DNA from: Pseudomonas mucoides
GTDB taxonomy: Bacteria > Pseudomonadota > Gammaproteobacteria > Pseudomonadales > Pseudomonadaceae
Assembly: GCF_015461845.1 (NCBI RefSeq)
Contig: NZ_JACOPW010000001.1
Coordinates: 1,500,757 to 1,564,756, forward strand
Reading direction: 5' to 3'
Length of the DNA stretch: 64,000 bases
The notes under the pieces are model-generated. The model made no database searches and was not told where the DNA came from. It saw only the letters and a list, made by a program, of their open reading frames with translations. The position numbers and the translations under genes were made by a program. Below are positions 1-64,000 of this stretch, piece after piece (the stretch's first letter is position 1; each line of letters begins with the position of its first letter).

Positions 1-55
1 GAGCCCCAAAAGGTTTAGAAAACCTGAAAACGCCGCGACGAACGGCGGCGAACTA

Positions 56-1417
56 TCAGACTTCGAGTCGTAGATGATGCTGGCGTTTGGCAGCGTACAT
101 GGCCTCGTCGGCATGCCTGAATAACTGCTTTTCCTCGGTGCCGTGCTCGGGGTAATGAGCGACGCCGATACTGGTGTGGATGTTCAGGTTGTGCCCGTCC
201 AGACGCAGCGGCTGCGCCAGGACCTGAAGAATTTTTTCCGCCACGCCGTCGGCGTCTTCCAGGCCGTGGATGCTGTGCAACAACACCACAAACTCGTCCC
301 CGCCGATGCGCGCCACGGTATCGGTTTCGCGTACGCACCCCTTGATCCGATTGGCCACCGCTTGCAACAGCATGTCGCCCACCGCGTGGCCATGGGTGTC
401 GTTGACGTCCTTGAAACGGTCGAGGTCGACGTACAGCAACGCCATGCGCCCACCATCGGCCCGGGCCAGCGCCAGCGAAGCCTTGAGACGATCACGCAGC
501 AGCTCGCGATTGGGCAATTGAGTCAACTGGTCGTACTGCGCCATTCGCTGCAACCGGGCATGCAACTGCTTGCGCTCGATGGCGGTCGCGACCTGGGCGC
601 AGACGTATTGCAGCAGCTCCTTGTCCCGTTCGGTGTAGCGCTCGCCACCCGCAACGCTTTTGACGATGAGCGCGCCGATGGTGCCGTTTTGCGAATTCAG
701 CGGCACGCCCAGCCAGCACGGTGAATTCGGGCCCTCGACCAACGTCTCAAAACCTGCGGGCGAATGGCCCTGGTCCGGGGTCAGCAAAATGGGCAAGCCG
801 CTGCGGATCACTTCCGCACACAGGCGCCCGGTGATGGTGCCGGGCTGCTCGGGTTGCAGTTCGTGGTCGTTGACGTGATAGGGGAAATTCAGCTGCGCGC
901 AGTGTTCGTCATACAGCGCCACGGAGAAATTCAGCGCAGGCAGCCATTCGCCGATGATCAGGTGAATGCGCTTGAACAGCGCCAGCAAGTCTTCCGCCGC
1001 GTGAGCCGCTTCGGAAATCGCGTACAACGCTGCTTGCCGGGACTCGGCCTGCTTGCGTTCGGTGATGTCCCGGGCCACGGCGATGCGCAATTGATCGACT
1101 TCCGACCAGCGCGCCGACCAGAGGATGTGCACCACCTGGCCGTCCTTGCGCAGGTAGCGGTTTTCGAAGTTGAGTTTGGGCTCACCGCCCATGATTTCCC
1201 GCGCGGCGTCGAGGGTGCGCTGGCGGTCGCCAGGATGCACCATGTCGATCATCACTTGGCCGATCAGCTCGTCGGGGGTATAGCCAAAAATGCGCTCGCA
1301 CGCCGCACTGACAAAAACGAAGCGACCTTGCTTGTCGACCGCACAAACGGCGTCCAGCAACAGATCGATGTAGCTCGCCAACGGCGCGGAATTTCTGGAT
1401 GCCATGGTGTCTTGCAT
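56..1417 (-). CDS. PAS-GAF-GGDEF diguanylate cyclase
   Basis: Predicted cytoplasmic sensor diguanylate cyclase of 453 residues that would make c-di-GMP from two GTP. A PAS domain spans about residues 15-124 and ends in the usual DITERKQAE linker. A GAF-like domain follows at about 135-280 and a GGDEF domain at about 290-450. The catalytic motif is an intact GGDEF at 372-376. An RxxD inhibitory site (R363, D366) lies five residues before it, so product inhibition is likely. No membrane segment or EAL domain is present. It starts only 6 bp after the lysE stop, so the two are probably cotranscribed. A GAGG ribosome site precedes the chosen ATG; a second ATG four codons in is possible. The ligand of the PAS/GAF part is unknown. 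Confidence 0.9.
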   Translation of the reverse strand: MQDTMASRNSAPLASYIDLLLDAVCAVDKQGRFVFVSAACERIFGYTPDELIGQVMIDMVHPGDRQRTLDAAREIMGGEPKLNFENRYLRKDGQVVHILWSARWSEVDQLRIAVARDITERKQAESRQAALYAISEAAHAAEDLLALFKRIHLIIGEWLPALNFSVALYDEHCAQLNFPYHVNDHELQPEQPGTITGRLCAEVIRSGLPILLTPDQGHSPAGFETLVEGPNSPCWLGVPLNSQNGTIGALIVKSVAGGERYTERDKELLQYVCAQVATAIERKQLHARLQRMAQYDQLTQLPNRELLRDRLKASLALARADGGRMALLYVDLDRFKDVNDTHGHAVGDMLLQAVANRIKGCVRETDTVARIGGDEFVVLLHSIHGLEDADGVAEKILQVLAQPLRLDGHNLNIHTSIGVAHYPEHGTEEKQLFRHADEAMYAAKRQHHLRLEV

Positions 1418-1423
1418 ATGGCC

Positions 1424-2062
1424 TCAAGTCTTGTTTGTGACCAGTCCCGGCAACGCGTGCGCCAGGGCATTAATGGCAAAACCGATAAACATGACCCCGC
1501 ACAACCGGGTGATGGCCAGTTCGTGACGTTGATACAGGGTCCGGACCTGCCGCGCACCGACGATGCCGATGAGAATAGCGTAGGCGATCAGGCCACCGAC
1601 GAAGCTCAGCACAATCAACCACGGCAGCATCGACCAGTGCAGCAGCTCCGCGCGGCTCGAGAGCAGTGCGGTAAACGTGGCCACCGCCACCGGGTAAGCC
1701 TTGGGATTGGTCAAACCGAACAGAATGCCGTGCCAGAACGGCTGGCGGGCCGGGCCTTGAGGCGCTTCGGCACTGCTGCGTTTCGCCCGCACGGCGCGCA
1801 AACCGAGCCAGAACAAATACAACCCGCTGAACACGCCCAACACATCGAATGCCGTGCTACCGATTTCCCGCGCCCCGACTATTGCAATCAACGCGGTACT
1901 GCACCAGACCACATCGCCCAGCAAATGCCCACACAAGAACCCCGCCCCCGCCCGCCGACCGCGCGCCGCGCCAATGCCGAACACCGCCAACACACCCGGC
2001 CCCGGAGTGATGCCGTAGATAAAGCCCGAGGCGAGAACAGCCATTAGCAGCGATGGGGTCAT
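1424..2062 (-). CDS. LysE/RhtB family amino acid exporter
   Basis: Predicted inner-membrane exporter of 212 residues, normal for the LysE/RhtB family, with about six hydrophobic segments. The N-terminal segment carries the family signature ITPGPGVLAV, and a LTNPKAYPVAV motif follows mid-protein. Members export amino acids or their analogues by proton exchange; the substrate cannot be read from sequence. An AAGGAT ribosome site lies 8 bp before the ATG. The gene is the likely first gene of a two-gene unit with the diguanylate cyclase downstream. No regulator gene is adjacent. Confidence 0.85.
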   Translation of the reverse strand: MTPSLLMAVLASGFIYGITPGPGVLAVFGIGAARGRRAGAGFLCGHLLGDVVWCSTALIAIVGAREIGSTAFDVLGVFSGLYLFWLGLRAVRAKRSSAEAPQGPARQPFWHGILFGLTNPKAYPVAVATFTALLSSRAELLHWSMLPWLIVLSFVGGLIAYAILIGIVGARQVRTLYQRHELAITRLCGVMFIGFAINALAHALPGLVTNKT

Positions 2063-2508
2063 CAGGAAATCCTTTTGAACTGTCTGGTGAATGGGCGCCA
2101 GTCTATCTCAGGTCCTTGTGCGTGGACTTACTGATCGTCGAAGAACTTCATTCCTGCGTTGGGTCGTCGTTCCGCCCATTCAGCCAATTCAACACCTGAT
2201 CCCCACCCCGCCACGTGTGCCACGCCAACACAAACGTAAACGACGCGCCGCCACATCGATATCACAAGGATGATCAGGTCGAGACGGCGGATCAGGCTTT
2301 TTGGCAGCATGGAGGGCTCGATGACTTCAGTTCGGCTGAGTCGGCAGATAGCTCGGTTTTTGCCCACAACCTCACACGCCATCGCCCTACATGTAAATCT
2401 CTTGTAACACTCAACCGAACAGGAAACGGCCGATTCAGCGCCCACACCCCACGCTGTAAAGTCTGGAAACACACGGACGGTTTCATCACTCAAGGACAGA
2501 CACGTCAC
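2063..2508. other. Intergenic region between lysE and the oxoamine synthase
   Basis: 446 bp separate the divergent lysE and oxoamine synthase genes and should hold both promoters. The downstream gene's frame stays open back to about 2215, but without a ribosome site or family similarity. A minus-strand frame is also open across 2128-2526 without a ribosome site. I see no convincing operator, terminator or repeat. Confidence 0.5.
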
Positions 2509-3741
2509 ATGGACCAGACAACGCACGCGGCAAACACTTTCACCAACTATCGAAAACTGATCTCGCTAGCCGATCACGACTGGGAAACCGCGGAAGCGGG
2601 AAAAGTCGCGGGGCTGAACGTCGACATCAGAAGCAGCAACCGCATGGTTGACCAGCACGGACGCGCTTTTCATCACTTCTGTACTACCTCCTACCTGGGC
2701 CTGGATCACCATCCCGACTTACTCGATGGCGCCATGACCACCTTGTGGGAAACCGGCACCCTGCGCATCGCCAACTCGAAAAATCGCTGCAAACTGGCAA
2801 TCCTCGATCAGTACGAAACGGAGCTGTCAGCGTTGTTCGGCGCCACATGCCTGAGCACCTTGTCGTGCAGCGCGGCGAGTGCCGGCGTCCTGCCGCTGCT
2901 GGCCAGCGGCGTGTTCAACGAGAACCGGTCGCCGGTGATGGTGTTTGACCGCTTGGCACACTATTCGATGAGTCACCTCAAAGCCGCCTGCGCCGACGAA
3001 ACCAGGGTCGTGACCAGCCCGCACAACGACATGGATTTTCTGGAAACGCAGTGCCAGCAACATGCCAGGGTCGCGTATGTGGCCGACGGTGCGTACAGCA
3101 TGGGCGGGGTCGCCGACCTGGACAGCCTGTTGTACCTGAAGGACCGTTACGGCCTGTTTCTTTACCTCGACGATTCTCACGCTTTGTCCGCTGTCGGCAC
3201 GTTCGGTGCGGGCCTCGTGCGTCCCAGGTTGCAGGCGCTGGAGGATGACGCCTTGATTGTCGCCTCATTGGCCAAGTCATTTGGCGCCAGCGGCGGAATG
3301 GTGATGCTGGGCAACGAACGGCAGAAAAAACTGATTCAACGCTACGGCGGCCCCAGTAACTGGTCGCAAAGCCTGAACAGCGCGTCCATCGGTGCGGGCA
3401 GAGCGTCCATCCTGCTGCATCACACGCCTGCATTGACTGCGTTACAGGAAAAGCTTCAGGTTAATATCCGCCTCTTTGACAGCCTGATTCGAACCGCACA
3501 ATACGCCAGCAACATGCCGATTCGCTTGATCCACTGCGGTGAAGCGAGGCTGGCCAACCGTATTGCCATCGAATTATCCAATCTGGGTTTCTTTACCTCG
3601 GCGGTGTTTTTCCCCGTGGTTGCACAAGGCAAGGCCGCCATCAGAATCACGCTACGCGCCGACATGGAGCCGACGCTGATTCGACATTTTTGTGAACTCG
3701 TCACCGAGCTTTTACGCACCTGCGCCGGGGACGCCCGCTAG
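2509..3741 (+). CDS. PLP-dependent alpha-oxoamine synthase family protein
   Basis: A 410-residue fold-type I PLP enzyme of the alpha-oxoamine synthase group (relatives: BioF, Kbl, HemA, SPT, CqsA). These condense an amino acid with an acyl thioester, releasing CO2, to form an aminoketone. The PLP-binding lysine is K256 in SLAKSFGASGG; the cofactor-contacting Asp/His lie in DDSHALSAVG at 221-230; a histidine at 151 (LAHYSMSH) fits the stacking position. The ATG at 2509 was chosen because an AAGGAC site precedes it and family similarity begins soon after; the frame is open upstream to about 2215. No bio or kbl genes are near. The MFS exporter starts 18 bp downstream, suggesting the product is exported. 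The acyl donor and amino acid are unknown. Confidence 0.8.
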   Translation: MDQTTHAANTFTNYRKLISLADHDWETAEAGKVAGLNVDIRSSNRMVDQHGRAFHHFCTTSYLGLDHHPDLLDGAMTTLWETGTLRIANSKNRCKLAILDQYETELSALFGATCLSTLSCSAASAGVLPLLASGVFNENRSPVMVFDRLAHYSMSHLKAACADETRVVTSPHNDMDFLETQCQQHARVAYVADGAYSMGGVADLDSLLYLKDRYGLFLYLDDSHALSAVGTFGAGLVRPRLQALEDDALIVASLAKSFGASGGMVMLGNERQKKLIQRYGGPSNWSQSLNSASIGAGRASILLHHTPALTALQEKLQVNIRLFDSLIRTAQYASNMPIRLIHCGEARLANRIAIELSNLGFFTSAVFFPVVAQGKAAIRITLRADMEPTLIRHFCELVTELLRTCAGDAR

Positions 3742-3759
3742 ACATCCAGGGATGATTCC

Positions 3760-4926
3760 ATGAAGAGCAGCACCACCCTCCTCGTCACCTGCAGCACGGT
3801 TTTCCTCGCGCAACTGGGCATGAGCATTTACCTGCCGGCGCTGCCGGAGATGGCTCGGCACCTGTCCGCCGACGCTTCGCAGGTGTCCTGGGGACTGGCG
3901 GTGTATCTGATCGGCATGGCGCTGCCGATGTTGTTCTGGGGCAGCCTCGGCCAGCGCATCGGCCGCAAACCGGTGCTGCTCGCGGCACTTGGCATTTATG
4001 GCTTGGCCAACCTTGCGCTGCCGCTGGGCCAGACGCTTGAAGCGTTTCTGTTTTTTCGGCTGCTACAAGGCATTGGTGCCAGCGGGATTTCAGTCATGGC
4101 ACGGGTGTTGATCCGCGACAGTTTCCGCGGTGAGCTGTTGGCCAAGGCGTTGTCGTGGATTTCGATTTCGTTCGTGATAGCGCTGGGCATCGGCCAATAC
4201 CTGGGGTCGGTCATTCAGGTCGCACTGGGCTGGCCGGCGATTTTCTATCTGCTGGGTGGCACGAGCCTGTTGATGGCGATCGTCGTGGCGCGGGTTTCTT
4301 TTGCGGTGCTGGTCGAGGACAACGTTCAGACGTCTGCGTGGCCCAGTTACGGGCGCATTCTGCGTGATCGGGCGTTCTTGCTGCCGGCGCTTACCGGTGG
4401 CCTCGGCTACGGGGTGATCATTGCCTTCAACACGGCCGCGCCGCTGATTCTGCAAGGGCCGTTCAACTGGTCGGCCGTGGAATATGGCCTGCTGGGCTGG
4501 CCGATCAGCGCGGCGTACTTTCTGGGAGCACTGGGGGTCAATGCCTTGGTACTGCGCACCGGTCAGCGCCGGTTGATGACGGTGGGCGTCGCTCTGGTGC
4601 TGACCGGGAGCGCGGTGATGTTGCTGGGCAGCCTCGTCGGCACCTCCATTGCGCTGCTGTTCTGGTTGCCCTATTGCGTGGCAGTGTTCGGGCAGTCGTT
4701 GACGTACCCGATCAGCCTGTCGCTGGCGAACGACGGTTCACCGGTCGGGGGTGCCTATGCGATGGCGTTGAGCGGCTTTATTCATCAACTGATGGCAGCG
4801 ATCATTGGCGGTGTTGCCAGCCTGATCGCCAGTCAGCAGGCATGGCCGTTGTCGTTGCTCTGTACCTTGCTGGCGGTGGGCGCGATGCTGTGCGTCATGC
4901 TCGCGCCCGGTCGCAAAACGGCCTAA
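3760..4926 (+). CDS. MFS transporter, Bcr/CflA-like (DHA1)
   Basis: Predicted inner-membrane drug/metabolite:H+ antiporter of 388 residues with about twelve hydrophobic helices. The loop between helices 2 and 3 carries a MFS motif A-like segment ([12 protein letters not shown]), and a motif C-like stretch follows in helix 5. The start has an AGGGATGA ribosome site and lies 18 bp after the oxoamine synthase, so the two are very likely one transcript. Context suggests it exports the synthase product, but export of unrelated toxic compounds is equally possible from sequence alone. Its stop codon overlaps the stop of the convergent alcohol dehydrogenase gene. Confidence 0.85.
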
Positions 4927-6071
4927 AAGGCGCTGCGAAAAATCTCCTCGATCTGGCGCTGATCCGCCGCCCGGGGATTGGTAAAACCGCAGGCGTCTTT
5001 CAGCGCATTGGTGGCAAGCATGGGGACGTCATTGAGTCTGGCGCCGAGCTCACGCAATCCGGCCGGGATGTCCACATCACTGGACAGGCGACGGATCGCG
5101 GCAATAGCCGCTTGAGCACCCTCTTCAGGGCTGAAACCACGGATGTCGGCGCCCATCGCATGAGCCACGTCGGTCAAGCGCGGGGCGCACACCTGAGCGT
5201 TGAAGCTTTGAACGTGGGGTAGCAGCACTGCGTTGCAGACGCCATGAGGCAAGTCGTAGAACCCACCCAATTGGTGAGCCATGGCGTGGACATAACCCAG
5301 GGACGCGTTATTGAACGCCATGCCCGCCAGGAATTGCGCGTAGGCCATGTTTTCCCGCGCCGCCATGTCATCGCCGTTGCGCACCGCCAGCCGCAGGTTG
5401 TTGCTGATCAACGTGATCGCCTTCAGTGCACAAGCATCGGTGATCGGGTTGGCGGCGGTGGAGACGTACGCTTCGATGGCGTGGGTCAGTGCGTCCATGC
5501 CGGTGGCGGCCGTCAGCCCCTGGGGCATGGCGACCATCAGCGCCGGGTCGTTGACCGACAGCAGCGGCGTGACGTTGCGGTCGACAATGGCCATTTTCAC
5601 GTGGCGCGATTCGTCGGTGATGATGCAAAAACGCGTCATCTCGCTGGCGGTGCCGGCGGTGGTGTTGATCGCGATCAGCGGCAGCTGCGGTTTGCTTGAT
5701 TGATCGACACCTTCATAGTCGCGGATCTGCCCGCCGTTGGTCGCACATAACGCGATGCCCTTGGCGCAGTCGTGGGGCGAACCACCCCCGAGAGACACCA
5801 CAAAATCGCAGCAACTTTCCTTCAACAAGCCCAGGCCGAGCTCAACGTTGGCCATATTCGGGTTGGGTTTGGCGCCGTCAAAGATCACCGAATCGATGTC
5901 CTGCATCGCCAGTTTTTGCGCAATCATTTTCGCAACGCCGGCCTTGGCCAGCCCGACGTCGGTGACAATCAGCGCTTTGCGAAAGCCATACTTGCCAATG
6001 GTGTCCATGGCTTCGTCGAGGCAACCCGTGCCCATGATGTTCACGGCGGGAATGAAAAACGTGCTGCTCAT
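4923..6071 (-). CDS. yiaY: Iron-containing alcohol dehydrogenase
   Basis: A 382-residue group III (iron-dependent) alcohol dehydrogenase, the usual length for YiaY/ErcA-type enzymes, catalysing NAD(P)-linked oxidation of primary alcohols or reduction of aldehydes. The NAD-binding [10 protein letters not shown] motif lies near residue 100. The likely metal ligands are the Asp and His in [12 protein letters not shown] and the two His in [15 protein letters not shown]. The ATG at 6071 has a GGAGA site and gives the family length; the frame is open 25 codons further. A TTGAT-N4-CTCAA sequence 84 bp upstream suggests control by the oxygen sensor ANR. The yiaY name reflects similarity to the E. coli gene only; substrate is not determined. 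Confidence 0.88.
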
Positions 6072-6154
6072 GAGCGATTCTCCTGGCTGGGCCGAATCGG
6101 CGACGCCGATCCAGCGGGACGCCCACAGCTTCGACCCTTCGCTCACGCAGTAAC

Positions 6155-6168
6155 TTGATCTGGCTCAA
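6155..6168. promoter_or_regulatory. Candidate ANR/FNR box
   Basis: TTGATCTGGCTCAA matches the FNR/ANR consensus TTGAT-N4-ATCAA at 9 of 10 positions. Its centre is about 90 bp before the alcohol dehydrogenase ATG and 66 bp before the divergent DUF4917 ATG, so it could serve either. Iron-dependent alcohol dehydrogenases are often induced at low oxygen, which favours the dehydrogenase. Confidence 0.5.
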
Positions 6169-6227
6169 GTCATGGTCGTGATAAAGTCGCCGCCCATCAG
6201 ACCTTTTGCTTTGAGACTTTGACCGCA

Positions 6228-7247
6228 ATGACCGATTTCCAGGATGTTGATGCCCAACTTGAAGACTGGAACGCCTTGCGCGCCACCGCCTCGTTCAGCG
6301 GCCTGCTGGTGGGCAACGGCGCCAGCCGTGCGGTGTGGGACGACTTTGGTTACGACTCGCTGTTCGAGAATGCGCGCACCGTCGAAGAAAAACCGCTGAG
6401 CCAGTCCGAGCTGAGCGTGTTCGAGGCGATGCAGACACGCAGTTTCGAACAAGTGCTGAGCGCGCTGAAAACCACCAGTCGCGTGAACAAGGCGTTGGCC
6501 GTCAGCTCCGCCGCACCGCGCAATCGCTATTACGCGATCAAGGAAGCGCTGATCAACACCGTGCATGCAGTACATATTCCATGGCGACTGGTCGTGCCTT
6601 CGACGCTGGCGACCATCAGCTCGGAACTGGGCAACTATCGGACGGTGTTTACCACCAACTATGACTTGCTCAATTACTGGTCCATCCAGCATCAGCCGGA
6701 CGCGATCACCGACCTGTTCCAGGGCGCCGAGCCGGGCTTTGACCTGAGCGTCACGGCGACCGATAAAACCCGTTTGCTGTACCTGCACGGTGGTTTGCAC
6801 CTGGTGCGCAATCAGGACGGCACGGCGCGCAAGCTGATGTCGACCGAGGGCACGCTGCTCGGCAGTTTCGCGATCAACAATACGATCAAGACCCTGGATG
6901 ACGTGCCGCTGTTCGTGAACGAAGGGCCGGCGCAGGACAAGCTCAAGACCATTCGCAGCTCGGATTATCTGTCGTTCTGTTATGACCAGTTATTGGGGCA
7001 TGGCGACGGGTTGTGTGTCTTTGGACATGCGCTGGGCGAGCAGGATAGCCATATCGTTCATGCGTTGCGCCAGGCGAAACCGTCGGTGGTGGCGATCTCG
7101 ATTTATCCGCGCAGCAAGGCGTTTATCCAGCATCAGAAGCGGCATTACGCGAAGGTGTTTGAGGGGACGGGATCAGCGCTGCGGTTTTTTGATTCGAAGA
7201 CGCACGCGTTGGGGAATCCGAAGCTTACGGTTCCGGTTGAGGTTTAG
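6228..7247 (+). CDS. DUF4917 (SIR2-like) protein
   Basis: A 339-residue protein that I place in the DUF4917 family, related to SIR2-like folds. Visible marks are a nucleotide-binding-like turn GLLVGNGASRAVW at about 26-38, a TTNYDLLNYW segment near 145 and a YLHGGLHL segment near 190. SIR2-like domains use similar GxGxS, TNYD and LHG elements around an NAD pocket. There is no signal peptide or membrane helix. Function is unknown; NAD binding is an inference. The ATG at 6228 is used, although a TTG nine bases upstream is in frame and no clear ribosome site is seen. It stands alone, divergent from the alcohol dehydrogenase and followed by REP repeats. Confidence 0.75.
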   Translation: MTDFQDVDAQLEDWNALRATASFSGLLVGNGASRAVWDDFGYDSLFENARTVEEKPLSQSELSVFEAMQTRSFEQVLSALKTTSRVNKALAVSSAAPRNRYYAIKEALINTVHAVHIPWRLVVPSTLATISSELGNYRTVFTTNYDLLNYWSIQHQPDAITDLFQGAEPGFDLSVTATDKTRLLYLHGGLHLVRNQDGTARKLMSTEGTLLGSFAINNTIKTLDDVPLFVNEGPAQDKLKTIRSSDYLSFCYDQLLGHGDGLCVFGHALGEQDSHIVHALRQAKPSVVAISIYPRSKAFIQHQKRHYAKVFEGTGSALRFFDSKTHALGNPKLTVPVEV

Positions 7248-7261
7248 CGGCGAGGCGGCTG

Positions 7262-7409
7262 ACGCCTTCGCGAGCAGGCTCGCTCCCACATTGGGTTTGC
7301 GGCGTATACAAATCCTTGTAGGAGTGAGCCTGCTCGCGATGGCGGTCTGACATTCAACCTCTTCGTCGAATGTTAAGCAGCGATCGCGAGCAGGCTCACT
7401 CCTACAGCG
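7262..7409. repeat. Three REP elements in a cluster
   Basis: Three copies of the Pseudomonas REP unit lie in alternating orientation at about 7264-7291, 7315-7344 and 7382-7408. Each carries GTAGGAG or its complement and a GCGAGCAGGCT core. The odd number means one REP doublet plus a solitary unit. They fill the gap between two convergent genes. Confidence 0.9.
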
Positions 7410-7436
7410 GGATGTGTGTGAGTTTGAAATGTGTGT

Positions 7437-7781
7437 TTAGAGCACCGGCAAGGTCTTGTCCTTGATCACCGTGGTCGGCCCGTTGGCTTTCACACTGGCA
7501 ATGCCCTTATCCATCGCGGCAGCGGAGGCGTACGACTCGCTGCTGCCGATAATCTCGTGGTTACCGGCCTTGAGGTTGAAATAAGGATGGCCATCCTTGG
7601 TGGTCTTTTTTTCGTAGCGCTCATCCAGCGGGCTGTTGAACTGAACCGATGCAATGCCTTTGTCGGCGGCGGCGCGGGTGGTGTACAGCTCGCTGGTCAG
7701 AATGGTTTCGGCATTGGCGGCCTTGAGAACAAACCTGAACTGGCCACTGCTGCTTTTGCTCACTTCGTACCATCCGGACAT
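7437..7781 (-). CDS. YegP-like DUF1508 protein
   Basis: A 114-residue protein with two tandem DUF1508 repeats, residues about 5-50 and 56-102. Each has the pattern of a strand pair (FRFVLKA / YFNLKAG), then ExxxSxLYxxxAAxxxGIASV. YegP of E. coli has the same two-repeat build and length. Its function is not established. The ATG at 7781 follows an AAGGAG ribosome site by 6 bp; the frame is open 17 codons further but has no support. The gene is flanked on both sides by REP clusters and seems to be a single-gene unit. Confidence 0.9.
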   Translation of the reverse strand: MSGWYEVSKSSSGQFRFVLKAANAETILTSELYTTRAAADKGIASVQFNSPLDERYEKKTTKDGHPYFNLKAGNHEIIGSSESYASAAAMDKGIASVKANGPTTVIKDKTLPVL

Positions 7782-7860
7782 GCTCTTTCTCCTTGGCGAT
7801 TGAGAGGTTTCGCGTTTCAGAGTAAAGACCACACCACGGTTTCTGTCGCCTGCACAGGCC

Positions 7861-7930
7861 CCATCGCGAGCTGGCTCACTCCTACGATGGAAATGCGATC
7901 CCCTGCAGGAGTGAGCCTGCTCGCGAATGG
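7861..7930. repeat. REP doublet (REPIN)
   Basis: Two inverted REP units, ATCGCGAGCTGGCTCACTCC and CAGGAGTGAGCCTGCTCGCG, separated by about 20 bp. The left copy has a base change in the core (CTGGCT for CAGGCT). It lies between yegP and the ribbon-helix-helix gene. Confidence 0.88.
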
Positions 7931-7946
7931 GTCTACGCGGTATTAG

Positions 7947-8252
7947 CTACTTCACCACCGCCCGAACCACCGACAATTCCGGCACAGCGACCCGCCGCTG
8001 ACTCAAATACCGCATACAACTCACCCGCAAAAACGAGGCAAAATTCACCACTTCCCCCCGGTAATCCATCACCTCTTCATACAGCTTGGCGATCAGTTGG
8101 TTGGTGGTCATGCCATCGACTTCGGCAATTTCGCTGAGAATGTCCCAGAACTGGTTCTCCAGCCGCAGGGTGGTGACCACCCCGCAGATGCGCAGCGAGC
8201 GGGAGCGCGATTCGTAGAGGATCGGATCGGCCTTGACGTAAAGCTCGCACAT
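7947..8252 (-). CDS. Ribbon-helix-helix domain protein
   Basis: A 101-residue protein with a ribbon-helix-helix fold of the RHH_4 type: RSRSLRICGVVTTLRLENQF forms the strand and first helix, followed by a helix containing DGMTTNQLIAKLYEEV. Relatives are small DNA-binding proteins of unknown role that often sit alone on the chromosome; there is no toxin partner here. The C-terminal third is a basic helix (SCMRYLSQRRVAV). The start at 8252 follows a GAGGGAC site; the frame is open 81 codons upstream through the neighbouring gene but that part is its shadow. The DJ-1 gene lies 14 bp upstream on the same strand, so they may be cotranscribed. Confidence 0.82.
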   Translation of the reverse strand: MCELYVKADPILYESRSRSLRICGVVTTLRLENQFWDILSEIAEVDGMTTNQLIAKLYEEVMDYRGEVVNFASFLRVSCMRYLSQRRVAVPELSVVRAVVK

Positions 8253-8266
8253 GGACAGGTCCCTCG

Positions 8267-8848
<582 letters not shown>

Positions 8849-8952
8849 GGGGAGGACTCCTCTGGGGGAACATTGGCAGGAGTATTCAAGGTAGTCCTTA
8901 TCCAGTGGGTCGGGTAATAACCTGCTACTACCTGATGGACCGCATCATCGTT

Positions 8953-9040
8953 CATCGCGGGCAAGCCACGCGCCCAACAGTTGACCGAGTCGTCCATGGG
9001 AATGCGATCAACTGTGGGAGCGTGGCTTGCCCGCGATGGC
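8953..9040. repeat. REP doublet (REPIN)
   Basis: Inverted REP units of the variant with core GCGGGCAAGCCACG, around a loop of about 40 bp. It occupies the gap between the divergent DJ-1 and EamA genes, an unusual place because promoters should also lie there. The 5' arm is more degenerate than the 3' arm. Confidence 0.88.
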
Positions 9041-9149
9041 GCCCTCAAACTGTACGGATAACTCTGCGCCTAGCTGTAACAGCGCAGCCAACGCGGTTTG
9101 TGGCTAGATGAAGGTACTTCCCATCACCCTGAATTCTGGTCCCCAAATC

Positions 9150-10040
9150 ATGTCCTCGCGCGAAAACACCGGCATGGCCCTCGGCCTGCTCGGCGTTGTG
9201 ATTTTCAGCCTCACCCTGCCCTTCACGCGAATCGTCGTGCAGGAACTGCATCCCCTGCTCAATGGCCTCGGCCGGGCGCTGTTCGCGGCGGTGCCGGCGG
9301 CGGTGCTGTTGCTGTGGCGACGGGAGAAATGGCCGACCTGGAAACAGGTCAAAGGCCTGACCCTGGTGATCGCCGGGGTCATTCTCGGTTTTCCGGTGTT
9401 GTCGGCGTGGGCCATGCAAACCTTGCCGGCGTCCCACGGTGCCCTGGTCAACGGTCTGCAACCGCTGTGCGTGGCGCTGTACGCCGCGTGGTTATCCCAC
9501 GAACGGCCGTCAAAAGCCTTCTGGGCCTGCGCCGCGTTGGGCAGTGCATTGGTGCTGGGTTATGCGTTGATCAGCGGTGCCGGCAGCATTCAGGCCGGTG
9601 ACTTGTTGATGCTCGGGGCAATTGCGGTGGGTGGTCTGGGCTACGCCGAGGGCGGTCGATTGGCCAAGGAAATGGGCGGCTGGCAGGTGATCTGCTGGGC
9701 GCTGGTGTTGTCGACACCGCTGTTGATCGGACCGGTGGTGTATCTGGCGCTGCAACATCAAGGCGAAATTTCAGCGAAGACCTGGTGGGCGTTTGGTTAT
9801 GTTTCGCTATTTTCGCAGTTCATTGGTTTTTTTGCCTGGTACGCCGGGTTGGCGATGGGCGGGATTGCGCGGGTCAGTCAGATTCAGTTGTTGCAGATCT
9901 TCTTCACGATTGCATTTTCGGCGTTGTTCTTTGGTGAACACATCGAGCCGATCACCTGGCTGTTTGCCGCCGGGGTGATCGTGACCGTGATGCTGGGCCG
10001 CAAGACCGCGGTTAAACCCGCACGCATCGCCACCGCCTGA
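9150..10040 (+). CDS. EamA/DMT family transporter
   Basis: Predicted drug/metabolite transporter of about 296 residues with ten hydrophobic helices made of two EamA repeats (about 10-140 and 152-285). Each repeat has the expected aromatic/proline-rich first helix (SLTLPFTRIVV) and a conserved basic loop (ERPSK). Substrates of the family include amino acids, purines and drugs; none can be assigned. The ATG at 9150 is preferred because similarity starts there. An in-frame ATG at 9108 would add 14 residues; neither has a clear ribosome site. The gene seems monocistronic, bounded by REP elements on both sides. Confidence 0.85.
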   Translation: MSSRENTGMALGLLGVVIFSLTLPFTRIVVQELHPLLNGLGRALFAAVPAAVLLLWRREKWPTWKQVKGLTLVIAGVILGFPVLSAWAMQTLPASHGALVNGLQPLCVALYAAWLSHERPSKAFWACAALGSALVLGYALISGAGSIQAGDLLMLGAIAVGGLGYAEGGRLAKEMGGWQVICWALVLSTPLLIGPVVYLALQHQGEISAKTWWAFGYVSLFSQFIGFFAWYAGLAMGGIARVSQIQLLQIFFTIAFSALFFGEHIEPITWLFAAGVIVTVMLGRKTAVKPARIATA

Positions 10041-10043
10041 ACG

Positions 10044-10110
10044 GTAGGAGCCCGGCTTGCTAACGATGGCGTATTCGAAATCGCCATCGCCGGCAAGCCG
10101 GGCTCCTACA
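10044..10110. repeat. REP doublet (REPIN)
   Basis: GTAGGAGCCCGGCTTGC and GCAAGCCGGGCTCCTAC form a long inverted repeat with about 33 bp between arms, starting 4 bp after the EamA stop and ending just before the convergent methyltransferase stop. It probably forms the shared 3' end structure. Confidence 0.88.
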
Positions 10111-10114
10111 GGGC

Positions 10115-11329
10115 TCAGAGGTAGCCGTCAGCCCGCAGCAGGGTTTCAAGACAGTGTTCGCTGATGTGGTAGAAATCCTTCAGCGCCTGAATCTTCACCA
10201 ACAGCTGGGCCGGGTCCACCGGCTCGGCGCGTTTGACCGCCAGGATCATCTTGTTCTTGTTGGTGTGGTCCAGCGAGATGAACTCGAACACCTTGGTTTC
10301 ATAACCGCAGGCTTCAAGGAACAACGCGCGCAAGCTGTCGGTGACCATTTCAGCTTGCTGGCCCAAATGCAGACCGTATTGCAGCATCGGCTTGAGCAGT
10401 GCCGGGCTCTGGATTTGCAGGCGGATCTGTTTGTGGCAGCACGGCGAGCACATGATGATTGAGGCGCCGGAACGAATGCCGGTGTGAATCGCGTAGTCGG
10501 TGGCGATATCGCAGGCATGCAGGGCGATCATCACGTCCAGCTTGCTCGGTGCCACGCTGCGCACGTCACCGCATTTGAACACCAGCCCCGGGTGCTCGAG
10601 TTTCGCCGCAGCGGCGTTGCACAAGTTGACCATTTCTTCACGCAGCTCGACACCCGTCACCACGCCTTCAGCGTTCAAGGTGTTGCGCAGGTAGTCGTGG
10701 ATGGCGAACGTCAGGTAACCCTTGCCCGAACCGAAATCCGCCACCTGCACCGGCTTGTCCAGCGCCAGCGGTGAGGTAGTCAGCGCATGGCTGAAGACTT
10801 CGATGAACTTGTTGATCTGCTTCCACTTGCGCGACATCGCCGGGATCAGCTCGTGTTTGCTGTTGGTCACGCCAAGGTCGGCGAGGAACGGCCGGCTCAG
10901 GTCGAGGAAGCGGTTTTTTTCGCGGTTGTGCTCGGCGGATGGCACTTCACGCAATTGCTGAGATTTGCTCTTGAACAGCGAGGACTTGCCCTTTTTGCTG
11001 TATTCGAGCTGGGCTTCATCGGTCAATGACAACAAATGCGCATTTTTGAACGAGGCCGGCAGCAGCGCGGCGATGGTCGCGACACCTTCGGCCAGCGGCA
11101 GGTTCTTGGTGATGTCGCGGGTTTTGTAGCGATAGACGAAGGACAGGCAAGGCTGATCCTTGACCGTCAGCTGATTGATGATCAGGCGCTGTAAATCCGC
11201 TTCGGTACCGACGTACTTGGCCAGCACCAGCTTGATAAAGGCGTTGGCGTCGAGGCTGGTTTGCAGCAGGTCGATGAACTGGGCGTGGTGATCCGGCGCG
11301 AGGCTGGCGGGAGTGGCGGTGACGGACAT
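10115..11329 (-). CDS. SAM-dependent methyltransferase (Methyltransf_32-like)
   Basis: A 404-residue protein with an N-terminal region of unknown fold and a C-terminal class I methyltransferase domain from about residue 185. The SAM-binding motif I is VADFGSGKGYLTF. Motif II/III follows in GVELREE and KCGDVRS. A conserved IALHACDIATD segment and a CSPCCHKQIR segment are typical of the Methyltransf_32 group, which includes eukaryotic METTL25/RRNAD1-like proteins. Substrate is unknown; the Cys pair may bind a metal or be structural. The ATG at 11329 was chosen because conservation starts there; the frame is open for 40 codons more into a promoter-like region. No operon partners. Confidence 0.82.
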   Translation of the reverse strand: MSVTATPASLAPDHHAQFIDLLQTSLDANAFIKLVLAKYVGTEADLQRLIINQLTVKDQPCLSFVYRYKTRDITKNLPLAEGVATIAALLPASFKNAHLLSLTDEAQLEYSKKGKSSLFKSKSQQLREVPSAEHNREKNRFLDLSRPFLADLGVTNSKHELIPAMSRKWKQINKFIEVFSHALTTSPLALDKPVQVADFGSGKGYLTFAIHDYLRNTLNAEGVVTGVELREEMVNLCNAAAAKLEHPGLVFKCGDVRSVAPSKLDVMIALHACDIATDYAIHTGIRSGASIIMCSPCCHKQIRLQIQSPALLKPMLQYGLHLGQQAEMVTDSLRALFLEACGYETKVFEFISLDHTNKNKMILAVKRAEPVDPAQLLVKIQALKDFYHISEHCLETLLRADGYL

Positions 11330-11452
11330 GGGCAAAACGGCCTCGGGCGGAGCGAATCGGGGAATGGCGGGTATTTTAGGGGGGATGTCGATGCAGGGCA
11401 CGGGTAATTTCCCGAACGGCACGATCTGTAGCAGCTGGCGCGTGGTCAAGCA

Positions 11453-12070
11453 TCAGCCTAACACCACCAACCGGTTCGGCAACTCATTGCGCACCTGCGT
11501 TACCGGCACATGCACTTTAAGTAATTCACCACACGCCTCGATGCACGTCACGAACCCTTGCAACGTCTGCCCCTGTTTCACCTGCTGGGTGAACGCCGCC
11601 ACAATCGAATCCCAGTTCTTGTTGTCCAGCCGCCTGGAAATCCCTTCATCCACCAGGATTTCCACATAGCGCTCAGCCTCGCAGACAAAAATCAGCATTC
11701 CGGTGCTACCGACCGTGTGGTGCAGGTTCTGCTCCAGGAATTGCCGGCGCGCCAGGTTCGAGGCGCGCCAGTGCCGCACTGAACGCGGGACCAGGTGCGT
11801 GGTGACTTTCGGCAGGCGGAACACCAGGCACAGCACCACAAAAGTGATCCATTGCACCAGCAGCAAGCTGTGCAGGGTCAGCCATCCGCTGAGGTAATGC
11901 ACGATCCCCGGCACCATCAGCGCCAGCAGGCTGGCCCACAGCAGCGGAATGTATGCGTAGTCGTCGGCGCGGGCAGCGAGCACGGTCACCAGTTCGGCGT
12001 CAGTGTCGCGCTCGACCCGGGCAATCGCCTCGGCGACTTTGCGTTGTTCGTGTTCAGTCAGTAATGCCAT
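11453..12070 (-). CDS. TPM-domain membrane protein
   Basis: A 205-residue protein with an N-terminal TPM-like segment (VAEAIARVERDTDAELVTVLA), two hydrophobic helices at about 40-85 and a C-terminal TPM continuation. It lies 28 bp downstream of the larger TPM protein and is very likely the third gene of a lemA-TPM-TPM operon, an arrangement common in Pseudomonas. TPM-domain proteins have been linked to phosphatase activity and photosystem assembly in plants; the bacterial role is unclear. The frame is open 63 codons further upstream, but that part is the shadow of the Gly-rich end of the preceding gene. Confidence 0.83.
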   Translation of the reverse strand: MALLTEHEQRKVAEAIARVERDTDAELVTVLAARADDYAYIPLLWASLLALMVPGIVHYLSGWLTLHSLLLVQWITFVVLCLVFRLPKVTTHLVPRSVRHWRASNLARRQFLEQNLHHTVGSTGMLIFVCEAERYVEILVDEGISRRLDNKNWDSIVAAFTQQVKQGQTLQGFVTCIEACGELLKVHVPVTQVRNELPNRLVVLG

Positions 12071-12098
12071 GTTGAAAAGTGCCTGCTCATTATTGTTA

Positions 12099-12854
12099 TC
12101 ACCAGCCGCCCGACGAACCGCCGCCCCCGAAACTGCCCCCGCCGCCGCTGAAGCCCCCGCCTCCACCGCCGCCACCAAAACCACCGCCGCCGAAACCGCC
12201 GCCCGAACCACCCGAACCCCCACGGCCGGAGGGCAGAAGCCCGAGCATCTGCAAGACAAAAATCGTCAGGATGAACAGCATCACCAGAAACACGAAGACG
12301 CCGGGATGACGCGCCACGAAGTCGCTGTCCTCATCACCGCGCGGCTCATAGACCGTTGAGGGTTCATCCAGCGGACTGCCGCCCAACACCACCAGCATCG
12401 CCGCGACCCCGTCGCTGATGCCTTTGCTGAAGTTACCCGCCTTGAACGCGGGGGTGATCACCTGATTGATAATCACCGAACTTTGCGCGTCGGTCAGTCG
12501 ATCTTCGAGGCCATACCCGACTTCGATGCGCAATTTACGCTCATCGCGCGCAACGATCAGCAGCGCGCCGTTATTTTTATCTTTCTGGCCAATGCCCCAG
12601 GCTCGGCCCAATTGGTAGCCGAAGTCCGCGATGTCGGTGCCTTGCAAGTCCGGCAACGTGACCACCACCAACTGCTCGCCGGTGGCGCTTTCATGGGCCT
12701 GAAGTTGTTGTGTCAGTTGCTCGCGCACCGACGGCTCGATCATCTGGGCGTTATCGACCACCCGCCCGGTCAGCGCCGGAAACTTCAACTCGGCCTGCGC
12801 CGTCAGGGCACACACCCAGAACAACAGCATCAGCCCCACTTTCAACACGCGCAT
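12099..12854 (-). CDS. TPM-domain protein with Gly-rich tail (YgcG-like)
   Basis: A 251-residue exported, membrane-anchored protein. An N-terminal signal peptide ends near ALTAQA; the TPM domain covers about 25-150 and starts with LTGRVVDNAQMI. A transmembrane helix lies at about 182-205. The last 45 residues are almost only Gly, Ser and Phe, ending SSGGW, a hallmark of the YgcG group. It probably faces the periplasm. The ATG at 12854 has a GGATGAGG ribosome site 6 bp upstream; an ATG four codons earlier overlaps that site and is less likely. It follows lemA by 34 bp and precedes a second TPM gene. Confidence 0.88.
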   Translation of the reverse strand: MRVLKVGLMLLFWVCALTAQAELKFPALTGRVVDNAQMIEPSVREQLTQQLQAHESATGEQLVVVTLPDLQGTDIADFGYQLGRAWGIGQKDKNNGALLIVARDERKLRIEVGYGLEDRLTDAQSSVIINQVITPAFKAGNFSKGISDGVAAMLVVLGGSPLDEPSTVYEPRGDEDSDFVARHPGVFVFLVMLFILTIFVLQMLGLLPSGRGGSGGSGGGFGGGGFGGGGGGGGFSGGGGSFGGGGSSGGW

Positions 12855-12888
12855 TGGCAACCTCATCCGTGGTAATGCTTTTAGCCGG

Positions 12889-13497
12889 TCAGAACTTTAC
12901 CTGAGGTGCCTTATCGGCATCCGGCGTGGTCGCCTCGAAGGTTTCGCGGATCGGCAAATCGCTGTACAAAACGGTGTGCCACAAGCGACCGGGAAAAGTA
13001 CGAATCTCAGTGTTGTACTTTTGCACCGCGAGGATGAAATCACGACGGGCCACGGCGATGCGGTTTTCGGTGCCTTCAAGTTGCGACTGCAAGGCGAGGA
13101 AGTTCTGGTTGGCCTTCAGGTCCGGATAACGCTCGGACACCACCATCAAACGGCTCAAAGCCCCCGTCAGTTGATCCTGGGCCTGCTGGAACTGTTTGAG
13201 TTTTTCCGGGTTATCCAGGGTCTTGGCGTCCACCTGAATAGACGTTGCCTTGGCCCGTGCTTCAATCACCGCGGTCAGGGTTTCTTCTTCGTGCTTGGCA
13301 TAGCCTTTGACAGTTTCCACCAGGTTGGGGATCAAGTCGGCGCGACGCTGATACTGGTTCTGCACCTGGCCCCACGCGGCCTTGGCCTGCTCGTCGAGGG
13401 TCGGAATCGTATTGATGCCGCAGCCCGCGAGCACAGTGGTCAACAGCATCAGGGCTGCCACCTGCAAGCTCGAGCGATAGTGGTGTCTTGCATTCAT
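12889..13497 (-). CDS. lemA: LemA family lipoprotein
   Basis: A 202-residue LemA-family protein. The N-terminus is a lipoprotein signal with lipobox LAGC at about residue 26. The body is a long helical bundle with the LemA signature NQYQRRADLIPNLVETVKGYA and repeated Gln/Glu-rich helices. It should be anchored in a membrane facing the periplasm. It is not the sensor kinase once called LemA (GacS). The function of the family is unknown, but it is regularly encoded with TPM proteins, as here. The ATG at 13497 has a GGGAGTGA ribosome site. The gene is divergent from bglX, with about 235 bp between the starts. Confidence 0.9.
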   Translation of the reverse strand: MNARHHYRSSLQVAALMLLTTVLAGCGINTIPTLDEQAKAAWGQVQNQYQRRADLIPNLVETVKGYAKHEEETLTAVIEARAKATSIQVDAKTLDNPEKLKQFQQAQDQLTGALSRLMVVSERYPDLKANQNFLALQSQLEGTENRIAVARRDFILAVQKYNTEIRTFPGRLWHTVLYSDLPIRETFEATTPDADKAPQVKF

Positions 13498-13732
13498 CTG
13501 GGTCACTCCCTGGCACATTCCGTTGAAAAACCAATCACACTCTTCTGACCGGGCACTTGGGGCATAATCTGCCGCCGCCACTGGATTGCAACGAGCCAAT
13601 GGGCTAAAAGATGCCCCTGCACAAAAAACACGCAGAAGTGTGCTGCATTTACTTGAACAACAATAGTCGCTCCCTAACTTTTGGCTGATCGGCGCGTATT
13701 CACTGCCGTTTAGGCTTTTGAGAAAACAATTC

Positions 13733-16024
13733 ATGAAGAAGCTGTATTTGCTGGGCCTGTTCGTCAGCCTGGCCAGTCAAAACGTATTGGCCGCCACGAC
13801 CCCCGCACCTCTGGAGAACAAGGACGCCTTCATCAGTAACCTGATGAAGCAGATGACCCTCGATGAAAAGATCGGCCAATTGCGCCTGATCAGCATCGGC
13901 CCGGAAATGCCACGCGAACTGATCCGCAAGGAAATCGCGGCCGGCAACATCGGCGGCACGTTCAACTCGATCACCCGCCCGGAAAACCGTCCGATGCAGG
14001 ACGCGGCCATGCGCAGCCGGTTGAAGATCCCGATGTTCTTCGCCTATGACGTGATCCACGGCCACCGCACCATTTTCCCGATCCCGATTGCCCTGGCTTC
14101 GAGCTGGGACATGGACGCCATCGGCCGCTCCGGGCGCATCGCCGCCAAGGAAGCCGCGGCGGACAGCCTCGACATCACCTTCGCGCCGATGGTCGACATC
14201 TCCCGCGACCCGCGCTGGGGCCGGACTTCCGAAGGCTTCGGTGAAGACACCTACCTCGTGTCGCGCATTGCCGGCGTGATGGTCCGAGCCTTCCAGGGTT
14301 CAGGCGCCAACGCGGCTGACAGCATCATGGCCAGCGTCAAACACTTTGCCTTGTACGGCGCGGTCGAGGGCGGTCGCGACTACAACGTGGTCGACATGAG
14401 CCCGGTCAAGATGTACCAGGACTACTTGCCACCTTACCGCGCGGCGATTGACGCCGGTGCCGGCGGGGTGATGGTTGCCCTGAACTCGATCAACGGCGTG
14501 CCGGCCACCGCCAACACCTGGCTGATGAATGACCTGTTGCGCAAGGAATGGGGCTTCAAAGGCCTGGCGGTCAGCGACCACGGGGCGATTTTCGAGTTGA
14601 TCAAGCACGGCGTCGCCGCTGACGGCCGCGAAGCCGCGAAGCTGGCGATCAAGGCCGGCATCGACATGAGCATGAACGACACGCTGTACGGCAAAGAACT
14701 GCCGGGGCTGTTGAAATCGGGCGAGATCGCGCAAAGCGACATCGACAACGCCGTGCGTGAAGTGCTCGGCGCAAAGTACGACATGGGCCTGTTCAAGGAC
14801 CCGTACCTGCGCATCGGCAAGGCTGAAGATGATCCGGCCGACACCTACGCCGACAGCCGCCTGCATCGCCCCGAGGCCCGTGACGTCGCGCGTCGCAGCC
14901 TGGTGTTGCTGAAGAACCAGAACGAAACCCTGCCGCTGAAGAAAACCGCGAAAATCGCGTTGGTCGGCCCGCTCGCCAAGGCGCCAATCGACATGATGGG
15001 CAGCTGGGCAGCGGCGGGTAAACCGGCGCAATCGGTGACCCTGTTCGACGGCATGAACGCCGCCGTCGCCGACAAGGCCACGCTGATCTACGCCCGTGGC
15101 GCCAACATCACCAGTGACAAGAAGGTCCTGGATTACCTGAACTTCCTCAACTTCGACGCCCCGGAAGTGGTGGATGATCCGCGTCCGGCGCAAGTGCTGA
15201 TCGATGAAGCGGTGAAAGCCGCCAAGGATGCCGACGTGGTGGTGGCAGCGGTGGGCGAGTCCCGTGGCATGTCCCACGAATCGTCGAGCCGCACCGACAT
15301 CAACATCCCGGCCAACCAGCGCGATCTGATCAAGGCCCTGAAAGCCACCGGCAAGCCACTGGTGCTGGTGTTGATGAACGGCCGCCCGCTGTCGATTCTC
15401 GAAGAGAAGGAACAGGCTGACGCGATTCTGGAGACCTGGTTCAGCGGCACCGAAGGCGGCAACGCCATCGCTGACGTGCTGTTCGGCGACTACAACCCGT
15501 CGGGCAAACTGCCAATCACCTTCCCGCGCTCGGTGGGTCAGATTCCGACCTACTACAACCACCTGAGCATTGGCCGGCCATTCACGCCGGGCAAACCGGG
15601 CAACTACACCTCGCAGTATTTCGATGACACCACCGGCCCACTGTTCCCGTTTGGTTTCGGCCTGAGCTACACCGATTTCAGCCTGAGCGACATGGCCCTG
15701 TCGTCGACCACACTGAACAAGACCGGCAAGCTCGACGCCAGCGTCACGTTGAAAAACACCGGCAAACGCGACGGCGAAACCGTGGTGCAGTTGTACATCC
15801 AGGACGTGACTGGCTCGATGATCCGACCGATCAAGGAGCTGAAGAACTTCCAGAAAGTCATGCTCAAGGCCGGCGAACAGAAAGTCGTGCACTTCACCAT
15901 CACCGAGGACGACTTGAAGTTCTACAACACCCAGCTCAAGTTCGCTGCCGAGCCGGGCAAGTTCAACGTGCAGATCGGCCTGGACTCCCAGGACGTGACA
16001 CAGCAGAGCTTTGAGTTGCTGTAA
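13733..16024 (+). CDS. bglX: Periplasmic beta-glucosidase BglX (GH3)
   Basis: A 763-residue glycoside hydrolase family 3 beta-glucosidase, the same length as E. coli BglX, hydrolysing beta-linked glucosides in the periplasm. A signal peptide ends near LASQNVLAA. The N-terminal (alpha/beta)8 domain contains KHFALYG and the nucleophile region LAVSDHGAIFEL, with the Asp as nucleophile. The alpha/beta sandwich domain carries DVVVAAVGESRGMSHESSSR, and a C-terminal fibronectin-like domain follows (SVTLKNTGKRDGETVVQLYI). The ATG at 13733 was preferred over an upstream TTG because it begins the signal peptide; the ribosome site is weak. It is monocistronic and followed by a REP doublet. Confidence 0.95.
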   Translation: MKKLYLLGLFVSLASQNVLAATTPAPLENKDAFISNLMKQMTLDEKIGQLRLISIGPEMPRELIRKEIAAGNIGGTFNSITRPENRPMQDAAMRSRLKIPMFFAYDVIHGHRTIFPIPIALASSWDMDAIGRSGRIAAKEAAADSLDITFAPMVDISRDPRWGRTSEGFGEDTYLVSRIAGVMVRAFQGSGANAADSIMASVKHFALYGAVEGGRDYNVVDMSPVKMYQDYLPPYRAAIDAGAGGVMVALNSINGVPATANTWLMNDLLRKEWGFKGLAVSDHGAIFELIKHGVAADGREAAKLAIKAGIDMSMNDTLYGKELPGLLKSGEIAQSDIDNAVREVLGAKYDMGLFKDPYLRIGKAEDDPADTYADSRLHRPEARDVARRSLVLLKNQNETLPLKKTAKIALVGPLAKAPIDMMGSWAAAGKPAQSVTLFDGMNAAVADKATLIYARGANITSDKKVLDYLNFLNFDAPEVVDDPRPAQVLIDEAVKAAKDADVVVAAVGESRGMSHESSSRTDINIPANQRDLIKALKATGKPLVLVLMNGRPLSILEEKEQADAILETWFSGTEGGNAIADVLFGDYNPSGKLPITFPRSVGQIPTYYNHLSIGRPFTPGKPGNYTSQYFDDTTGPLFPFGFGLSYTDFSLSDMALSSTTLNKTGKLDASVTLKNTGKRDGETVVQLYIQDVTGSMIRPIKELKNFQKVMLKAGEQKVVHFTITEDDLKFYNTQLKFAAEPGKFNVQIGLDSQDVTQQSFELL

Positions 16025-16046
16025 TTATTCAAACACCGCAAAAACC

Positions 16047-16139
16047 TGTGGGAGCCGAGCTTGCTCGCGATGAGGCCATAACATCCAACACCTATGTTGA
16101 CTGTTACGCCGCCATCGCGAGCAAGCTCGGCTCCCACAG
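16047..16139. repeat. REP doublet (REPIN)
   Basis: CTGTGGGAGCCGAGCTTGCTCGCGA and its complement form two inverted units about 40 bp apart, between the convergent bglX and cardiolipin synthase genes. Confidence 0.9.
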
Positions 16140-16173
16140 TGGTTTTCCTCCAATGGTTTTTTGGGTACGGCGG

Positions 16174-17331
16174 CTATCCGCGGCGATCCAGCAGGTTCAC
16201 CACCAGCCGATCCACCCAGCCCCAGATCCGTTGCTTGACCCGCTTCCACAATGGCCGGCGTTGCCATTCTTCGAGGCTGACTTCCTGGCTCTGCGCAAAG
16301 TCCCGTTCGAAACTCCCCGCCACTGCCAGCGTCAGCCCTGGGTCCAGCGCTTCAAGGTTGGCTTCCAGGTTGAAGCGCAAGTTCCAGTGATCGAAATTGC
16401 ATGAGCCGATGCTCACCCAATCATCGATCAGGACCATTTTCAGGTGCAGGAAACACGGCTGGTACTCGAAAATTTTCACCCCGGCCTTGAGCAATCGCGG
16501 ATAGTAGCGATGCCCGGCGTAACGCACCGACGGGTGATCGGTGCGCGGCCCGGTCAACAACAGGCGCACGTCAACACCCCGACCGGCGGCCCGGCGCAGT
16601 GAGCGGCGGACTTTCCAGGTCGGCAGGAAGTACGGCGTCGCCAGCCAGATGCGTTGCTGGCCGCTGTTCAGCGCGCGAACCAGCGATTGCAGAATGTCGC
16701 GGTGCTGGCGGGCGTCGGCATAGGCCACCCGGCCCATGCCTTCACCCATCGACGGCACTCGTGGCAGGCGCGGCAAGCCAAAATGCGAGGCCGGTTTCCA
16801 GGCCCGTCGATGGCGGTTGGCGATCCATTGGCGGTCGAACAACAATTGCCAGTCAATGACCAAAGGCCCGGTGATTTCCACCATGACTTCGTGCCATTCG
16901 CTGGTGTCTTCACCCGGCGTCCAGAACTCATCGGTGACGCCCGTGCCACCGACCACCGCCAGACTTTGATCGACCAGCAACAGCTTGCGGTGATCGCGGT
17001 AGAAGTTGCCGACCCAACGCCGCCAGCTCAGGCGATTGTAGAAACGCAATTCGACCCCGGCCGCCGTCAGGCGCTGACGCAAGGTCAGGGTAAACGCCAG
17101 GCTGCCATAGTCATCGAACAGGCAGCGCACGCGCACACCGCGTTCGGCTGCCGACACCAGGGCTTGCACCATGGCCTCGGCGCAGGCGCCCGCCTCCACC
17201 AGATACAGCTCCAGCTCGACCTGTTCTTCGGCGCGGGCAATCGCGACCAGCATGCGTGGGAAAAACTGCGGACCGTCGATCAGCAGCTCGAAGTGGTTGC
17301 CTTCACGCCAGGGAAAGATTGCGCCGGCCAT
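16174..17331 (-). CDS. clsB: Cardiolipin synthase B-like phospholipase D protein
   Basis: A 385-residue phospholipase D superfamily protein with two HKD motifs: YRDHRKLLLVD at about 113-123 and FLHLKMVLIDD at about 300-310. It lacks the N-terminal membrane helices of ClsA, matching the ClsB type, which makes cardiolipin from phosphatidylglycerol with phosphatidylglycerol or phosphatidylethanolamine. It would act at the inner membrane surface. The gene starts one base after the stop of the YceI gene (TGA-C-ATG), so translation is probably coupled. A role for YceI, a lipid-binding lipocalin-like fold, in the same pathway is inference only. Confidence 0.85.
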   Translation of the reverse strand: MAGAIFPWREGNHFELLIDGPQFFPRMLVAIARAEEQVELELYLVEAGACAEAMVQALVSAAERGVRVRCLFDDYGSLAFTLTLRQRLTAAGVELRFYNRLSWRRWVGNFYRDHRKLLLVDQSLAVVGGTGVTDEFWTPGEDTSEWHEVMVEITGPLVIDWQLLFDRQWIANRHRRAWKPASHFGLPRLPRVPSMGEGMGRVAYADARQHRDILQSLVRALNSGQQRIWLATPYFLPTWKVRRSLRRAAGRGVDVRLLLTGPRTDHPSVRYAGHRYYPRLLKAGVKIFEYQPCFLHLKMVLIDDWVSIGSCNFDHWNLRFNLEANLEALDPGLTLAVAGSFERDFAQSQEVSLEEWQRRPLWKRVKQRIWGWVDRLVVNLLDRRG

Positions 17332-17332
17332 G

Positions 17333-17923
17333 TCAGCGCGCCGTGAAAATCAGTACCGCACCCACCGGTACCGACAGACTGATGGCCGACAGATCGGCAA
17401 CCTTGCGCAACGTTTCCAGCCCGGGAGCCAGATCAAAATCTTCGGCATTGATTACCAGCGGCTCCAGGGTTACCACTTGAAAGCGTCGGTCATCGAGGCG
17501 CGTCGCCAGCAATTCGGCGTTGTATTGATGTTGCTTGCCATGCAGGTTGACGGTCAGCGGCAAGCGCAACTCCAACTGCGCGCCGGGCGCGAGGTCGTTG
17601 ATTGGACGCAGATCAATCTGCGCAGTAATCAACGCTTCAGGATAGGTCTGGATCTCGAACAGCTCTTTGCGCATCCGTTCATCACGCAAGGGGATGCCGC
17701 TGTTCACCGACTCCAGCTCGACTTCCACCTCGGCGAGGCCTTTGGCGTCGACCTTGCCGTGCAACACCAGAAAGCGCTGCACTTCGGAGAGGTTGGCGTT
17801 TTTGGTGCTGATGAACGACAGCCGCGAGGACTCCCCGTCCAGATACCAATCGGCGCGGGCCGACAGCGTGGCACCGGCCAACAGCAGGAACGCGAGGGTT
17901 TTAGAGAGGGAGCGGTTGAACAT
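17333..17923 (-). CDS. YceI family periplasmic protein
   Basis: A 196-residue exported protein with a signal peptide ending near ATLSARA. The mature part shows the YceI pattern of lipocalin-like strands: WYLDGESSRLSFISTKNANLSE at the start, VEVELESVNSGI and RNERMRKELF-like loops (here RDERMRKELFE), then ITAQIDL. YceI-fold proteins bind isoprenoid quinones or lipids in the periplasm; some are induced by base stress. Its stop is one base before the clsB-like ATG, marking an operon of two. Ligand is unknown. Confidence 0.88.
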   Translation of the reverse strand: MFNRSLSKTLAFLLLAGATLSARADWYLDGESSRLSFISTKNANLSEVQRFLVLHGKVDAKGLAEVEVELESVNSGIPLRDERMRKELFEIQTYPEALITAQIDLRPINDLAPGAQLELRLPLTVNLHGKQHQYNAELLATRLDDRRFQVVTLEPLVINAEDFDLAPGLETLRKVADLSAISLSVPVGAVLIFTAR

Positions 17924-17984
17924 AGAGACTCGTGTGCAGATAAACCTGCACGAACCTTAACCGCCCGGCAGCAAGATGCAAACC

Positions 17985-18118
17985 TGTAGTCGTTGGCGAA
18001 GCCTGCGTTCGGCGGCGAAGCCGTCGTGAAATCCTGCGAAGCGAGGCAACCTGAAGTACCGCGGCGCTTGGTTTTACGACGGCTTCGCCGCCGAACACAG
18101 CCTTCGGCAGCGGCTACA
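17985..18118. repeat. Second REP family, long inverted repeat
   Basis: TGTAG at the left end and CTACA at the right end enclose a long imperfect inverted repeat. The inner arms are CGGCGGCGAAGCCGTCGT and ACGACGGCTTCGCCGCCG, and the outer arms contain GGCGAAGCCTGCG and CAGCCTTCGGCAG. This core (GAAGCCTGCG / CTTCGGCAG) differs from the GCGAGCAGGCT core seen elsewhere in the window, so it belongs to another REP family. Confidence 0.8.
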
Positions 18119-18132
18119 AAGGTTCGTGGGCG

Positions 18133-18453
18133 TCAGGGTTGCAGACGGCAACCTTGGCGTTCGCCGATCCACACAGCGCTGTTGCTACGGCCCATGCCAC
18201 TGACCGTGACCCGTTTGCTGGCGGCATCATCGACAAAACTGCTGGTCGGCAGCCACTGCTTTACATAGCGGTGGCAATACCCGGTCTCGTTGTTCATCAC
18301 ATACCGGCACGAGCAATATTCTTTGGCGGTGTAGGCGCTGATGATGTCAGGGAACGCCCACAGCGCCACTCGCTCCTGCCAGATCCAGCTGAGCAACGCG
18401 ACCAGCAATACCAGGAACAACGCGCTGAACGGTCTGTGTCGAAGAAAACTCAT
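18133..18453 (-). CDS. Small membrane-anchored protein with conserved cysteines
   Basis: A 106-residue protein of unknown function. One hydrophobic helix at about residues 9-33 should anchor it in the inner membrane or act as a signal. The rest contains a cluster CSCRYVMNNETGYCHRYVKQW and one more Cys near the end (RQGCRLQP), suggesting disulfides or metal binding in the periplasm. Its ATG overlaps the stop of the serine hydrolase gene (ATGA), so the two are translated together. Homologues in databases are sometimes called amidase; nothing in this sequence supports that. Confidence 0.75.
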   Translation of the reverse strand: MSFLRHRPFSALFLVLLVALLSWIWQERVALWAFPDIISAYTAKEYCSCRYVMNNETGYCHRYVKQWLPTSSFVDDAASKRVTVSGMGRSNSAVWIGERQGCRLQP

Positions 18454-19544
18454 GGCTGCACCTTTTGAGCAAACGCCTTGAGCGCGAGTTTGAGCAATTC
18501 GTTGTGCTGGTAGCTCCCGTCGCGATCATCGCCATAGCGCACGATCACCAGGTTTTCGCTGGGGATCACGTACATCGCCTGCCCCCAATGACCCAGTGCG
18601 GCGAAGGTATCGGCCGGCGCATCGGGCCAGGGTTGTGCCGCCCCGTCCACTGCGCGATTGAGCCACCATTGACCGCCAGGCACGGCGTCATCCTGATGAG
18701 CGTGATAGCGGGCGAACGGTTCGCGATTGAAGGCGACCCAGTCTTTGGGCAGCAACTGACGACCCTGCCAGCGCCCGTCGCGCGCCATCAATAACCCGAT
18801 GCGTGCCAGATCGCGAGCCGTGAGATAGGCGTAGGACGAAGCGACGAAAGTGCCCGTGGCATCGGTTTCCCAAACGGCATGGTGGATGCCCAAGGGCTCG
18901 AACAGCGCAGTCCACGGATAGTCTGGATAACGTGCCGGGCCGACGATATTTTTCAGCGCGGCGGCGAGCAAACCGCTGTCACCACTGGAGTAACGAAAGG
19001 CCTGACCGGGCTCGGCGTATTCGGGATGCTCGGCGGTGAACGCAGCCATGTCCTGATGACCACGGGTGTAGAGCATCGCCACCACCGAGGACTTCAACGG
19101 GGCGTATTCATAGTCTTCCTGCCAGTCCAGCCCCGAAGCCCAATGCAGCAGGTCGGCCATGGTCACGCCGGGGTGTTTTTTCATCGGCGGATAAAACGTC
19201 TGCACCGGGTCCTGAAGTTTGAACAAGCCTTCGCCATAGGCCACACCCAGCACCGTGGCCATGAGGCTTTTGCTGATCGACCACGTCAGGTGTGGCGTGT
19301 CGGCGGTGGTCGGGCCGGCGTAGCGTTCGTAGATCAATTGACCGTCGCGGATCACCAGCAAGGCGTCGGTGCGCACGCCTTTTCGGGTGCTGTCGTCGCG
19401 GGGTGGGAAGGCGTAGGTTTCCAGGGCTTGAAGCGCTGACCCGGTGATGGCCGGGGCGGTTGACCATTGCTCGGCCGGCCAGTTTTCGGCGTGGGTCGGG
19501 AGGCTGAGCAGCAGCATGACAATGAGGGACAAGCCTTTGAACAT
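18450..19544 (-). CDS. Exported serine hydrolase, class C beta-lactamase fold
   Basis: A 364-residue exported serine hydrolase. A signal peptide ends near LLSLPTHA. The catalytic SxxK is SISKSL, the second motif YSS lies in FRYSSGDSG, and a GHWGQ segment takes the place of the usual KTG. Many DD-peptidase/esterase/6-aminohexanoate-dimer hydrolases share this arrangement; an AmpC-like beta-lactamase role is unlikely because there is no KTG. It acts in the periplasm. It overlaps the downstream small Cys-containing protein by 4 bp. Natural substrate unknown. Confidence 0.85.
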   Translation of the reverse strand: MFKGLSLIVMLLLSLPTHAENWPAEQWSTAPAITGSALQALETYAFPPRDDSTRKGVRTDALLVIRDGQLIYERYAGPTTADTPHLTWSISKSLMATVLGVAYGEGLFKLQDPVQTFYPPMKKHPGVTMADLLHWASGLDWQEDYEYAPLKSSVVAMLYTRGHQDMAAFTAEHPEYAEPGQAFRYSSGDSGLLAAALKNIVGPARYPDYPWTALFEPLGIHHAVWETDATGTFVASSYAYLTARDLARIGLLMARDGRWQGRQLLPKDWVAFNREPFARYHAHQDDAVPGGQWWLNRAVDGAAQPWPDAPADTFAALGHWGQAMYVIPSENLVIVRYGDDRDGSYQHNELLKLALKAFAQKVQP

Positions 19545-19622
19545 GGCGTGGGCTCGGGAGGATTAACTTGCTGAGCCTAGTTGAGGTTGATGACAGTTTT
19601 GGGATCTGTGTTGCCCATACTG

Positions 19623-19700
19623 GCCCCATCGCGAGCAGGCTCATTCCTACAGGGGAATGCATTTCAAACTGTAGGAGTGAGCCTGCTCACGATGGGGCCC
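19623..19700. repeat. REP doublet (REPIN)
   Basis: GGCCCCATCGCGAGCAGGCT and its complement enclose a short loop; the outer GGCCCC arms extend the pairing. It ends 2 bp before the stop of the acyl-CoA dehydrogenase-like gene, upstream of the serine hydrolase gene. Confidence 0.88.
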
Positions 19701-19701
19701 T

Positions 19702-20580
19702 TTAATTCACGGCTAATGCCTTGGCCAACCGCTTACCTCTGGCACCCGCCGCCAAATCCATCACCGCCTGATCCCGCTGCCACATCGCCGCCCAATGCCC
19801 CGGCCCATCGGCCAACGCCAGATCAATTTCAACCTTGAGCCCCTCGAACTGCGCAAACAACCCACCCAACAACACATGCCCGGCCGCATTGTTCGGTGCC
19901 TGACGGCTGACTTCCGCGCACCCGGCCAGCAGCGCCAGTAACCGCAACTGCAACGCTTGCGGCCAGTCGCTGTCCTGGCCAATGCCATACAGCCACGCCG
20001 TCATGGCGCTCAATACGTACACATCTTCAAGGGTGCGGAACGGTTTGACGTAGGCATCCCAACCATCCCCCGCCAACAACTCGCACTGGGCATTGTCGAG
20101 AAACAAGCGGCCATGACTGATGTCCGGCATCAGCGGGATCGCCGGCAGCTTTTCCAGGCGCACGCCGGGTTCATCGGGATAGACCACCGCCAGGCTCAGG
20201 CTTACAGGGTCGCCGGGCGCTTCACTGCGGGCAGCGATCAGCAGCCATTCGGCGGCATCACCGGCGGTGACGAAATCCTTGCGCCCGCTCAGGCGCAAAT
20301 CCGTGAGACGGGTTTGCATGTCCGCCGGTCGCAGGCTGCGCTGTTCGGTCGCACACAGCGCGCCGAGGCTCAGCGGCGCGCTCGGCCAGAGCATGCGCAA
20401 CGCTGCCTGATACCCCACCAGAAACGCCAGCCCCGGCGTGGCCATCAAACGCCCGCCAGCCACGGCCAGTTCAAACGGCGTCACCGTGCCCAACTGGTGC
20501 AACAAGGTCACGAAACCTTCCGCCAGATCCGGGTTGGCGGGCAGGCGTTCTTGGCGGTTCAACAGGTTTTGCCAGGGCAT
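19702..20580 (-). CDS. Acyl-CoA dehydrogenase-like protein
   Basis: A 292-residue protein that resembles the middle and C-terminal parts of acyl-CoA dehydrogenases, e.g. LTDLRLSGRKDFVTAGDAAEWLLIAA, which matches the beta-barrel region. It is about 90 residues shorter than canonical enzymes (near 380), and I see no clear catalytic Glu or complete FAD-binding signature, so activity is doubtful. The ATG at 20580 has a GGAG ribosome site 8 bp upstream; the frame is open for 52 more codons into the shared promoter region. It is divergent from olsBA, with 154 bp between starts. Function unknown. Confidence 0.65.
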   Translation of the reverse strand: MPWQNLLNRQERLPANPDLAEGFVTLLHQLGTVTPFELAVAGGRLMATPGLAFLVGYQAALRMLWPSAPLSLGALCATEQRSLRPADMQTRLTDLRLSGRKDFVTAGDAAEWLLIAARSEAPGDPVSLSLAVVYPDEPGVRLEKLPAIPLMPDISHGRLFLDNAQCELLAGDGWDAYVKPFRTLEDVYVLSAMTAWLYGIGQDSDWPQALQLRLLALLAGCAEVSRQAPNNAAGHVLLGGLFAQFEGLKVEIDLALADGPGHWAAMWQRDQAVMDLAAGARGKRLAKALAVN

Positions 20581-20597
20581 AAGAGGCTCCTCGTGGG

Positions 20598-20615
20598 CTG
20601 TCATATAAGCATCAC
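20598..20615 (+). promoter_or_regulatory. Possible Pho box upstream of olsBA
   Basis: CTGTCAT-ATAA-GCATCAC fits the PhoB box layout of two 7-mers spaced by 4 bp. The first half matches CTGTCAT exactly and the second matches about four of seven. It lies 120 bp before the olsB ATG and 18 bp before the divergent gene. Phosphate control of ornithine lipid synthesis is known in other bacteria, but this site is weak. Confidence 0.35.
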
Positions 20616-20734
20616 CAAAGCTTAATGGCGATGACACCGGGGCTACATAGCCTGACCTTGCACAAAACGGCTGCATAAAGAAAGTCGATCCGCTGTAACC
20701 CAAGACGGGTGAGCAGCCCGCACGGAGAATCGCC

Positions 20735-21490
20735 ATGACTCAGATCGCCCGCATCCGCGACACCGGCAACGACCGCCGCCTGCAAGCCGAACGCCTGATC
20801 GGCAGCGAGGCCTTGCAGGAAGCCCAGGCCTTGCGCTTCAACGTGTTCAGCGGCGAGTTCAACGCCAAGCTGAAGGGCGCTGAGCTGGGTCTGGACATGG
20901 ATGACTATGATGTTCATTGCGCCCACATCGGCGTGCGTGACTTGAATACCGGGCGCCTGGTGGCGACCACCCGTTTGCTCGATCACACGGCGGCCAGCAG
21001 CCTGGGCAAGTTTTACAGCGAAGAAGAATTCAGCCTGCACGGCCTGGTGCATCTCAAAGGCCCGATCCTGGAAATCGGCCGCACCTGCGTCGACCCGGCC
21101 TACCGCAACGGCGGCACCATCGCTGTGCTCTGGGGTGAACTGGCCGAAGTATTGAATCAGGGCGGCTACAGCTATTTGATGGGCTGCGCGAGCATCCCGA
21201 TGCAGGACGGCGGCATCCAGGCCCACGCGATCATGCAGCGCCTGCGCGAACGCTACCTGTGCACCGAACACCTGCGCGCCGAGCCGAAAAAGCCGCTGCC
21301 GACGCTGGATATTCCTTCTAACGTGATCGCCGAAATGCCGCCGCTGCTCAAGGCCTACATGCGCCTCGGCGCGAAGATCTGCGGCGAGCCTTGCTGGGAC
21401 GAAGATTTCCAGGTGGCCGACGTGTTCATCCTGCTCAAGCGCGACGAGCTCTGCCCGCGTTACGCCAAGCACTTCAAGGCGGCGATGTGA
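20735..21490 (+). CDS. olsB: L-ornithine N-alpha-acyltransferase OlsB
   Basis: A 251-residue OlsB-type acyltransferase that transfers a 3-hydroxyacyl group from acyl carrier protein to the alpha-amino group of ornithine, giving lyso-ornithine lipid. The GNAT-like core includes [10 protein letters not shown] near the N-terminus, [11 protein letters not shown], and [22 protein letters not shown], the family's most conserved stretch. A CGGAGA ribosome site lies 6 bp before the ATG. Its stop overlaps the olsA start (TGATG), and the pair corresponds to P. aeruginosa PA4351-PA4350. It acts at the cytoplasmic face of the inner membrane. Confidence 0.92.
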
Positions 21491-22281
21491 TGAACCGGTT
21501 GCGGGTGTACGCGCGGATTGCGCGAGTGCTGGTGGTGGTCGCGCTGGGATTGAGCATGGCCTGCGTGTTCGGTCTGTTCGAGCGCATGGGCATCGCCCAC
21601 TCGATGGTCCGCCGCCAACGCTGGTCGCGATTTTTCATGACGCGGTTGAGCAATGCCCTGCCCTTCCACGTGACTGTTCAGGGTGAATTGCCCAAGCAAC
21701 CGATGCTCTGGGTCAGTAATCATGTGTCCTGGACTGACATCCCGCTGCTGGGCATGCTCACGCCGATGTCGTTCCTGTCCAAGGCCGAAGTGCGCACCTG
21801 GCCGGTGGCGGGCTGGTTGGCGGCCAAGGCTGGCAGTCTGTTTATTCGTCGTGGGTCGGGCGATAGTCAACTGATCCGCAAACAAATGACCCGCCACCTG
21901 GAACAGGAGCATCCGCTGCTGATGTTCCCGGAAGGCACCACCACCGATGGCCGGTCGTTGCGTACCTTTCATGGTCGCTTGCTGTCGGCGGCAATTGATT
22001 CAGAGGTGCAGCTGCAACCGGTGGCGATTCGTTATTTGCGTGACGGTCAGCTCGACACCTTGGCACCGTTCATTGGCGACGATGATCTGCTGTCGCATTT
22101 GATGCGCTTGTTTGCCAATGACCGGGGGGATGTGGAGATTCACCTGCTCAAGCCGATTGCTTGCGAAGGTCGCGAACGTGCAGCGCTGGCGTTCGAAGCG
22201 CAGCAAGCGGTGCAGAAAGCGTTGTTTGGGGCGATTGCGGAGAAGCAGCCAATCCCGATGCGCCCGGCCATCGCTGCTTAA
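21490..22281 (+). CDS. olsA: Lyso-ornithine lipid O-acyltransferase OlsA
   Basis: A 263-residue PlsC-like acyltransferase that adds the second, ester-linked fatty acid to lyso-ornithine lipid. One N-terminal hydrophobic helix anchors it in the inner membrane (about 11-32). The acyltransferase motifs are NHVSWTD (HX4D, about 77-83), a FIRRGSGD segment and FPEGTTTDG (about 142-150). The start is set by the TGATG overlap with olsB, giving coupled translation; the frame is open 33 codons upstream inside olsB. It lacks evidence of extra domains. Related PlsC paralogues act on lysophosphatidate, so the name rests on the olsB partner. Confidence 0.9.
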   Translation: MNRLRVYARIARVLVVVALGLSMACVFGLFERMGIAHSMVRRQRWSRFFMTRLSNALPFHVTVQGELPKQPMLWVSNHVSWTDIPLLGMLTPMSFLSKAEVRTWPVAGWLAAKAGSLFIRRGSGDSQLIRKQMTRHLEQEHPLLMFPEGTTTDGRSLRTFHGRLLSAAIDSEVQLQPVAIRYLRDGQLDTLAPFIGDDDLLSHLMRLFANDRGDVEIHLLKPIACEGRERAALAFEAQQAVQKALFGAIAEKQPIPMRPAIAA

Positions 22282-22292
22282 ACACACATCCC

Positions 22293-22382
22293 CTGTAGGA
22301 GTGAGCCAGCTCGCGATAGCGGTCTTTCATTCACATCATTGTTGAATGTTATGCCGCCATCGCGAGCAGGCTCACGCCTACA
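22293..22382. repeat. REP doublet (REPIN)
   Basis: CTGTAGGAGTGAGCCAGCTCGCGAT and, inverted, ATCGCGAGCAGGCTCACGCCTACA flank a 40 bp loop that contains a smaller repeat (CATTCACATCATTGTTGAATG). It fills the gap between convergent olsA and acpH. Confidence 0.88.
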
Positions 22383-22388
22383 TTGGGT

Positions 22389-22967
22389 TCAAGGTGTTGG
22401 GTAGTGTTGGGCAAAGGTTTGGAGCTGTGGGTAGAACAGCCTGAAATCGTCACTCAACGGTTCATACAACACCCGCAATTCCTGCATCGCCCCCGCCAGT
22501 TCCTCCGGCCGGGTCAACCGCCGAGAAATCCCCCGCAGCACCTGTTCCAGCACCTCGAATTCCTGATACGACCCCAACCAGTCATTCGCCACCATGTGCG
22601 GCGCGATGCTCGCCAACCGTTCCGGCAACTGCGGCTCGGCCGCCAGCACCCGGTACACATCCGACGTGAACAACTCCAGCGGCCGGTCGGCGTACAGCGT
22701 CCAGTCCCGTGCCAGGCAGTGGTCGAAAAACACGTCGAGCACGATCCCGGCGTAACGCCGGCGTGTCGTGGAAAACCGCGACAACGCAACATCCACCAGC
22801 GGATGGCGGTCGGTAAACACGTCGATGCTGCGGTGCAGCTGAATGGCCGCCTCGATCTCCGGCGCGTATTGCCCTTGCAGCCGTCCTTTGACGAAATCGC
22901 CATAGAGACTGCCGAGCCATTGACCGGGACGCTGGCCACCGAGGTGAAGATGTGCGAGATAGTTCAT
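22389..22967 (-). CDS. acpH: Acyl carrier protein phosphodiesterase AcpH
   Basis: A 192-residue AcpH (DUF479) protein, nearly the same length as the E. coli enzyme. It removes the 4'-phosphopantetheine arm from acyl carrier protein. Diagnostic segments are MNYLAHLHLGG at the start, GSLYGDFVKGR, LHRSIDVFTDRHP and VLDVFFDHCLARDW, which contain the His/Asp residues of the HD-like metal site. It is cytoplasmic. It is a single gene facing olsA. The start is the only ATG that keeps the conserved N-terminus; no strong ribosome site is visible. Confidence 0.92.
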   Translation of the reverse strand: MNYLAHLHLGGQRPGQWLGSLYGDFVKGRLQGQYAPEIEAAIQLHRSIDVFTDRHPLVDVALSRFSTTRRRYAGIVLDVFFDHCLARDWTLYADRPLELFTSDVYRVLAAEPQLPERLASIAPHMVANDWLGSYQEFEVLEQVLRGISRRLTRPEELAGAMQELRVLYEPLSDDFRLFYPQLQTFAQHYPTP

Positions 22968-23013
22968 AGGCGCAGCTTAGCACTGCGCCTTTGGATCTTT
23001 ACATCCCACGTAT

Positions 23014-23113
23014 CGTTATAACTCGATATACCGAATTGTTAGCGGCTCAGAGCCAAATCATATTTGTATATCGCGAAATACCGATTTAAAGTTCGCCTCA
23101 TCGCGATATAGCG
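23014..23113. promoter_or_regulatory. Cluster of CGATATA-type operator half-sites before arsR
   Basis: Four AT-rich copies of one word occur in 100 bp: CGTTATA and CTCGATATACCG (23014-23033), TATATCGCGAAATA (23067-23080) and TCGCGATATAGCG (23101-23113). The last two are inverted relative to each other around CGCGA. Their location just before the arsR-MFS-xenB operon suggests they bind the ArsR-type repressor and mediate autoregulation. Confidence 0.5.
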
Positions 23114-23138
23114 TTTTAACCATCACGAGCTCACCCCC

Positions 23139-23441
23139 ATGACCATTAATCTCGACGAAATAATAAAAGCCCTGGCACACCCAGTACGGCGAGAAATCCT
23201 GCACTGGCTCAAAGACCCTACCGTCGAATTTCCTGACCAGTCCCACAGCAACGAGCACGGCGTTTGTGCCGGGCAGATCGATCAACGTTGCGGCTTGTCG
23301 CAGTCCACGGTGTCCGCGCACCTGGCGACGCTGCAACGCGCCGGCCTGATCAGCAGCCGCAAAGTCGGCCAGTGGCATTTTTTCAAACGTAATGAGGAAA
23401 CCATCCAGGAATTCCTCAAGACCTTCAGTAAAGAGCTCTGA
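23139..23441 (+). CDS. ArsR family transcriptional regulator
   Basis: A 100-residue winged-helix regulator of the ArsR/SmtB fold, probably a repressor of its own operon. The segment ALAHPVRREILHWLKD begins the domain; QIDQRCGLSQSTVSAHLATLQRAGLISSRKVGQWHFFKR is the recognition helix and wing. The only Cys residues (GVCAGQ and QRCGLSQ) do not form a typical metal site; a reactive electrophile sensed through them is possible. The enzymes downstream (MFS exporter and XenB) point to a xenobiotic or electrophile inducer rather than arsenic. Repeated CGATATA words lie upstream. Confidence 0.9.
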   Translation: MTINLDEIIKALAHPVRREILHWLKDPTVEFPDQSHSNEHGVCAGQIDQRCGLSQSTVSAHLATLQRAGLISSRKVGQWHFFKRNEETIQEFLKTFSKEL

Positions 23442-23475
23442 CCCTTAACGTCAGTCAGCCGACAAGGAATCAACA

Positions 23476-24642
23476 ATGCCCCTCTCGCTTCTCATACTGG
23501 CCTTGAGTGCCTTCGCCATCGGCACCACCGAGTTCGTCATCATGGGCCTGCTGCCCGATGTGGCGGCTGACCTCGGTGTGTCGATCCCCGGCGCTGGCTG
23601 GTTGGTGACCGGTTACGCCCTGGGCGTGGCCATCGGGGCGCCGTTCATGGCGCTGGCCACCGCCCGACTGCCGCGCAAGGCTGCACTGGTGGCGTTGATG
23701 GGGATCTTCATCATCGGCAACTTGCTCTGCGCCCTCGCCAGTGACTACAACGTGTTGATGTTTGCACGCGTTGTCACGGCGCTCTGCCACGGTGCCTTCT
23801 TCGGTATCGGTTCGGTGGTGGCGGCAGGCCTGGTGCCGGCCAACAAACGCGCTTCGGCCGTGGCCTTGATGTTCACCGGCCTGACCCTGGCCAACGTGCT
23901 CGGCGTGCCACTGGGCACCGCGCTCGGCCAACAGGCCGGCTGGCGCTCGACCTTCTGGGCCGTGACGGTAATTGGTGTGATCGCCCTGATTGGCCTGATC
24001 CGCTTCCTGCCGGCCAAGCGTGATGAAGAAAAACTCGACATGCGTGCCGAACTGGCTGCGCTCAAGGGTGCCGGGATCTGGTTGTCCCTGAGCATGACTG
24101 CGCTGTTCGCGGCCTCGGTCTTCACCCTCTTCACTTACGTCGCGCCGTTGCTGGGCGAAGTTACCGGCGTCTCGCCACGTGGCGTGACCTGGACCCTGAT
24201 GCTCATCGGCCTGGGCCTGACCGTCGGCAACATCATCGGCGGCAAACTGGCGGACAAAGGCATGGCTGCGACGCTGATTGGTGTGTTCATCAGCATGGCC
24301 GTGGTCTCCACCGTGCTGACGTGGACCAGTGTTGCGCTGATCCCGACCGAAATCACCCTGTTCCTCTGGGCCACCGCGTGTTTTGCCGCCGTGCCGGCCC
24401 TGCAAGTGAACGTGGTGACCTTTGGCAAAGCGGCACCGAACCTGGTGTCGACCCTGAACATCGGCGCTTTCAACATTGGCAACGCCCTCGGTGCCTGGGT
24501 CGGCGGCAGTGTCATCGCCCACGGCTTCGGCCTGACCAGCGTACCGCTCGCGGCTGCCGCACTGGCGGTACTCGCCCTGCTGGTGACCCTGATTACTTTC
24601 CGCCAGAGCGGCAATCCCGAACTGGCTCCAGCGACTCACTAA
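23476..24642 (+). CDS. MFS efflux transporter (DHA1, AraJ-like)
   Basis: A 388-residue twelve-helix transporter. The first helix reads LSAFAIGTTEFVIMGLLPDVA, the hallmark of the AraJ/SotB/YdhP-type DHA1 exporters, and a motif A-like loop ALATARLPRKAAL follows helix 2. It lies 34 bp after the arsR-type gene and 28 bp before xenB, so the three form one operon. It probably exports the compound that induces the operon or a product of XenB; the substrate is unknown. An ACAAGGA ribosome site precedes the ATG. Confidence 0.88.
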   Translation: MPLSLLILALSAFAIGTTEFVIMGLLPDVAADLGVSIPGAGWLVTGYALGVAIGAPFMALATARLPRKAALVALMGIFIIGNLLCALASDYNVLMFARVVTALCHGAFFGIGSVVAAGLVPANKRASAVALMFTGLTLANVLGVPLGTALGQQAGWRSTFWAVTVIGVIALIGLIRFLPAKRDEEKLDMRAELAALKGAGIWLSLSMTALFAASVFTLFTYVAPLLGEVTGVSPRGVTWTLMLIGLGLTVGNIIGGKLADKGMAATLIGVFISMAVVSTVLTWTSVALIPTEITLFLWATACFAAVPALQVNVVTFGKAAPNLVSTLNIGAFNIGNALGAWVGGSVIAHGFGLTSVPLAAAALAVLALLVTLITFRQSGNPELAPATH

Positions 24643-24670
24643 TCCACTTGAACCTCACGAGGGTGTTTTC

Positions 24671-25720
24671 ATGACGACTATTTTCGATCCGATCAAACTG
24701 GGCGACATCGAGTTGGCCAACCGCATCATCATGGCGCCGCTGACCCGTTGCCGCGCCGACGAAGGCCGCGTGCCAAACGCGCTGATGGCCGAATACTACG
24801 TCCAGCGCGCTTCCGCCGGCCTGATTCTCAGCGAGGCCACCTCGGTCACGCCAATGGGTGTCGGCTACCCGGACACCCCGGGCATCTGGTCCAACGACCA
24901 GGTCCGTGGCTGGGCTAACGTGACCAAAGCGATCCATGGCGCGGGCGGCAAGATTTTCCTGCAACTGTGGCACGTCGGCCGGGTGTCCCACACCTCGTAC
25001 CTGAACGGCGAAGCGCCGGTCGCACCGAGCGCCATTCAGCCAAAAGGTCACGTCAGCCTGGTTCGCCCATTGGCCGACTATCCAACGCCGCGTGCCCTGG
25101 AAACCGCTGAAATCGCCGACATCATCGACGCTTACCGCACCGGTGCCGAGAACGCCAAGGCTGCCGGTTTTGACGGCGTGGAAATCCACGGCGCCAACGG
25201 TTACCTGCTCGACCAGTTCCTGCAAAGCAGCACTAACCAGCGCACCGACAACTATGGCGGTTCCCTGGAAAACCGTGCGCGCCTGCTGCTGGAAGTGACC
25301 GACGCAGCCATCGAAGTCTGGGGCGCCGGCCGCGTGGGTGTGCACCTGGCACCGCGTGCTGACTCCCATGACATGGGCGACGACAACCTGGCCGAAACCT
25401 TCACCTACGTCGCTCGCGAACTGGGCAAGCGTGGCATCGCCTTCATCTGCTCCCGCGAGAAAGAAGCCGGCGACAGCCTCGGCCCACAACTGAAAGAAGC
25501 CTTCGGCGGCCCGTACATCGCCAACGAACGCTTCACCAAGGACAGCGCCAACGCCTGGTTGGCCAGCGGCAAGGCCGATGCGGTCGCCTTTGGTGTGCCG
25601 TTCATCGCCAACCCGGACTTGCCGGCCCGTTTGAAGGCCGATGCGCCGCTGAACGAAGCACGTCCAGAACTGTTCTACGCAAAAGGCCCGGTCGGTTACA
25701 TCGACTACCCTGCGCTGTAA
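24671..25720 (+). CDS. xenB: Old yellow enzyme, xenobiotic reductase B-like
   Basis: A 349-residue FMN-dependent ene-reductase of the old yellow enzyme family; the length equals XenB of P. fluorescens. It reduces activated alkenes, nitrate esters and nitroaromatics with NADPH. Typical segments are NRIIMAPLTRCRAD, QLWHVGRVSH, the substrate-binding HGANGYLLDQFL with the His/Asn pair near residue 178, the NYGGSLENRARLL signature and a C-terminal GVPFIANPDLPARL. It is cytoplasmic and is the last gene of the arsR operon; a strong terminator follows 20 bp downstream. Whether the natural substrate is a reactive alkene such as N-ethylmaleimide is inferred from the family. Confidence 0.92.
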   Translation: MTTIFDPIKLGDIELANRIIMAPLTRCRADEGRVPNALMAEYYVQRASAGLILSEATSVTPMGVGYPDTPGIWSNDQVRGWANVTKAIHGAGGKIFLQLWHVGRVSHTSYLNGEAPVAPSAIQPKGHVSLVRPLADYPTPRALETAEIADIIDAYRTGAENAKAAGFDGVEIHGANGYLLDQFLQSSTNQRTDNYGGSLENRARLLLEVTDAAIEVWGAGRVGVHLAPRADSHDMGDDNLAETFTYVARELGKRGIAFICSREKEAGDSLGPQLKEAFGGPYIANERFTKDSANAWLASGKADAVAFGVPFIANPDLPARLKADAPLNEARPELFYAKGPVGYIDYPAL

Positions 25721-25740
25721 GCATCCGTCACTGAAATGCA

Positions 25741-25774
25741 AAAAGCCCCGACTCGTGAGAGCCGGGGCTTTTTG
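25741..25774 (+). terminator. Rho-independent terminator after xenB
   Basis: AAAAAGCCCCGaCTC and GAGcCGGGGCTTTTT pair around a GTGA loop, with a run of T at the end. The A-tract makes it bidirectional, so it could also end transcription from the other side. Confidence 0.93.
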
Positions 25775-25943
25775 GTTTTTAACGTGGCGTGATCACACAC
25801 GTTCACATCCAAGACACAAAATTCCTACAAAATACGTAGCTCGCTACCTGTCATCCTGGCGAGCGTCCGTATATAAAAGCACCCTATGGCATCGGCACCC
25901 GCCTGGAAAGTTGACAGTGGCGACGCCGATTACGCATTTTGTT

Positions 25944-26576
25944 TCATTTGCGCAGGCTTGGGCTCAAGCGCAGCATGTCCAGCCCGGTCTCGACCCAACG
26001 CTCGGCTTCGGCGTGCAATTGAAAACTGTCGGGGGCCAGCAACCACTTGTACAGGATGCCATCGATGTACGCGTGCAGGCTGATGGCCGCGCGCGCCGTG
26101 TCGAGGTCTGCGGGCATTTGCCCCCGATTCACGGCATTACGCAGGGCCAGGCCGATGCGCACATTGCAATCAAGGCTGGCCGTCAGGCGCTGTTGGCGCA
26201 GATCGCACATTTCATCGGTGAATTCGCACTTATGAAACAGAATCTCATTAATGCGTCGGGTTTTCGGGTCCAGTGCAACTTGATGAAACAAATGAATCAG
26301 CAGCTTGCGCATGCAGCCGAGCGGGTCGAGTTCTTCTTCGCTTTCGCTGGCCCTGGCCATCTCATCCAGTGGCTCATGCAAGGTATCCAGCATGGCCTGC
26401 ACCAGATCGGCCTTGTTGCTGAAATGCCAGTAGATGGCACCGCGAGTCACGCCGGCCAGGGTCGCGATGTCCGCCAGTGTCGTGCGTGCCACGCCCCTTT
26501 CATAAAAGGCTTTCTCTGCCGCTTCGAGTATCTGGGCGCGGGTTTCTTGAGCTTCCTCTTTGGTGCGACGGACCAT
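25944..26576 (-). CDS. emhR: TetR-family repressor EmhR/TtgR
   Basis: A 210-residue TetR-family repressor very like TtgR of P. putida and EmhR of P. fluorescens. The helix-turn-helix is [21 protein letters not shown] (residues about 32-52); [20 protein letters not shown] at the N-terminus and [10 protein letters not shown] in the ligand domain are almost identical between these proteins. It binds drugs or solvents in its C-terminal pocket and releases the operator. The gene is divergent from emhABC, whose promoter region holds a TtgR-type operator, so repression of both is expected. Confidence 0.93.
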
Positions 26577-26720
26577 GGCAGTAAAACCTCAATCAGGATG
26601 CTTCAGTGATGTCTGAACATCAGCTGAATAAAAGTGGAGCGTTCGCTCTTGGGCGCCGTCCCCGTCTTAGAATTCAAACCTTCGAACGGCTTTTGTAGCG
26701 AAGTGGGTACACAGCCAAGG

Positions 26721-26750
26721 TGTTTACAAACAACCATGAACGTAAGTATA
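26721..26750. promoter_or_regulatory. EmhR/TtgR operator
   Basis: The 30 bp starting TGTTTACAAACAACC and ending GAACGTAAGTATA closely resemble the TtgR operator of P. putida as I recall it, in which half-sites TTTACAAAC and GTAAGTA flank CAACCATGAA. It lies 92 bp before the emhA ATG and about 145 bp before emhR. Confidence 0.8.
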
Positions 26751-26841
26751 TTCCTTAGCAAGCTACTTATCCACTCAGCACCCTATTTTTACCCTTCCAC
26801 CTTTCTAGTGCGCACTTTGCGCGCCTGACCCGAGGATTTTC

Positions 26842-27999
26842 ATGCAATTCAAGCCAGCTGTTACCGCTCTGGTCACTGCCGTCGCCTTGGCATCGCTGCT
26901 CAGCGGATGCAAAAAGGAAGAAGCGGCACCAGCCGCACCGCCTCCTCAGGTCGGCGTCGTTACCCTGCAACCGCAAACGTTTACGCTGACGTCCGACCTG
27001 CCGGGCCGTACCAGCGCGTACCGCATCGCCGAAGTGCGTCCTCAGGTGAACGGCATCATTCTCAAGCGCATGTTCAAGGAAGGCGGCGACGTCAAGATTG
27101 GCCAACAGCTCTATCAGATCGATTCGTCGGTGTATGACGCCACCCTGAAAAGTGCCGAAGCCAACCTGCAACAGACCAAGTCGATCTCCGACCGCTACAA
27201 GCAACTGGTCAACGAGCAAGCCGTCAGCCGTCAGGAATACGACACGGCCGTGGCCAACCGCCTGCAATCGGAAGCCGCCTTGCAAACCGCCCAGATCAAC
27301 GTGCGCTACACCAAGGTCTACGCGCCGCTGACCGGTCGTATCGGTCGCTCGAACGTGACCGAAGGCGCGCTGGTCACCAGCGGCCAGGCCGATCCGATGG
27401 CAGTGATCCAGCAAATCGACCCGATCTACGTCGACGTGACGCAGTCCTCGGTGGAATTGCTGCAACTGCGCCGTGAACTGGAAAGCGGTCGCCTGCAAAA
27501 GGCTGGCGACAACGCGGCAACGGTCAAGCTGACCCTCGAAGACGGCAGCCAGTACAAGCTGGACGGCAAGCTCGAATTCTCCGAAGTCTCGGTTGATCAG
27601 ACCACCGGTTCCGTGACCTTGCGCGCCGTGTTCCCGAACCCGGAACACACCCTGCTACCGGGCATGTTCGTGCACGCCCAGTTGCAGTCCGGTGTGAACG
27701 CAGCAGCCATTCTGGCGCCGCAACAAGGCGTGACCCGTGACCTGAAAGGCACCCCGACTGCACTGGTCGTCGGTCCTGACAACAAGGTCGAGTTGCGTCA
27801 GCTCAAGGCCAGCCGCACCGTCGGCAGCCAATGGCTGATCGAGGACGGCCTGAAGGCAGGCGATCGCCTGATCACCGAAGGGCTGCAATTCGTCAAACCT
27901 GGTATCGAAGTCAAAGCCAGTGAAGCGACCAACGTTGGCGTAAAGAACCCGGCCCCCGCACAGGCAGCTGATAAGGCTTCCAGCGGCAAAGGGGAGTAA
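26842..27999 (+). CDS. emhA: RND efflux periplasmic adaptor EmhA
   Basis: A 385-residue membrane fusion protein, a lipoprotein with lipobox LLSGCKKEE (Cys near residue 23). It links the inner-membrane pump with the outer-membrane channel in the periplasm. The order is a barrel-sandwich part (FTLTSDLPGRTSAYRIAEVRPQV), a helical hairpin (about 95-165) and barrel domains with VYAPLTGRIGRSNVTEGALV. It resembles TtgA/MexA. A GAGG site precedes the ATG. It is the first gene of emhABC, 3 bp before emhB, and under EmhR control. The C-terminal tail is rich in Ala/Pro/Lys, as usual. Confidence 0.93.
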   Translation: MQFKPAVTALVTAVALASLLSGCKKEEAAPAAPPPQVGVVTLQPQTFTLTSDLPGRTSAYRIAEVRPQVNGIILKRMFKEGGDVKIGQQLYQIDSSVYDATLKSAEANLQQTKSISDRYKQLVNEQAVSRQEYDTAVANRLQSEAALQTAQINVRYTKVYAPLTGRIGRSNVTEGALVTSGQADPMAVIQQIDPIYVDVTQSSVELLQLRRELESGRLQKAGDNAATVKLTLEDGSQYKLDGKLEFSEVSVDQTTGSVTLRAVFPNPEHTLLPGMFVHAQLQSGVNAAAILAPQQGVTRDLKGTPTALVVGPDNKVELRQLKASRTVGSQWLIEDGLKAGDRLITEGLQFVKPGIEVKASEATNVGVKNPAPAQAADKASSGKGE

Positions 28000-28002
28000 A
28001 CC

Positions 28003-31000
28003 ATGTCGAAATTTTTTATCGACCGTCCGATTTTCGCCTGGGTAATTGCCCTGGTGATCATGCTGGTCGGGGCACTATCGATCCTCAAGCTGCCGATCAA
28101 CCAATACCCGAGCATCGCGCCTCCGGCGATCGCCATCTCTGTGACCTACCCGGGTGCTTCGGCACAAACGGTACAGGACACCGTGGTGCAGGTGATCGAG
28201 CAACAGCTCAACGGCATCGACCACTTGCGTTATGTGTCCTCGGAAAGTAACTCCGACGGCACCATGACCATCACCGCGACCTTCGAGCAAGGCACCAACT
28301 CCGATACCGCGCAGGTTCAGGTCCAGAACAAGCTGAACCTGGCCACCCCGCTGCTGCCGCAAGAAGTGCAGCAGCAAGGTATCCGCGTGACCAAGGCCGT
28401 GAAGAACTTCCTGTTGGTCATCGGCGTGGTCTCGCGTGACGGCAGCATGACCAAGGACGACTTGTCCAACTACATCGTGTCGAACATGCAGGACCCGATC
28501 TCGCGGACCGCCGGCGTCGGCGACTTCCAGGTGTTCGGTTCCCAGTACGCCATGCGTATCTGGCTCGACCCGGCCAAGTTGAACAACTTCAACCTGACCC
28601 CGGTTGACGTCAAAACCGCCATTGCCGCACAAAACGTGCAGATCTCGTCCGGTCAACTCGGCGGTTTGCCGGCCCTGCCCGACACGCAGCTGAACGCCAC
28701 GATTATCGGCAAGACCCGTCTGCAGACCGCTGAGCAATTCAATAAAATCCTGCTCAAGGTCAACAAGGACGGCTCTCAGGTTCGCTTGAAAGATGTCGCC
28801 GACGTGGGTCTGGGCGGTGAAAACTACAGCATCAACGCCCAGTTCAACGGCGCTCCGGCGTCCGGCCTGGCCGTGAAGCTGGCCACCGGCGCCAACGCCC
28901 TGGATACCGCCACAGCCCTGCGCAAGACCATCGACGACCTCAAGCCGTTCTTCCCGCAAGGGATGGAAGTGGTGTTTCCGTATGACACCACTCCAGTGGT
29001 GACCGAGTCGATCAAAGGTGTGGTTCACACGTTGGTCGAAGCCGTCGTGCTGGTGTTCCTGGTGATGTTCCTGTTCCTGCAAAACTTCCGCGCCACCATC
29101 ATCACCACGATGACCGTGCCGGTGGTACTGCTCGGTACATTCGGCATCCTCGCGGCCGCCGGTTTCAGCATCAACACCCTGACCATGTTCGGTATGGTCC
29201 TGGCCATCGGCTTGCTGGTGGACGACGCCATCGTCGTGGTGGAAAACGTCGAACGGGTCATGAGTGAAGAAGGCCTGTCACCCAAGGAGGCCACCAAGAA
29301 ATCCATGGGGCAGATCCAGGGCGCACTGGTCGGTATCGCCATGGTGCTGTCGGCGGTTCTGCTGCCAATGGCGTTCTTCAGCGGCTCCACCGGCGTGATC
29401 TACAAGCAGTTCTCGATCACCATCGTCTCGGCCATGGCCTTGTCGGTACTGGTTGCACTGATCTTCACACCGGCGCTCTGCGCCACCATGCTCAAGGCCA
29501 TTCCGAAGGGTGAGCACGGCACACCCAAGCGCGGCTTCTTCGGCTGGTTCAACCGTAATTTCGACCGTGGTGTAAAACGCTACGAGCGCGGCGTGGGCAG
29601 CATGCTCGCGCACAAGGCGCCGTACCTGTTGGCCTACCTCATCATCATTGTCGGCATGATCTGGTTGTTCACCCGTATTCCAACAGCGTTCCTGCCGGAA
29701 GAAGACCAGGGTGTACTGTTCGCCCAGGTGCAGACGCCGGCCGGTTCAACGGCCCAGCGAACCCAGGTGGTCGTGGACGAGATGCGTGAATTCCTGCTGC
29801 GTCCGGGCAAGGATGGCGGTGAAGGCGATGCAGTGAACTCGGTGTTTACCGTAACCGGCTTCAACTTCGCCGGTCGCGGCCAGAGCTCGGGTATGGCGTT
29901 CATCATGCTTCGCCCATGGGACGAACGTAACGCCGACAACAACGTGTTCAAGGTAGCGGCCCGTGCACAGCAGCACTTCTTCACCTTCCGCGATGCCATG
30001 GTGTTTGCCTTTGCGCCACCGGCGGTACTGGAACTGGGTAACGCCACCGGTTTCGACGTGTTCCTGCAAGACCGTGCCGGCATTGGTCACGAAAAGCTGA
30101 TGGCTGCCCGTAACCAGTTCCTCGGTATGGCCGCGCAGAGCAAGATTCTGACGCAAGTGCGCCCGAACGGCCTGAACGACGAACCGCAATACCAACTGGA
30201 AATCGACGACGAGAAGGCCAGCGCCCTGGGCGTGACCATCGCCGACATCAACAACACCCTGTCGATTGCGTTGGGCAGTAGCTACGTCAACGACTTCATC
30301 GACCGTGGTCGAGTGAAGAAGGTGTACGTGCAAGGCCAGCCCGGCTCGCGTATGAGCCCGGAAGACCTGAAGAAATGGTATGTGCGCAACAGCGTCGGCA
30401 CCATGGTTCCGTTCTCGGCGTTTGCCAAGGGTGAATGGATTTACGGTTCGCCGAAGCTGGCCCGTTACAACGGCGTGGAAGCGATGGAAATCCTCGGTTC
30501 CCCGGCGCCGGGCTACTCCACCGGTGAAGCCATGGCCGAAGTCGAAGCCATTGCCGCGAAACTGCCGGCGGGTGTCGGTATTTCCTGGACCGGCCTGTCG
30601 TACGAGGAACGCTTGTCCGGTTCGCAAGCGCCAGCGCTGTACGCTCTGTCGTTGCTGATGGTGTTCCTGTGTCTGGCGGCGCTGTACGAAAGCTGGTCGA
30701 TCCCGATTGCGGTGATGCTGGTGGTGCCGCTGGGGATCATCGGTGCACTGATGGCGACCAGCCTGCGTGGCCTGTCCAACGACGTGTACTTCCAGGTGGG
30801 CCTGTTGACGACCATCGGCCTGGCGGCGAAAAACGCCATTCTGATTGTCGAATTTGCAAAGGAACTGCATGAACAAGGGCGTAGCTTGCGCGATGCGGCG
30901 ATTGAAGCCTGCCGGATGCGTCTGCGACCGATCATCATGACCTCGCTGGCCTTCGTTCTGGGCGTGGTACCCCTGGCGATTTCCACCGGTGCAGGTTCGG

Positions 31001-31167
31001 GCAGCCAGCATGCCATCGGCACCGGGGTGATTGGCGGTATGATCACCGCCACCGTTCTGGCGATCTTCTGGGTCCCACTGTTCTTCGTCACTGTGTCGTC
31101 CATCGGTCAGCGCAAAAAAGTCGACCAGGATGACGCCACTGAAACTCCTAAAGAGGCTGGCCAATGA
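28003..31167 (+). CDS. emhB: RND efflux pump EmhB
   Basis: A 1054-residue HAE-1 family RND pump, homologous to TtgB/MexB/AcrB, expelling hydrophobic compounds, dyes and antibiotics with proton energy. It starts [23 protein letters not shown], helix 1. Two large periplasmic loops follow helices 1 and 7. The proton-relay Asp pair lies in helix 4 ([19 protein letters not shown]), and the Lys in helix 10 ([16 protein letters not shown]). Trimeric in the inner membrane. It begins 3 bp after emhA and overlaps emhC by 4 bp. P. fluorescens EmhB is known to export polycyclic aromatic hydrocarbons, which suggests the same range here but is not proven by sequence. Confidence 0.95.
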
Positions 31168-32624
31168 GCAAGTCGCTACTCTCCCTAGCCGTTGCCGCGT
31201 TTGTGCTCGGTGGTTGCTCGCTGATACCTGATTATCAGCAACCTGCGGCACCGGTGGCAGCCCAATACCCGCAAGGCCCGGCGTATTCGCCGGCCCAGGC
31301 GCCTGGCCAGGCGGCAGCGGAGCAAGGCTGGAAGCAGTTTTTCCATGACCCGGCCCTGCAACAGTTGATCCAGGTCGCACTGGAAAACAACCGTGACCTG
31401 CGTGTCGCTGCCTTGAACATTGACGCCTTTGCAGCGCAGTACCGCATTCAGCGCGCCGACCTGTACCCGGCCGTGTCGGCCAACGGCACCGGCAGCCGTC
31501 AGCGCGTTCCGGCTGACGCTTCGCAGTCCGGCCAGGCGGGCATCACCAGTTCCTACTCGGCGACGGTCGGCATCAGTGCCTATGAACTCGACCTGTTCGG
31601 TCGGGTTCGCAGCCTGAGCGAAGAAGCGCTGCAGAAGTACTTCGCTACTGAAGAAGGTCGACGCAGCACGCAGCTCAGCCTGGTGGCCAGCGTGGCCAAC
31701 GCCTACCTGGCCTGGCAAGCCGACAAGGAACTGCTGAAAGTGACCCAGGACACCCTCGGTGCGTTCGAGGAGAGTTACAAGCTCACCGCGCGCAGTGCCG
31801 AAGTCGGTGTTGCGTCTGCGCTGGACCTCGCCCAGTCGCGCACCTCGGTGGAAACCGCCCGGGTTCAACTGGCGAAGTACACCCGCCAGGTCGCTCAGGA
31901 TGAAAACAGCCTGGTGCTCCTGCTTGGCACCGGCATCCCGGCCAACCTGCAAGCGGCCAAGCCACTGTCCGACGATTTGCTGAGCGACGTACCCGCCGGC
32001 CTGCCATCGGACTTGCTGCAACGTCGTCCGGACATCCTCCAGGCCGAATACAACCTCAAAGCTGCCAACGCCAACATCGGCGCGGCACGGGCTGCGTTCT
32101 TTCCGAGCATCAGCCTGACGGCCAACGCCGGCACCCTGAGCCCGGACTTGTCCGGTCTGTTCAAGGGCGGTTCGGGCACCTGGCTGTTCTCGCCGCAGAT
32201 CAACCTGCCGATCTTCAACGCCGGCAGCCTGAGCGCCAGCCTGGATTACTCGAAAATCCAGAAAGACATCGGCGTGGCGAACTACGAGAAGTCCATTCAA
32301 ACGGCCTTCCAGGAAGTCGCCGACGGCCTGGCTGCCCGCGAGACCTACACCCACCAGTTGCAGGCGCAGCGTGACAACGTCACCGCCAACCAGGAGTACT
32401 ACCGCCTGGCCGAGCGTCGTTACCGCATTGGTGTCGACAGCAACCTGACCTTCCTCGACGCCCAGCGTCAGCTGTTCAACGCGCAACAAGTGCTGATCAC
32501 TGATCGCCTGGCGCAGTTGGTCAGTGCGGTCAATCTGTACAAGGCCTTGGGCGGTGGCTGGAATGAGCAGACGGCGAAAGTCGAACCGCTCAAAGAAGAC
32601 GCGCCGAAGATGAAGTTGTTCTGA
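31164..32624 (+). CDS. emhC: Outer-membrane efflux channel EmhC
   Basis: A 486-residue outer-membrane factor (OprM/TtgC type). The signal peptide ends with lipobox VLGGCSL, so it is acylated. Two repeats of the TolC-like fold are visible; each contains an [14 protein letters not shown]-like or [17 protein letters not shown] segment. The C-terminal [16 protein letters not shown] motif is typical. It forms a trimeric tunnel for EmhAB. Its ATG overlaps the emhB stop (ATGA), so expression is coupled, and a terminator follows 20 bp after its stop. Confidence 0.94.
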
Positions 32625-32643
32625 TCGCGTTATGAAAAACATC

Positions 32644-32668
32644 AAGCCCACCTTTTGGTGGGCTTTTT
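32644..32668 (+). terminator. Terminator after emhABC
   Basis: AAGCCCACC and GGTGGGCTT pair around TTTT, followed by TTT; a classic stem-loop with T-run located 19 bp after the emhC stop. Confidence 0.93.
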
Positions 32669-32700
32669 GTTGTCTGCCGAACACTGTGTTGTCAGCACTG

Positions 32701-32801
32701 GCCTCATCGCGGGCAAGCCCGCTCCCACAGTGGATTTCTGTGTGTATGTGATTTGCGGCAAACATAGAAACCTGTGGGAGCGGGCTTGCCCGCGATGAGG
32801 C
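32701..32801. repeat. REP doublet (REPIN)
   Basis: GCCTCATCGCGGGCAAGCCC and its complement form arms around a 45 bp loop, variant with GCGGGCAAGCCCGC core. It lies between the emhC terminator and the OprD porin promoter. Confidence 0.9.
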
Positions 32802-32836
32802 CCGCGCAAACGACACAAAATCTAATCCAATCTTAC

Positions 32837-32850
32837 GTTCGATTATCGCC
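32837..32850 (+). promoter_or_regulatory. PcaR-like box upstream of the OprD porin
   Basis: GTTCGATTATCGCC matches the PcaR operator GTTCGATAATCGCAC of P. putida at most positions. It stands 212 bp before the porin ATG. Similar boxes occur before pcaI, pcaK and pcaR in this window. The distance is long, so a role in porin control is tentative. Confidence 0.4.
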
Positions 32851-33061
32851 CAAAACCCGCTTTTGCCAATTGAACCAGCTGGTTCATTCCCCTCACCATC
32901 TGCCCCCACAAGACCAATAACATCAGGTTCGACACCATGTCTCCGCGCCCTGCCCTGTCCGGCTGATCCGTTCCGATTTTCACAACTTCGAATCCTTTGT
33001 CCGCAATTCCGACGTTGCGGCAGCGCCCTGTTTCATCCCTAACAATTAGAGAGACCGCCCC

Positions 33062-34321
33062 ATGACGCCTTCCACCGCGCAGTATTATCTTCCCAGCCTA
33101 ATCGCCATCGCCCTGGCCAGCGCTGCCCTGCCTGTCATGGCCGAGGAAGCGGGTTTTGTCGACGGCGCCAAGGTCAACCTGAACCTGCGCAACTTCTACA
33201 TCAACCGCAATTTCACCAACCCGACCAAGGCTCAAGGCAAGGCTGAAGAGTGGACGCAAAGTTTCATCCTCGACGCCAAATCCGGCTTCACCCAGGGCAC
33301 TGTCGGTTTCGGTATGGATGTGTTGGGTTTGTATTCAGTGAAGCTCGACGGCGGCAAAGGCACCGGCGGTACGCAGTTGCTGCCACTGGACCATGACGGA
33401 CGCCCGGCGGACAACTTCGGTCGCACCAACGTCGCGTTCAAGGCCAAGCTGTCCCAGACTGAAGTCAAGGTCGGTGAATGGATGCCGGTGCTGCCCATCC
33501 TGCGTTCAGACGATGGTCGCTCCCTGCCACAAACCTTCCGTGGCGGCCAGATCACCTCGAAGGAAATCGCCGGCCTGACGCTTTACGGCGGCCAGTTCCG
33601 CGCCAACAGCCCACGCGACGACAGCAGCATGAGCGACATGTCGATGAACGGGAAACCGGCCTTCACCTCCGACCGCTTCAACTTCCAGGGCGGTGAATAC
33701 GCCTTCAACGACAAGCGCACCCAGATTGGCCTGTGGAACGCCGAACTCAAGGACATCTACAGCCAGCAATTCGTCAATCTGATCCACAGCCAGCCACTGG
33801 GCGACTGGACCCTGGGCGCCAACCTCGGCTTTTTCTACGGCAAGGATGACGGCAGCGCCCGCGCCGGCGATCTCGACAACAAGACCTGGTCTGGCCTGTT
33901 CTCGGCCAAATACGGCGGCAACACCTTCTACGTCGGCCTGCAAAAACTCACTGGCGACAGCGCCTGGATGCGCGTCAACGGCACCAGCGGCGGCACCCTG
34001 GCCAACGACAGCTACAACGCCAGTTATGACAACGCACAGGAAAAATCCTGGCAGGTGCGCCACGACTACAACTTCGTCGCCCTCGGCATTCCGGGCCTGA
34101 CCCTGATGAACCGCTACATCAGCGGCGACAACGTCCACACCGGCACCGTCACCGACGGCAAGGAATGGGGCCGCGAGTCGGAACTGGGCTACACCGTGCA
34201 AAGCGGCGCGCTGAAGGACTTCAACGTCAAATGGCGCAACTCGACCATCCGCCGCGACTTCAGCAACAACGAATTCGACGAGAACCGGTTGATCGTCAGC
34301 TATCCGATCAGTTTGTTATAA
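33062..34321 (+). CDS. OprD family outer-membrane porin
   Basis: A 419-residue OprD-family porin, an 18-strand barrel for uptake of small substrates such as amino acids or aromatic and aliphatic acids. A signal peptide ends near AALPVMA. The family motifs include NLNLRNFYINRNF, QGTVGFGMDVLGLYSVKLDGG, KLSQTEVKVGEW and the end NEFDENRLIVSYPISLL. It is single, with a GAGAGA site before the ATG. The substrate group (OccD- or OccK-like) cannot be fixed by eye. The nearby PcaR-like box hints at aromatic acid uptake. Confidence 0.9.
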   Translation: MTPSTAQYYLPSLIAIALASAALPVMAEEAGFVDGAKVNLNLRNFYINRNFTNPTKAQGKAEEWTQSFILDAKSGFTQGTVGFGMDVLGLYSVKLDGGKGTGGTQLLPLDHDGRPADNFGRTNVAFKAKLSQTEVKVGEWMPVLPILRSDDGRSLPQTFRGGQITSKEIAGLTLYGGQFRANSPRDDSSMSDMSMNGKPAFTSDRFNFQGGEYAFNDKRTQIGLWNAELKDIYSQQFVNLIHSQPLGDWTLGANLGFFYGKDDGSARAGDLDNKTWSGLFSAKYGGNTFYVGLQKLTGDSAWMRVNGTSGGTLANDSYNASYDNAQEKSWQVRHDYNFVALGIPGLTLMNRYISGDNVHTGTVTDGKEWGRESELGYTVQSGALKDFNVKWRNSTIRRDFSNNEFDENRLIVSYPISLL

Positions 34322-34325
34322 AACT

Positions 34326-34362
34326 CAGCGCCGGCATGCGCGCTCAGGTAATGCCGGCGCTA
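34326..34362. terminator. Inverted repeat after the OprD gene
   Basis: AGCGCCGGCAT and ATGCCGGCGCT, a perfect 11 bp pair around a 15 bp loop, lie just after the porin stop. No T-run follows, so it may be an mRNA 3' hairpin or a weak terminator. Confidence 0.5.
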
Positions 34363-34513
34363 ACCACTGGTCACTTGGTACTGGCGGTTTGCACAAGCGC
34401 AGATACAGTCAGGCTGTGCGTTTAAATTCTCCAGCCTGATGTAGGAGCCCCATTTTTTCTTCCGTTATCTCCGGATGCTGTACGCGAAGCTGCCATGACC
34501 ACGGAGGTCAGGT

Positions 34514-35704
34514 ATGAGCAAGCGAATAGTTATCGTCGGTGGCGGCGTAGGTGGAACCATGCTGGCCAATCAACTGGCCAGCAAGTTGTATCCAGAAATC
34601 CTGCGTGGCGAAGTCTCGATTGCATTACTGTCCAATTCCCCCGATCACTTCTACAAACCTGCGTTCATGTATGTGGCGTTCAATCAGTTCTTTGAAGAAG
34701 AACTCAAGCGCCCGGAACGTTCATTGTTGCGCCCGGAAATCAGCTTTCACATCGAGGAAGTCATACACTTCGATTTTCCCGGCCAAAGCCTGAAAACCCG
34801 CAGCGGCAAATGTTATGGCTATGACTTTATGGTCATCGCCACCGGTTGCGTACCCGCACCGGAGCGTATCGAAGGCTTGAAAGAAGCCGGCGACCACTTC
34901 TACCAATATCAACCCGCCCGGCAACTGGCAGAACGCCTGAGCACGATCAAGAAGGGCCGGATTTTCATCACAGTGTCCTTTCCGCACACACCCAACGTGC
35001 CGCATCAATGCGGCATTGCCCCGGTGGAAACCACGCTGATGCTCGATGATTTTCTGCGGCTTCGGGGTGTACGCGACCAGGTGGAAATCGTCTACACCTA
35101 CCCGACCACCGCTCAGCTGCTGCGCAACTGCCTGTTTCTGCAAAGGCCTACGGGAGAAATACTGCCCGGCATTTTCGAGCAGAAAAACATTCACTTCCAA
35201 CGCGGCTTCACCCTCGACCGGGTCGATCCGGATCAGAAGATCGCCTACTCGGCAGAAGGCGACGCGCAACCGTTCGACATCCTGATGGCAACGCCACCGA
35301 TCCGCGCCGTGGATGCAGTGCTGGAGTGCGGCGTTTCGCAAGCCCCGAATAACGAAGGCTGGCTGCCGACTAACCACGAAACCCTGCAGGTTTATGGCCT
35401 CGAAAACGTCTACGTGATTGGCGACACCGTCGACCTGCCGGTGAGCAAGGCCGGAGGCGCCTGCCACAACCAGGCGCCGGTGATCGCCAACAATATTACC
35501 GCGCAGATTCGCCTTGGCGCGCCCCACAGCGTCTATGACGGGCGTGTTCAGGCCGTCGCGCAAATGGGCCTCAATGCCGGCATGCCACTGGTGTACAACT
35601 ATGCCCGTGACGTGTCGCCGACTCCGCCGACCAAACTTGGCGGCCTGCTCAGGCATGGCTTCAATCGTGGCCTGTATTGGGCGGTTGCCCGCGGAATGCT
35701 TTGA
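34514..35704 (+). CDS. Sulfide:quinone oxidoreductase-like flavoprotein
   Basis: A 396-residue FAD oxidoreductase of the SQR/FCSD family. The FAD-binding Rossmann motif is VIVGGGVGGTM at residues 6-16, and the second dinucleotide segment is YVIGDTVDLP near 300-309. Cys residues at 112 (ATGC), 166 (HQCGIAP) and 317 (GACHNQ) match positions used by SQR to oxidise sulfide and pass electrons to quinone, so it may be catalytically able. It should bind the inner membrane peripherally through C-terminal helices. A GGAGGT site precedes the ATG. It is first in a three-gene run with DUF1641 and a methyltransferase. Use of another thiol as substrate is possible. Confidence 0.82.
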   Translation: MSKRIVIVGGGVGGTMLANQLASKLYPEILRGEVSIALLSNSPDHFYKPAFMYVAFNQFFEEELKRPERSLLRPEISFHIEEVIHFDFPGQSLKTRSGKCYGYDFMVIATGCVPAPERIEGLKEAGDHFYQYQPARQLAERLSTIKKGRIFITVSFPHTPNVPHQCGIAPVETTLMLDDFLRLRGVRDQVEIVYTYPTTAQLLRNCLFLQRPTGEILPGIFEQKNIHFQRGFTLDRVDPDQKIAYSAEGDAQPFDILMATPPIRAVDAVLECGVSQAPNNEGWLPTNHETLQVYGLENVYVIGDTVDLPVSKAGGACHNQAPVIANNITAQIRLGAPHSVYDGRVQAVAQMGLNAGMPLVYNYARDVSPTPPTKLGGLLRHGFNRGLYWAVARGML

Positions 35705-35727
35705 CCCTGCACAGGGAGGAGTGAACG

Positions 35728-36099
35728 GTGATGAACTCATTGGATGAAACACTGGCGGTCGGTGCGACCGGAACGCCGGGGCTGAACGCCTTGATGGCCA
35801 AACTTCAGCCGTTGCTCGACGGCGGGCGGCTGGACAATATTGTCGATGCGCTGTCGCTGGTCTCGGACATGATCGACCTGCTGGACCCTGCAATGGTAGA
35901 AAAACTGGCGCAGCTGTTCGAAAACGCCACGGCGTCCACCTGGATGATTGGCAATGCCGTGCGCCTGGCCAAAGCCGAGGTCAGCGCCGCCGCCCCACCA
36001 GGCGCCTATGCGCTGATCAAAATGCTGAACGATCCGGACACACGCAAAGGCGTGGCGGTTGTCCTGAAATCCCTGAATGTCATCGGAAGGCAACTGTAA
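35728..36099 (+). CDS. DUF1641 family protein
   Basis: A 123-residue protein of DUF1641 type. Family traits are the helical MVEKLAQLFENATASTWMIGN-like region and the end LIKMLNDPDTRKGVAVVLKSLNVIG, of which the RKGVAVVL stretch is most conserved. DUF1641 proteins are commonly encoded next to SQR-like or formate dehydrogenase genes; the exact role is unknown, perhaps a membrane or assembly partner. It starts 23 bp after the SQR-like gene with a GGAGGA site. A GTG at 35728 and an ATG at 35731 are both possible starts. Confidence 0.85.
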   Translation: MMNSLDETLAVGATGTPGLNALMAKLQPLLDGGRLDNIVDALSLVSDMIDLLDPAMVEKLAQLFENATASTWMIGNAVRLAKAEVSAAAPPGAYALIKMLNDPDTRKGVAVVLKSLNVIGRQL

Positions 36100-36119
36100 T
36101 CGCCAGAGAGGATCACCTC

Positions 36120-36938
36120 ATGAGCGTCAAACTCGAAACGGCAGGGAACGCCTGTACTCACTGGGACGCCAAGGCGTACCAGCAGTTTTCCCGCCTCAGG
36201 CAACGACCGGTCAACGAACTGCTCGACCGTGTCGACATCAAGAACCCCCGTCGCATCTACGACCTGGGCTGCGGCACGGGCATTGCGACACAGCTGCTGG
36301 CCAAGCGTTGGCCCCGCGCGCACTTGATGGGTATCGACAGTTCTGAGCAAATGCTTCAGGAGGCCAGAGCCTTGCCGATCAGGGCCCACTGGAAGCAGTG
36401 CGACCTGCAAAACTGGCAGCCCGAACAACCCGCCGATCTGCTATTTGCCGCCGCCGTGCTGCATTTCATCGACGATCATCAACGGCTGTTGCCCCGATTG
36501 CTCACACACCTCGACCCGGGCGGTTGTCTGGCGGCGCACATGCCTGACTGGCGGGATGCGCCGTGGTATCAGCTGATGCTCGAAACCCTCGACGATGGCG
36601 GCCACAACGGTCAGCCGTTGGGCACACCGCAGTTGCGTGAAACCATGGCCCGGCGGCCACTGTTGTCGTTGGAGGACTACTACCGATTGCTGGCGCCGCT
36701 CTGTGCCACGCTGGATATCTGGGAAACCGAGCAGCTACAGGTGGTTGACGGCAAGTCGCCGATTTATGACTGGATCAAGGTGTCGGCGTTAAGGGAGGTC
36801 ATGCAGGGATTGAAGGATGACGAACAGGCGAGGTTCATCTATCACTTCATGATGCGGGTGCATGCGCAATATCCGCGGGAGGGGGATGGGCACACGTTGT
36901 TTCCGTTCAAGCGGGTTTTCATTGTGGCTACTGTGTAA
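36120..36938 (+). CDS. SAM-dependent methyltransferase, trans-aconitate type
   Basis: A 272-residue class I methyltransferase. The SAM-binding motif I is RRIYDLGCGTGIATQLL (about 44-60), followed by GIDSSEQMLQEA and ADLLFAAAVLHFIDD. The overall pattern resembles trans-aconitate 2-methyltransferase (Tam), including the LLTHLDPGGCLAAHMPD segment, but I cannot assign that substrate. It lies 20 bp after the DUF1641 gene with a GAGGATC site, so it is probably part of the same transcript. Association with an SQR-like enzyme raises the option of thiol or sulfide methylation, which is speculation. Confidence 0.8.
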   Translation: MSVKLETAGNACTHWDAKAYQQFSRLRQRPVNELLDRVDIKNPRRIYDLGCGTGIATQLLAKRWPRAHLMGIDSSEQMLQEARALPIRAHWKQCDLQNWQPEQPADLLFAAAVLHFIDDHQRLLPRLLTHLDPGGCLAAHMPDWRDAPWYQLMLETLDDGGHNGQPLGTPQLRETMARRPLLSLEDYYRLLAPLCATLDIWETEQLQVVDGKSPIYDWIKVSALREVMQGLKDDEQARFIYHFMMRVHAQYPREGDGHTLFPFKRVFIVATV

Positions 36939-36950
36939 GCCATGGCATCG

Positions 36951-37038
36951 CTATCGCGAGCAGGCTCACTCCTACAGTTGACCGAGTTCCTCCCGGAAGA
37001 ATGCGGTCTGATGTAGGAGCGAGCCTGCTCGCGAAGGC
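36951..37038. repeat. REP doublet (REPIN)
   Basis: CTATCGCGAGCAGGCTCACT and its inverted partner ending CTGCTCGCGAAGGC enclose about 35 bp. It separates the convergent methyltransferase and pcaC genes. Confidence 0.9.
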
Positions 37039-37067
37039 CTCAGCTCAGGCACCATCAAAACCCGAGG

Positions 37068-37466
37068 TCACTCCCGCGATTCAACCCCCAACTCATCCCA
37101 AACCGACTCCGCCAAATGGAACGTCGCATTCGCCGCCGGGATGCCGCAGTAGATTGCGCTCTGCATGATCACTTCCTTGATCTCGCCACGGGATACGCCA
37201 TTATTGGCGGCGGCGCGCAGGTGCAATTTCAGTTCTTCATTGCGGTTCATGCCGATCAGCATGGCAAGGGTGATCAGGCTGCGAGTGTGGCGCGGCAGGC
37301 CCGGGCGGGTCCAGATATCACCCCAGGCGTGGCGGGTAATCATCTCCTGGAACTCCGAGTTGAACTCGGTCAGGGCGGTCAGGCTGCGGTCGACGTGAGC
37401 GTCGCCGAGTACTGCGCGACGGACTTTCATGCCCTCGTCGTAACGTTGTTTTTCGTCCACAACCAT
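37068..37466 (-). CDS. pcaC: 4-carboxymuconolactone decarboxylase PcaC
   Basis: A 132-residue PcaC that decarboxylates gamma-carboxymuconolactone to beta-ketoadipate enol-lactone, the step after PcaB. It belongs to the AhpD-like CMD fold: RRAVLGDAHVDRSL near the N-terminus, the conserved GDIWTRPGLPRHTRSLITLAMLI run and the AANNGVSRGEIKEVIMQSAIYCGIPAANAT segment with the Cys. It is cytoplasmic and oligomeric. The ATG at 37466 gives the family length; upstream the frame is a shadow of pcaD. It is last in pcaTBDC, 7 bp after pcaD. Confidence 0.95.
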   Translation of the reverse strand: MVVDEKQRYDEGMKVRRAVLGDAHVDRSLTALTEFNSEFQEMITRHAWGDIWTRPGLPRHTRSLITLAMLIGMNRNEELKLHLRAAANNGVSRGEIKEVIMQSAIYCGIPAANATFHLAESVWDELGVESRE

Positions 37467-37473
37467 CCCCTTA

Positions 37474-38262
37474 CTAAGCTGACAAAAACGCCAACACCCG
37501 CGCGCTGAACGCGGCGCCGGCCTGGACGTTGGACAAGTGTGCGGCGTAGAACTCGGCGTATTCGGCGCCCGCCACGTGCTCTTGAATGAAGTGCCCACCG
37601 GACGGCGGCGTCACGGCGTCTTCGGTGCCGGCGATCACCAGCAGCGGCGCCTTGATCGACGACAACTGATCACGGAAATCGGCATCCCGCACGGCTGCGC
37701 AATTGGCGGCGTACCCCTCTGGCGACGTGGCGGCCAGCATGTCGGTGATTCGCTTCGCGGCAGACGGATTGGCGGCAGCAAAGTCCGGAGTAAACCAGCG
37801 CGCAATCGAGGCATCGCGCAGCGCGACCATCGCGGCCGGACCGTCACGCAGCACGGTTTCAATGCGCGGGTTCCAGATCGACGGATCGCCGATTTTCGCC
37901 GCGGTGTTGCACACCACCAGTTTGCTCAGTCGATCAGCGGCGTTGATCCCCAGCCATTGGCCGATCAAGCCACCCATGGACAACCCGCAGAAATGCGCAC
38001 GCTCAATATGCAAGGCATCCAGCAGCGCCAGCACGTCATGGCCCAGTTGCTTGATGCTGTACGGGCCGGGGGTCACCAGAGACAGGCCGTGGCCACGGGT
38101 GTCGAAACGCAACACCCGGAAGTGTTCGGTGAACGCTGCAATCTGTGCGTCCCACATGTGCAGGTCGGTGCCCAGCGAGTTGGACAGCACCAGGACCGGT
38201 GCATCTTCAGGCCCCTCTATTTGGTAGTGCAGTTCGCCCTCGGCGAGTTGTACAAAAGCCAC
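37474..38262 (-). CDS. pcaD: 3-oxoadipate enol-lactonase PcaD
   Basis: A 262-residue alpha/beta hydrolase that hydrolyses beta-ketoadipate enol-lactone to beta-ketoadipate. The nucleophile elbow is FCGLSMGGLIGQW with Ser near residue 95. Catalytic Asp and His are expected in GTEDAVTPPSGG and near the C-terminus (the AAHLSNVQA His). The N-terminus LAEGELHYQIEGPED is typical. It lies 11 bp after pcaB and 7 bp before pcaC in the same operon. Confidence 0.95.
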   Translation of the reverse strand: MAFVQLAEGELHYQIEGPEDAPVLVLSNSLGTDLHMWDAQIAAFTEHFRVLRFDTRGHGLSLVTPGPYSIKQLGHDVLALLDALHIERAHFCGLSMGGLIGQWLGINAADRLSKLVVCNTAAKIGDPSIWNPRIETVLRDGPAAMVALRDASIARWFTPDFAAANPSAAKRITDMLAATSPEGYAANCAAVRDADFRDQLSSIKAPLLVIAGTEDAVTPPSGGHFIQEHVAGAEYAEFYAAHLSNVQAGAAFSARVLAFLSA

Positions 38263-38273
38263 AGCAATCTCCT

Positions 38274-39638
38274 TCAGGCAGTCAACGCAGAATGTTCAGC
38301 CACCGCCCGCTCGACCCAGGTATGGGCCTGGCCGAGGTAATGGGCGGGGTCCAGCAAATGATCGAGTTCAGCCGCCGAAAGCTCGGCGGTCACTTGCGGC
38401 TCGTCACCCAGGACGGCGCGCAGATGCCGCTGTTCAGCCACCGCACGTTTGCAGCAGAGTTCCAGCAAATGATGCGCGGTGTCGCGGCCGACCCGCTGGG
38501 CAAGGACGATGCTCACCGCTTCGGCCAGCACCAGGCCCTGGGTCAAATCGAGGTTGCGCGCCATGCGAGCCGCATCCACTTCCAGCCCCTGCGCCACCAG
38601 CAAGGCTTGCTTGAGGCTGCCGGACACCAGGCAGCAAATCTCCGGCAGGGTTTCCCATTCGGCATGCCACAGACCGAGGCTGCGCTCGTGTTCCTGGGGC
38701 ATGGCGCTGAAGAGCGTCGAGAGCAAACCGGGAACCCGAGTCGCCGCACCGATCAGCACCGCAGCACCCACCGGGTTGCGCTTGTGCGGCATGGTCGAGG
38801 ATCCACCCTTGCCCGGCGCCGAGGGTTCGAATACTTCGCCCGCCTCGGTCTGCATCAACAGACTGATGTCGCGACCGAGTTTGCCGAGGCTGCCGGCGAT
38901 CAGTCCCAGCACCGAGCCAAACTCCACCAGACGATCACGTTGAGTGTGCCAAGGCTGATCCGGCAAGGTCAGTTGCAACTCGCCGGCCAGCGCTTCGGCA
39001 ATCGGCATCGCTTGCGCGCCGAGGGCGGCCAGGGTTCCCGAGGCGCCACCAAATTGCAGCACCAGCAAACGTGGCTTGAGTTCTTGCAAGCGCTGACGGC
39101 TGCGGGTGACCGCCCCCAGCCACCCGGCGATTTTCATACCGAGGGTGACCGGTGTGGCGTGCTGCAACCAGGTGCGTCCAGCCAGCGGCGTGGCGGCATA
39201 ACGCTGGGCTTGAGTGGCGAGGGTGTCGCCCAGTTGCGCGAGATCGCTTTCGATCAAGGCCAGTGCCTGGCGCAGTTGCAACACCAGACCGGTGTCCATC
39301 ACATCCTGGCTGGTGGCGCCCAAATGCACATAGCGCTCGGCTTCAGCATCATTGGCCGCGATCTGCTTGCCCAACGCCTTGACCAACGGAATGGCGGAAT
39401 TGCCTGCGGTGGCAATCGCCTCGCCGAGGGCGGCGAAGTCGTAATGCCCGGCCTGACACGCGCCTTCAATCGAAGCGACAGCCGTTTGCGGAATCAGCCC
39501 GACACGCGCCTCGGCCCGGGCCAGTGCCGCTTCGAAGTCGAGCATGGCCTGCACGCGGCCCTGATCGCAGAACACTTCACGCATATCGCGGGCAGTGAAA
39601 TAGGCATCGAACAATTGATTGCCCGGTCGATCGTTCAT
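38274..39638 (-). CDS. pcaB: 3-carboxy-cis,cis-muconate cycloisomerase PcaB
   Basis: A 454-residue member of the fumarase/aspartase superfamily that lactonises 3-carboxymuconate to gamma-carboxymuconolactone. The superfamily signature GSSTMPHKRNPVG lies near residue 280, and the N-terminal LFDAYFTARDMREVF and HLGATSQDVMDTGLVLQL segments match PcaB. Length is near the bacterial PcaB norm of about 450. An AAGGA site precedes the ATG. It follows pcaT by 45 bp and precedes pcaD by 11 bp. Confidence 0.95.
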   Translation of the reverse strand: MNDRPGNQLFDAYFTARDMREVFCDQGRVQAMLDFEAALARAEARVGLIPQTAVASIEGACQAGHYDFAALGEAIATAGNSAIPLVKALGKQIAANDAEAERYVHLGATSQDVMDTGLVLQLRQALALIESDLAQLGDTLATQAQRYAATPLAGRTWLQHATPVTLGMKIAGWLGAVTRSRQRLQELKPRLLVLQFGGASGTLAALGAQAMPIAEALAGELQLTLPDQPWHTQRDRLVEFGSVLGLIAGSLGKLGRDISLLMQTEAGEVFEPSAPGKGGSSTMPHKRNPVGAAVLIGAATRVPGLLSTLFSAMPQEHERSLGLWHAEWETLPEICCLVSGSLKQALLVAQGLEVDAARMARNLDLTQGLVLAEAVSIVLAQRVGRDTAHHLLELCCKRAVAEQRHLRAVLGDEPQVTAELSAAELDHLLDPAHYLGQAHTWVERAVAEHSALTA

Positions 39639-39683
39639 AAACAGTCCTTGATGGCGCAGGCCCGTCAGGCCCGCGCGGAAAGA

Positions 39684-40988
39684 TCAGAGGTCGTGGTGCA
39701 AATACTTTGCCTGCTTGGGCAGGCGCAAACTGAACAGGAACGCCACCACCATCATCACCGTGACATACCAGTAGAAGGAGTTTTCCATGCCCACGGCTTT
39801 GAGGCTCAGGGCCACGTATTCCGCCGAACCACCGAAGATCGCATTCGCCACCGCGTACGCCAGGCCAACGCCGAGGGCGCGCACTTCCGGCGGGAACATC
39901 TCGGCTTTCACCAGGCCACTGATCGAGGTGTAGAAACTCACGATCGCCAGCGCCACGGTAATCAGTACAAAGGCCAGGAACGGACTGCTGATACTTTTCA
40001 GGCTCAACAGAATCGGCACGGTGCACAAGGTCCCGAGGGCGCCGAACCAGAGCATCGAATTACGCCGGCCGATCTTGTCGGCGAGCATGCCGAAGAACGG
40101 CTGCATGCACATATAAAGGAACAGTGCACCGGTCATGATGTAGCTGGCGGTCTTGGCCTGCATGCCGGCGGTGTTCACCAGATATTTCTGCATGTACGTG
40201 GTGAAGGTGTAGAAAATCAGCGAGCCACCGGCGGTGTAACCGAGCACGGTGATGAACGCGGCTTTATGGTCGCGGAACAGTGCTGCGATACTGCCGGCGT
40301 CCTTGTTTTCACGCATTTCCTTGCTGCTGGTTTCCTTCAGCGAACGGCGCAGGAACAGTGAAATCAGCGCGGCTGCCGCACCGACCACAAACGGAATCCG
40401 CCAGCCGTAGGCACGCAGGTCATCCTCGGTGAGGAACTGTTGCAGGATCACCACCAGCGACACCGCCAGCAATTGCCCGCCAATCAGCGTCACGTACTGG
40501 AACGAGGCGAAAAATCCTCGCTGTCCCTTGAGCGCGACTTCGCTCATGTAGGTGGCGGTGGTGCCGTACTCGCCGCCCACCGACAACCCTTGAATCAAAC
40601 GCGCGAGCAGCAACAGCACCGGCGCCCAGACGCCGATGTCCTTGTAGGTCGGCAGGAAAGCGATCAGCAACGAACCGAAGCACATCATCAGAATCGAGAT
40701 CATCATCGAGTTCTTGCGCCCGTGCTTGTCCGCTACCCGGCCGAAAATCCAGCCGCCGATGGGGCGCATCAAGAACCCGGCGGCGAACACGCCAGCGGTG
40801 TTGACCAACTGCACCGTGGGGTTGTCGGAGGGGAAAAAGGCCGGGGCGAAATAAATCGCGCAAAAGGCGTAGACGTAGAAGTCGAACCATTCCACGAGGT
40901 TGCCGGACGAGGCGCCGACAATGGCGAAGATGCGCTTGCTGCGCTCTTCGCCGGTGTAGTGTTCTGTTGAAGCAGCGGTCGTTGTCAT
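39684..40988 (-). CDS. pcaT: MFS dicarboxylate transporter PcaT
   Basis: A 434-residue twelve-helix MFS protein of the metabolite:H+ symporter group (KgtP/ProP type), which I call PcaT from its position between pcaG and pcaB. PcaT of P. putida takes up beta-ketoadipate and adipate. Motifs are [15 protein letters not shown] in helix 1, [14 protein letters not shown] in the loop after helix 2 and [19 protein letters not shown] in helix 4. Start at the first ATG. A REP doublet separates it from pcaG, so it may also be transcribed from its own promoter. Confidence 0.88.
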
Positions 40989-41074
40989 TGTTTTTCACTC
41001 AATGGGGACAGTGAGAGTCTAGACACACTTCGCAACAGTCCTGTTCCCCAGATAGATCAGGCACACAAATCCCC

Positions 41075-41166
41075 TTGTGGGAGCGAGCTTGCTCGCGATT
41101 GCGGTGTAACTGTGTCGTCAACGTTGACTGACAGGCCGCCATCGCGAGCAAGCTCGCTCCCACAGG
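41075..41166. repeat. REP doublet between pcaG and pcaT
   Basis: TTGTGGGAGCGAGCTTGCTC and its complement form a doublet around about 45 bp, inside the run of minus-strand pca genes. It is within the putative transcript and could attenuate read-through or protect the upstream mRNA. Confidence 0.9.
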
Positions 41167-41182
41167 GATTTGCGGTGTACGT

Positions 41183-41749
41183 TTAATAGTCGAAGAACAC
41201 CGTCTCGGCTTCAGTCCCTTGCAGGATCACATTCCACTGATACACGCCGGACGCATCCTGCTTCGCCAGCAACGTGCTGCGACGCTCGGCCGGTACACAC
41301 TCCAGCAACGGATCCGACACATTCGCCGCGTCACCCTCAAAGTAAATCCGCGTCAGCAAATGCTTCACCAACCCGCGCGCGAACACCAGCACCACCAGGT
41401 GCGGCGCCTGGGTCGAGCCTTTCAGGCCTTCGACCGTGCCCGGCTTGATGGTGGTGAAACGAAAGCGCCCTTCTGCATCCACCGGCACCCGGCCAAAGCC
41501 TTCGAAGTTCGGGTCCAGCGGTTTGTCCTGGTCGTCTTCCGGATGGTCGTATTTGCCGGCGGCGTTGGCCTGCCAGACTTCCAGCATCGCGTCGTTGACG
41601 ACATCACCGTTGCCATCGATGACTTGCCCGGTGATCGCCACGCGTTGGCCCAGGGTTTGTTCGACGGTCAGGTCTTCGCGGTTCAGCCAGGTCAGGCCGA
41701 TGTGGTAATACGGCCCGACGGTGTGGGACGTGGTCGCGTTCAGCGTCAT
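41183..41749 (-). CDS. pcaG: Protocatechuate 3,4-dioxygenase alpha subunit PcaG
   Basis: A 188-residue alpha chain of protocatechuate 3,4-dioxygenase. The intradiol dioxygenase fold is seen in TVGPYYHIGLTW, LEVWQANAAGKYDHPEDD, GFGRVPVDAEGRFRFTTIKPG and APHLVVLVFARGLVKHL. As usual for alpha chains it lacks the complete iron ligand set, since the catalytic Fe is in PcaH. It pairs with PcaH to form the ring-cleaving enzyme. Its start is one base after the pcaH stop (TAA-G-ATG), so translation is coupled. Confidence 0.96.
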   Translation of the reverse strand: MTLNATTSHTVGPYYHIGLTWLNREDLTVEQTLGQRVAITGQVIDGNGDVVNDAMLEVWQANAAGKYDHPEDDQDKPLDPNFEGFGRVPVDAEGRFRFTTIKPGTVEGLKGSTQAPHLVVLVFARGLVKHLLTRIYFEGDAANVSDPLLECVPAERRSTLLAKQDASGVYQWNVILQGTEAETVFFDY

Positions 41750-41750
41750 C

Positions 41751-42455
41751 TTATTTCTCCATCGGCGTGGCGTCGCGGCCGCGCAAGACGATGTCCCAGC
41801 GATAACCGAGGGCGTAGGAAGGGACGGTTTTTTCCAGATCGAACGTGGCGATCAAACGCTCTTTGGCGCGGGTGTCCGGCACGCAGTTGTAAATCGGGTC
41901 GTAAGCCAGCAACGGGTCACCCGGGAAATACATCTGCGTGACCAGCCGCGTGAGAATGCTCGGCCCGAACAACGAGAAATGGATATGCGCCGGACGCCAT
42001 GCGTTGTGGTGGTTGCCCCATGGATAGGCGCCGGGCTTGATGGTCTGGAATTGATACCAGCCATCGGCATCGGTCACGGTGCGGCCGGTGCCGGTGAAAT
42101 TCGGGTCGAGCGGCGCGTCGTGCAGGTCGCGGGCATGGTTGTAGCGACCGGCGGCGTTGGCCTGCCAGATCTCTACCAGAATACCCGGCACCGGCAGACC
42201 GTTTTCATCGAGCACACGGCCGTGAATGATGATCCGCTCACCCAGCGGCTCGCCCTTGTGCTGAACGGTCAGGTCGTTGTCCTTCTCGTTGACGCGTTCG
42301 GCGCCGATGGTCGGGCCGGTGATTTCCGACAGCGAATGGGGCAGAAACACCAACGGTTTGGACGGCGAGCGAAGGTTGGTGGATTGATACGTCGGGTGCA
42401 GGTATTCCGGCTGAGTGCCTTCCTGCGGACGACGGTAACCAGGCTTGTCAGTCAT
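41751..42455 (-). CDS. pcaH: Protocatechuate 3,4-dioxygenase beta subunit PcaH
   Basis: A 234-residue catalytic beta chain. The non-haem Fe(III) ligands are the Tyr in AAGRYNHARD, the Tyr in GAYPWGNHH and the two His in AWRPAHIHFSLFG, all present. It cleaves protocatechuate between its hydroxyls to 3-carboxy-cis,cis-muconate. The N-terminal YRRPQEGTQPEYLHP is typical of PcaH. The ATG at 42455 gives the family length; upstream the frame is a shadow of pcaF. It lies 37 bp after pcaF, with a GAGG-type site. Confidence 0.96.
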   Translation of the reverse strand: MTDKPGYRRPQEGTQPEYLHPTYQSTNLRSPSKPLVFLPHSLSEITGPTIGAERVNEKDNDLTVQHKGEPLGERIIIHGRVLDENGLPVPGILVEIWQANAAGRYNHARDLHDAPLDPNFTGTGRTVTDADGWYQFQTIKPGAYPWGNHHNAWRPAHIHFSLFGPSILTRLVTQMYFPGDPLLAYDPIYNCVPDTRAKERLIATFDLEKTVPSYALGYRWDIVLRGRDATPMEK

Positions 42456-42492
42456 TGCGCTTTCCTCTGTTCTTATTTGTCGACGCGACGTG

Positions 42493-43695
42493 TCAGACGC
42501 GTTCGATCGCCAGGGCCAGACCTTGGCCGACACCGACACACATGGTCGCCAGGCCTTTCTTGCCACCGGTTTTTTCCAGCTGATGCAACGCGGTCAGGAC
42601 CAGGCGCGCACCGCTCATGCCCAGCGGATGGCCCAAAGCAATGGCGCCACCGTTCGGGTTGACCTGGGCCGCGTCGTCGGCAATGCCCAGTTCACGCAGC
42701 ACCGCCAAGCCTTGGCTGGCGAAGGCCTCGTTGAGTTCGATGACATCGAAATCGCTGACCGCCACGCCCAGACGCTCGGTCAGTTTGCGCACCGCCGGGA
42801 CCGGGCCAATGCCCATCACACGTGGGGCGACACCGGCACTCGCCATGCCCAGCACTTTGGCGCGGGCGGTGAGGCCGTGTTTTTTCACGGCTTCGGCCGA
42901 GGCCAGAATCAGCGCTGCTGCACCGTCGTTGACGCCCGAAGCGTTGCCTGCAGTGACGGTTTTGTCGGGGCCATTGATCGGTTTGAGTTTGGCCAACATC
43001 TCTAGTGTGGTATCGCCACGAGGATGCTCGTCCTGCGTCACGACCGTTTCACCCTTCTTGTGCGCAATCCGCACTTCGACGATTTCTTCAGCAAAAAATC
43101 CTGCGGCCTGCGCGGCGGCTGTGCGTTGCTGGCTGCGTAGCGCGAAAGCGTCCTGATCCTCGCGGGACACTTCGTAATCGTCGGCCACGTTGTCGGCGGT
43201 CTGCGGCATCGCATCCACACCGTATTGCGCTTTCATCAACGGGTTGATGAAACGCCAGCCGATGGTGGTGTCTTCCAGCTTCATGTTGCGCGAGAACGCC
43301 GCGTCGGCCTTGCCCATCACGAACGGTGCGCGGGACATCGACTCGACGCCGCCGGCAATCGCCAGTTCCATTTCACCGCTGGCGATGGCGCGGAACGCCG
43401 TGCCGATGGCGTCCATGCCCGATGCGCACAGGCGATTGAGCGTGACGCCGGGAATGCTTTCCGGCAGCCCGGCCAGCAGCAATGCCATGCGGGCGACGTT
43501 CCGGTTGTCTTCGCCGGCCTGGTTGGCGCAGCCGAGGAACACCTCGTCCACCGCCGTCCAGTCCACCGACGGGTTGCGTTCCATCAGCGCCTTGATCGGC
43601 ACAGCGGCCAGATCATCAGCGCGAACGGTCGACAGACCGCCGCCAAAACGGCCGATAGGGGTGCGAATGGCGTCGCAGATATAAACGTCACGCAT
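42493..43695 (-). CDS. pcaF: 3-oxoadipyl-CoA thiolase PcaF
   Basis: A 400-residue thiolase that splits 3-oxoadipyl-CoA into succinyl-CoA and acetyl-CoA, the last step of the pathway. The acyl-enzyme Cys is in [13 protein letters not shown] (near residue 90). The His and second Cys are in [17 protein letters not shown] and [11 protein letters not shown]. The start overlaps the pcaJ stop by one base (TGATG), giving coupled translation. The end of the gene lies 37 bp before pcaH. Confidence 0.96.
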
Positions 43696-44474
43696 CAGGC
43701 TTCTCCGGGTGCTTGGCCGTGGGCGGCGGCAGTGCGGGCTTCAAGATCCCGCAGCGCCGTCAGTTCGACGTCGGTAGGCTCAGCGGTGTTTTCAACCGTG
43801 TCGGCAAAACGAATCGGCCAACCGGTGGCGGCGACCACTTGCTCACGGGTCACGCCGGGGTGCAGCGCGGTGACCACAAATTCATGGGTGCCGGCTTCCG
43901 GTTCCATGACGCACAGGTCGGTAATGATGCCGACCGGACCAGCGCCCGGCAGACCGAGACGCTTGCGTGAATCACCGCCCTCGCCATGGCCGACCGAGGT
44001 AATGAAGTCCAGTTTATCGACGAAGGAACGCGCCGACTGCTTGAGGATGATCAGCACACTTTTAGCCGAACCGGCGATCTCCGGCGCGCCACCGGCACCC
44101 GGCAGGCGAACCTTCGGCGCATGGTAATCGCCGACCACGGTGGTGTTGATGTTGCCGAAACGGTCGACCTGCGCAGCGCCGAGGAAACCGACGTCGATGC
44201 GCCCGCCCTGCAACCAATAGCGAAAAATCTCACCGGTCGGGACCACGGTGTCGGCGGTTTCCGCCAGCTCACCGTCACCAATCGACAGCGGCAATACGCT
44301 CGGCTTGGCACCGATCGGACCCGATTCGTAGATCAGGACCACATCCGGCGACGACGTCAGGCGCGCCAGGTTGGCCGCTTTCGACGGCAGGCCGATGCCG
44401 ACGAAGCACACCGAACCGTTCTTCAAACGGCGCGCGGCGGCGACGGTCATCATTTCATTGGTGGTGTAAGTCAT
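43695..44474 (-). CDS. pcaJ: 3-oxoadipate CoA-transferase subunit B (CatJ-like)
   Basis: A 259-residue beta subunit of a succinyl-CoA:3-oxoadipate CoA-transferase. It resembles CatJ of P. knackmussii B13 and PA0227 of P. aeruginosa rather than the shorter PcaJ of P. putida (about 213 residues). The catalytic Glu is in [12 protein letters not shown], where the PcaJ type has a SENG motif. Other family segments are [17 protein letters not shown] and [20 protein letters not shown] (here [16 protein letters not shown]). Its ATG overlaps the pcaI stop (TAATG). Confidence 0.9.
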
Positions 44475-45331
44475 TACTTGGCCTCCGAAGCAGCGGCCAG
44501 CTTGGCCTGGAACTCGCTGAAGTCAGCGCAGCCGTGGATGTATTCGTTGATCCACGCGGTGAAGGTTTCACGGTCGCGGGCAATCGGGTCCCAGGCCTGG
44601 TAGAAGCGGTTGTCGCGCTCGTTGTAACCGTGGGCGTAGGACGGATGTGCGCCGCCAGGGACGAGGCAAACCGCGCTCAAGGCCCAGGTTGGCAGGACGC
44701 AGGCGTTCATCGGGGCATTGAGGTCGTCGACGATTTCTTCGACGGTGACGATGCAACGCTTGGCGGCCAGTGCGGCTTCTTTCTGCACACCAAGAATGCC
44801 CCACAGCAGCACGTTGCCTTTGCGGTCAGCCTTCTGCGCGTGAATCACGGTGATGTCCGGACGCACCGACGGCACGGCCGCCAACACTTCACCGGTGAAT
44901 GGGCAGGTCACGGTCTTGATCAGTGGATTGACCTTCGGCAGGTCGGAGCCGGCGTAGGCCCGCAGCACCGCGAACGGTAGGCCGGATGCGCCGGCGACGT
45001 AAGCATTGGCCAGGTCGGCGTGGCTGTGCTCTTCGATCTCCAGTGGATGCGGCCACTGCTTTTCGACGGCATCACGCAGACGGTGCAGCGAACCCACACC
45101 CGGGTTGCCGCCCCAGGAGAAAATCAATTTGCGAGCACAACCGGCGCCGATCAACTGGTCGTAAATCAAGTCCGGGGTCATGCGCACCAGCGTCAGGTCT
45201 TTCTTGCCCTGACGAATGATTTCATGACCCGCCGCCGTAGGGATCAGATGGGTGAAGCCTTCGAGCGCGACCGTATCGCCGTCGTTTACGAATTGCTTCA
45301 CCGCGTCGTGCAGCGAAAGGATTTCAGCCAT
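44474..45331 (-). CDS. pcaI: 3-oxoadipate CoA-transferase subunit A (CatI-like)
   Basis: A 285-residue alpha subunit, first gene of the pcaIJFHG run. It closely resembles CatI (MAEILSLHDAVKQFVNDGDT at the start, then VALEGFTHLIPTAAGHE and FSWGGNPGVGSLHRLRDA) and is larger than P. putida PcaI (about 230). Together with PcaJ it transfers CoA from succinyl-CoA to 3-oxoadipate. The ATG at 45331 follows a GGGAG site; the frame is open 34 codons upstream with no support. PcaR-type boxes lie 100-135 bp before the start. Confidence 0.92.
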   Translation of the reverse strand: MAEILSLHDAVKQFVNDGDTVALEGFTHLIPTAAGHEIIRQGKKDLTLVRMTPDLIYDQLIGAGCARKLIFSWGGNPGVGSLHRLRDAVEKQWPHPLEIEEHSHADLANAYVAGASGLPFAVLRAYAGSDLPKVNPLIKTVTCPFTGEVLAAVPSVRPDITVIHAQKADRKGNVLLWGILGVQKEAALAAKRCIVTVEEIVDDLNAPMNACVLPTWALSAVCLVPGGAHPSYAHGYNERDNRFYQAWDPIARDRETFTAWINEYIHGCADFSEFQAKLAAASEAK

Positions 45332-45434
45332 GGGGCAGGCTCCCGTTTTGTGATCAACCGACAGTGGAAGAAAAAGGCGCGATGCGCAGCGCCGGAATGA
45401 CTGAAGGTTAAGCCTGTGCAAAACACCAAACAAT

Positions 45435-45466
45435 CCGATAATCGACTAAGCGTTCGTTTATCGAAC
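45435..45466 (-). promoter_or_regulatory. PcaR-type box upstream of pcaI
   Basis: Read on the minus strand, GTTCGATAAACGAAC (45452-45466) is almost the PcaR consensus GTTCGATAATCGCAC and is itself a palindrome; a second half TCGATTATCGG lies at 45434-45444. The position, about 105-135 bp before the pcaI ATG, suits direct PcaR control of pcaIJFHG. Confidence 0.75.
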
Positions 45467-45497
45467 AGATTGTTGTCTGCCTATCGAAGATCAAAAG

Positions 45498-45564
45498 CAT
45501 CGCGACCAAGCTCACTCCCACAGGGGGAACGCGGTCACCTGCAGGAGTGAGCCCGCTCGCGAAG
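45498..45564. repeat. REP doublet (REPIN)
   Basis: CATCGCGACCAAGCTCACTC and GAGTGAGCCCGCTCGCGAAG form an imperfect inverted pair between pcaK and the pcaI promoter. The left arm has a diverged core (GACCAAGCT), so it is an older copy. Confidence 0.8.
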
Positions 45565-45601
45565 AGGCCATCAGAGCCGCTGAAGATTCCAGATCAGGCG
45601 A

Positions 45602-46948
45602 TCAAGTCGCATCCGCATGACTGACCATGCCCTTGATCACCACCGCCGTAGTCGCCAACGCTGCCGGAATCACCAGCGCCGTCAGCACTTGCTCAAAATT
45701 CCAGCCCAGCCCGAGCAACGTCGCGCCCATCCAAGCCCCGAGAATCGCGCCAAACCGGCCAATCCCGAGCATCCATGACACCCCGGTCGCCCGCCCTTGT
45801 GTCGGATAAAACCGCGCCGCCAGGGAAGGCATCGCCGATTGCGCACCGTTGACGCACATGCCCGCCACCAGCACTAACGTCGCCAACAGCGTGATGTTGC
45901 CCAGGCTCTGCCCTACCGCGTAGGCAAACACCCCGGCCAACAGGTAGAAAATGCCGATGACCTTGTGCGGATTGAACCGGTCCATCGCCCAGCCCACGCC
46001 CACCGCGCTCAGCACCCCGCCAAACTGGAACAGGGCGCCAATGAACGCGGCCTGCTCCATGCTCGCGCCGCTGTCACGCATCAGTGTCGGCAGCCAACTG
46101 GTCAGCAGGTACACGATCACCAGGCCCATGAAATAGGTCAGCCACAGCAGCAAGGTGCCGGTGCTGTAGGTGCCGGAGAAGATCACCGCGAACACGTTGC
46201 GCGCCTTCACGGTTTTCTGTTCCGGCACGCTGAAGCTTGAAGCCTGGGCGACGATGGTCGGGTCGATGGGCGCCAGGGTCTTGCGCACTTTGTCGGTGCC
46301 ACGGTTACGGACCACGAGGTAGCGCGCCGACTCCGGCAGCCACAACAGCAGGACGACCGAGAGGATCAGCGGCAGAATCCCGCCGATCAGCAGCAAACTG
46401 TGCCAACCAAACGCCGGGATCAGCTTGGCCGAGATAAACCCGCCACCGGCCATGCCGAGGTTGAAGCCGCAGAACATGCTGGTCACCAGCAGGGACTTCT
46501 TGCGCTCCGGGGTGTATTCCGACAGCAGGGTGGTGGCGTTCGGCATGCCGGCACCAAGACCCAGGCCGGTGAGGAAACGCAGCACCAGCAATTGATCGAC
46601 ATTGGTGCTGTAGGCCGACGCCAGGCTGAACGCGCCAAACAACAACACCGCCCCCACCAGCACGACTTTGCGCCCGAAGCGGTCAGCCAACGGGCCGGAA
46701 CCCAGCGCGCCGAAGACCATGCCGATCAACGCGGCACTCATCACAGGGCCGAGACTGGCGCGGTCAATCCCCCAATCCTGCGACAACGCAGGCGCGATAA
46801 AGCCCATGGCCGCGGTGTCGAGGCCATCAAGGAAAACAATCAGGAAACACAGGATCACCACTCGCCACTGATAGCGCGAAATGGGTTGAGCATTGATGAA
46901 GGACTGCACATCGAGGCAGTGACCTACAGCAGACTGGGGCTGGTTCAT
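45602..46948 (-). CDS. pcaK: 4-hydroxybenzoate/protocatechuate transporter PcaK
   Basis: A 448-residue AAHS-family MFS permease, the same length as PcaK of P. putida, importing 4-hydroxybenzoate and protocatechuate with protons. The helix 1 motif FLDGLDTAAMGFIAP contains the essential Asp of the GxxxDGxD motif. The loop after helix 2 is GPLADRFGRKVVL. The ATG at 46948 gives the PcaK length; six codons earlier another ATG lacks support. It is downstream of pcaR on the same strand and has its own pair of PcaR-type boxes. Confidence 0.94.
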   Translation of the reverse strand: MNQPQSAVGHCLDVQSFINAQPISRYQWRVVILCFLIVFLDGLDTAAMGFIAPALSQDWGIDRASLGPVMSAALIGMVFGALGSGPLADRFGRKVVLVGAVLLFGAFSLASAYSTNVDQLLVLRFLTGLGLGAGMPNATTLLSEYTPERKKSLLVTSMFCGFNLGMAGGGFISAKLIPAFGWHSLLLIGGILPLILSVVLLLWLPESARYLVVRNRGTDKVRKTLAPIDPTIVAQASSFSVPEQKTVKARNVFAVIFSGTYSTGTLLLWLTYFMGLVIVYLLTSWLPTLMRDSGASMEQAAFIGALFQFGGVLSAVGVGWAMDRFNPHKVIGIFYLLAGVFAYAVGQSLGNITLLATLVLVAGMCVNGAQSAMPSLAARFYPTQGRATGVSWMLGIGRFGAILGAWMGATLLGLGWNFEQVLTALVIPAALATTAVVIKGMVSHADAT

Positions 46949-47039
46949 TATTTTTATTCCACGCAAGAACGCAGTCGGACAGGTGCCAGCCTGAGCTGGC
47001 GCTGCCGCGACAGTAATGATCCAAGGGAAAGAGCGTCAA

Positions 47040-47072
47040 TTCGATAAACGCGAGTCTGTGCGTTTATCGAAC
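47040..47072. promoter_or_regulatory. Pair of PcaR-type boxes upstream of pcaK
   Basis: TTCGATAAACGCGA on the plus strand (47040-47053) and GTTCGATAAACGCAC on the minus strand (47058-47072) face each other. The second matches the PcaR consensus GTTCGATAATCGCAC at 14 of 15 positions. They lie 92-124 bp before the pcaK ATG, between pcaR and pcaK. Confidence 0.75.
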
Positions 47073-47090
47073 AGCTTAGATAGAAGAGGC

Positions 47091-47933
47091 TTAGGCGAAG
47101 AGCTGTGCGCTGAGGTCGCGACTGGCGCTGAGCAGTCCGGGCAGGAAGCGTTGTTCCAGTTCGTTGCGACTGACACGGCCAGCGTGGGTGCTGACGTTCA
47201 AGGCGGCCACCACCTGACCGGATGCGTCATACACCGGCACAGCAATCGAACGCAGCCCCTGTTCCAGCTCCTGATCGACGATGCACCAACCTTGTTGCCG
47301 CACCTCTTGCAGGCATTCGAGCAACGCCTCGGGTGTATGCAGGGTGCGGCTGGTCTTGGCTTGCAACTCTGCGTGATCGAGATATTCGCGCAGCGAGGTA
47401 TCGTCCAGTGCGGCGAGCAGAATCCGGCCCATTGACGTGCAATAGGCCGGAAGGCGACCGCCGACTGAAAGGTCGACCGAAATCAGCCGCTGTGTGGTCG
47501 CCGAGCGCGCGATGTACAAAATGTCATCGCCTTCCAGCGTGGCCATGTTGCAGGCTTCGTGCAGTTGCTCGCTCATGCGGTCCAGGTACGGCTGGGCTGA
47601 TACCGCCAGTGGCGTCGAAGACAAATAAGCATGACCCAGGGTCAACACCTTGGGCAGCAGCGAATAGGTACGACCGTCGGTGGTGGCGTAACCAAGTTTG
47701 ATCAGGGTGTGCAGGCAACGGCGCACGGCGGCGCGGGGAATTTCCGTGCGGTGACTGATCTGGGCAATGGTCAGGTGGCGCTTGCGCTCTTGAAACGCTT
47801 GCACCACCGCCAGGCCACGCGCCAGGGACGTCATGAAATCAGGGTCGCCGGTCAGGGCCTGGATTCGCTTCGCGGGTGAGGCGACGATCGGCGGCGCCAC
47901 TGAAGTGAAAGAGTTGCGCATTTGATCATTCAT
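47091..47933 (-). CDS. pcaR: IclR-family regulator PcaR
   Basis: A 280-residue IclR-type regulator closely matching PcaR, which activates pca genes in the presence of beta-ketoadipate. The winged helix is in LTIAQISHRTEIPRAAVRRC (about 55-75). The ligand domain is in ACNMATLEGDDILYIARSATTQRLI, LSVGGRLPAYCTSMGRILLA and the C-terminal GLRSIAVPVYDASGQVVAALN. The ATG at 47933 has an AAAGGA site and the MNDQMRNSF start known for PcaR. Its own promoter region carries a perfect inverted repeat of the same box, suggesting autoregulation. Confidence 0.94.
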   Translation of the reverse strand: MNDQMRNSFTSVAPPIVASPAKRIQALTGDPDFMTSLARGLAVVQAFQERKRHLTIAQISHRTEIPRAAVRRCLHTLIKLGYATTDGRTYSLLPKVLTLGHAYLSSTPLAVSAQPYLDRMSEQLHEACNMATLEGDDILYIARSATTQRLISVDLSVGGRLPAYCTSMGRILLAALDDTSLREYLDHAELQAKTSRTLHTPEALLECLQEVRQQGWCIVDQELEQGLRSIAVPVYDASGQVVAALNVSTHAGRVSRNELEQRFLPGLLSASRDLSAQLFA

Positions 47934-48015
47934 GACAGGTCCTTTCCGAGGCGGATCAGCGGCTATTACACGCGGCCCCTGCTTCTGCACACAAGTCCGG
48001 GACCGCCAAGATTGG

Positions 48016-48045
48016 GCGATTATCGGACGGCAGGCCGATAATCGC
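48016..48045. promoter_or_regulatory. Inverted PcaR-type box upstream of pcaR
   Basis: GCGATTATCGG and CCGATAATCGC form a perfect 11 bp inverted repeat with an 8 bp spacer; each arm contains the CGATAATCGC core of the PcaR box. It lies 83-112 bp before the pcaR ATG and is consistent with autoregulation. Confidence 0.65.
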
Positions 48046-48607
48046 AATCAATGCCACGCAAGGCCTGATGCGACTCACGCCATTAACTGCCCGTTTTATT
48101 TTTTGTCTGGTCCACTTCTTAAAGGTCGATGTAAGCGGTTTAAGTTGTTCGCCTTAATGGCGCCAGAAAGACATCGCTGCACAATGACATCATCGGCCTC
48201 CTAGTTGCCGTTAACACTTGTCAGTAACAAAACAATCACACATGACGAACTACTTTTAACGCCTCGGTGATAGTGTTCTTCGAATCGACCGCTATAATGC
48301 AATCCAGTGGCGAAGCGGTTTTTTATCCACCGACTCTGTCACCCGGCAGCGCGATGTCCCATTGTCGTTGCCCACAGCAAGCGCCTGACGCTCATTTCAT
48401 ATGCTCCGCCAATGCGCTCGCTGAAACAGGAACCTGATGCTACGTCAGCTGTTTTTCTCTGGTGTCGTGGCCGCCTGCAACATGGAAGTATTGTTCACAT
48501 GCCGTCAAAAGGTTGCCTTCCCGGGCATTACCCTTTTATGAGCGTGGTCAATCGACTCGATGCAGCGCGTTTCACCGGAAATTATCCCAACTCATACAGG
48601 TAGCACT
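48046..48607. other. Intergenic region upstream of the 66-residue gene
   Basis: About 560 bp without a convincing gene. A good -10 hexamer, TATAAT, stands at 48293-48298 without a clear -35 at the normal distance. A plus-strand frame from GTG 48307 is open for 98 codons but has no ribosome site and a composition unlike the neighbours. A transcribed leader of about 300 bases for the 66-residue gene, or a small RNA, would fit. No terminator is seen. Confidence 0.45.
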
Positions 48608-48808
48608 GTGACGAAAGACGAACTGCGCGCGGAACTTGAGCGCCAGGAACAACGTTACAAGGAAGTTTACGGCGGGGAAGTCACCACCTACGCCGCCCAG
48701 CCCGAACCGGAACGTAAACCCTGGCGTAAACGCGCCACCGTTCAGGACCAGGCGTTCACCCAAGAACTGCAGAAGATGGAAAAGGAACTCAAAGCCGAAG
48801 AGCCTTGA
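48608..48808 (+). CDS. Small conserved hypothetical protein
   Basis: A 66-residue protein of unknown function that I recognise as conserved in fluorescent pseudomonads. It starts with GTG ([20 protein letters not shown]), then a linker with [14 protein letters not shown], and ends with a Glu/Lys-rich helix ([17 protein letters not shown]). The pattern of charged heptads suggests two helices or a short coiled coil. It is cytoplasmic. The GTG was chosen because the strongly helical region begins there; only a weak AGGT precedes it. The frame continues 16 codons upstream to an ATG at 48560. Confidence 0.65.
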
Positions 48809-49185
48809 CCGACTCGGCCCGAATTCTTTCAGGGGTCTGCGTCTGCTCCCGCTAAAAGCGGGTGGCATCGATCAAGCCTTTCGTGCCCGCTACAAGCGGG
48901 CAGCGGCCTCCTCACCCCTCGGATGAGGCAAATGGCTCGTTTCTGACCCTCTTCTCAGATATTTCACACAAGCGTTCAAGCCTCTCGACTCCACGAGCGG
49001 AACCCTTGTTCCTGTTGATTTCTCCTTTTAATTCAATAGCTTGTAAAACCCGGTAAAACGCTGGGAGATTGGCGTCCCTCGCCAATTATTTCGTTGAAGA
49101 ATGTTACCGATGAGCAGCAAGTGCATTGATTAGCAGTCTTTTCTGGCATAATCGCGCCCCCTTACGACCGGGTCAGAAAACCTTC
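48809..49185. other. Intergenic region before the phosphate transporter
   Basis: 377 bp. It contains twin hairpins with the same stem, CCCGCT-AAA-AGCGGG (48848-48862) and GCCCGCT-ACA-AGCGGGC (48885-48901), neither followed by a T-run. A possible promoter is TTGATT at 49126-49131 with CATAAT at 49147-49152, although the 15 bp spacing is short. It ends 33 bp before the pit ATG. Confidence 0.45.
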
Positions 49186-50661
49186 ATGATCGATTTATTC
49201 AGCGGACTGGATGCTTGGGTGCTTGTGAGCCTCTTGCTCGCCCTGGCCTTTGTCCTCGCCTTCGAGTTCATCAACGGCTTTCATGACACCGCAAACGCGG
49301 TGGCCACTGTTATCTACACCAAAGCCATGCCGCCCCATCTGGCGGTGTTCTTTTCCGGGGTGTTCAACTTCCTCGGCGTGCTGCTGGGCGGTGTTGGCGT
49401 GGCGTATGCCATCGTCCACCTGCTGCCGGTAGAACTGCTGATCAATGTGAACACCGGTCACGGACTGGCCATGGTGTTCTCGCTGCTTGCTGCCGCCATC
49501 ACCTGGAACCTGGGCACCTGGTACTTCGGTATCCCGGCCTCCAGCTCCCACACCCTGATCGGTTCGATCCTCGGTGTCGGCCTGGCCAACGCGTTGATCA
49601 ACGATATTCCGTTGGCCGATGGCGTGAACTGGCAGAAGGCGATCGACATCGGTGCCTCCCTGGTGTTCTCGCCAATGGCCGGCTTCCTCGTCGCGGCACT
49701 GGTGTTGATCGGCCTTAAATGGTGGCGTCCACTGTCGAAGATGCACAAGACACCGGACCAGCGCCGCAAGCTCGATGACAAGAAGCACCCACCGTTCTGG
49801 AACCGTCTGGTCCTGGTGATCTCGGCCATGGCCGTGAGCTTCGTGCACGGCTCCAACGATGGTCAGAAAGGTATCGGCCTGATCATGCTCGTGCTGATCG
49901 GTATCGTGCCGGCGCAGTTCGTACTCGACCTGGGCAGCACGACGTACCAGATCGAACGGACCCGCGATGCGACCCTGCACCTGAGCCAGTTCTATAAGCG
50001 CAATGCCGACACCCTGGGTGAATACCTGGCGCTGGGCAAAAGCATAGAAGGTGATCTGCCGGAGAAATTCCGTTGCAACCCGCAACAGACCGAACCGACC
50101 ATTACCGCCCTGCTCGGCACCCTTAAAGGTGTGTCGGACTACCACTCGTTGTCGTCGGACAGCCGCATCGAAGTGCGTCGCTACCTGCTCTGCCTGGATG
50201 ACACGGCGAAGAAAGTCGGCAAGTTGCCTGGCCTCAATGCCCGTGAAAAGGCCGACCTGGACAAACTGCGCAAAGACCTGACCACCACCACCGAATACGC
50301 GCCGTTCTGGGTGATTCTGGCGGTGGCCCTGGCACTGGGCCTGGGCACCATGGTGGGCTGGAAACGCGTGGTACTGACCATCGGCGAGAAGATCGGCAAG
50401 CAAGGCATGACCTACGCCCAAGGCATGTCGGCGCAGATCACCACCGCGTGCATGATCGGCCTGGCGAACATCTTCAGCCTGCCGGTCTCCACCACCCACG
50501 TGCTGTCCTCGGGCGTGGCCGGCACCATGGTCGCGAACAAAAGCGGCCTGCAAGGTGGCACGGTGAAAACCATCCTGCTGGCCTGGGTCCTGACCCTGCC
50601 TGCGACGGTGGGCCTGTCGGCCGGCCTGTTCTGGCTGGCGTCGAAGGCACTGGGTAGCTGA
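49186..50661 (+). CDS. pitA: Pit-type inorganic phosphate transporter
   Basis: A 491-residue low-affinity phosphate:H+ symporter of the PiT family with about ten membrane helices. Both family signatures are present: GFHDTANAVATVIYT near residue 30 and FVHGSNDGQKGIGLI near 225, which form the substrate site. Between them is a cytoplasmic loop, and a hydrophilic insert follows at about 255-370. It transports metal-phosphate at the inner membrane. The ATG at 49186 was chosen because helix 1 begins soon after; the frame is open 20 codons upstream over the likely promoter. A strong terminator follows its stop. Gene name by similarity to PitA. Confidence 0.92.
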   Translation: MIDLFSGLDAWVLVSLLLALAFVLAFEFINGFHDTANAVATVIYTKAMPPHLAVFFSGVFNFLGVLLGGVGVAYAIVHLLPVELLINVNTGHGLAMVFSLLAAAITWNLGTWYFGIPASSSHTLIGSILGVGLANALINDIPLADGVNWQKAIDIGASLVFSPMAGFLVAALVLIGLKWWRPLSKMHKTPDQRRKLDDKKHPPFWNRLVLVISAMAVSFVHGSNDGQKGIGLIMLVLIGIVPAQFVLDLGSTTYQIERTRDATLHLSQFYKRNADTLGEYLALGKSIEGDLPEKFRCNPQQTEPTITALLGTLKGVSDYHSLSSDSRIEVRRYLLCLDDTAKKVGKLPGLNAREKADLDKLRKDLTTTTEYAPFWVILAVALALGLGTMVGWKRVVLTIGEKIGKQGMTYAQGMSAQITTACMIGLANIFSLPVSTTHVLSSGVAGTMVANKSGLQGGTVKTILLAWVLTLPATVGLSAGLFWLASKALGS

Positions 50662-50678
50662 TACATCGCCGAGCAATG

Positions 50679-50708
50679 AAAAAGCCCGACCATTGAGTCG
50701 GGCTTTTT
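50679..50708 (+). terminator. Terminator after the phosphate transporter
   Basis: AAAAAGCCCGAC and GTCGGGCTTTTT pair around a CATTGA loop with flanking A and T runs, 18 bp after the stop. It can work in both directions. Confidence 0.93.
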
Positions 50709-50781
50709 GTGGGCGCAATTTCTAATTCAGGGGGAGATCACTCCTACAAGGGTTTTGTATTGCCAGGTCTAAATTGCAGGC

Positions 50782-50807
50782 AAAAAAAAGGGCAACCGAA
50801 GTTGCCC
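50782..50807 (-). terminator. Terminator of ccoM
   Basis: On the minus strand GGGCAAC-TTCG-GTTGCCC is followed by eight T, a strong intrinsic terminator with a UUCG tetraloop, 35 bp after the ccoM stop. Confidence 0.93.
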
Positions 50808-50842
50808 AAAATGCCTTGCGTGCTCATTACATCCGGAAAGAA

Positions 50843-50956
50843 CTACGGTTTACGCTTGTGCGAATCCTTCCAGATAAAAAATCCAAACCCTGCGAAAAAC
50901 ATGACCATGAGGCTGACAGTCAGCACTCCGGCGATCACCACGTTGTCGAAAAACAT
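50843..50956 (-). CDS. ccoM: cbb3 cytochrome oxidase small subunit CcoM
   Basis: A 37-residue single-helix membrane protein matching CcoM, a small subunit found in the P. stutzeri cbb3 oxidase, where it stabilises the complex. The sequence starts MFFDNVVIAGVLTVSLMV, continues MFFAGFGFFIWKDSH and ends KRKP: one hydrophobic helix, then a basic tail containing the family-typical FIWKDSHK. A perfect AGGAGG ribosome site lies 6 bp before the ATG. A TTGAC-N4-ATCAA site 66 bp upstream suggests activation by ANR at low oxygen, as known for cbb3 genes. It has its own terminator, so it is a one-gene unit away from the main cco operon. Confidence 0.88.
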   Translation of the reverse strand: MFFDNVVIAGVLTVSLMVMFFAGFGFFIWKDSHKRKP

Positions 50957-51021
50957 GACTGGCCTCCTGGGCTTGCCCTGTTGCGATAGGGCTAAGTTAA
51001 CCAAACAGGCAGAAGAAAAAA

Positions 51022-51035
51022 TTGACCTGGATCAA
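51022..51035. promoter_or_regulatory. ANR/FNR box upstream of ccoM
   Basis: TTGACCTGGATCAA matches TTGAT-N4-ATCAA at 9 of 10 positions. A second, poorer copy, CTGACCTGCATCAA, lies at 51072-51085. Their distance of 66 and 116 bp to the ccoM ATG suits a low-oxygen activated promoter. Confidence 0.72.
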
Positions 51036-51100
51036 TGTCGCCCGAGACCGGGCGTAAAGGCGGGGTAATAACTGACCTGCATCAACAGATGCAGGGGGTT

Positions 51101-51262
51101 TCAACGCTTTTTCGGTTTGTTCTTCGGTTTTTTCTTGGCTTTGCCCAAAGGCATTGCCTGCTCAAACGCCTGTCGAACTTCATTCAGACGTTTTTCATTA
51201 AGGTCGTGAACCCGCTTGGCGCGTTCAGAGTTGAGATCAATCAGCTTATCGTCTTGGCTCAT
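51101..51262 (-). CDS. Small basic conserved protein
   Basis: A 53-residue protein of unknown function, apparently conserved in pseudomonads. It begins MSQDDKLIDLNSERAKRVHD, a helical segment rich in charged residues continuing into NEKRLNEVRQAFEQAMPLG, and ends with a run of Lys and Pro (KKKPKNKPKKR). The basic tail suggests binding to nucleic acid, but this is inference. The ATG at 51262 was chosen as the start of the helical part; the frame is open for 27 more codons. It is 38 bp before the weaker ANR-like site upstream of ccoM. Confidence 0.68.
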   Translation of the reverse strand: MSQDDKLIDLNSERAKRVHDLNEKRLNEVRQAFEQAMPLGKAKKKPKNKPKKR

Positions 51263-51321
51263 GGTGCTCAGTGCATCGTTTGACGGGTATATCGCAATAA
51301 TGCGGTCTGACCCGCCACAAC

Positions 51322-51663
51322 TCAAATCTGAATATCGACCCACAAGCCCTGACGCGGCTGATCCTCCATCAACGGGGCCACCGGCACGGTGTTGTCGGCA
51401 TTCAGTTCGTCACCGGGAATGGCCAGGTGCTCCTCGGGGTCTTCATCGGCCTCGCGGCGGCGACGCTCGCGCTCCAGCTTGCGGCGTTGTTCCTCGCGCA
51501 GTTGAAAAGCCGCTTCCTCGGGATCGCGCTGCTGCAGGTCGATCGTGCTTTCGTTCGAGCTTTCCTGCACCGGCACCACTGGCGGAATATCCGGGCGCTG
51601 ACGGATCGGGTCGTGCTGTGAGGTGATTGGCACGGCACTCAAGGGGAGCATCGGTAGCAGCAT
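51322..51663 (-). CDS. Conserved hypothetical protein with charged helix
   Basis: A 113-residue protein of unknown function. The N-terminal half is Pro-rich (RQRPDIPPVVPVQESS), the centre is a highly charged helix at about 50-72 containing EEQRRKLERERRRREADEDP, and the C-terminus is LMEDQPRQGLWVDIQI. Such proteins are sometimes labelled aspartate-semialdehyde dehydrogenase in databases; nothing here supports an enzyme of that kind. A GGAG site lies 11 bp before the ATG. It is 59 bp upstream of the basic 53-residue gene on the same strand and divergent from rapA. Confidence 0.72.
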   Translation of the reverse strand: MLLPMLPLSAVPITSQHDPIRQRPDIPPVVPVQESSNESTIDLQQRDPEEAAFQLREEQRRKLERERRRREADEDPEEHLAIPGDELNADNTVPVAPLMEDQPRQGLWVDIQI

Positions 51664-51819
51664 AATTTTTAGTCTCCTGTCAGCAGGCTGTCGGCTGCGG
51701 GGATGGCGACTTGAGCCATCGGTCGCAAACTGTGACCCGTTTGGCACTCATCAGTGCCCTGACCGGCAAGCACGACTTCATTGGGCTAACGTAAGACTGC
51801 GAGTTTTTATGAGAGTCCT

Positions 51820-51849
51820 TTGGCCCTGAGGGCCTCCTTCCGTTAAGAT
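51820..51849 (+). promoter_or_regulatory. Possible sigma-70 promoter of rapA
   Basis: TTGGCC at 51820-51825 and TAAGAT at 51844-51849 are separated by 18 bp, 33 bp before the rapA ATG. The -35 matches 4 of 6 and the -10 matches 4 of 6 positions. Confidence 0.4.
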
Positions 51850-51881
51850 AGCCCGCTTTTTCAAGGTGGGAGTCAGGCAGC

Positions 51882-54728
51882 ATGGCGCAGCAGTATCAAC
51901 CGGGGCAACGCTGGATCAGTGACAGCGAAGCCGAGCTGGGTTTAGGCACCGTTCTGGCACAGGACGGCCGCTTGTTGACCGTGCTCTACCCGGCCACTGG
52001 CGAGACTCGCCAGTACGCGCTACGGAATGCGCCCCTCACCCGCGTGCGGTTTTCGCCCGGTGACTCGATCACTCACTTCGAAGGCTGGAAGCTGACGGTC
52101 CAGGAAGTCGACGACGTCGATGGCCTGCTGGTCTACCACGGTCTCAACGCGCAGAACGAAAGCGTCACGCTGCCGGAAACCCAGCTGTCGAACTTCATTC
52201 AGTTCCGTCTGGCCAGCGACCGTCTGTTCGCCGGGCAGATCGACCCGCTGGCCTGGTTTTCCCTGCGTTACAACACCCTGGAACATACCAGCCGCCAATT
52301 GCAGTCCGCGCTGTGGGGCCTCGGTGGCGTGCGCGCACAACCGATCGCGCACCAGTTGCACATCGCCCGCGAAGTCGCCGACCGCATTGCGCCGCGCGTT
52401 CTGCTGGCGGACGAAGTAGGCCTGGGTAAAACCATCGAAGCCGGTCTGGTGATCCATCGCCAACTGCTCTCGGGCCGCGCCAACCGTGTGCTGATCCTGG
52501 TTCCCGAGAACCTGCAGCACCAGTGGCTGGTCGAGATGCGCCGCCGCTTCAACCTGCAAGTCGCATTGTTCGACGAAGAACGCTTCATCGAAAGCGATGC
52601 CACCAACCCCTTCGAAGACACCCAGCTCGCACTGGTTGCACTGGAGTGGCTGGTCGAAGACGAAAAGGCCCAGGACGCACTGTTTGCCGCCGGTTGGGAC
52701 TTGATGGTCGTCGACGAAGCCCACCACCTGGTGTGGCATGAAGACAAGGCCAGCGCGGAATACACCTTGGTCGAACAACTCGCCGAGACCATTCCCGGCG
52801 TGCTGCTGCTGACCGCGACCCCGGAACAACTGGGCCAGGACAGCCACTTCGCCCGTCTGCGCCTGCTCGACCCGAACCGTTTCCATGACCTGGCTGCCTT
52901 CCGCGCCGAGAGCGAAAACTATCGCCCGGTGGCCGAAGCCGTTCAGGAGCTGCTGGACAAAGGGCGCCTGTCGCCTGAAGCGCACAAGACCATTCACGGT
53001 TTCCTCGGCAACGAAGGCGAAGCCCTGCTGACTGCCGTGAACGATGGCGACACCGAAGCCAGCGCGCGCCTCGTGCGTGAACTGCTGGATCGCCATGGCA
53101 CCGGCCGCGTGCTGTTCCGAAACACCCGCGCCGCCGTTCAGGGTTTCCCGGAGCGTAAACTGCACCCGTACCCGCTGCCGTGCCCGGATGAATACCTCGA
53201 ACTGCCGCTGGGCGATCACGCCGAGCTGTACCCGGAAGTCAGCTTCCAGGCCCAGCCAGACGCCAACGAAGAAGAACGCTGGTGGAAATTCGACCCGCGC
53301 GTCGAGTGGCTGATCGACACCCTGAAGATGCTCAAGCGCACCAAAGTGCTAGTGATCTGCGCCCACGCCGAAACCGCCATGGACCTGGAAGACGCCCTGC
53401 GCGTGCGTTCCGGCATCCCGGCCACGGTGTTCCACGAAGGCATGAACATTCTCGAGCGTGACCGCGCCGCCGCCTACTTCGCCGACGAAGAGTTCGGTGC
53501 ACAAGTGCTGATTTGCTCGGAAATCGGCAGTGAAGGTCGCAACTTCCAGTTCTCGCACCACCTGGTGCTGTTCGATCTGCCGGCACACCCGGACCTGCTG
53601 GAGCAGCGTATCGGGCGTCTGGACCGGATCGGCCAGAAGCACATCATCGAGCTGCACGTGCCGTACCTGGAAACCAGCCCGCAAGAGCGTCTGTTCCAGT
53701 GGTACCACGAAGCGCTGAACGCATTCCTCAATACGTGCCCGACCGGCAACGCCTTGCAGCATCAGTTCGGCCCGCGCCTGCTGCCGCTGCTGGAAGAGGC
53801 CGACGACGGCGAGTGGCAAGCGCTGATCGACGAAGCCCGCACCGAGCGTGAGCGTCTGGAAGCCGACTTGCACACCGGCCGTGACCGCTTGCTGGAGCTC
53901 AACTCCGGCGGCGCGGGCGAAGGCGATGCGCTGGTCGAAGACATTCTTGAGCAGGACGATCAGTTCACCCTGCCGATCTACATGGAAACCCTGTTCGACG
54001 CCTTCGGCATCGACAGCGAAGACCATTCGGAAAACGCCCTGATCCTCAAGCCGAGCGAAAAAATGCTCGACGCCAGCTTCCCGCTGGGCGACGACGAAGG
54101 CGTGACCATCACTTACGACCGCAACCAGGCGCTGTCTCGCGAAGACATGCAGTTCATCACCTGGGAACACCCGATGGTGCAGGGCGGCATGGACCTGGTC
54201 CTGTCCGGCTCGATGGGCAATACCGCCGTCGCGCTGATCAAGAACAAGGCGCTCAAGCCTGGCACCGTGTTGCTGGAACTGCTCTACGTCAGCGAAGTGG
54301 TTGCCCCGCGCTCGCTGCAACTGGGCCGTTACCTGCCGCCGGCCGCGCTGCGCTGCCTGCTCGATGCCAACGGCAACGACCTGTCGGCCCGTGTGTCGTT
54401 CGAGACCTTGAACGATCAGCTGGAAAGCGTACCGCGTGCCAGCGCCAACAAATTCATCCAGGCCCAGCGCGATCAGCTGACGCCACGGATCAATGCTGGC
54501 GAAGAGAAGATTCTGCCGCGTCACGCCGAGCGTGTGGCCGAGGCGCAGCGTCGCCTGGCGGCGGATACCGATGAAGAACTGGCGCGCCTGACCGCGTTGC
54601 AAGCCGTGAACCCGACCGTGCGCGACAGCGAACTGATTGCCCTGCGCAAACAGCGCGAGCAAGGGTTGGCCATGCTTGAAAAGGCTGCGTTGCGACTGGA
54701 AGCGATTCGGGTGTTGGTGGCGGGTTAA
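51882..54728 (+). CDS. rapA: RNA polymerase-associated ATPase RapA
   Basis: A 948-residue SWI2/SNF2 ATPase that recycles RNA polymerase (RapA/HepA). N-terminal Tudor-like domains (about 1-110) begin [18 protein letters not shown]. The helicase core contains Walker [18 protein letters not shown] (about 172-188), DEAH in [10 protein letters not shown] (about 280) and motif [13 protein letters not shown]. The second RecA domain shows [14 protein letters not shown] and the arginine-finger region [12 protein letters not shown]. Length is close to E. coli RapA (968). It works on core RNA polymerase in the cytoplasm. A GGGAGT ribosome site precedes the ATG, and a terminator follows the stop. Confidence 0.96.
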
Positions 54729-54753
54729 GTCCCCTGCTCTACCCGGCTAAATA

Positions 54754-54785
54754 AAAAAGGCCCGCAGTGATGCGGGCCTTTTTTT
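54754..54785 (+). terminator. Terminator after rapA
   Basis: AAAAAAGGCCCGCA and TGCGGGCCTTTTTTT pair around GTGA, 25 bp after the rapA stop. Strong and bidirectional. Confidence 0.94.
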
Positions 54786-54792
54786 GTCTGCT

Positions 54793-54822
54793 GATCGTTC
54801 CCACGCTCGCGTGGGAACGATC
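54793..54822. repeat. GATCGTTCCCACGC palindrome
   Basis: GATCGTTCCCACGC-TC-GCGTGGGAACGATC is a perfect 30 bp palindrome just before the convergent MFS stop. This CGTTCCCACGC repeat is common between P. fluorescens genes and is unlike the REP units. It may also end the MFS transcript. Confidence 0.85.
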
Positions 54823-54824
54823 AT

Positions 54825-56174
54825 TTATGCAGTCGCCACAGAAACCCCAGGCTCAACCACCGCCCCCAACCCTGCCTTCATCCGTTTCGCATCCCGCACA
54901 AAACACCGCGAAGCCATAAACAAAAAGACCATGGTGAAGAACAACGCCACCGGAATCAGGTACATCGCGTCATGCAAACCGACGGCCTTGAACGCCTCGG
55001 TCATCTGCTCGGTACCGGCCGCCAGCATCGCCGTGTGCGCAAAGTGATCGGACAAACCGCCCACTACCACCGGCCCCAATCCACCGCCCAGCAAATACAA
55101 CCCGGCAAAGAACAGTGCCATCGCCGTGGCCCGCAATCGTGGCTCGACCACGTCCTGAATCGCGGTGTAGACGCAGGTGTAGAAGTTGTAGGCAAACAAC
55201 CAGCCCACACTGAAGACCGCCACGAACACGCCGATCTCGATGCGCCCGGCGTGCAATGCCCACCCCGTACACACGGTCGAAATAATCAAACTGAACGCGG
55301 CAAACAACAGCCGCCCGTTGGCCACTCGCTGGTGAATCTTGTCAGCGACCCAGCCGCCGAGCGTCAGGCCGAACAAACCGGTCACGCCGACGATCACCCC
55401 CGTGGCCACTGCGGCTTCCTGCAACGGCATCAGGAAATAGCGCTGCAGCATCGGCACCAGGAATGAATTGCAGGCGTAGGTCGCGAAGTTGAAGCACAGT
55501 CCCGCCATCACCAGCCACAGGAACGTCGGCACCGCCAGCACCCGGCGGATCGGCCGGTCGACGCGCTCCTGCGACACCTGCACGGTTTCTGCTGCGCCGC
55601 GCTTTGGCTCTTTAATGAAGAACATGAAGATCGCCAGGATCAGCCCCGGCACGGCCGCGATAAAGAACGGCGCGCGCCAGCTGTCGAACGCCTTGACCAT
55701 CGCGCCGATGGTAAAGAACGCCAGCAACAACCCCAGCGGCAGACCCAGCATGAAAATGCCCATCGCCCGCGCCCGGCGGTGCGCCGGGAACAGGTCACCG
55801 ATCAATGAGTTGGCAGCCGGTGCGTAACTGGCTTCACCGATGCCGATGCCCATGCGCACGATCAGGAAACTCCAGAAGCTGCCCACCAGTCCGTTGACCG
55901 CGGTCAGCCCGCTCCAGACCGCCAGGCCCCAACCCATCAGCTTGCGGCGTGACCCGGTATCGGCCATCCGCCCCAACGGCAGGCCGGCAATCGCGTAAAC
56001 CAGGGTGAAAGCGGTGCCGACGATCCCCAACTGAAAGTCGCTGAGGTGCCACTCCATGCGGATCGGTTCGATGATGATGGCGGGAATGGTGCGATCGAAG
56101 AAGTTGAACAGGTTGGCCAGGAACAACAGGAACAGAATGCGCCAGGCATTCGCCGCTTGGGTCGAGTTCTGCAT
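54825..56174 (-). CDS. MFS transporter, spinster-like
   Basis: A 449-residue twelve-helix MFS carrier. The first helix ANLFNFFDRTIPAIIIEPI and GLPLGRMADTGSRRKLM in the loop after helix 2 (motif A) place it with the spinster-like/organic anion group. RMGIGIGEASYAPAANSLIGDLF in helix 4 is another typical run. It probably imports or exports an organic acid or sphingolipid-like compound at the inner membrane, but the substrate is not known. It is a single gene converging on rapA. Start at the first ATG with a weak site (AGAGACGG). Confidence 0.85.
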   Translation of the reverse strand: MQNSTQAANAWRILFLLFLANLFNFFDRTIPAIIIEPIRMEWHLSDFQLGIVGTAFTLVYAIAGLPLGRMADTGSRRKLMGWGLAVWSGLTAVNGLVGSFWSFLIVRMGIGIGEASYAPAANSLIGDLFPAHRRARAMGIFMLGLPLGLLLAFFTIGAMVKAFDSWRAPFFIAAVPGLILAIFMFFIKEPKRGAAETVQVSQERVDRPIRRVLAVPTFLWLVMAGLCFNFATYACNSFLVPMLQRYFLMPLQEAAVATGVIVGVTGLFGLTLGGWVADKIHQRVANGRLLFAAFSLIISTVCTGWALHAGRIEIGVFVAVFSVGWLFAYNFYTCVYTAIQDVVEPRLRATAMALFFAGLYLLGGGLGPVVVGGLSDHFAHTAMLAAGTEQMTEAFKAVGLHDAMYLIPVALFFTMVFLFMASRCFVRDAKRMKAGLGAVVEPGVSVATA

Positions 56175-56464
56175 GGGTCCGTCTCTTTTATTGTTATTGG
56201 GGCCTCACTGTCCCCGGAACCGCCAATCTAGACAGGCCCACCCACGCTGTCTGTCATTATTGACAAGGCTGATATCAGGCCATGGATTCACGCAGGCGCG
56301 CTGACCGCCAGGCCCAGGATTCACGGGGATCCGGCCGCTATTTTCACGGTACCGTCCGTCGCTGAAAAATACCTTTCATACCCCCTTCCAAAGCCCGTTG
56401 CGAAGCCTAGAATAGCGCCCCTGTCCGCTCCCCTGCGTACCCCCTCCTGCGTAGATCATCGACC

Positions 56465-56830
56465 ATGTCCGAAGTCAGTCCGTGTCTGAATTGCGGTGCC
56501 TGCTGTTCCCATTTCCGTGTGTCTTTTTTCTGGGGCGAATGCGCCTCGTCCGGGGGAACGGTGCCGGATGAGCTGGTCGCGTCGATCAGTCCCAGTCGCG
56601 TGGCGATGCTCGGCACCGACTGCAAACCCACCCGCTGCATCAGCCTGGAGGGGACCGTCGGCAGCGAGGTCAAATGCTCGATTTACAACGAGCGTTCCAG
56701 CACCTGCCGGGAATTTGAGGCGTCTTGGGAAAATGGCGAAGCGAACGTGGATTGCGACGCGGCCCGGGCAGCATTCGGCCTTCCAGCCCTGCAACCGGCG
56801 TACGAAATCCCCTTTGAACAAAGCGCCTGA
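56465..56830 (+). CDS. YkgJ-type cysteine cluster protein
   Basis: A 121-residue protein of the YkgJ/CxxCxxCC family. The signature CLNCGACCSHFRVSFFWGE (residues 7-25) is followed by Cys at 36ish (ECASSGG), KPTRCISLEG, KCSIYNERSSTCREFE and DCDAAR. The eight-Cys pattern is thought to bind zinc or an iron-sulfur cluster. Function is unknown. It is cytoplasmic. No ribosome site is clear; the ATG is the only plausible start before the Cys motif. It lies about 150 bp before the c-di-GMP gene. Confidence 0.9.
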   Translation: MSEVSPCLNCGACCSHFRVSFFWGECASSGGTVPDELVASISPSRVAMLGTDCKPTRCISLEGTVGSEVKCSIYNERSSTCREFEASWENGEANVDCDAARAAFGLPALQPAYEIPFEQSA

Positions 56831-56978
56831 GGCTTAGCACCAAACGCGATTACCATGATGCCAAAATCATATGGAACCATTTTGACATCATCCCTTGCAC
56901 TCCAGACACGGCCTCTATACTCGATGACATTCGCTGGCGTTCATTGCGCCGGCCGGGATGACAACGACGGGGCGTGCT

Positions 56979-59261
56979 ATGGAGTGGCTTGGTCTGCATT
57001 TCATTACCGAGCTGACAGCGAGCGGGCAATTCATACTCAATTGCACGCATGACCCTTTTCTGGTGCTGCTGGCTTATGTCGTGGCGTGTGCTGGCTGCTT
57101 TGCCACGCTGGATATGGCAGAGCGTGTGGCGCATGCGGAAAGTCCGGCTTCGCAAAGGCTTTGGCGCTGGGTCGGCAGTGGGTGCCTGGCAGGCGGAATC
57201 TGGGCCATGCACTTTATCGGCATGCTCGCGTTCCAGGCACCTGTCGACATTCACTACCAACTCCCCGTCACCCTGATTTCACTGGCAATCGCCCTGTGCG
57301 CGGCCTGGCTGGTGATGCACACCCTCAGCTTCCCCGACCTGAATGTCCGGCATTGCCTCAAGGCCTCGGTGTGGGTCGGTCTGGGGATTACCGCCATGCA
57401 TTACGTGGGCATGGCGTCGATGCAATCGAGTGCCACGGTCTACTACCAGCCGGCGTTGTTTGCCTTGTCCATCGCCATCGCGATTGGCGCCAGCCTCGCG
57501 GCACTGCTGCTGTCGCGCTATTTGCGTGACGGCACCGGGATGTTTCACCAACTGCTCAAATACAGCGCCAGCCTCCTCCTCGGGGCCGGCATCCTGAGCA
57601 TGTATTTCACCGGGATGGCCGCCTTCGATCTGGTGATACCCAGCAGTAGCGTCCTGGCGCCGGTCAGCGAACACAGCCACCTGCAACTGGCGCTGACGGT
57701 GGCGGTCATTACGCTGCTGATCATCGGCAGCAGCATCAGCGCGGCACTGGCGGACAAAAAACTGCAACACAAGGAGCGTGATCTGCAGCGGGTCAACTCG
57801 CTGCTCAGCCAACTGGATCAGGCGCGCCTGTCGCTGCAGCAAGTGGCGCATTACGACGCCTTGACCAACCTGATCAACCGTCGTGGCTTCAATCAGATAT
57901 TCGCCGAGAAACTGATCGAGAAGACCAACGAAGGGGGCATGCTGGCGGTGATGTTCCTCGACATCGACCACTTCAAGCGCATCAACGACAGCCTTGGCCA
58001 TGACGCTGGCGATGAATTGCTCAAAGTGCTGGCCGGCCATATCAAAAGCTCGGTGCGCAGCCACAAAGATGTCGTGGCCCGATTTGGCGGGGACGAGTTC
58101 TGCATCCTCATCGGCCTCAATGATCCCGAAGAAGCGCAGCACATGGCCCAGCGCATCATGCTGAAAATGAAGGAGCCCATCGAGCTCTCCGGCCGCAACA
58201 TGGTCATGACCACCAGCATCGGCATCAGCCTGTTCCCGCAAGACGGCAAGACCTGTGAAGAACTGTTGAAAAACGCCGACCTGGCGCTGTACCAGTCCAA
58301 GGACGCAGGTCGCAACGGCCTGAATTTTTTCAGCTCCAACCTCAAGACCCGCGCCACGATGGAGCTGCAACTCGAAGAAGAACTGCGGCACGCCCTGCGT
58401 AAAGACAATGAATTGATGCTGTATTACCAGCCGATCTTCGACCTGAAAACCGGCCAGGTCAGTAAGCTCGAAGCACTGGTTCGCTGGCAACACCCGGTTC
58501 ATGGCTTGCTGGCGCCTGATCGGTTTATTGCCATTGCCGAGGCCAATGGCCTGATCCATGAGCTCGACAACTGGGTGCTGCGCAAAGCCTGCGAAGACCT
58601 GGGTGAATTGTCCCGGCACGGTTGCGAGGAACTGAAGATCGCGGTCAATTGCTCACCGCTGAACCTTGCGCGTGAAGAGCTGGCCGACGAAATCGAACTC
58701 GCGCTGCACGCCTCCGGGGTCGCGCCGCAACGGCTGGAGCTGGAAGTCACCGAAAATGCGCTGATGGGCAACCTCGCCAACACGCTGGTGCTGCTACGGC
58801 AGATTCGTGCCCTCGGGGTCTCCTTGTCGATCGATGACTTCGGCACCGGGTACTCGTCCCTGGCCTACCTCAAGCGCCTTCCGCTGAACACGCTGAAGAT
58901 CGACCGCTCGTTTATCCAGGACATTCCCAAAGCCACACAGGACATGGAAATCGTCCAGGCCATCATCGTCATGGCCCACAGCTTGCATTTGCAGGTGGTC
59001 ACCGAAGGAGTCGAAACCTTCGAGCAGTACGATTTTCTCGAACGCCTGGGCTGCGATTTCGTTCAGGGCTACCTGCTCAGTCGCCCGGTGCCACTGGCTG
59101 AGTTGCGTCCGGTGTTGAACGAAATCAACCAGCGCAAGCATTCGTTCAACGTCACACCTCTGAGCCAGGCTCGCGGTACATCTGCACTAACGTCGATGGA
59201 TCTTTTTCCAGGAATCCCTGGCTCCCATGCAGGCGCATCAGTTGCGCAGCCAATCCGCTGA
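56979..59261 (+). CDS. MHYT-GGDEF-EAL c-di-GMP protein
   Basis: A 760-residue membrane protein with a seven-helix MHYT sensor (residues about 10-235) containing MHFIGMLAF, MHYVGMASM and MYFTGMAAF, thought to bind a metal or gas. A GGDEF domain follows at about 290-460 with an intact motif (RFGGDEFCIL). An EAL domain at about 470-720 has EALVRWQHP and DDFGTGYSSLAYLKRLP, so both activities may be present. The ATG at 56979 is preferred because the MHYT helix begins there; an ATG seven codons earlier (56958) is possible. The last 36 or so codons overlap the convergent dehydrogenase gene by 110 bp and look like a non-conserved tail. Confidence 0.9.
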   Translation: MEWLGLHFITELTASGQFILNCTHDPFLVLLAYVVACAGCFATLDMAERVAHAESPASQRLWRWVGSGCLAGGIWAMHFIGMLAFQAPVDIHYQLPVTLISLAIALCAAWLVMHTLSFPDLNVRHCLKASVWVGLGITAMHYVGMASMQSSATVYYQPALFALSIAIAIGASLAALLLSRYLRDGTGMFHQLLKYSASLLLGAGILSMYFTGMAAFDLVIPSSSVLAPVSEHSHLQLALTVAVITLLIIGSSISAALADKKLQHKERDLQRVNSLLSQLDQARLSLQQVAHYDALTNLINRRGFNQIFAEKLIEKTNEGGMLAVMFLDIDHFKRINDSLGHDAGDELLKVLAGHIKSSVRSHKDVVARFGGDEFCILIGLNDPEEAQHMAQRIMLKMKEPIELSGRNMVMTTSIGISLFPQDGKTCEELLKNADLALYQSKDAGRNGLNFFSSNLKTRATMELQLEEELRHALRKDNELMLYYQPIFDLKTGQVSKLEALVRWQHPVHGLLAPDRFIAIAEANGLIHELDNWVLRKACEDLGELSRHGCEELKIAVNCSPLNLAREELADEIELALHASGVAPQRLELEVTENALMGNLANTLVLLRQIRALGVSLSIDDFGTGYSSLAYLKRLPLNTLKIDRSFIQDIPKATQDMEIVQAIIVMAHSLHLQVVTEGVETFEQYDFLERLGCDFVQGYLLSRPVPLAELRPVLNEINQRKHSFNVTPLSQARGTSALTSMDLFPGIPGSHAGASVAQPIR

Positions 59262-60048
59262 GGGGGGTCGCCGAACCCTGTTCGCGGGAAAACTTCACGG
59301 CGGTGTCGAGATCTTTGAGCAGCGTGCGCACATGCCATTTCACCGGTTCAAATTGGCTCTCGGCCATTTGCGGGGCGAGGATCTGCAACGGTTTTGAATC
59401 GGCAAAACCACCGGCCAGTGCCTCGGCGATCAACCGGGCGTCAACCCCGGAAGACTCGGCCAACGCCACCACTTCGGCGATCACCAGCGCATTGCACGCC
59501 ACGATCATCTGATTGCACGCCTTGGTCACCTGCCCGGCCCCGACGCCGCCCATGTGGGTGACACGCTGGCCCAGAGTCAGCAATAGCGGACGTACTCGCT
59601 GCAGATCCACCGCTTCGCCACCCACCATGATCGCCAGGCTGCCGGCCTCGGCGCCGACCACACCACCGGACACCGGCGCATCCAGCCAACTCATTCCGGT
59701 GCTGTCGAGCAGCTGTTTGGCCATTTCTCGTGTAGCGCTGGGTTCCAGGCTGGAAAAATCCACCAGCAACTGAGCGCTTTTTGCCCCCGAGGCCACCCCG
59801 ACCGGACCAAACACCACCTCACGCACCACCGCGGTGTCCGCCAGGCACAGCAGGATGATGTCGGCGTGCTGGCACAGTTCGGCGGGGGTTGCCACTTGTC
59901 GGGCACCGGCCTCCACCAACGGCGCGCACTTGCCCGGGTTACGGTTCCACACGGTCAACGGATAGCCCGCAGCCAGCAGGCGCCGGCACATGGGCAGCCC
60001 CATCAGACCAATACCGGCGAACCCCAACGAAGGTAGCGTTGACATCAT
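59152..60048 (-). CDS. NAD(P)-dependent beta-hydroxyacid dehydrogenase
   Basis: A 298-residue enzyme of the 3-hydroxyisobutyrate/tartronate semialdehyde reductase family. The NAD(P)-binding turn is GFAGIGLMGLPMCRRL (residues 8-23). The substrate-binding DAPVSGGVVGAEAGSLAIMVGG run is near 122-143, and the catalytic Lys is in GAGQVTKACNQM near 173. The substrate cannot be told; no glyoxylate or valine genes are adjacent. An AAAGGAGG site precedes two successive ATG codons. Its 3' end overlaps the tail of the c-di-GMP gene on the other strand by 110 bp. Confidence 0.9.
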   Translation of the reverse strand: MMSTLPSLGFAGIGLMGLPMCRRLLAAGYPLTVWNRNPGKCAPLVEAGARQVATPAELCQHADIILLCLADTAVVREVVFGPVGVASGAKSAQLLVDFSSLEPSATREMAKQLLDSTGMSWLDAPVSGGVVGAEAGSLAIMVGGEAVDLQRVRPLLLTLGQRVTHMGGVGAGQVTKACNQMIVACNALVIAEVVALAESSGVDARLIAEALAGGFADSKPLQILAPQMAESQFEPVKWHVRTLLKDLDTAVKFSREQGSATPLSGLAAQLMRLHGSQGFLEKDPSTLVQMYREPGSEV

Positions 60049-60244
60049 TTAGCCTCCTTTTGATTAAAGATCGCCGAATATTGGCCGATCCATCATGACT
60101 AAGGAAAGGATTCCACCCACTGATGCTCAGGCGAGTCCCTGAGACTTTGGCCAAATACGCGCATAAAAAAGACGCGAGATCCCATTCCGTGAAGGTTTGA
60201 CGACAGATGTCGCTCAGCCAACCAGTCCAGGTAGATGGCGCCCA

Positions 60245-62446
60245 ATGACTTCTAAAAATAACCCGGCCACCACGGTCTCCGATCTGACTCTGAGCCCTGC
60301 GGCGAACAGCCCCTCATCGTCGAAGCCATTGACCCCGGTGCGCCCGCTGGCCACTCAGCAATACCTGTATTTCACTGAAACCAATACCGACCGCATCCTC
60401 GATAACCTCGACGGCCTGCGCGACATGGTGTTCCCGCGCCCGCCCCACCTGGAAGGCGTGAGCGAACAGCATAACGACCAGGAATTCCCGTCGGTGTGCC
60501 TGATCGGTCTTGGTCGTTGCGGCTCGAACATTGCTCTGGACGTCGCGGAGCTGGTGTACAACGCCCGCAAGTTCTACCTCAACGAATTCAACAACGAAGA
60601 CCGTCTGTCGCCGGACAAACGCTTTGCGGAAAAGGGCTACAGCCCGGCCCAATGGATTCGTAACAACTTGCGCCTGGGCACCAACAAGGGCGCCAAACCG
60701 GTGTTCCTGGTAGAACCGCTGGTGATGCTTGGCGACCTCGACAAAGACATCGCCGGCCGCATCCGTTTCTCGCGCAAGGGCGAAAAAAGCGGGTTCCTGC
60801 GCGACTACAGCAAAATGAAAATCATGGACTTGTCGGAAGTCCACGCCGGTGGTGCCGGTAACGCGCCGATCCTCGGTCAGTACCTGGCCAAGATCATCCT
60901 GAACAAGGACACCCAGCGTTTCTCCAGCCCTGACTGGAAGATGATTCACTCGTACCTGATCGACAGCTGCGGGATCAAGGCCAACCAGTCGCGCCTGTAT
61001 TTCTCGATCTTCAGTGCCGGCGGCGGTACCGGTTCGGGCATGGCCTCGGAGTTCGGCCTGGCCCAGCAGCACTCGTACATGAACAAGACGTTCGACACCA
61101 AACCGATGGACGAACATGACGGCAAGAGCGGTCATTCCTTCGTCTTCGAGCCGATCTTCACCAGCGGCATTTGCGTGCTGCCGAACATTTCCGATCACCG
61201 CAGCGAAATGTCCGAGGCGCTGCACATCAACGCCGGTCGCCTGCTGTGTAAATACCTGTCAGAAGAGTGGGATTTCTCCTACAACTTCGCCAACGAAGAC
61301 AGCAGCGAAGCCAGCGTCATGGGCCGTATCCGCCCATGGAACGCCATGATGCTGATCTCCAACGACATCATGCGTTATGCCGAAGAAAGCGATGACGGCA
61401 ACATCCAGAACATTGACGTCAATGCGATGGAAAAACACGCCAACCAGTACATCTCGCAGCAGATCTTCAACATCCTGACGGCGCAGGCGGTAACGACCGA
61501 CTACGACCAGAACTATTTCCGTCGCGCCGGCATCGACATCGGCGAAACCATTCGCCTCGACGCCAACGACCTGTTCATGAGCCTGGCCGGCCCGGTGGCG
61601 ATTGCCTACGCCGAATCCGTGGTGCCGGAAACCCCGCCGCCAAGCAGCGACAAGTTCAAGGTGTTCGAGAAAGAACCGCAGCGCCTGAACATCGATGATT
61701 TGTTCTTCCGCTCCATCGACCTGCCGCATTTCAACAAAGTGACCCAGGCGATCGAAGGCATCAGCCTGCTGCCGATCGAATCCAAGCGCTATCGCGCCTC
61801 GCTTGAGCAGTACAAGAATTCCGGTTACGACGCGGCCGCGCTGCACGACCTGCACTTCTTCAAGAACTGCTCGTCGGTGGTGTCGATCGTTTCCTTGCCG
61901 AAAGACTACAAGCTGTCCTACATGGACTTGAACCGGTTGAAGACCCACCTCAACAGCCTGTTCCCGAACACGACGCTCAAGCGCTACGCGCTGGTGATCG
62001 GCGCCTCGGCCAACTTGTCGCTGACCACCCTGATCGCCAAGAGCCCGTGCCTGTCGGACGACTTCCTGACGTTGATCGTCGCGTTCATCAAGCGCTGCTT
62101 CGCGAAGAACCCGTACCGCTTCGACGAGACGCTGGACAACTCGATCCTCGACTTCATTATTAATGAAGAATTCGACGAAGACCGGATCGACGACTTGCTC
62201 AACGAATTCGAGAACCCGGCGAAGATCCTCGATACCAACTGGTACGCGATCAAACCGATGTACGAGAAGAAGTACCGCGAGCTGATCAACGACAAGGACA
62301 AGTTTGTCTCGATCAACGACATTCGCCTGTCGCGTGATTGCGTGAAGAAGGCGATCAAGTACCTGCGTGAGATCTACCGTCACCGCATTGGCAAAACCAA
62401 GGTTATTTCGCTGAATAACCATACTGGCAAGACTTTCTCGGTCTGA
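60245..62446 (+). CDS. Tubulin/FtsZ-superfamily protein
   Basis: A 733-residue protein with the nucleotide-binding loops of the tubulin/FtsZ superfamily in order. T1 is VCLIGLGRCGSNIALDVAEL with GxGxxGxN at 88-95. T2-like FYLNEFNNED is at 110-119, and T3-like AGGAGNAPILG is at 201-211. The T4 signature GGGTGSG is at 259-265. A T7-like segment, KLSYMDLNRLKTHL (556-569), aligns with the FtsZ catalytic loop but has Tyr for Asn and Arg for the second Asp. Roughly 290 residues separate T4 from T7, far more than in FtsZ. The first 60 residues are low-complexity Ser/Pro/Thr. There is no signal or membrane helix. I think it belongs to the tubulin-like (Tubulin_2) group; role unknown. The start is uncertain: an in-frame TTG lies at 60197. 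Confidence 0.8.
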   Translation: MTSKNNPATTVSDLTLSPAANSPSSSKPLTPVRPLATQQYLYFTETNTDRILDNLDGLRDMVFPRPPHLEGVSEQHNDQEFPSVCLIGLGRCGSNIALDVAELVYNARKFYLNEFNNEDRLSPDKRFAEKGYSPAQWIRNNLRLGTNKGAKPVFLVEPLVMLGDLDKDIAGRIRFSRKGEKSGFLRDYSKMKIMDLSEVHAGGAGNAPILGQYLAKIILNKDTQRFSSPDWKMIHSYLIDSCGIKANQSRLYFSIFSAGGGTGSGMASEFGLAQQHSYMNKTFDTKPMDEHDGKSGHSFVFEPIFTSGICVLPNISDHRSEMSEALHINAGRLLCKYLSEEWDFSYNFANEDSSEASVMGRIRPWNAMMLISNDIMRYAEESDDGNIQNIDVNAMEKHANQYISQQIFNILTAQAVTTDYDQNYFRRAGIDIGETIRLDANDLFMSLAGPVAIAYAESVVPETPPPSSDKFKVFEKEPQRLNIDDLFFRSIDLPHFNKVTQAIEGISLLPIESKRYRASLEQYKNSGYDAAALHDLHFFKNCSSVVSIVSLPKDYKLSYMDLNRLKTHLNSLFPNTTLKRYALVIGASANLSLTTLIAKSPCLSDDFLTLIVAFIKRCFAKNPYRFDETLDNSILDFIINEEFDEDRIDDLLNEFENPAKILDTNWYAIKPMYEKKYRELINDKDKFVSINDIRLSRDCVKKAIKYLREIYRHRIGKTKVISLNNHTGKTFSV

Positions 62447-62460
62447 CGCCAGACCAGGTT

Positions 62461-62535
62461 GCCGCCATCGCGAGCAGGCTCACTCCTACATGTGGAATGC
62501 GTTCCCCTCTAGGAGTGAGCCTGCTCGCGATGAGC
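62461..62535. repeat. REP doublet (REPIN)
   Basis: GCCATCGCGAGCAGGCTCACTC and GGAGTGAGCCTGCTCGCGATG pair around about 20 bp, directly after the tubulin-like gene. Confidence 0.9.
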
Positions 62536-62741
62536 CCCTCAAATCCGCTGAAAATGTCAGTCTTTCCAACATCCAGAAACAATTAAGCAGCCCTCAGGCT
62601 GCCCGACAAACTGTTCCCGTTACGTTTACGTCACCGTGATGCTGGCCATGCCTGTGGCCTTTCTCTACGGCAACGTGCCATCACGCTACTCACCTACACA
62701 CTTTTGCTCGCCCGCACGACGCACCAATAAGGCGCAGCGAT
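62536..62741. other. Intergenic region after the tubulin-like gene
   Basis: 206 bp between two convergent genes. It contains a GCAGCC-CTCA-GGCTGC hairpin at about 62589-62604 without a T-run. I see no gene or clear terminator here. Confidence 0.4.
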
Positions 62742-63047
62742 TCAGCTCGTCGCCCTTTCCTGGATCAGAATCCACGGCGAAACCACCACTGCCCACAACG
62801 CCGGGTCGCGCTCAAAAAGATCCAGCGCCCGCGTTTCAGACAGCTTGGCGACCTGGTCGGCAGCCAGCCAGGCAGCCACTTTCTCCCCTTCGTCAGTCGC
62901 CACGGCTTCGGCGGCCGCGATCAAATCCAGCCCGGGATCGACCCACAATAGGGCACCCCTGGCAAAGAACGGCTCCAACTCTTTCCAGGTAATAGATGCG
63001 GTTTCACCAAGCAGCTTGGCATAGAGGGTGCTAGGTTCTTGAGTCAT
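62742..63047 (-). CDS. DUF2288 family protein
   Basis: A 101-residue protein of DUF2288 type. Typical segments are LLGETASITWKELEPFFARGALLWVDPGLDL in the first half, then VAAWLAADQVAKLS and a Trp-rich end WAVVVSPWILIQE. It is cytoplasmic and of unknown function, and usually stands alone in proteobacterial genomes. It is convergent with the tubulin-like gene, so no functional link is implied. The ATG at 63047 begins MTQEPSTLYAKLLGE, as in relatives. Confidence 0.88.
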   Translation of the reverse strand: MTQEPSTLYAKLLGETASITWKELEPFFARGALLWVDPGLDLIAAAEAVATDEGEKVAAWLAADQVAKLSETRALDLFERDPALWAVVVSPWILIQERATS

Positions 63048-63397
63048 GGGTCCTGTCCGGAAAAGAAATCGACGCGAATGATAACGTCGGTGGTCCGCCA
63101 GAAAAACCCGGATGCAATTGAGTCACCGATCGAAAAGAGCAGGAAAGCCAGGGAATGCCGCTGAATCAAGCAATTAGCCAGCTAACATCCCGCCGTGATT
63201 CTGTCTTTTTCTTTCAAAAAAGCGACACCCTCAGGTTTTGTCCCCCGGCGCCAGCTTCCCAGGCTAACAATTGGCGCTCTACACTGTACCGGTACAGTTG
63301 TCGGGGGCATTTTCCGGAGGGTATCGAAGATATCTGACCCGGTTCTGCTGCTACGGCGCCAGGACTATAAAAACTACAACAGTAAGAGTGGAGCACT
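63048..63397. promoter_or_regulatory. Promoter region of braC with palindrome
   Basis: 350 bp upstream of braC. ACTGTACCGGTACAGT at 63283-63298 is a perfect 16 bp palindrome, likely a regulator site. A possible promoter is TTGGCG (63271-63276) with TACAGT (63293-63298), 16 bp apart, so the palindrome would cover the -10. The leader after it is about 95 bp long and contains the AAGAGTGGAG ribosome site. Confidence 0.45.
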
Positions 63398-64000
63398 ATG
63401 ACTAAGGCTACTAAGCAGATTTCCAAACTGTTTGCCGCTATGGTTCTGGCCGGGGTTGCCAGCCATTCGTTCGCAGCTGACACCATCAAGATCGGCATCG
63501 CCGGCCCTAAGACCGGTCCTGTAGCCCAATACGGCGACATGCAGTTCAGTGGCGCCAAAATGGCCATTGAACAGATCAACGCCAAAGGCGGCGTAGACGG
63601 CAAGAAACTCGAAGCCGTTGAATACGATGACGCCTGTGATCCAAAACAAGCGGTAGCGGTCGCGAACAAGGTCGTCAACGACGGCGTCAAGTTCGTGGTC
63701 GGTCACCTGTGCTCCAGCTCCACTCAACCGGCTTCGGACATCTACGAAGACGAAGGCGTGATCATGATCACCCCGGCTGCCACCAGCCCGGACATCACCG
63801 CTCGTGGTTACAAAATGGTATTCCGTACCATCGGTCTGGACAGCGCCCAAGGCCCTGCCGCCGGTAACTACATTGCCGATCACGTCAAACCGAAAATCGT
63901 TGCTGTTCTGCATGACAAACAGCAATACGGTGAAGGCATCGCCACCGCCGTGAAAAAAACCCTGGAAGGCAAAAACGTCAAGGTTGCCGTGTTCGAAGGC
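63398..64000 (+). CDS. braC: Branched-chain amino acid binding protein BraC (5' part)
   Basis: The first 201 residues of a periplasmic binding protein of the Leu/Ile/Val ABC transporter; the gene runs past the window end. A signal peptide ends near VASHSFAA. Mature sequence DTIKIGIAGPKTGPVAQYGDMQ is followed by EYDDACDPKQAVAVANKVVNDGVKF and VVGHLCSSSTQPASDIYEDEGV, nearly identical to BraC of P. aeruginosa; the two Cys may form the known disulfide. The ATG at 63398 has a GAGTGGAG site upstream. BraC is normally followed by braDEFG, expected downstream of this window. Confidence 0.94.
   Translation, partial: MTKATKQISKLFAAMVLAGVASHSFAADTIKIGIAGPKTGPVAQYGDMQFSGAKMAIEQINAKGGVDGKKLEAVEYDDACDPKQAVAVANKVVNDGVKFVVGHLCSSSTQPASDIYEDEGVIMITPAATSPDITARGYKMVFRTIGLDSAQGPAAGNYIADHVKPKIVAVLHDKQQYGEGIATAVKKTLEGKNVKVAVFEG

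Follow-up and report, generated by a model that had tools for sequence, protein, structure and literature searches.

In FtsZ, helix H7, loop T7, helix H8, and strand S7 follow one another in that order, and the C-terminal conserved peptide is DIPxFL; TubZ and PhuZ carry the signature GGGTG[ST]G. The FtsZl2 family was described in 2010 by Makarova and Koonin with PFL_1302 of P. fluorescens Pf-5 as its type and, in the available part of their report, is said to possess T1, T4, T6, T7, and helix H7, is predicted to form filaments, and is characterized as limited to Proteobacteria, with an alpha/beta C-terminal region of about 300 amino acids and without associated genes (PMC2875224). The literature searched, which omits most subscription papers and bioRxiv, yielded no experimental study of the family; within it, the locus tag PFL_1302 appears in PMC2875224 alone, and the name FtsZl2 or FtsZ-like 2 also occurs in one further paper, an FtsZ/ClpP study. 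According to the accessible part of its text, a 2023 evolutionary study excluded FtsZ-like sequences of the Tubulin_2 type from its main reconstructions and, in that part, does not use the term FtsZl2 (PMC9871819).

Our analysis of 64,000 nucleotides of Pseudomonas mucoides DNA (contig NZ_JACOPW010000001.1, positions 1,500,757 to 1,564,756; hereafter the window) reveals a 733-residue protein, encoded by the open reading frame at 60245–62446 of the forward strand, that appears to fit FtsZl2 as set by the published description of the family rather than by comparison with the PFL_1302 sequence. In particular, the gene belongs to the P. fluorescens group, and the protein has GGGTGSG as its T4, GTPase loops in order, weak similarity to PF00091, a C-terminal part of about 300 residues that contains no known domain, and no conserved neighbors; no difference from the family, known here by its description, was found. 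With regard to the loops used to define the family, T1, T3, and T4 are invariant, and the positions of T6, H7, and T7 are putative, assigned from sequence conservation, from spacing, and from the alignment to Tubulin_2. The original prediction had presented the locus as a candidate for an undescribed cytoskeletal or membrane-shaping system; because FtsZl2 was published in 2010, as the available part of PMC2875224 documents, the family is not undescribed. What is new here is a stand-alone gene that is patchy, is missing from otherwise kept loci, has changed state repeatedly, has apparently been transferred, and evolves with a median dN/dS of 0.04.

The longest version of the open reading frame opens with TTG at 60197; since neither this codon nor its frame is kept in the aligned relatives (upstream alignment, by eye), ATG at 60245 is the likely start. 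The aligned upstream regions contain no nameable motif common to the lineages. These lineages are Pseudomonas, a genus of the same order (g280), and two families (f203 and f38), all in one class, and they are represented in A2, a 40-row alignment of the window protein and 39 relatives picked for diversity, from which close named relatives, short search loci, L114, L124, L126, L129, L130, L185, and the broken L146 were left out. The N-terminal tail (residues 1–39; 60245–60361) is variable in Pseudomonas and, judged from the start positions in the alignment, comprises only about 8–12 residues in most g280 and f203 copies; a long tail would be mainly a Pseudomonas feature.

The four motifs reported in the original prediction are all present where it placed them on the forward strand: GLGRCGSN (T1; residues 88–95, 60506–60529), AGGAGNAPILG (T3; 201–211, 60845–60877), GGGTGSG (T4; 259–265, 61019–61039), and SYMDLNRLK (558–566, 61916–61942). 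Each of the eight T1 positions is identical in 40 of 40 A2 sequences, T3 is invariant in A2, and the FtsZ T4 segment scores highest at GGGTGSG, above all 200 shuffles; shuffling the protein 200,000 times never produced the pattern GGGTG[STA]G. T1, T3, T4, Asn373-Asp374, Asp439, and Asp442 are invariant across all four lineages (A2), with the lineages other than Pseudomonas being 67–72% identical to the window protein.

By hmmscan, the whole protein matches PF00091 (Tubulin) at E 0.0033, only at residues 253–269 around T4, and PF13809 (Tubulin_2) at E 0.0055; the GTPase part alone matches them at E 3.4e-4 and 8.5e-4, with the Tubulin_2 match starting at residue 203 in T3 and extending to residue 383, past S6. 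A Pfam profile search had been put forward as a check of the original prediction, and it succeeded in part: both models match, weakly, but the window protein lies below the curated cut-offs of both (for PF13809, 16.4 bits for the whole protein and 19.3 bits for the GTPase part, at a gathering cut-off of 27) and gives no match to TIGR00065 up to E 10. Both Tubulin and Tubulin_2 are matched, again weakly, by 40 of 40 A2 sequences, and also by 27 of 27 GTPase parts in a further set, A4, from which 13 of the 40 A2 rows were left out. Two other Pfam families occur at similar E-values, namely the unrelated DUF6562 in 3 of the 40 A2 sequences (best 4.1e-4) and Noc2 in 9 of the 40 (best 0.0044). Because DUF6562 reaches E 4.1e-4, single E-values of this size are not decisive; what carries the case is that two related models agree across all 40 sequences, along with the order of the motifs. 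On this basis, the assignment of the protein to the tubulin/FtsZ superfamily, as a divergent member with T1, T3, and T4 in order, appears sound, as originally proposed, and remote. Searches of NCBIfam, PADLOC, and PHROGs gave no relevant match, a search of PDB sequences gave no solved relative, and comparison with an FtsZ profile and hmmsearch gave an alignment limited to the T4 loop and six T3 residues placed on the T1 glycines of FtsZ.

The same genome encodes, elsewhere, a separate canonical FtsZ, which is its sole TIGR00065 match. Like FtsZ, the window protein has T1, T3, and T4, followed in order by likely T6 and T7 elements; unlike FtsZ, it is 733 residues long (397 in the genome's own FtsZ), has longer T1–T3 and T6–T7 stretches, and lacks the DIPxFL peptide, which the genome's FtsZ contains. 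It resembles FtsZl1/Tubulin_2 proteins (PF13809) in being alignable from T3 to past S6 (203–383), and differs from them in scoring at most 19.3 bits against the cut-off of 27; a PF13809 search of the genome gave no match at E 0.001, and none of the FtsZl1-type operon partners (vWA, kinase, GTPase, or OmpA-type) occurs among the seven scanned neighbors in the window. With TubZ and PhuZ it shares the superfamily and the GGGTG[ST]G signature, but, unlike the genes of these plasmid and phage tubulins, the window gene is chromosomal. At E 0.01, neither the 72,556 plasmid records nor the 50,697 phage records yielded a relative; at E 10 the plasmid records still gave none, and the phage records gave three weak rows (E 0.2–0.9, covering 9–17% of the query), which we take as chance. 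Viral contigs likewise contained no relative.

The Tubulin_2 match, which spans residues 203–383, therefore takes in strand S6 and the likely T6 loop; SNDIM (372–376; 61358–61372), which includes Asn373, would be the end of S6 together with T6. Asn373 and Asp374 are invariant in A2, and Asn373 presumably contacts guanine, by the role of the T6 Asn in FtsZ and tubulin. The original prediction took SYMDLNRLK as an altered T7 and, from the alteration, derived a possible loss of normal hydrolysis. At Asp561 of this motif, the 40 A2 rows have Asp in 25, Ala in 14, and Ser in 1, and at residue 564 they have Arg in 33, Lys in 6, and Gln in 1; moreover, Asp561 lies 188 residues and Ser558 lies 185 residues past the likely T6 Asn373, whereas 42 residues separate the T6 Asn from the T7 Asn in the FtsZ of the same genome. 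In contrast, residues Arg437 to Ser446 (RLDANDLFMS) are identical in 40 of 40 A2 rows, have Asp439 and Asp442 at the spacing of the FtsZ acids, and begin 64 residues past Asn373, making the T6–T7 stretch 22 residues longer than in FtsZ. We therefore regard it as quite likely that RLDANDLF (437–444; 61553–61576) is the T7 loop, on the basis of conservation, spacing, and the Tubulin_2 alignment rather than of similarity to FtsZ T7. If so, Arg437 stands where FtsZ has Asn, a real difference, and the GTP-splitting loop, which keeps its two acidic residues, is probably intact rather than altered. A second candidate, Asp419-Tyr420-Asp421 (61499–61507), is also invariant in A2 and has an acid spacing unlike that of FtsZ. 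With RLDANDLF as T7, the question comes down to two residues, Asp439 and Asp442.

AlphaFold2 modeling of the full-length chain from the 40 A2 sequences gave a pLDDT of 37 and a pTM of 0.32, and modeling of residues 380–733 gave a pLDDT of 53 and a pTM of 0.48; because the diversity of the family is too low (Neff 1.6), both models are too poor to settle the fold. Both predict the likely helix H7 at 392–416 (61418–61492; to 417 at its longest) with low confidence (pLDDT about 30–40), followed by a short helix from 439–441 to 447 and a strand at 451–454, also at low confidence, an order that would match the H7-T7-H8-S7 order of FtsZ, with the same low confidence. Around SYMDLNRLK, the model of residues 380–733 has a strand at 544–550, a helix at 559–572, at the start of which the motif lies, and a strand at 580–586 (block pLDDT 58–60, 58–71, and 43), an arrangement that may resemble the C-terminal domain of FtsZ. 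Fold searches with the models returned weak rows (best Z 4.1 and best Z 5.7, to unrelated helical regions), and a third, with a best E of 0.64, returned nothing at E 0.001. Neither FtsZ nor tubulin occurs in two of the lists (the list with best Z 4.1, and the best 50 of 332 rows). Near the bottom of 50 rows obtained with a poor model is one FtsZ chain (from FtsZ:MciZ, Z 2.1), with residues 478–586 aligned to FtsZ 232–297, and the same weak rows also include a chain from a tubulin-CopN complex (Z 2.4) that, judged by its length of 285 residues, is probably not the tubulin; neither row counts as evidence by itself.

Gapless scoring of FtsZ segments against the window protein, with 200 shuffles per segment, gave only two segments that beat the shuffles at 5%, namely T4 and S6-T6. 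The T3 segment falls in the right place (P about 0.07). For the T1 segment, the highest score is at the T4 glycines, with the true T1 next (P 0.11), and the S6-T6 segment scores highest at 544 (P 0.015), away from the assigned T6, and third at 364. Nowhere in the protein is the FtsZ T7 segment matched significantly: in its short form it scores 10.9 at 480, 9.3 at 435, and 2.8 at 557, all within the range of the shuffles, and none of these three places is among the top three for a longer T7-H8-S7 segment. The FtsZ C-terminal-domain, S8, H10, and S10 segments are likewise not significant, and the proposed resemblance of the SYMDLNRLK stretch to the C-terminal domain, to which segment scoring gives no backing, consequently draws only on the secondary structure of a model of moderate confidence.

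These observations bear on the idea that the protein binds GTP but, with a T7 lacking its second acid, does not hydrolyze it normally and forms a stable assembly or regulates another filament such as FtsZ. SYMDLNRLK does have an Asp with a basic residue three positions later, as does T7 of beta-tubulin, and our placement of T7 at RLDANDLF is itself provisional. Nevertheless, the replacement of Asp561 in 15 of 40 sequences, set against 40 of 40 for RLDANDLF, and its position 188 residues past the likely T6, in what the moderate-confidence model renders as a strand-helix-strand stretch, make this idea improbable.

Our preferred reading, to which we give slightly better than even credence, is that the protein is a chromosomal FtsZl2 that binds GTP and forms a dynamic one-component filament with a dispensable job. 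Specifically, GTP would be bound in a pocket of the tubulin/FtsZ type built by T1 to T6, a step well founded on the motifs; subunits might then stack head to tail, so that T7 (probably RLDANDLF, with Asp439 and Asp442) would reach the GTP of the next subunit and trigger its hydrolysis, and a dynamic filament of one component would result. Filament formation and hydrolysis, taken from knowledge of the superfamily, stand on less ground than GTP binding. The protein would be distinct from the division FtsZ, which the genome also has, and would need no dedicated partner encoded next to it.

The C-terminal part (447–733; 61583–62443), of about 290 residues, is strongly conserved, has no recognized domain (no Pfam family above its cut-off by hmmscan), and shows mixed alpha/beta content in the AlphaFold2 model at moderate to low confidence; it probably replaces and extends the usual C-terminal domain and provides lateral contacts or an attachment site. 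Across 89 loci, the median dN/dS relative to the window copy is 0.039, with medians of 0.125 for residues 1–77, 0.028 for 78–470, and 0.021 for 471–733. That the C-terminal part is as constrained as the GTPase part, and that the T1–T3 and T6–T7 stretches are longer than those of FtsZ, would suit a tubulin-fold GTP switch or scaffold that forms no filaments and whose GTP state controls partner binding by the C-terminal part. We consider this unlikely, as a longitudinal interface for hydrolysis requires just such a pair of invariant Asp residues, spaced as in FtsZ, and as filaments were predicted by those who described the family, in the available part of their report (PMC2875224).

The seven neighbors scanned in the window belong, by Pfam, to RapA, MFS, CxxCxxCC, MHYT-GGDEF-EAL, NAD_binding_2, DUF2288, and Peripla_BP, and include no par, phage, or defence gene; together with the chromosomal contig, this agrees with the original description of a gene that stands alone. 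A survey of neighbors in other genomes, which that prediction had suggested, and in which neighbors were mostly assigned by eye, revealed differences by lineage: the main Pseudomonas group has RapA, MHYT-GGDEF-EAL, dehydrogenase, DUF2288, and LivK-type genes; L120–L122 have the order MFS, gene, dehydrogenase; g280 has Rho-like and phosphatase-like genes (by eye); and four f203 loci compared have SucD-like or topoisomerase genes upstream and phosphofructokinase downstream. Since the neighbors differ between lineages, the gene works without a fixed adjoining partner. In the f38 locus (L132), the next gene downstream, at 5001–6923 on the same strand, encodes a protein of 640 residues that matches no Pfam family at up to E 1e-5.

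GGDEF proximity is one partial exception to the absence of associated genes. Genes for GGDEF or GGDEF/EAL proteins are found no more than 4 kb away, invariably on the strand of the tubulin-like gene, in 12 of 22 Pseudomonas, 8 of 13 g280, and 1 of 1 f38 loci (in the window at 56958–59261, and in L114, L118, L122–L131, L132, L144, L190–L195, and L199). This recurrence, in settings built in several different ways, is what one would expect if the protein were an output of cyclic-di-GMP signaling, its assembly tuned by the neighboring GGDEF/EAL enzyme. However, no GGDEF gene lies that close in any of 9 intact f203 loci, nor in the remaining 10 Pseudomonas and 5 g280 loci; and such genes are common (18–61 per genome) and stay beside the dehydrogenase gene in 9 of 11 examined loci that have no tubulin-like gene. 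We accordingly give a cyclic-di-GMP output very little credence. In L190 (oriented locus, 10404–13490) and like loci, the downstream gene encodes a large protein that appears to combine a membrane domain of the ammonium-transporter type with GGDEF and EAL domains (by eye; GGDEF/EAL by tblastn).

The gene, present as a single copy in the window's genome, was found in 99 of the 149 Pseudomonas genomes sampled; a strongly constrained relative of tubulin and FtsZ thus occurs in about two thirds of them, and the window copy is under every Pfam cut-off. In a scan of species of all phyla, which covers close relatives only, the best 80 matches listed are all from Pseudomonas, and wider sampling gave 2 of 369 genomes of the class (the window's own included) and 9 of 398 of the phylum. 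Among the genome searches made within the phylum, the gene is present in 29 of 48 genomes of g280 (perhaps Marinomonas, a genus listed in the available part of PMC2875224), in 11 of 12 of f203, where one copy is broken, and in 1 of 3 of f38; g273, a genus that shares its family with the window's genome, gave no match in the three genomes listed. The broken copy (L146, genome G878) consists of several interrupted pieces, and its f203 relatives are intact.

Twenty of the 50 gene-lacking genomes of the genus were examined: 11 keep the neighboring dehydrogenase gene (E 1e-60 or better) and 9 have no dehydrogenase match at this threshold. Five of the 11 (L223–L227) have the dehydrogenase, DUF2288, and LivK-type genes together without the tubulin-like gene, and none of these five gives a blastn match to window positions 60045–62566. 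A dehydrogenase tree of 22 rows with the gene (of 23; L018 had no match at threshold and was left out) and 11 without requires 8 changes of the presence label, at least 6 of them forced by well-supported branches; as its rows were chosen by hand, the tree shows repeated change, not its rate, nor loss as opposed to gain.

In the FtsZl2 tree, two f203 rows lie among g280 rows with starred support, and the f38 row lies among Pseudomonas rows on a long branch with unstarred support. FtsZl2 sequences are more similar to each other than FtsZ sequences are in all 7 of the pairs drawn from different lineages (67.6–74.1% versus 58.7–67.0%), and less similar in both of the pairs drawn from within the genus (78.5 and 88.7% versus 89.6 and 93.9%); because this pattern fits transfer but also saturation, the transfer argument leans on the FtsZl2 tree. 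The gene thus appears to have moved between orders, in one direction or the other, with an older duplication followed by loss as the alternative for f203. In L180, L182, L186, and L187, which represent both tree groups of f203, a phosphofructokinase-like gene lies downstream (Pfam-checked in L186); as one of these groups nests with g280, replacement at the same site is possible.

A patchy single gene that is repeatedly lost or gained and seems to move between orders also suggests an anti-phage protein, in which a chromosomal tubulin would disturb or sense phage spindles. Slow protein evolution is unlike an arms race, though, and with no PADLOC or PHROGs match and no defence gene among the seven scanned neighbors we hold this to be highly improbable. 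Returning to the FtsZl2 filament, we tentatively suggest, as a possibility clearly short of even, a self-sufficient one-gene bacterial tubulin cytoskeleton with its own type of filament, each subunit of which would bear an extra C-terminal part of about 290 residues. Such a cytoskeleton would be distinct from the systems of division, plasmid partition, and phage spindles, and its gene would pass between orders and be lost time and again while its sequence stays near-constant. Absence from many strains together with strong constraint where the gene is present indicates a conditional benefit, and, since the gene is missing from loci that keep their flanks, strains with and without it are directly comparable.
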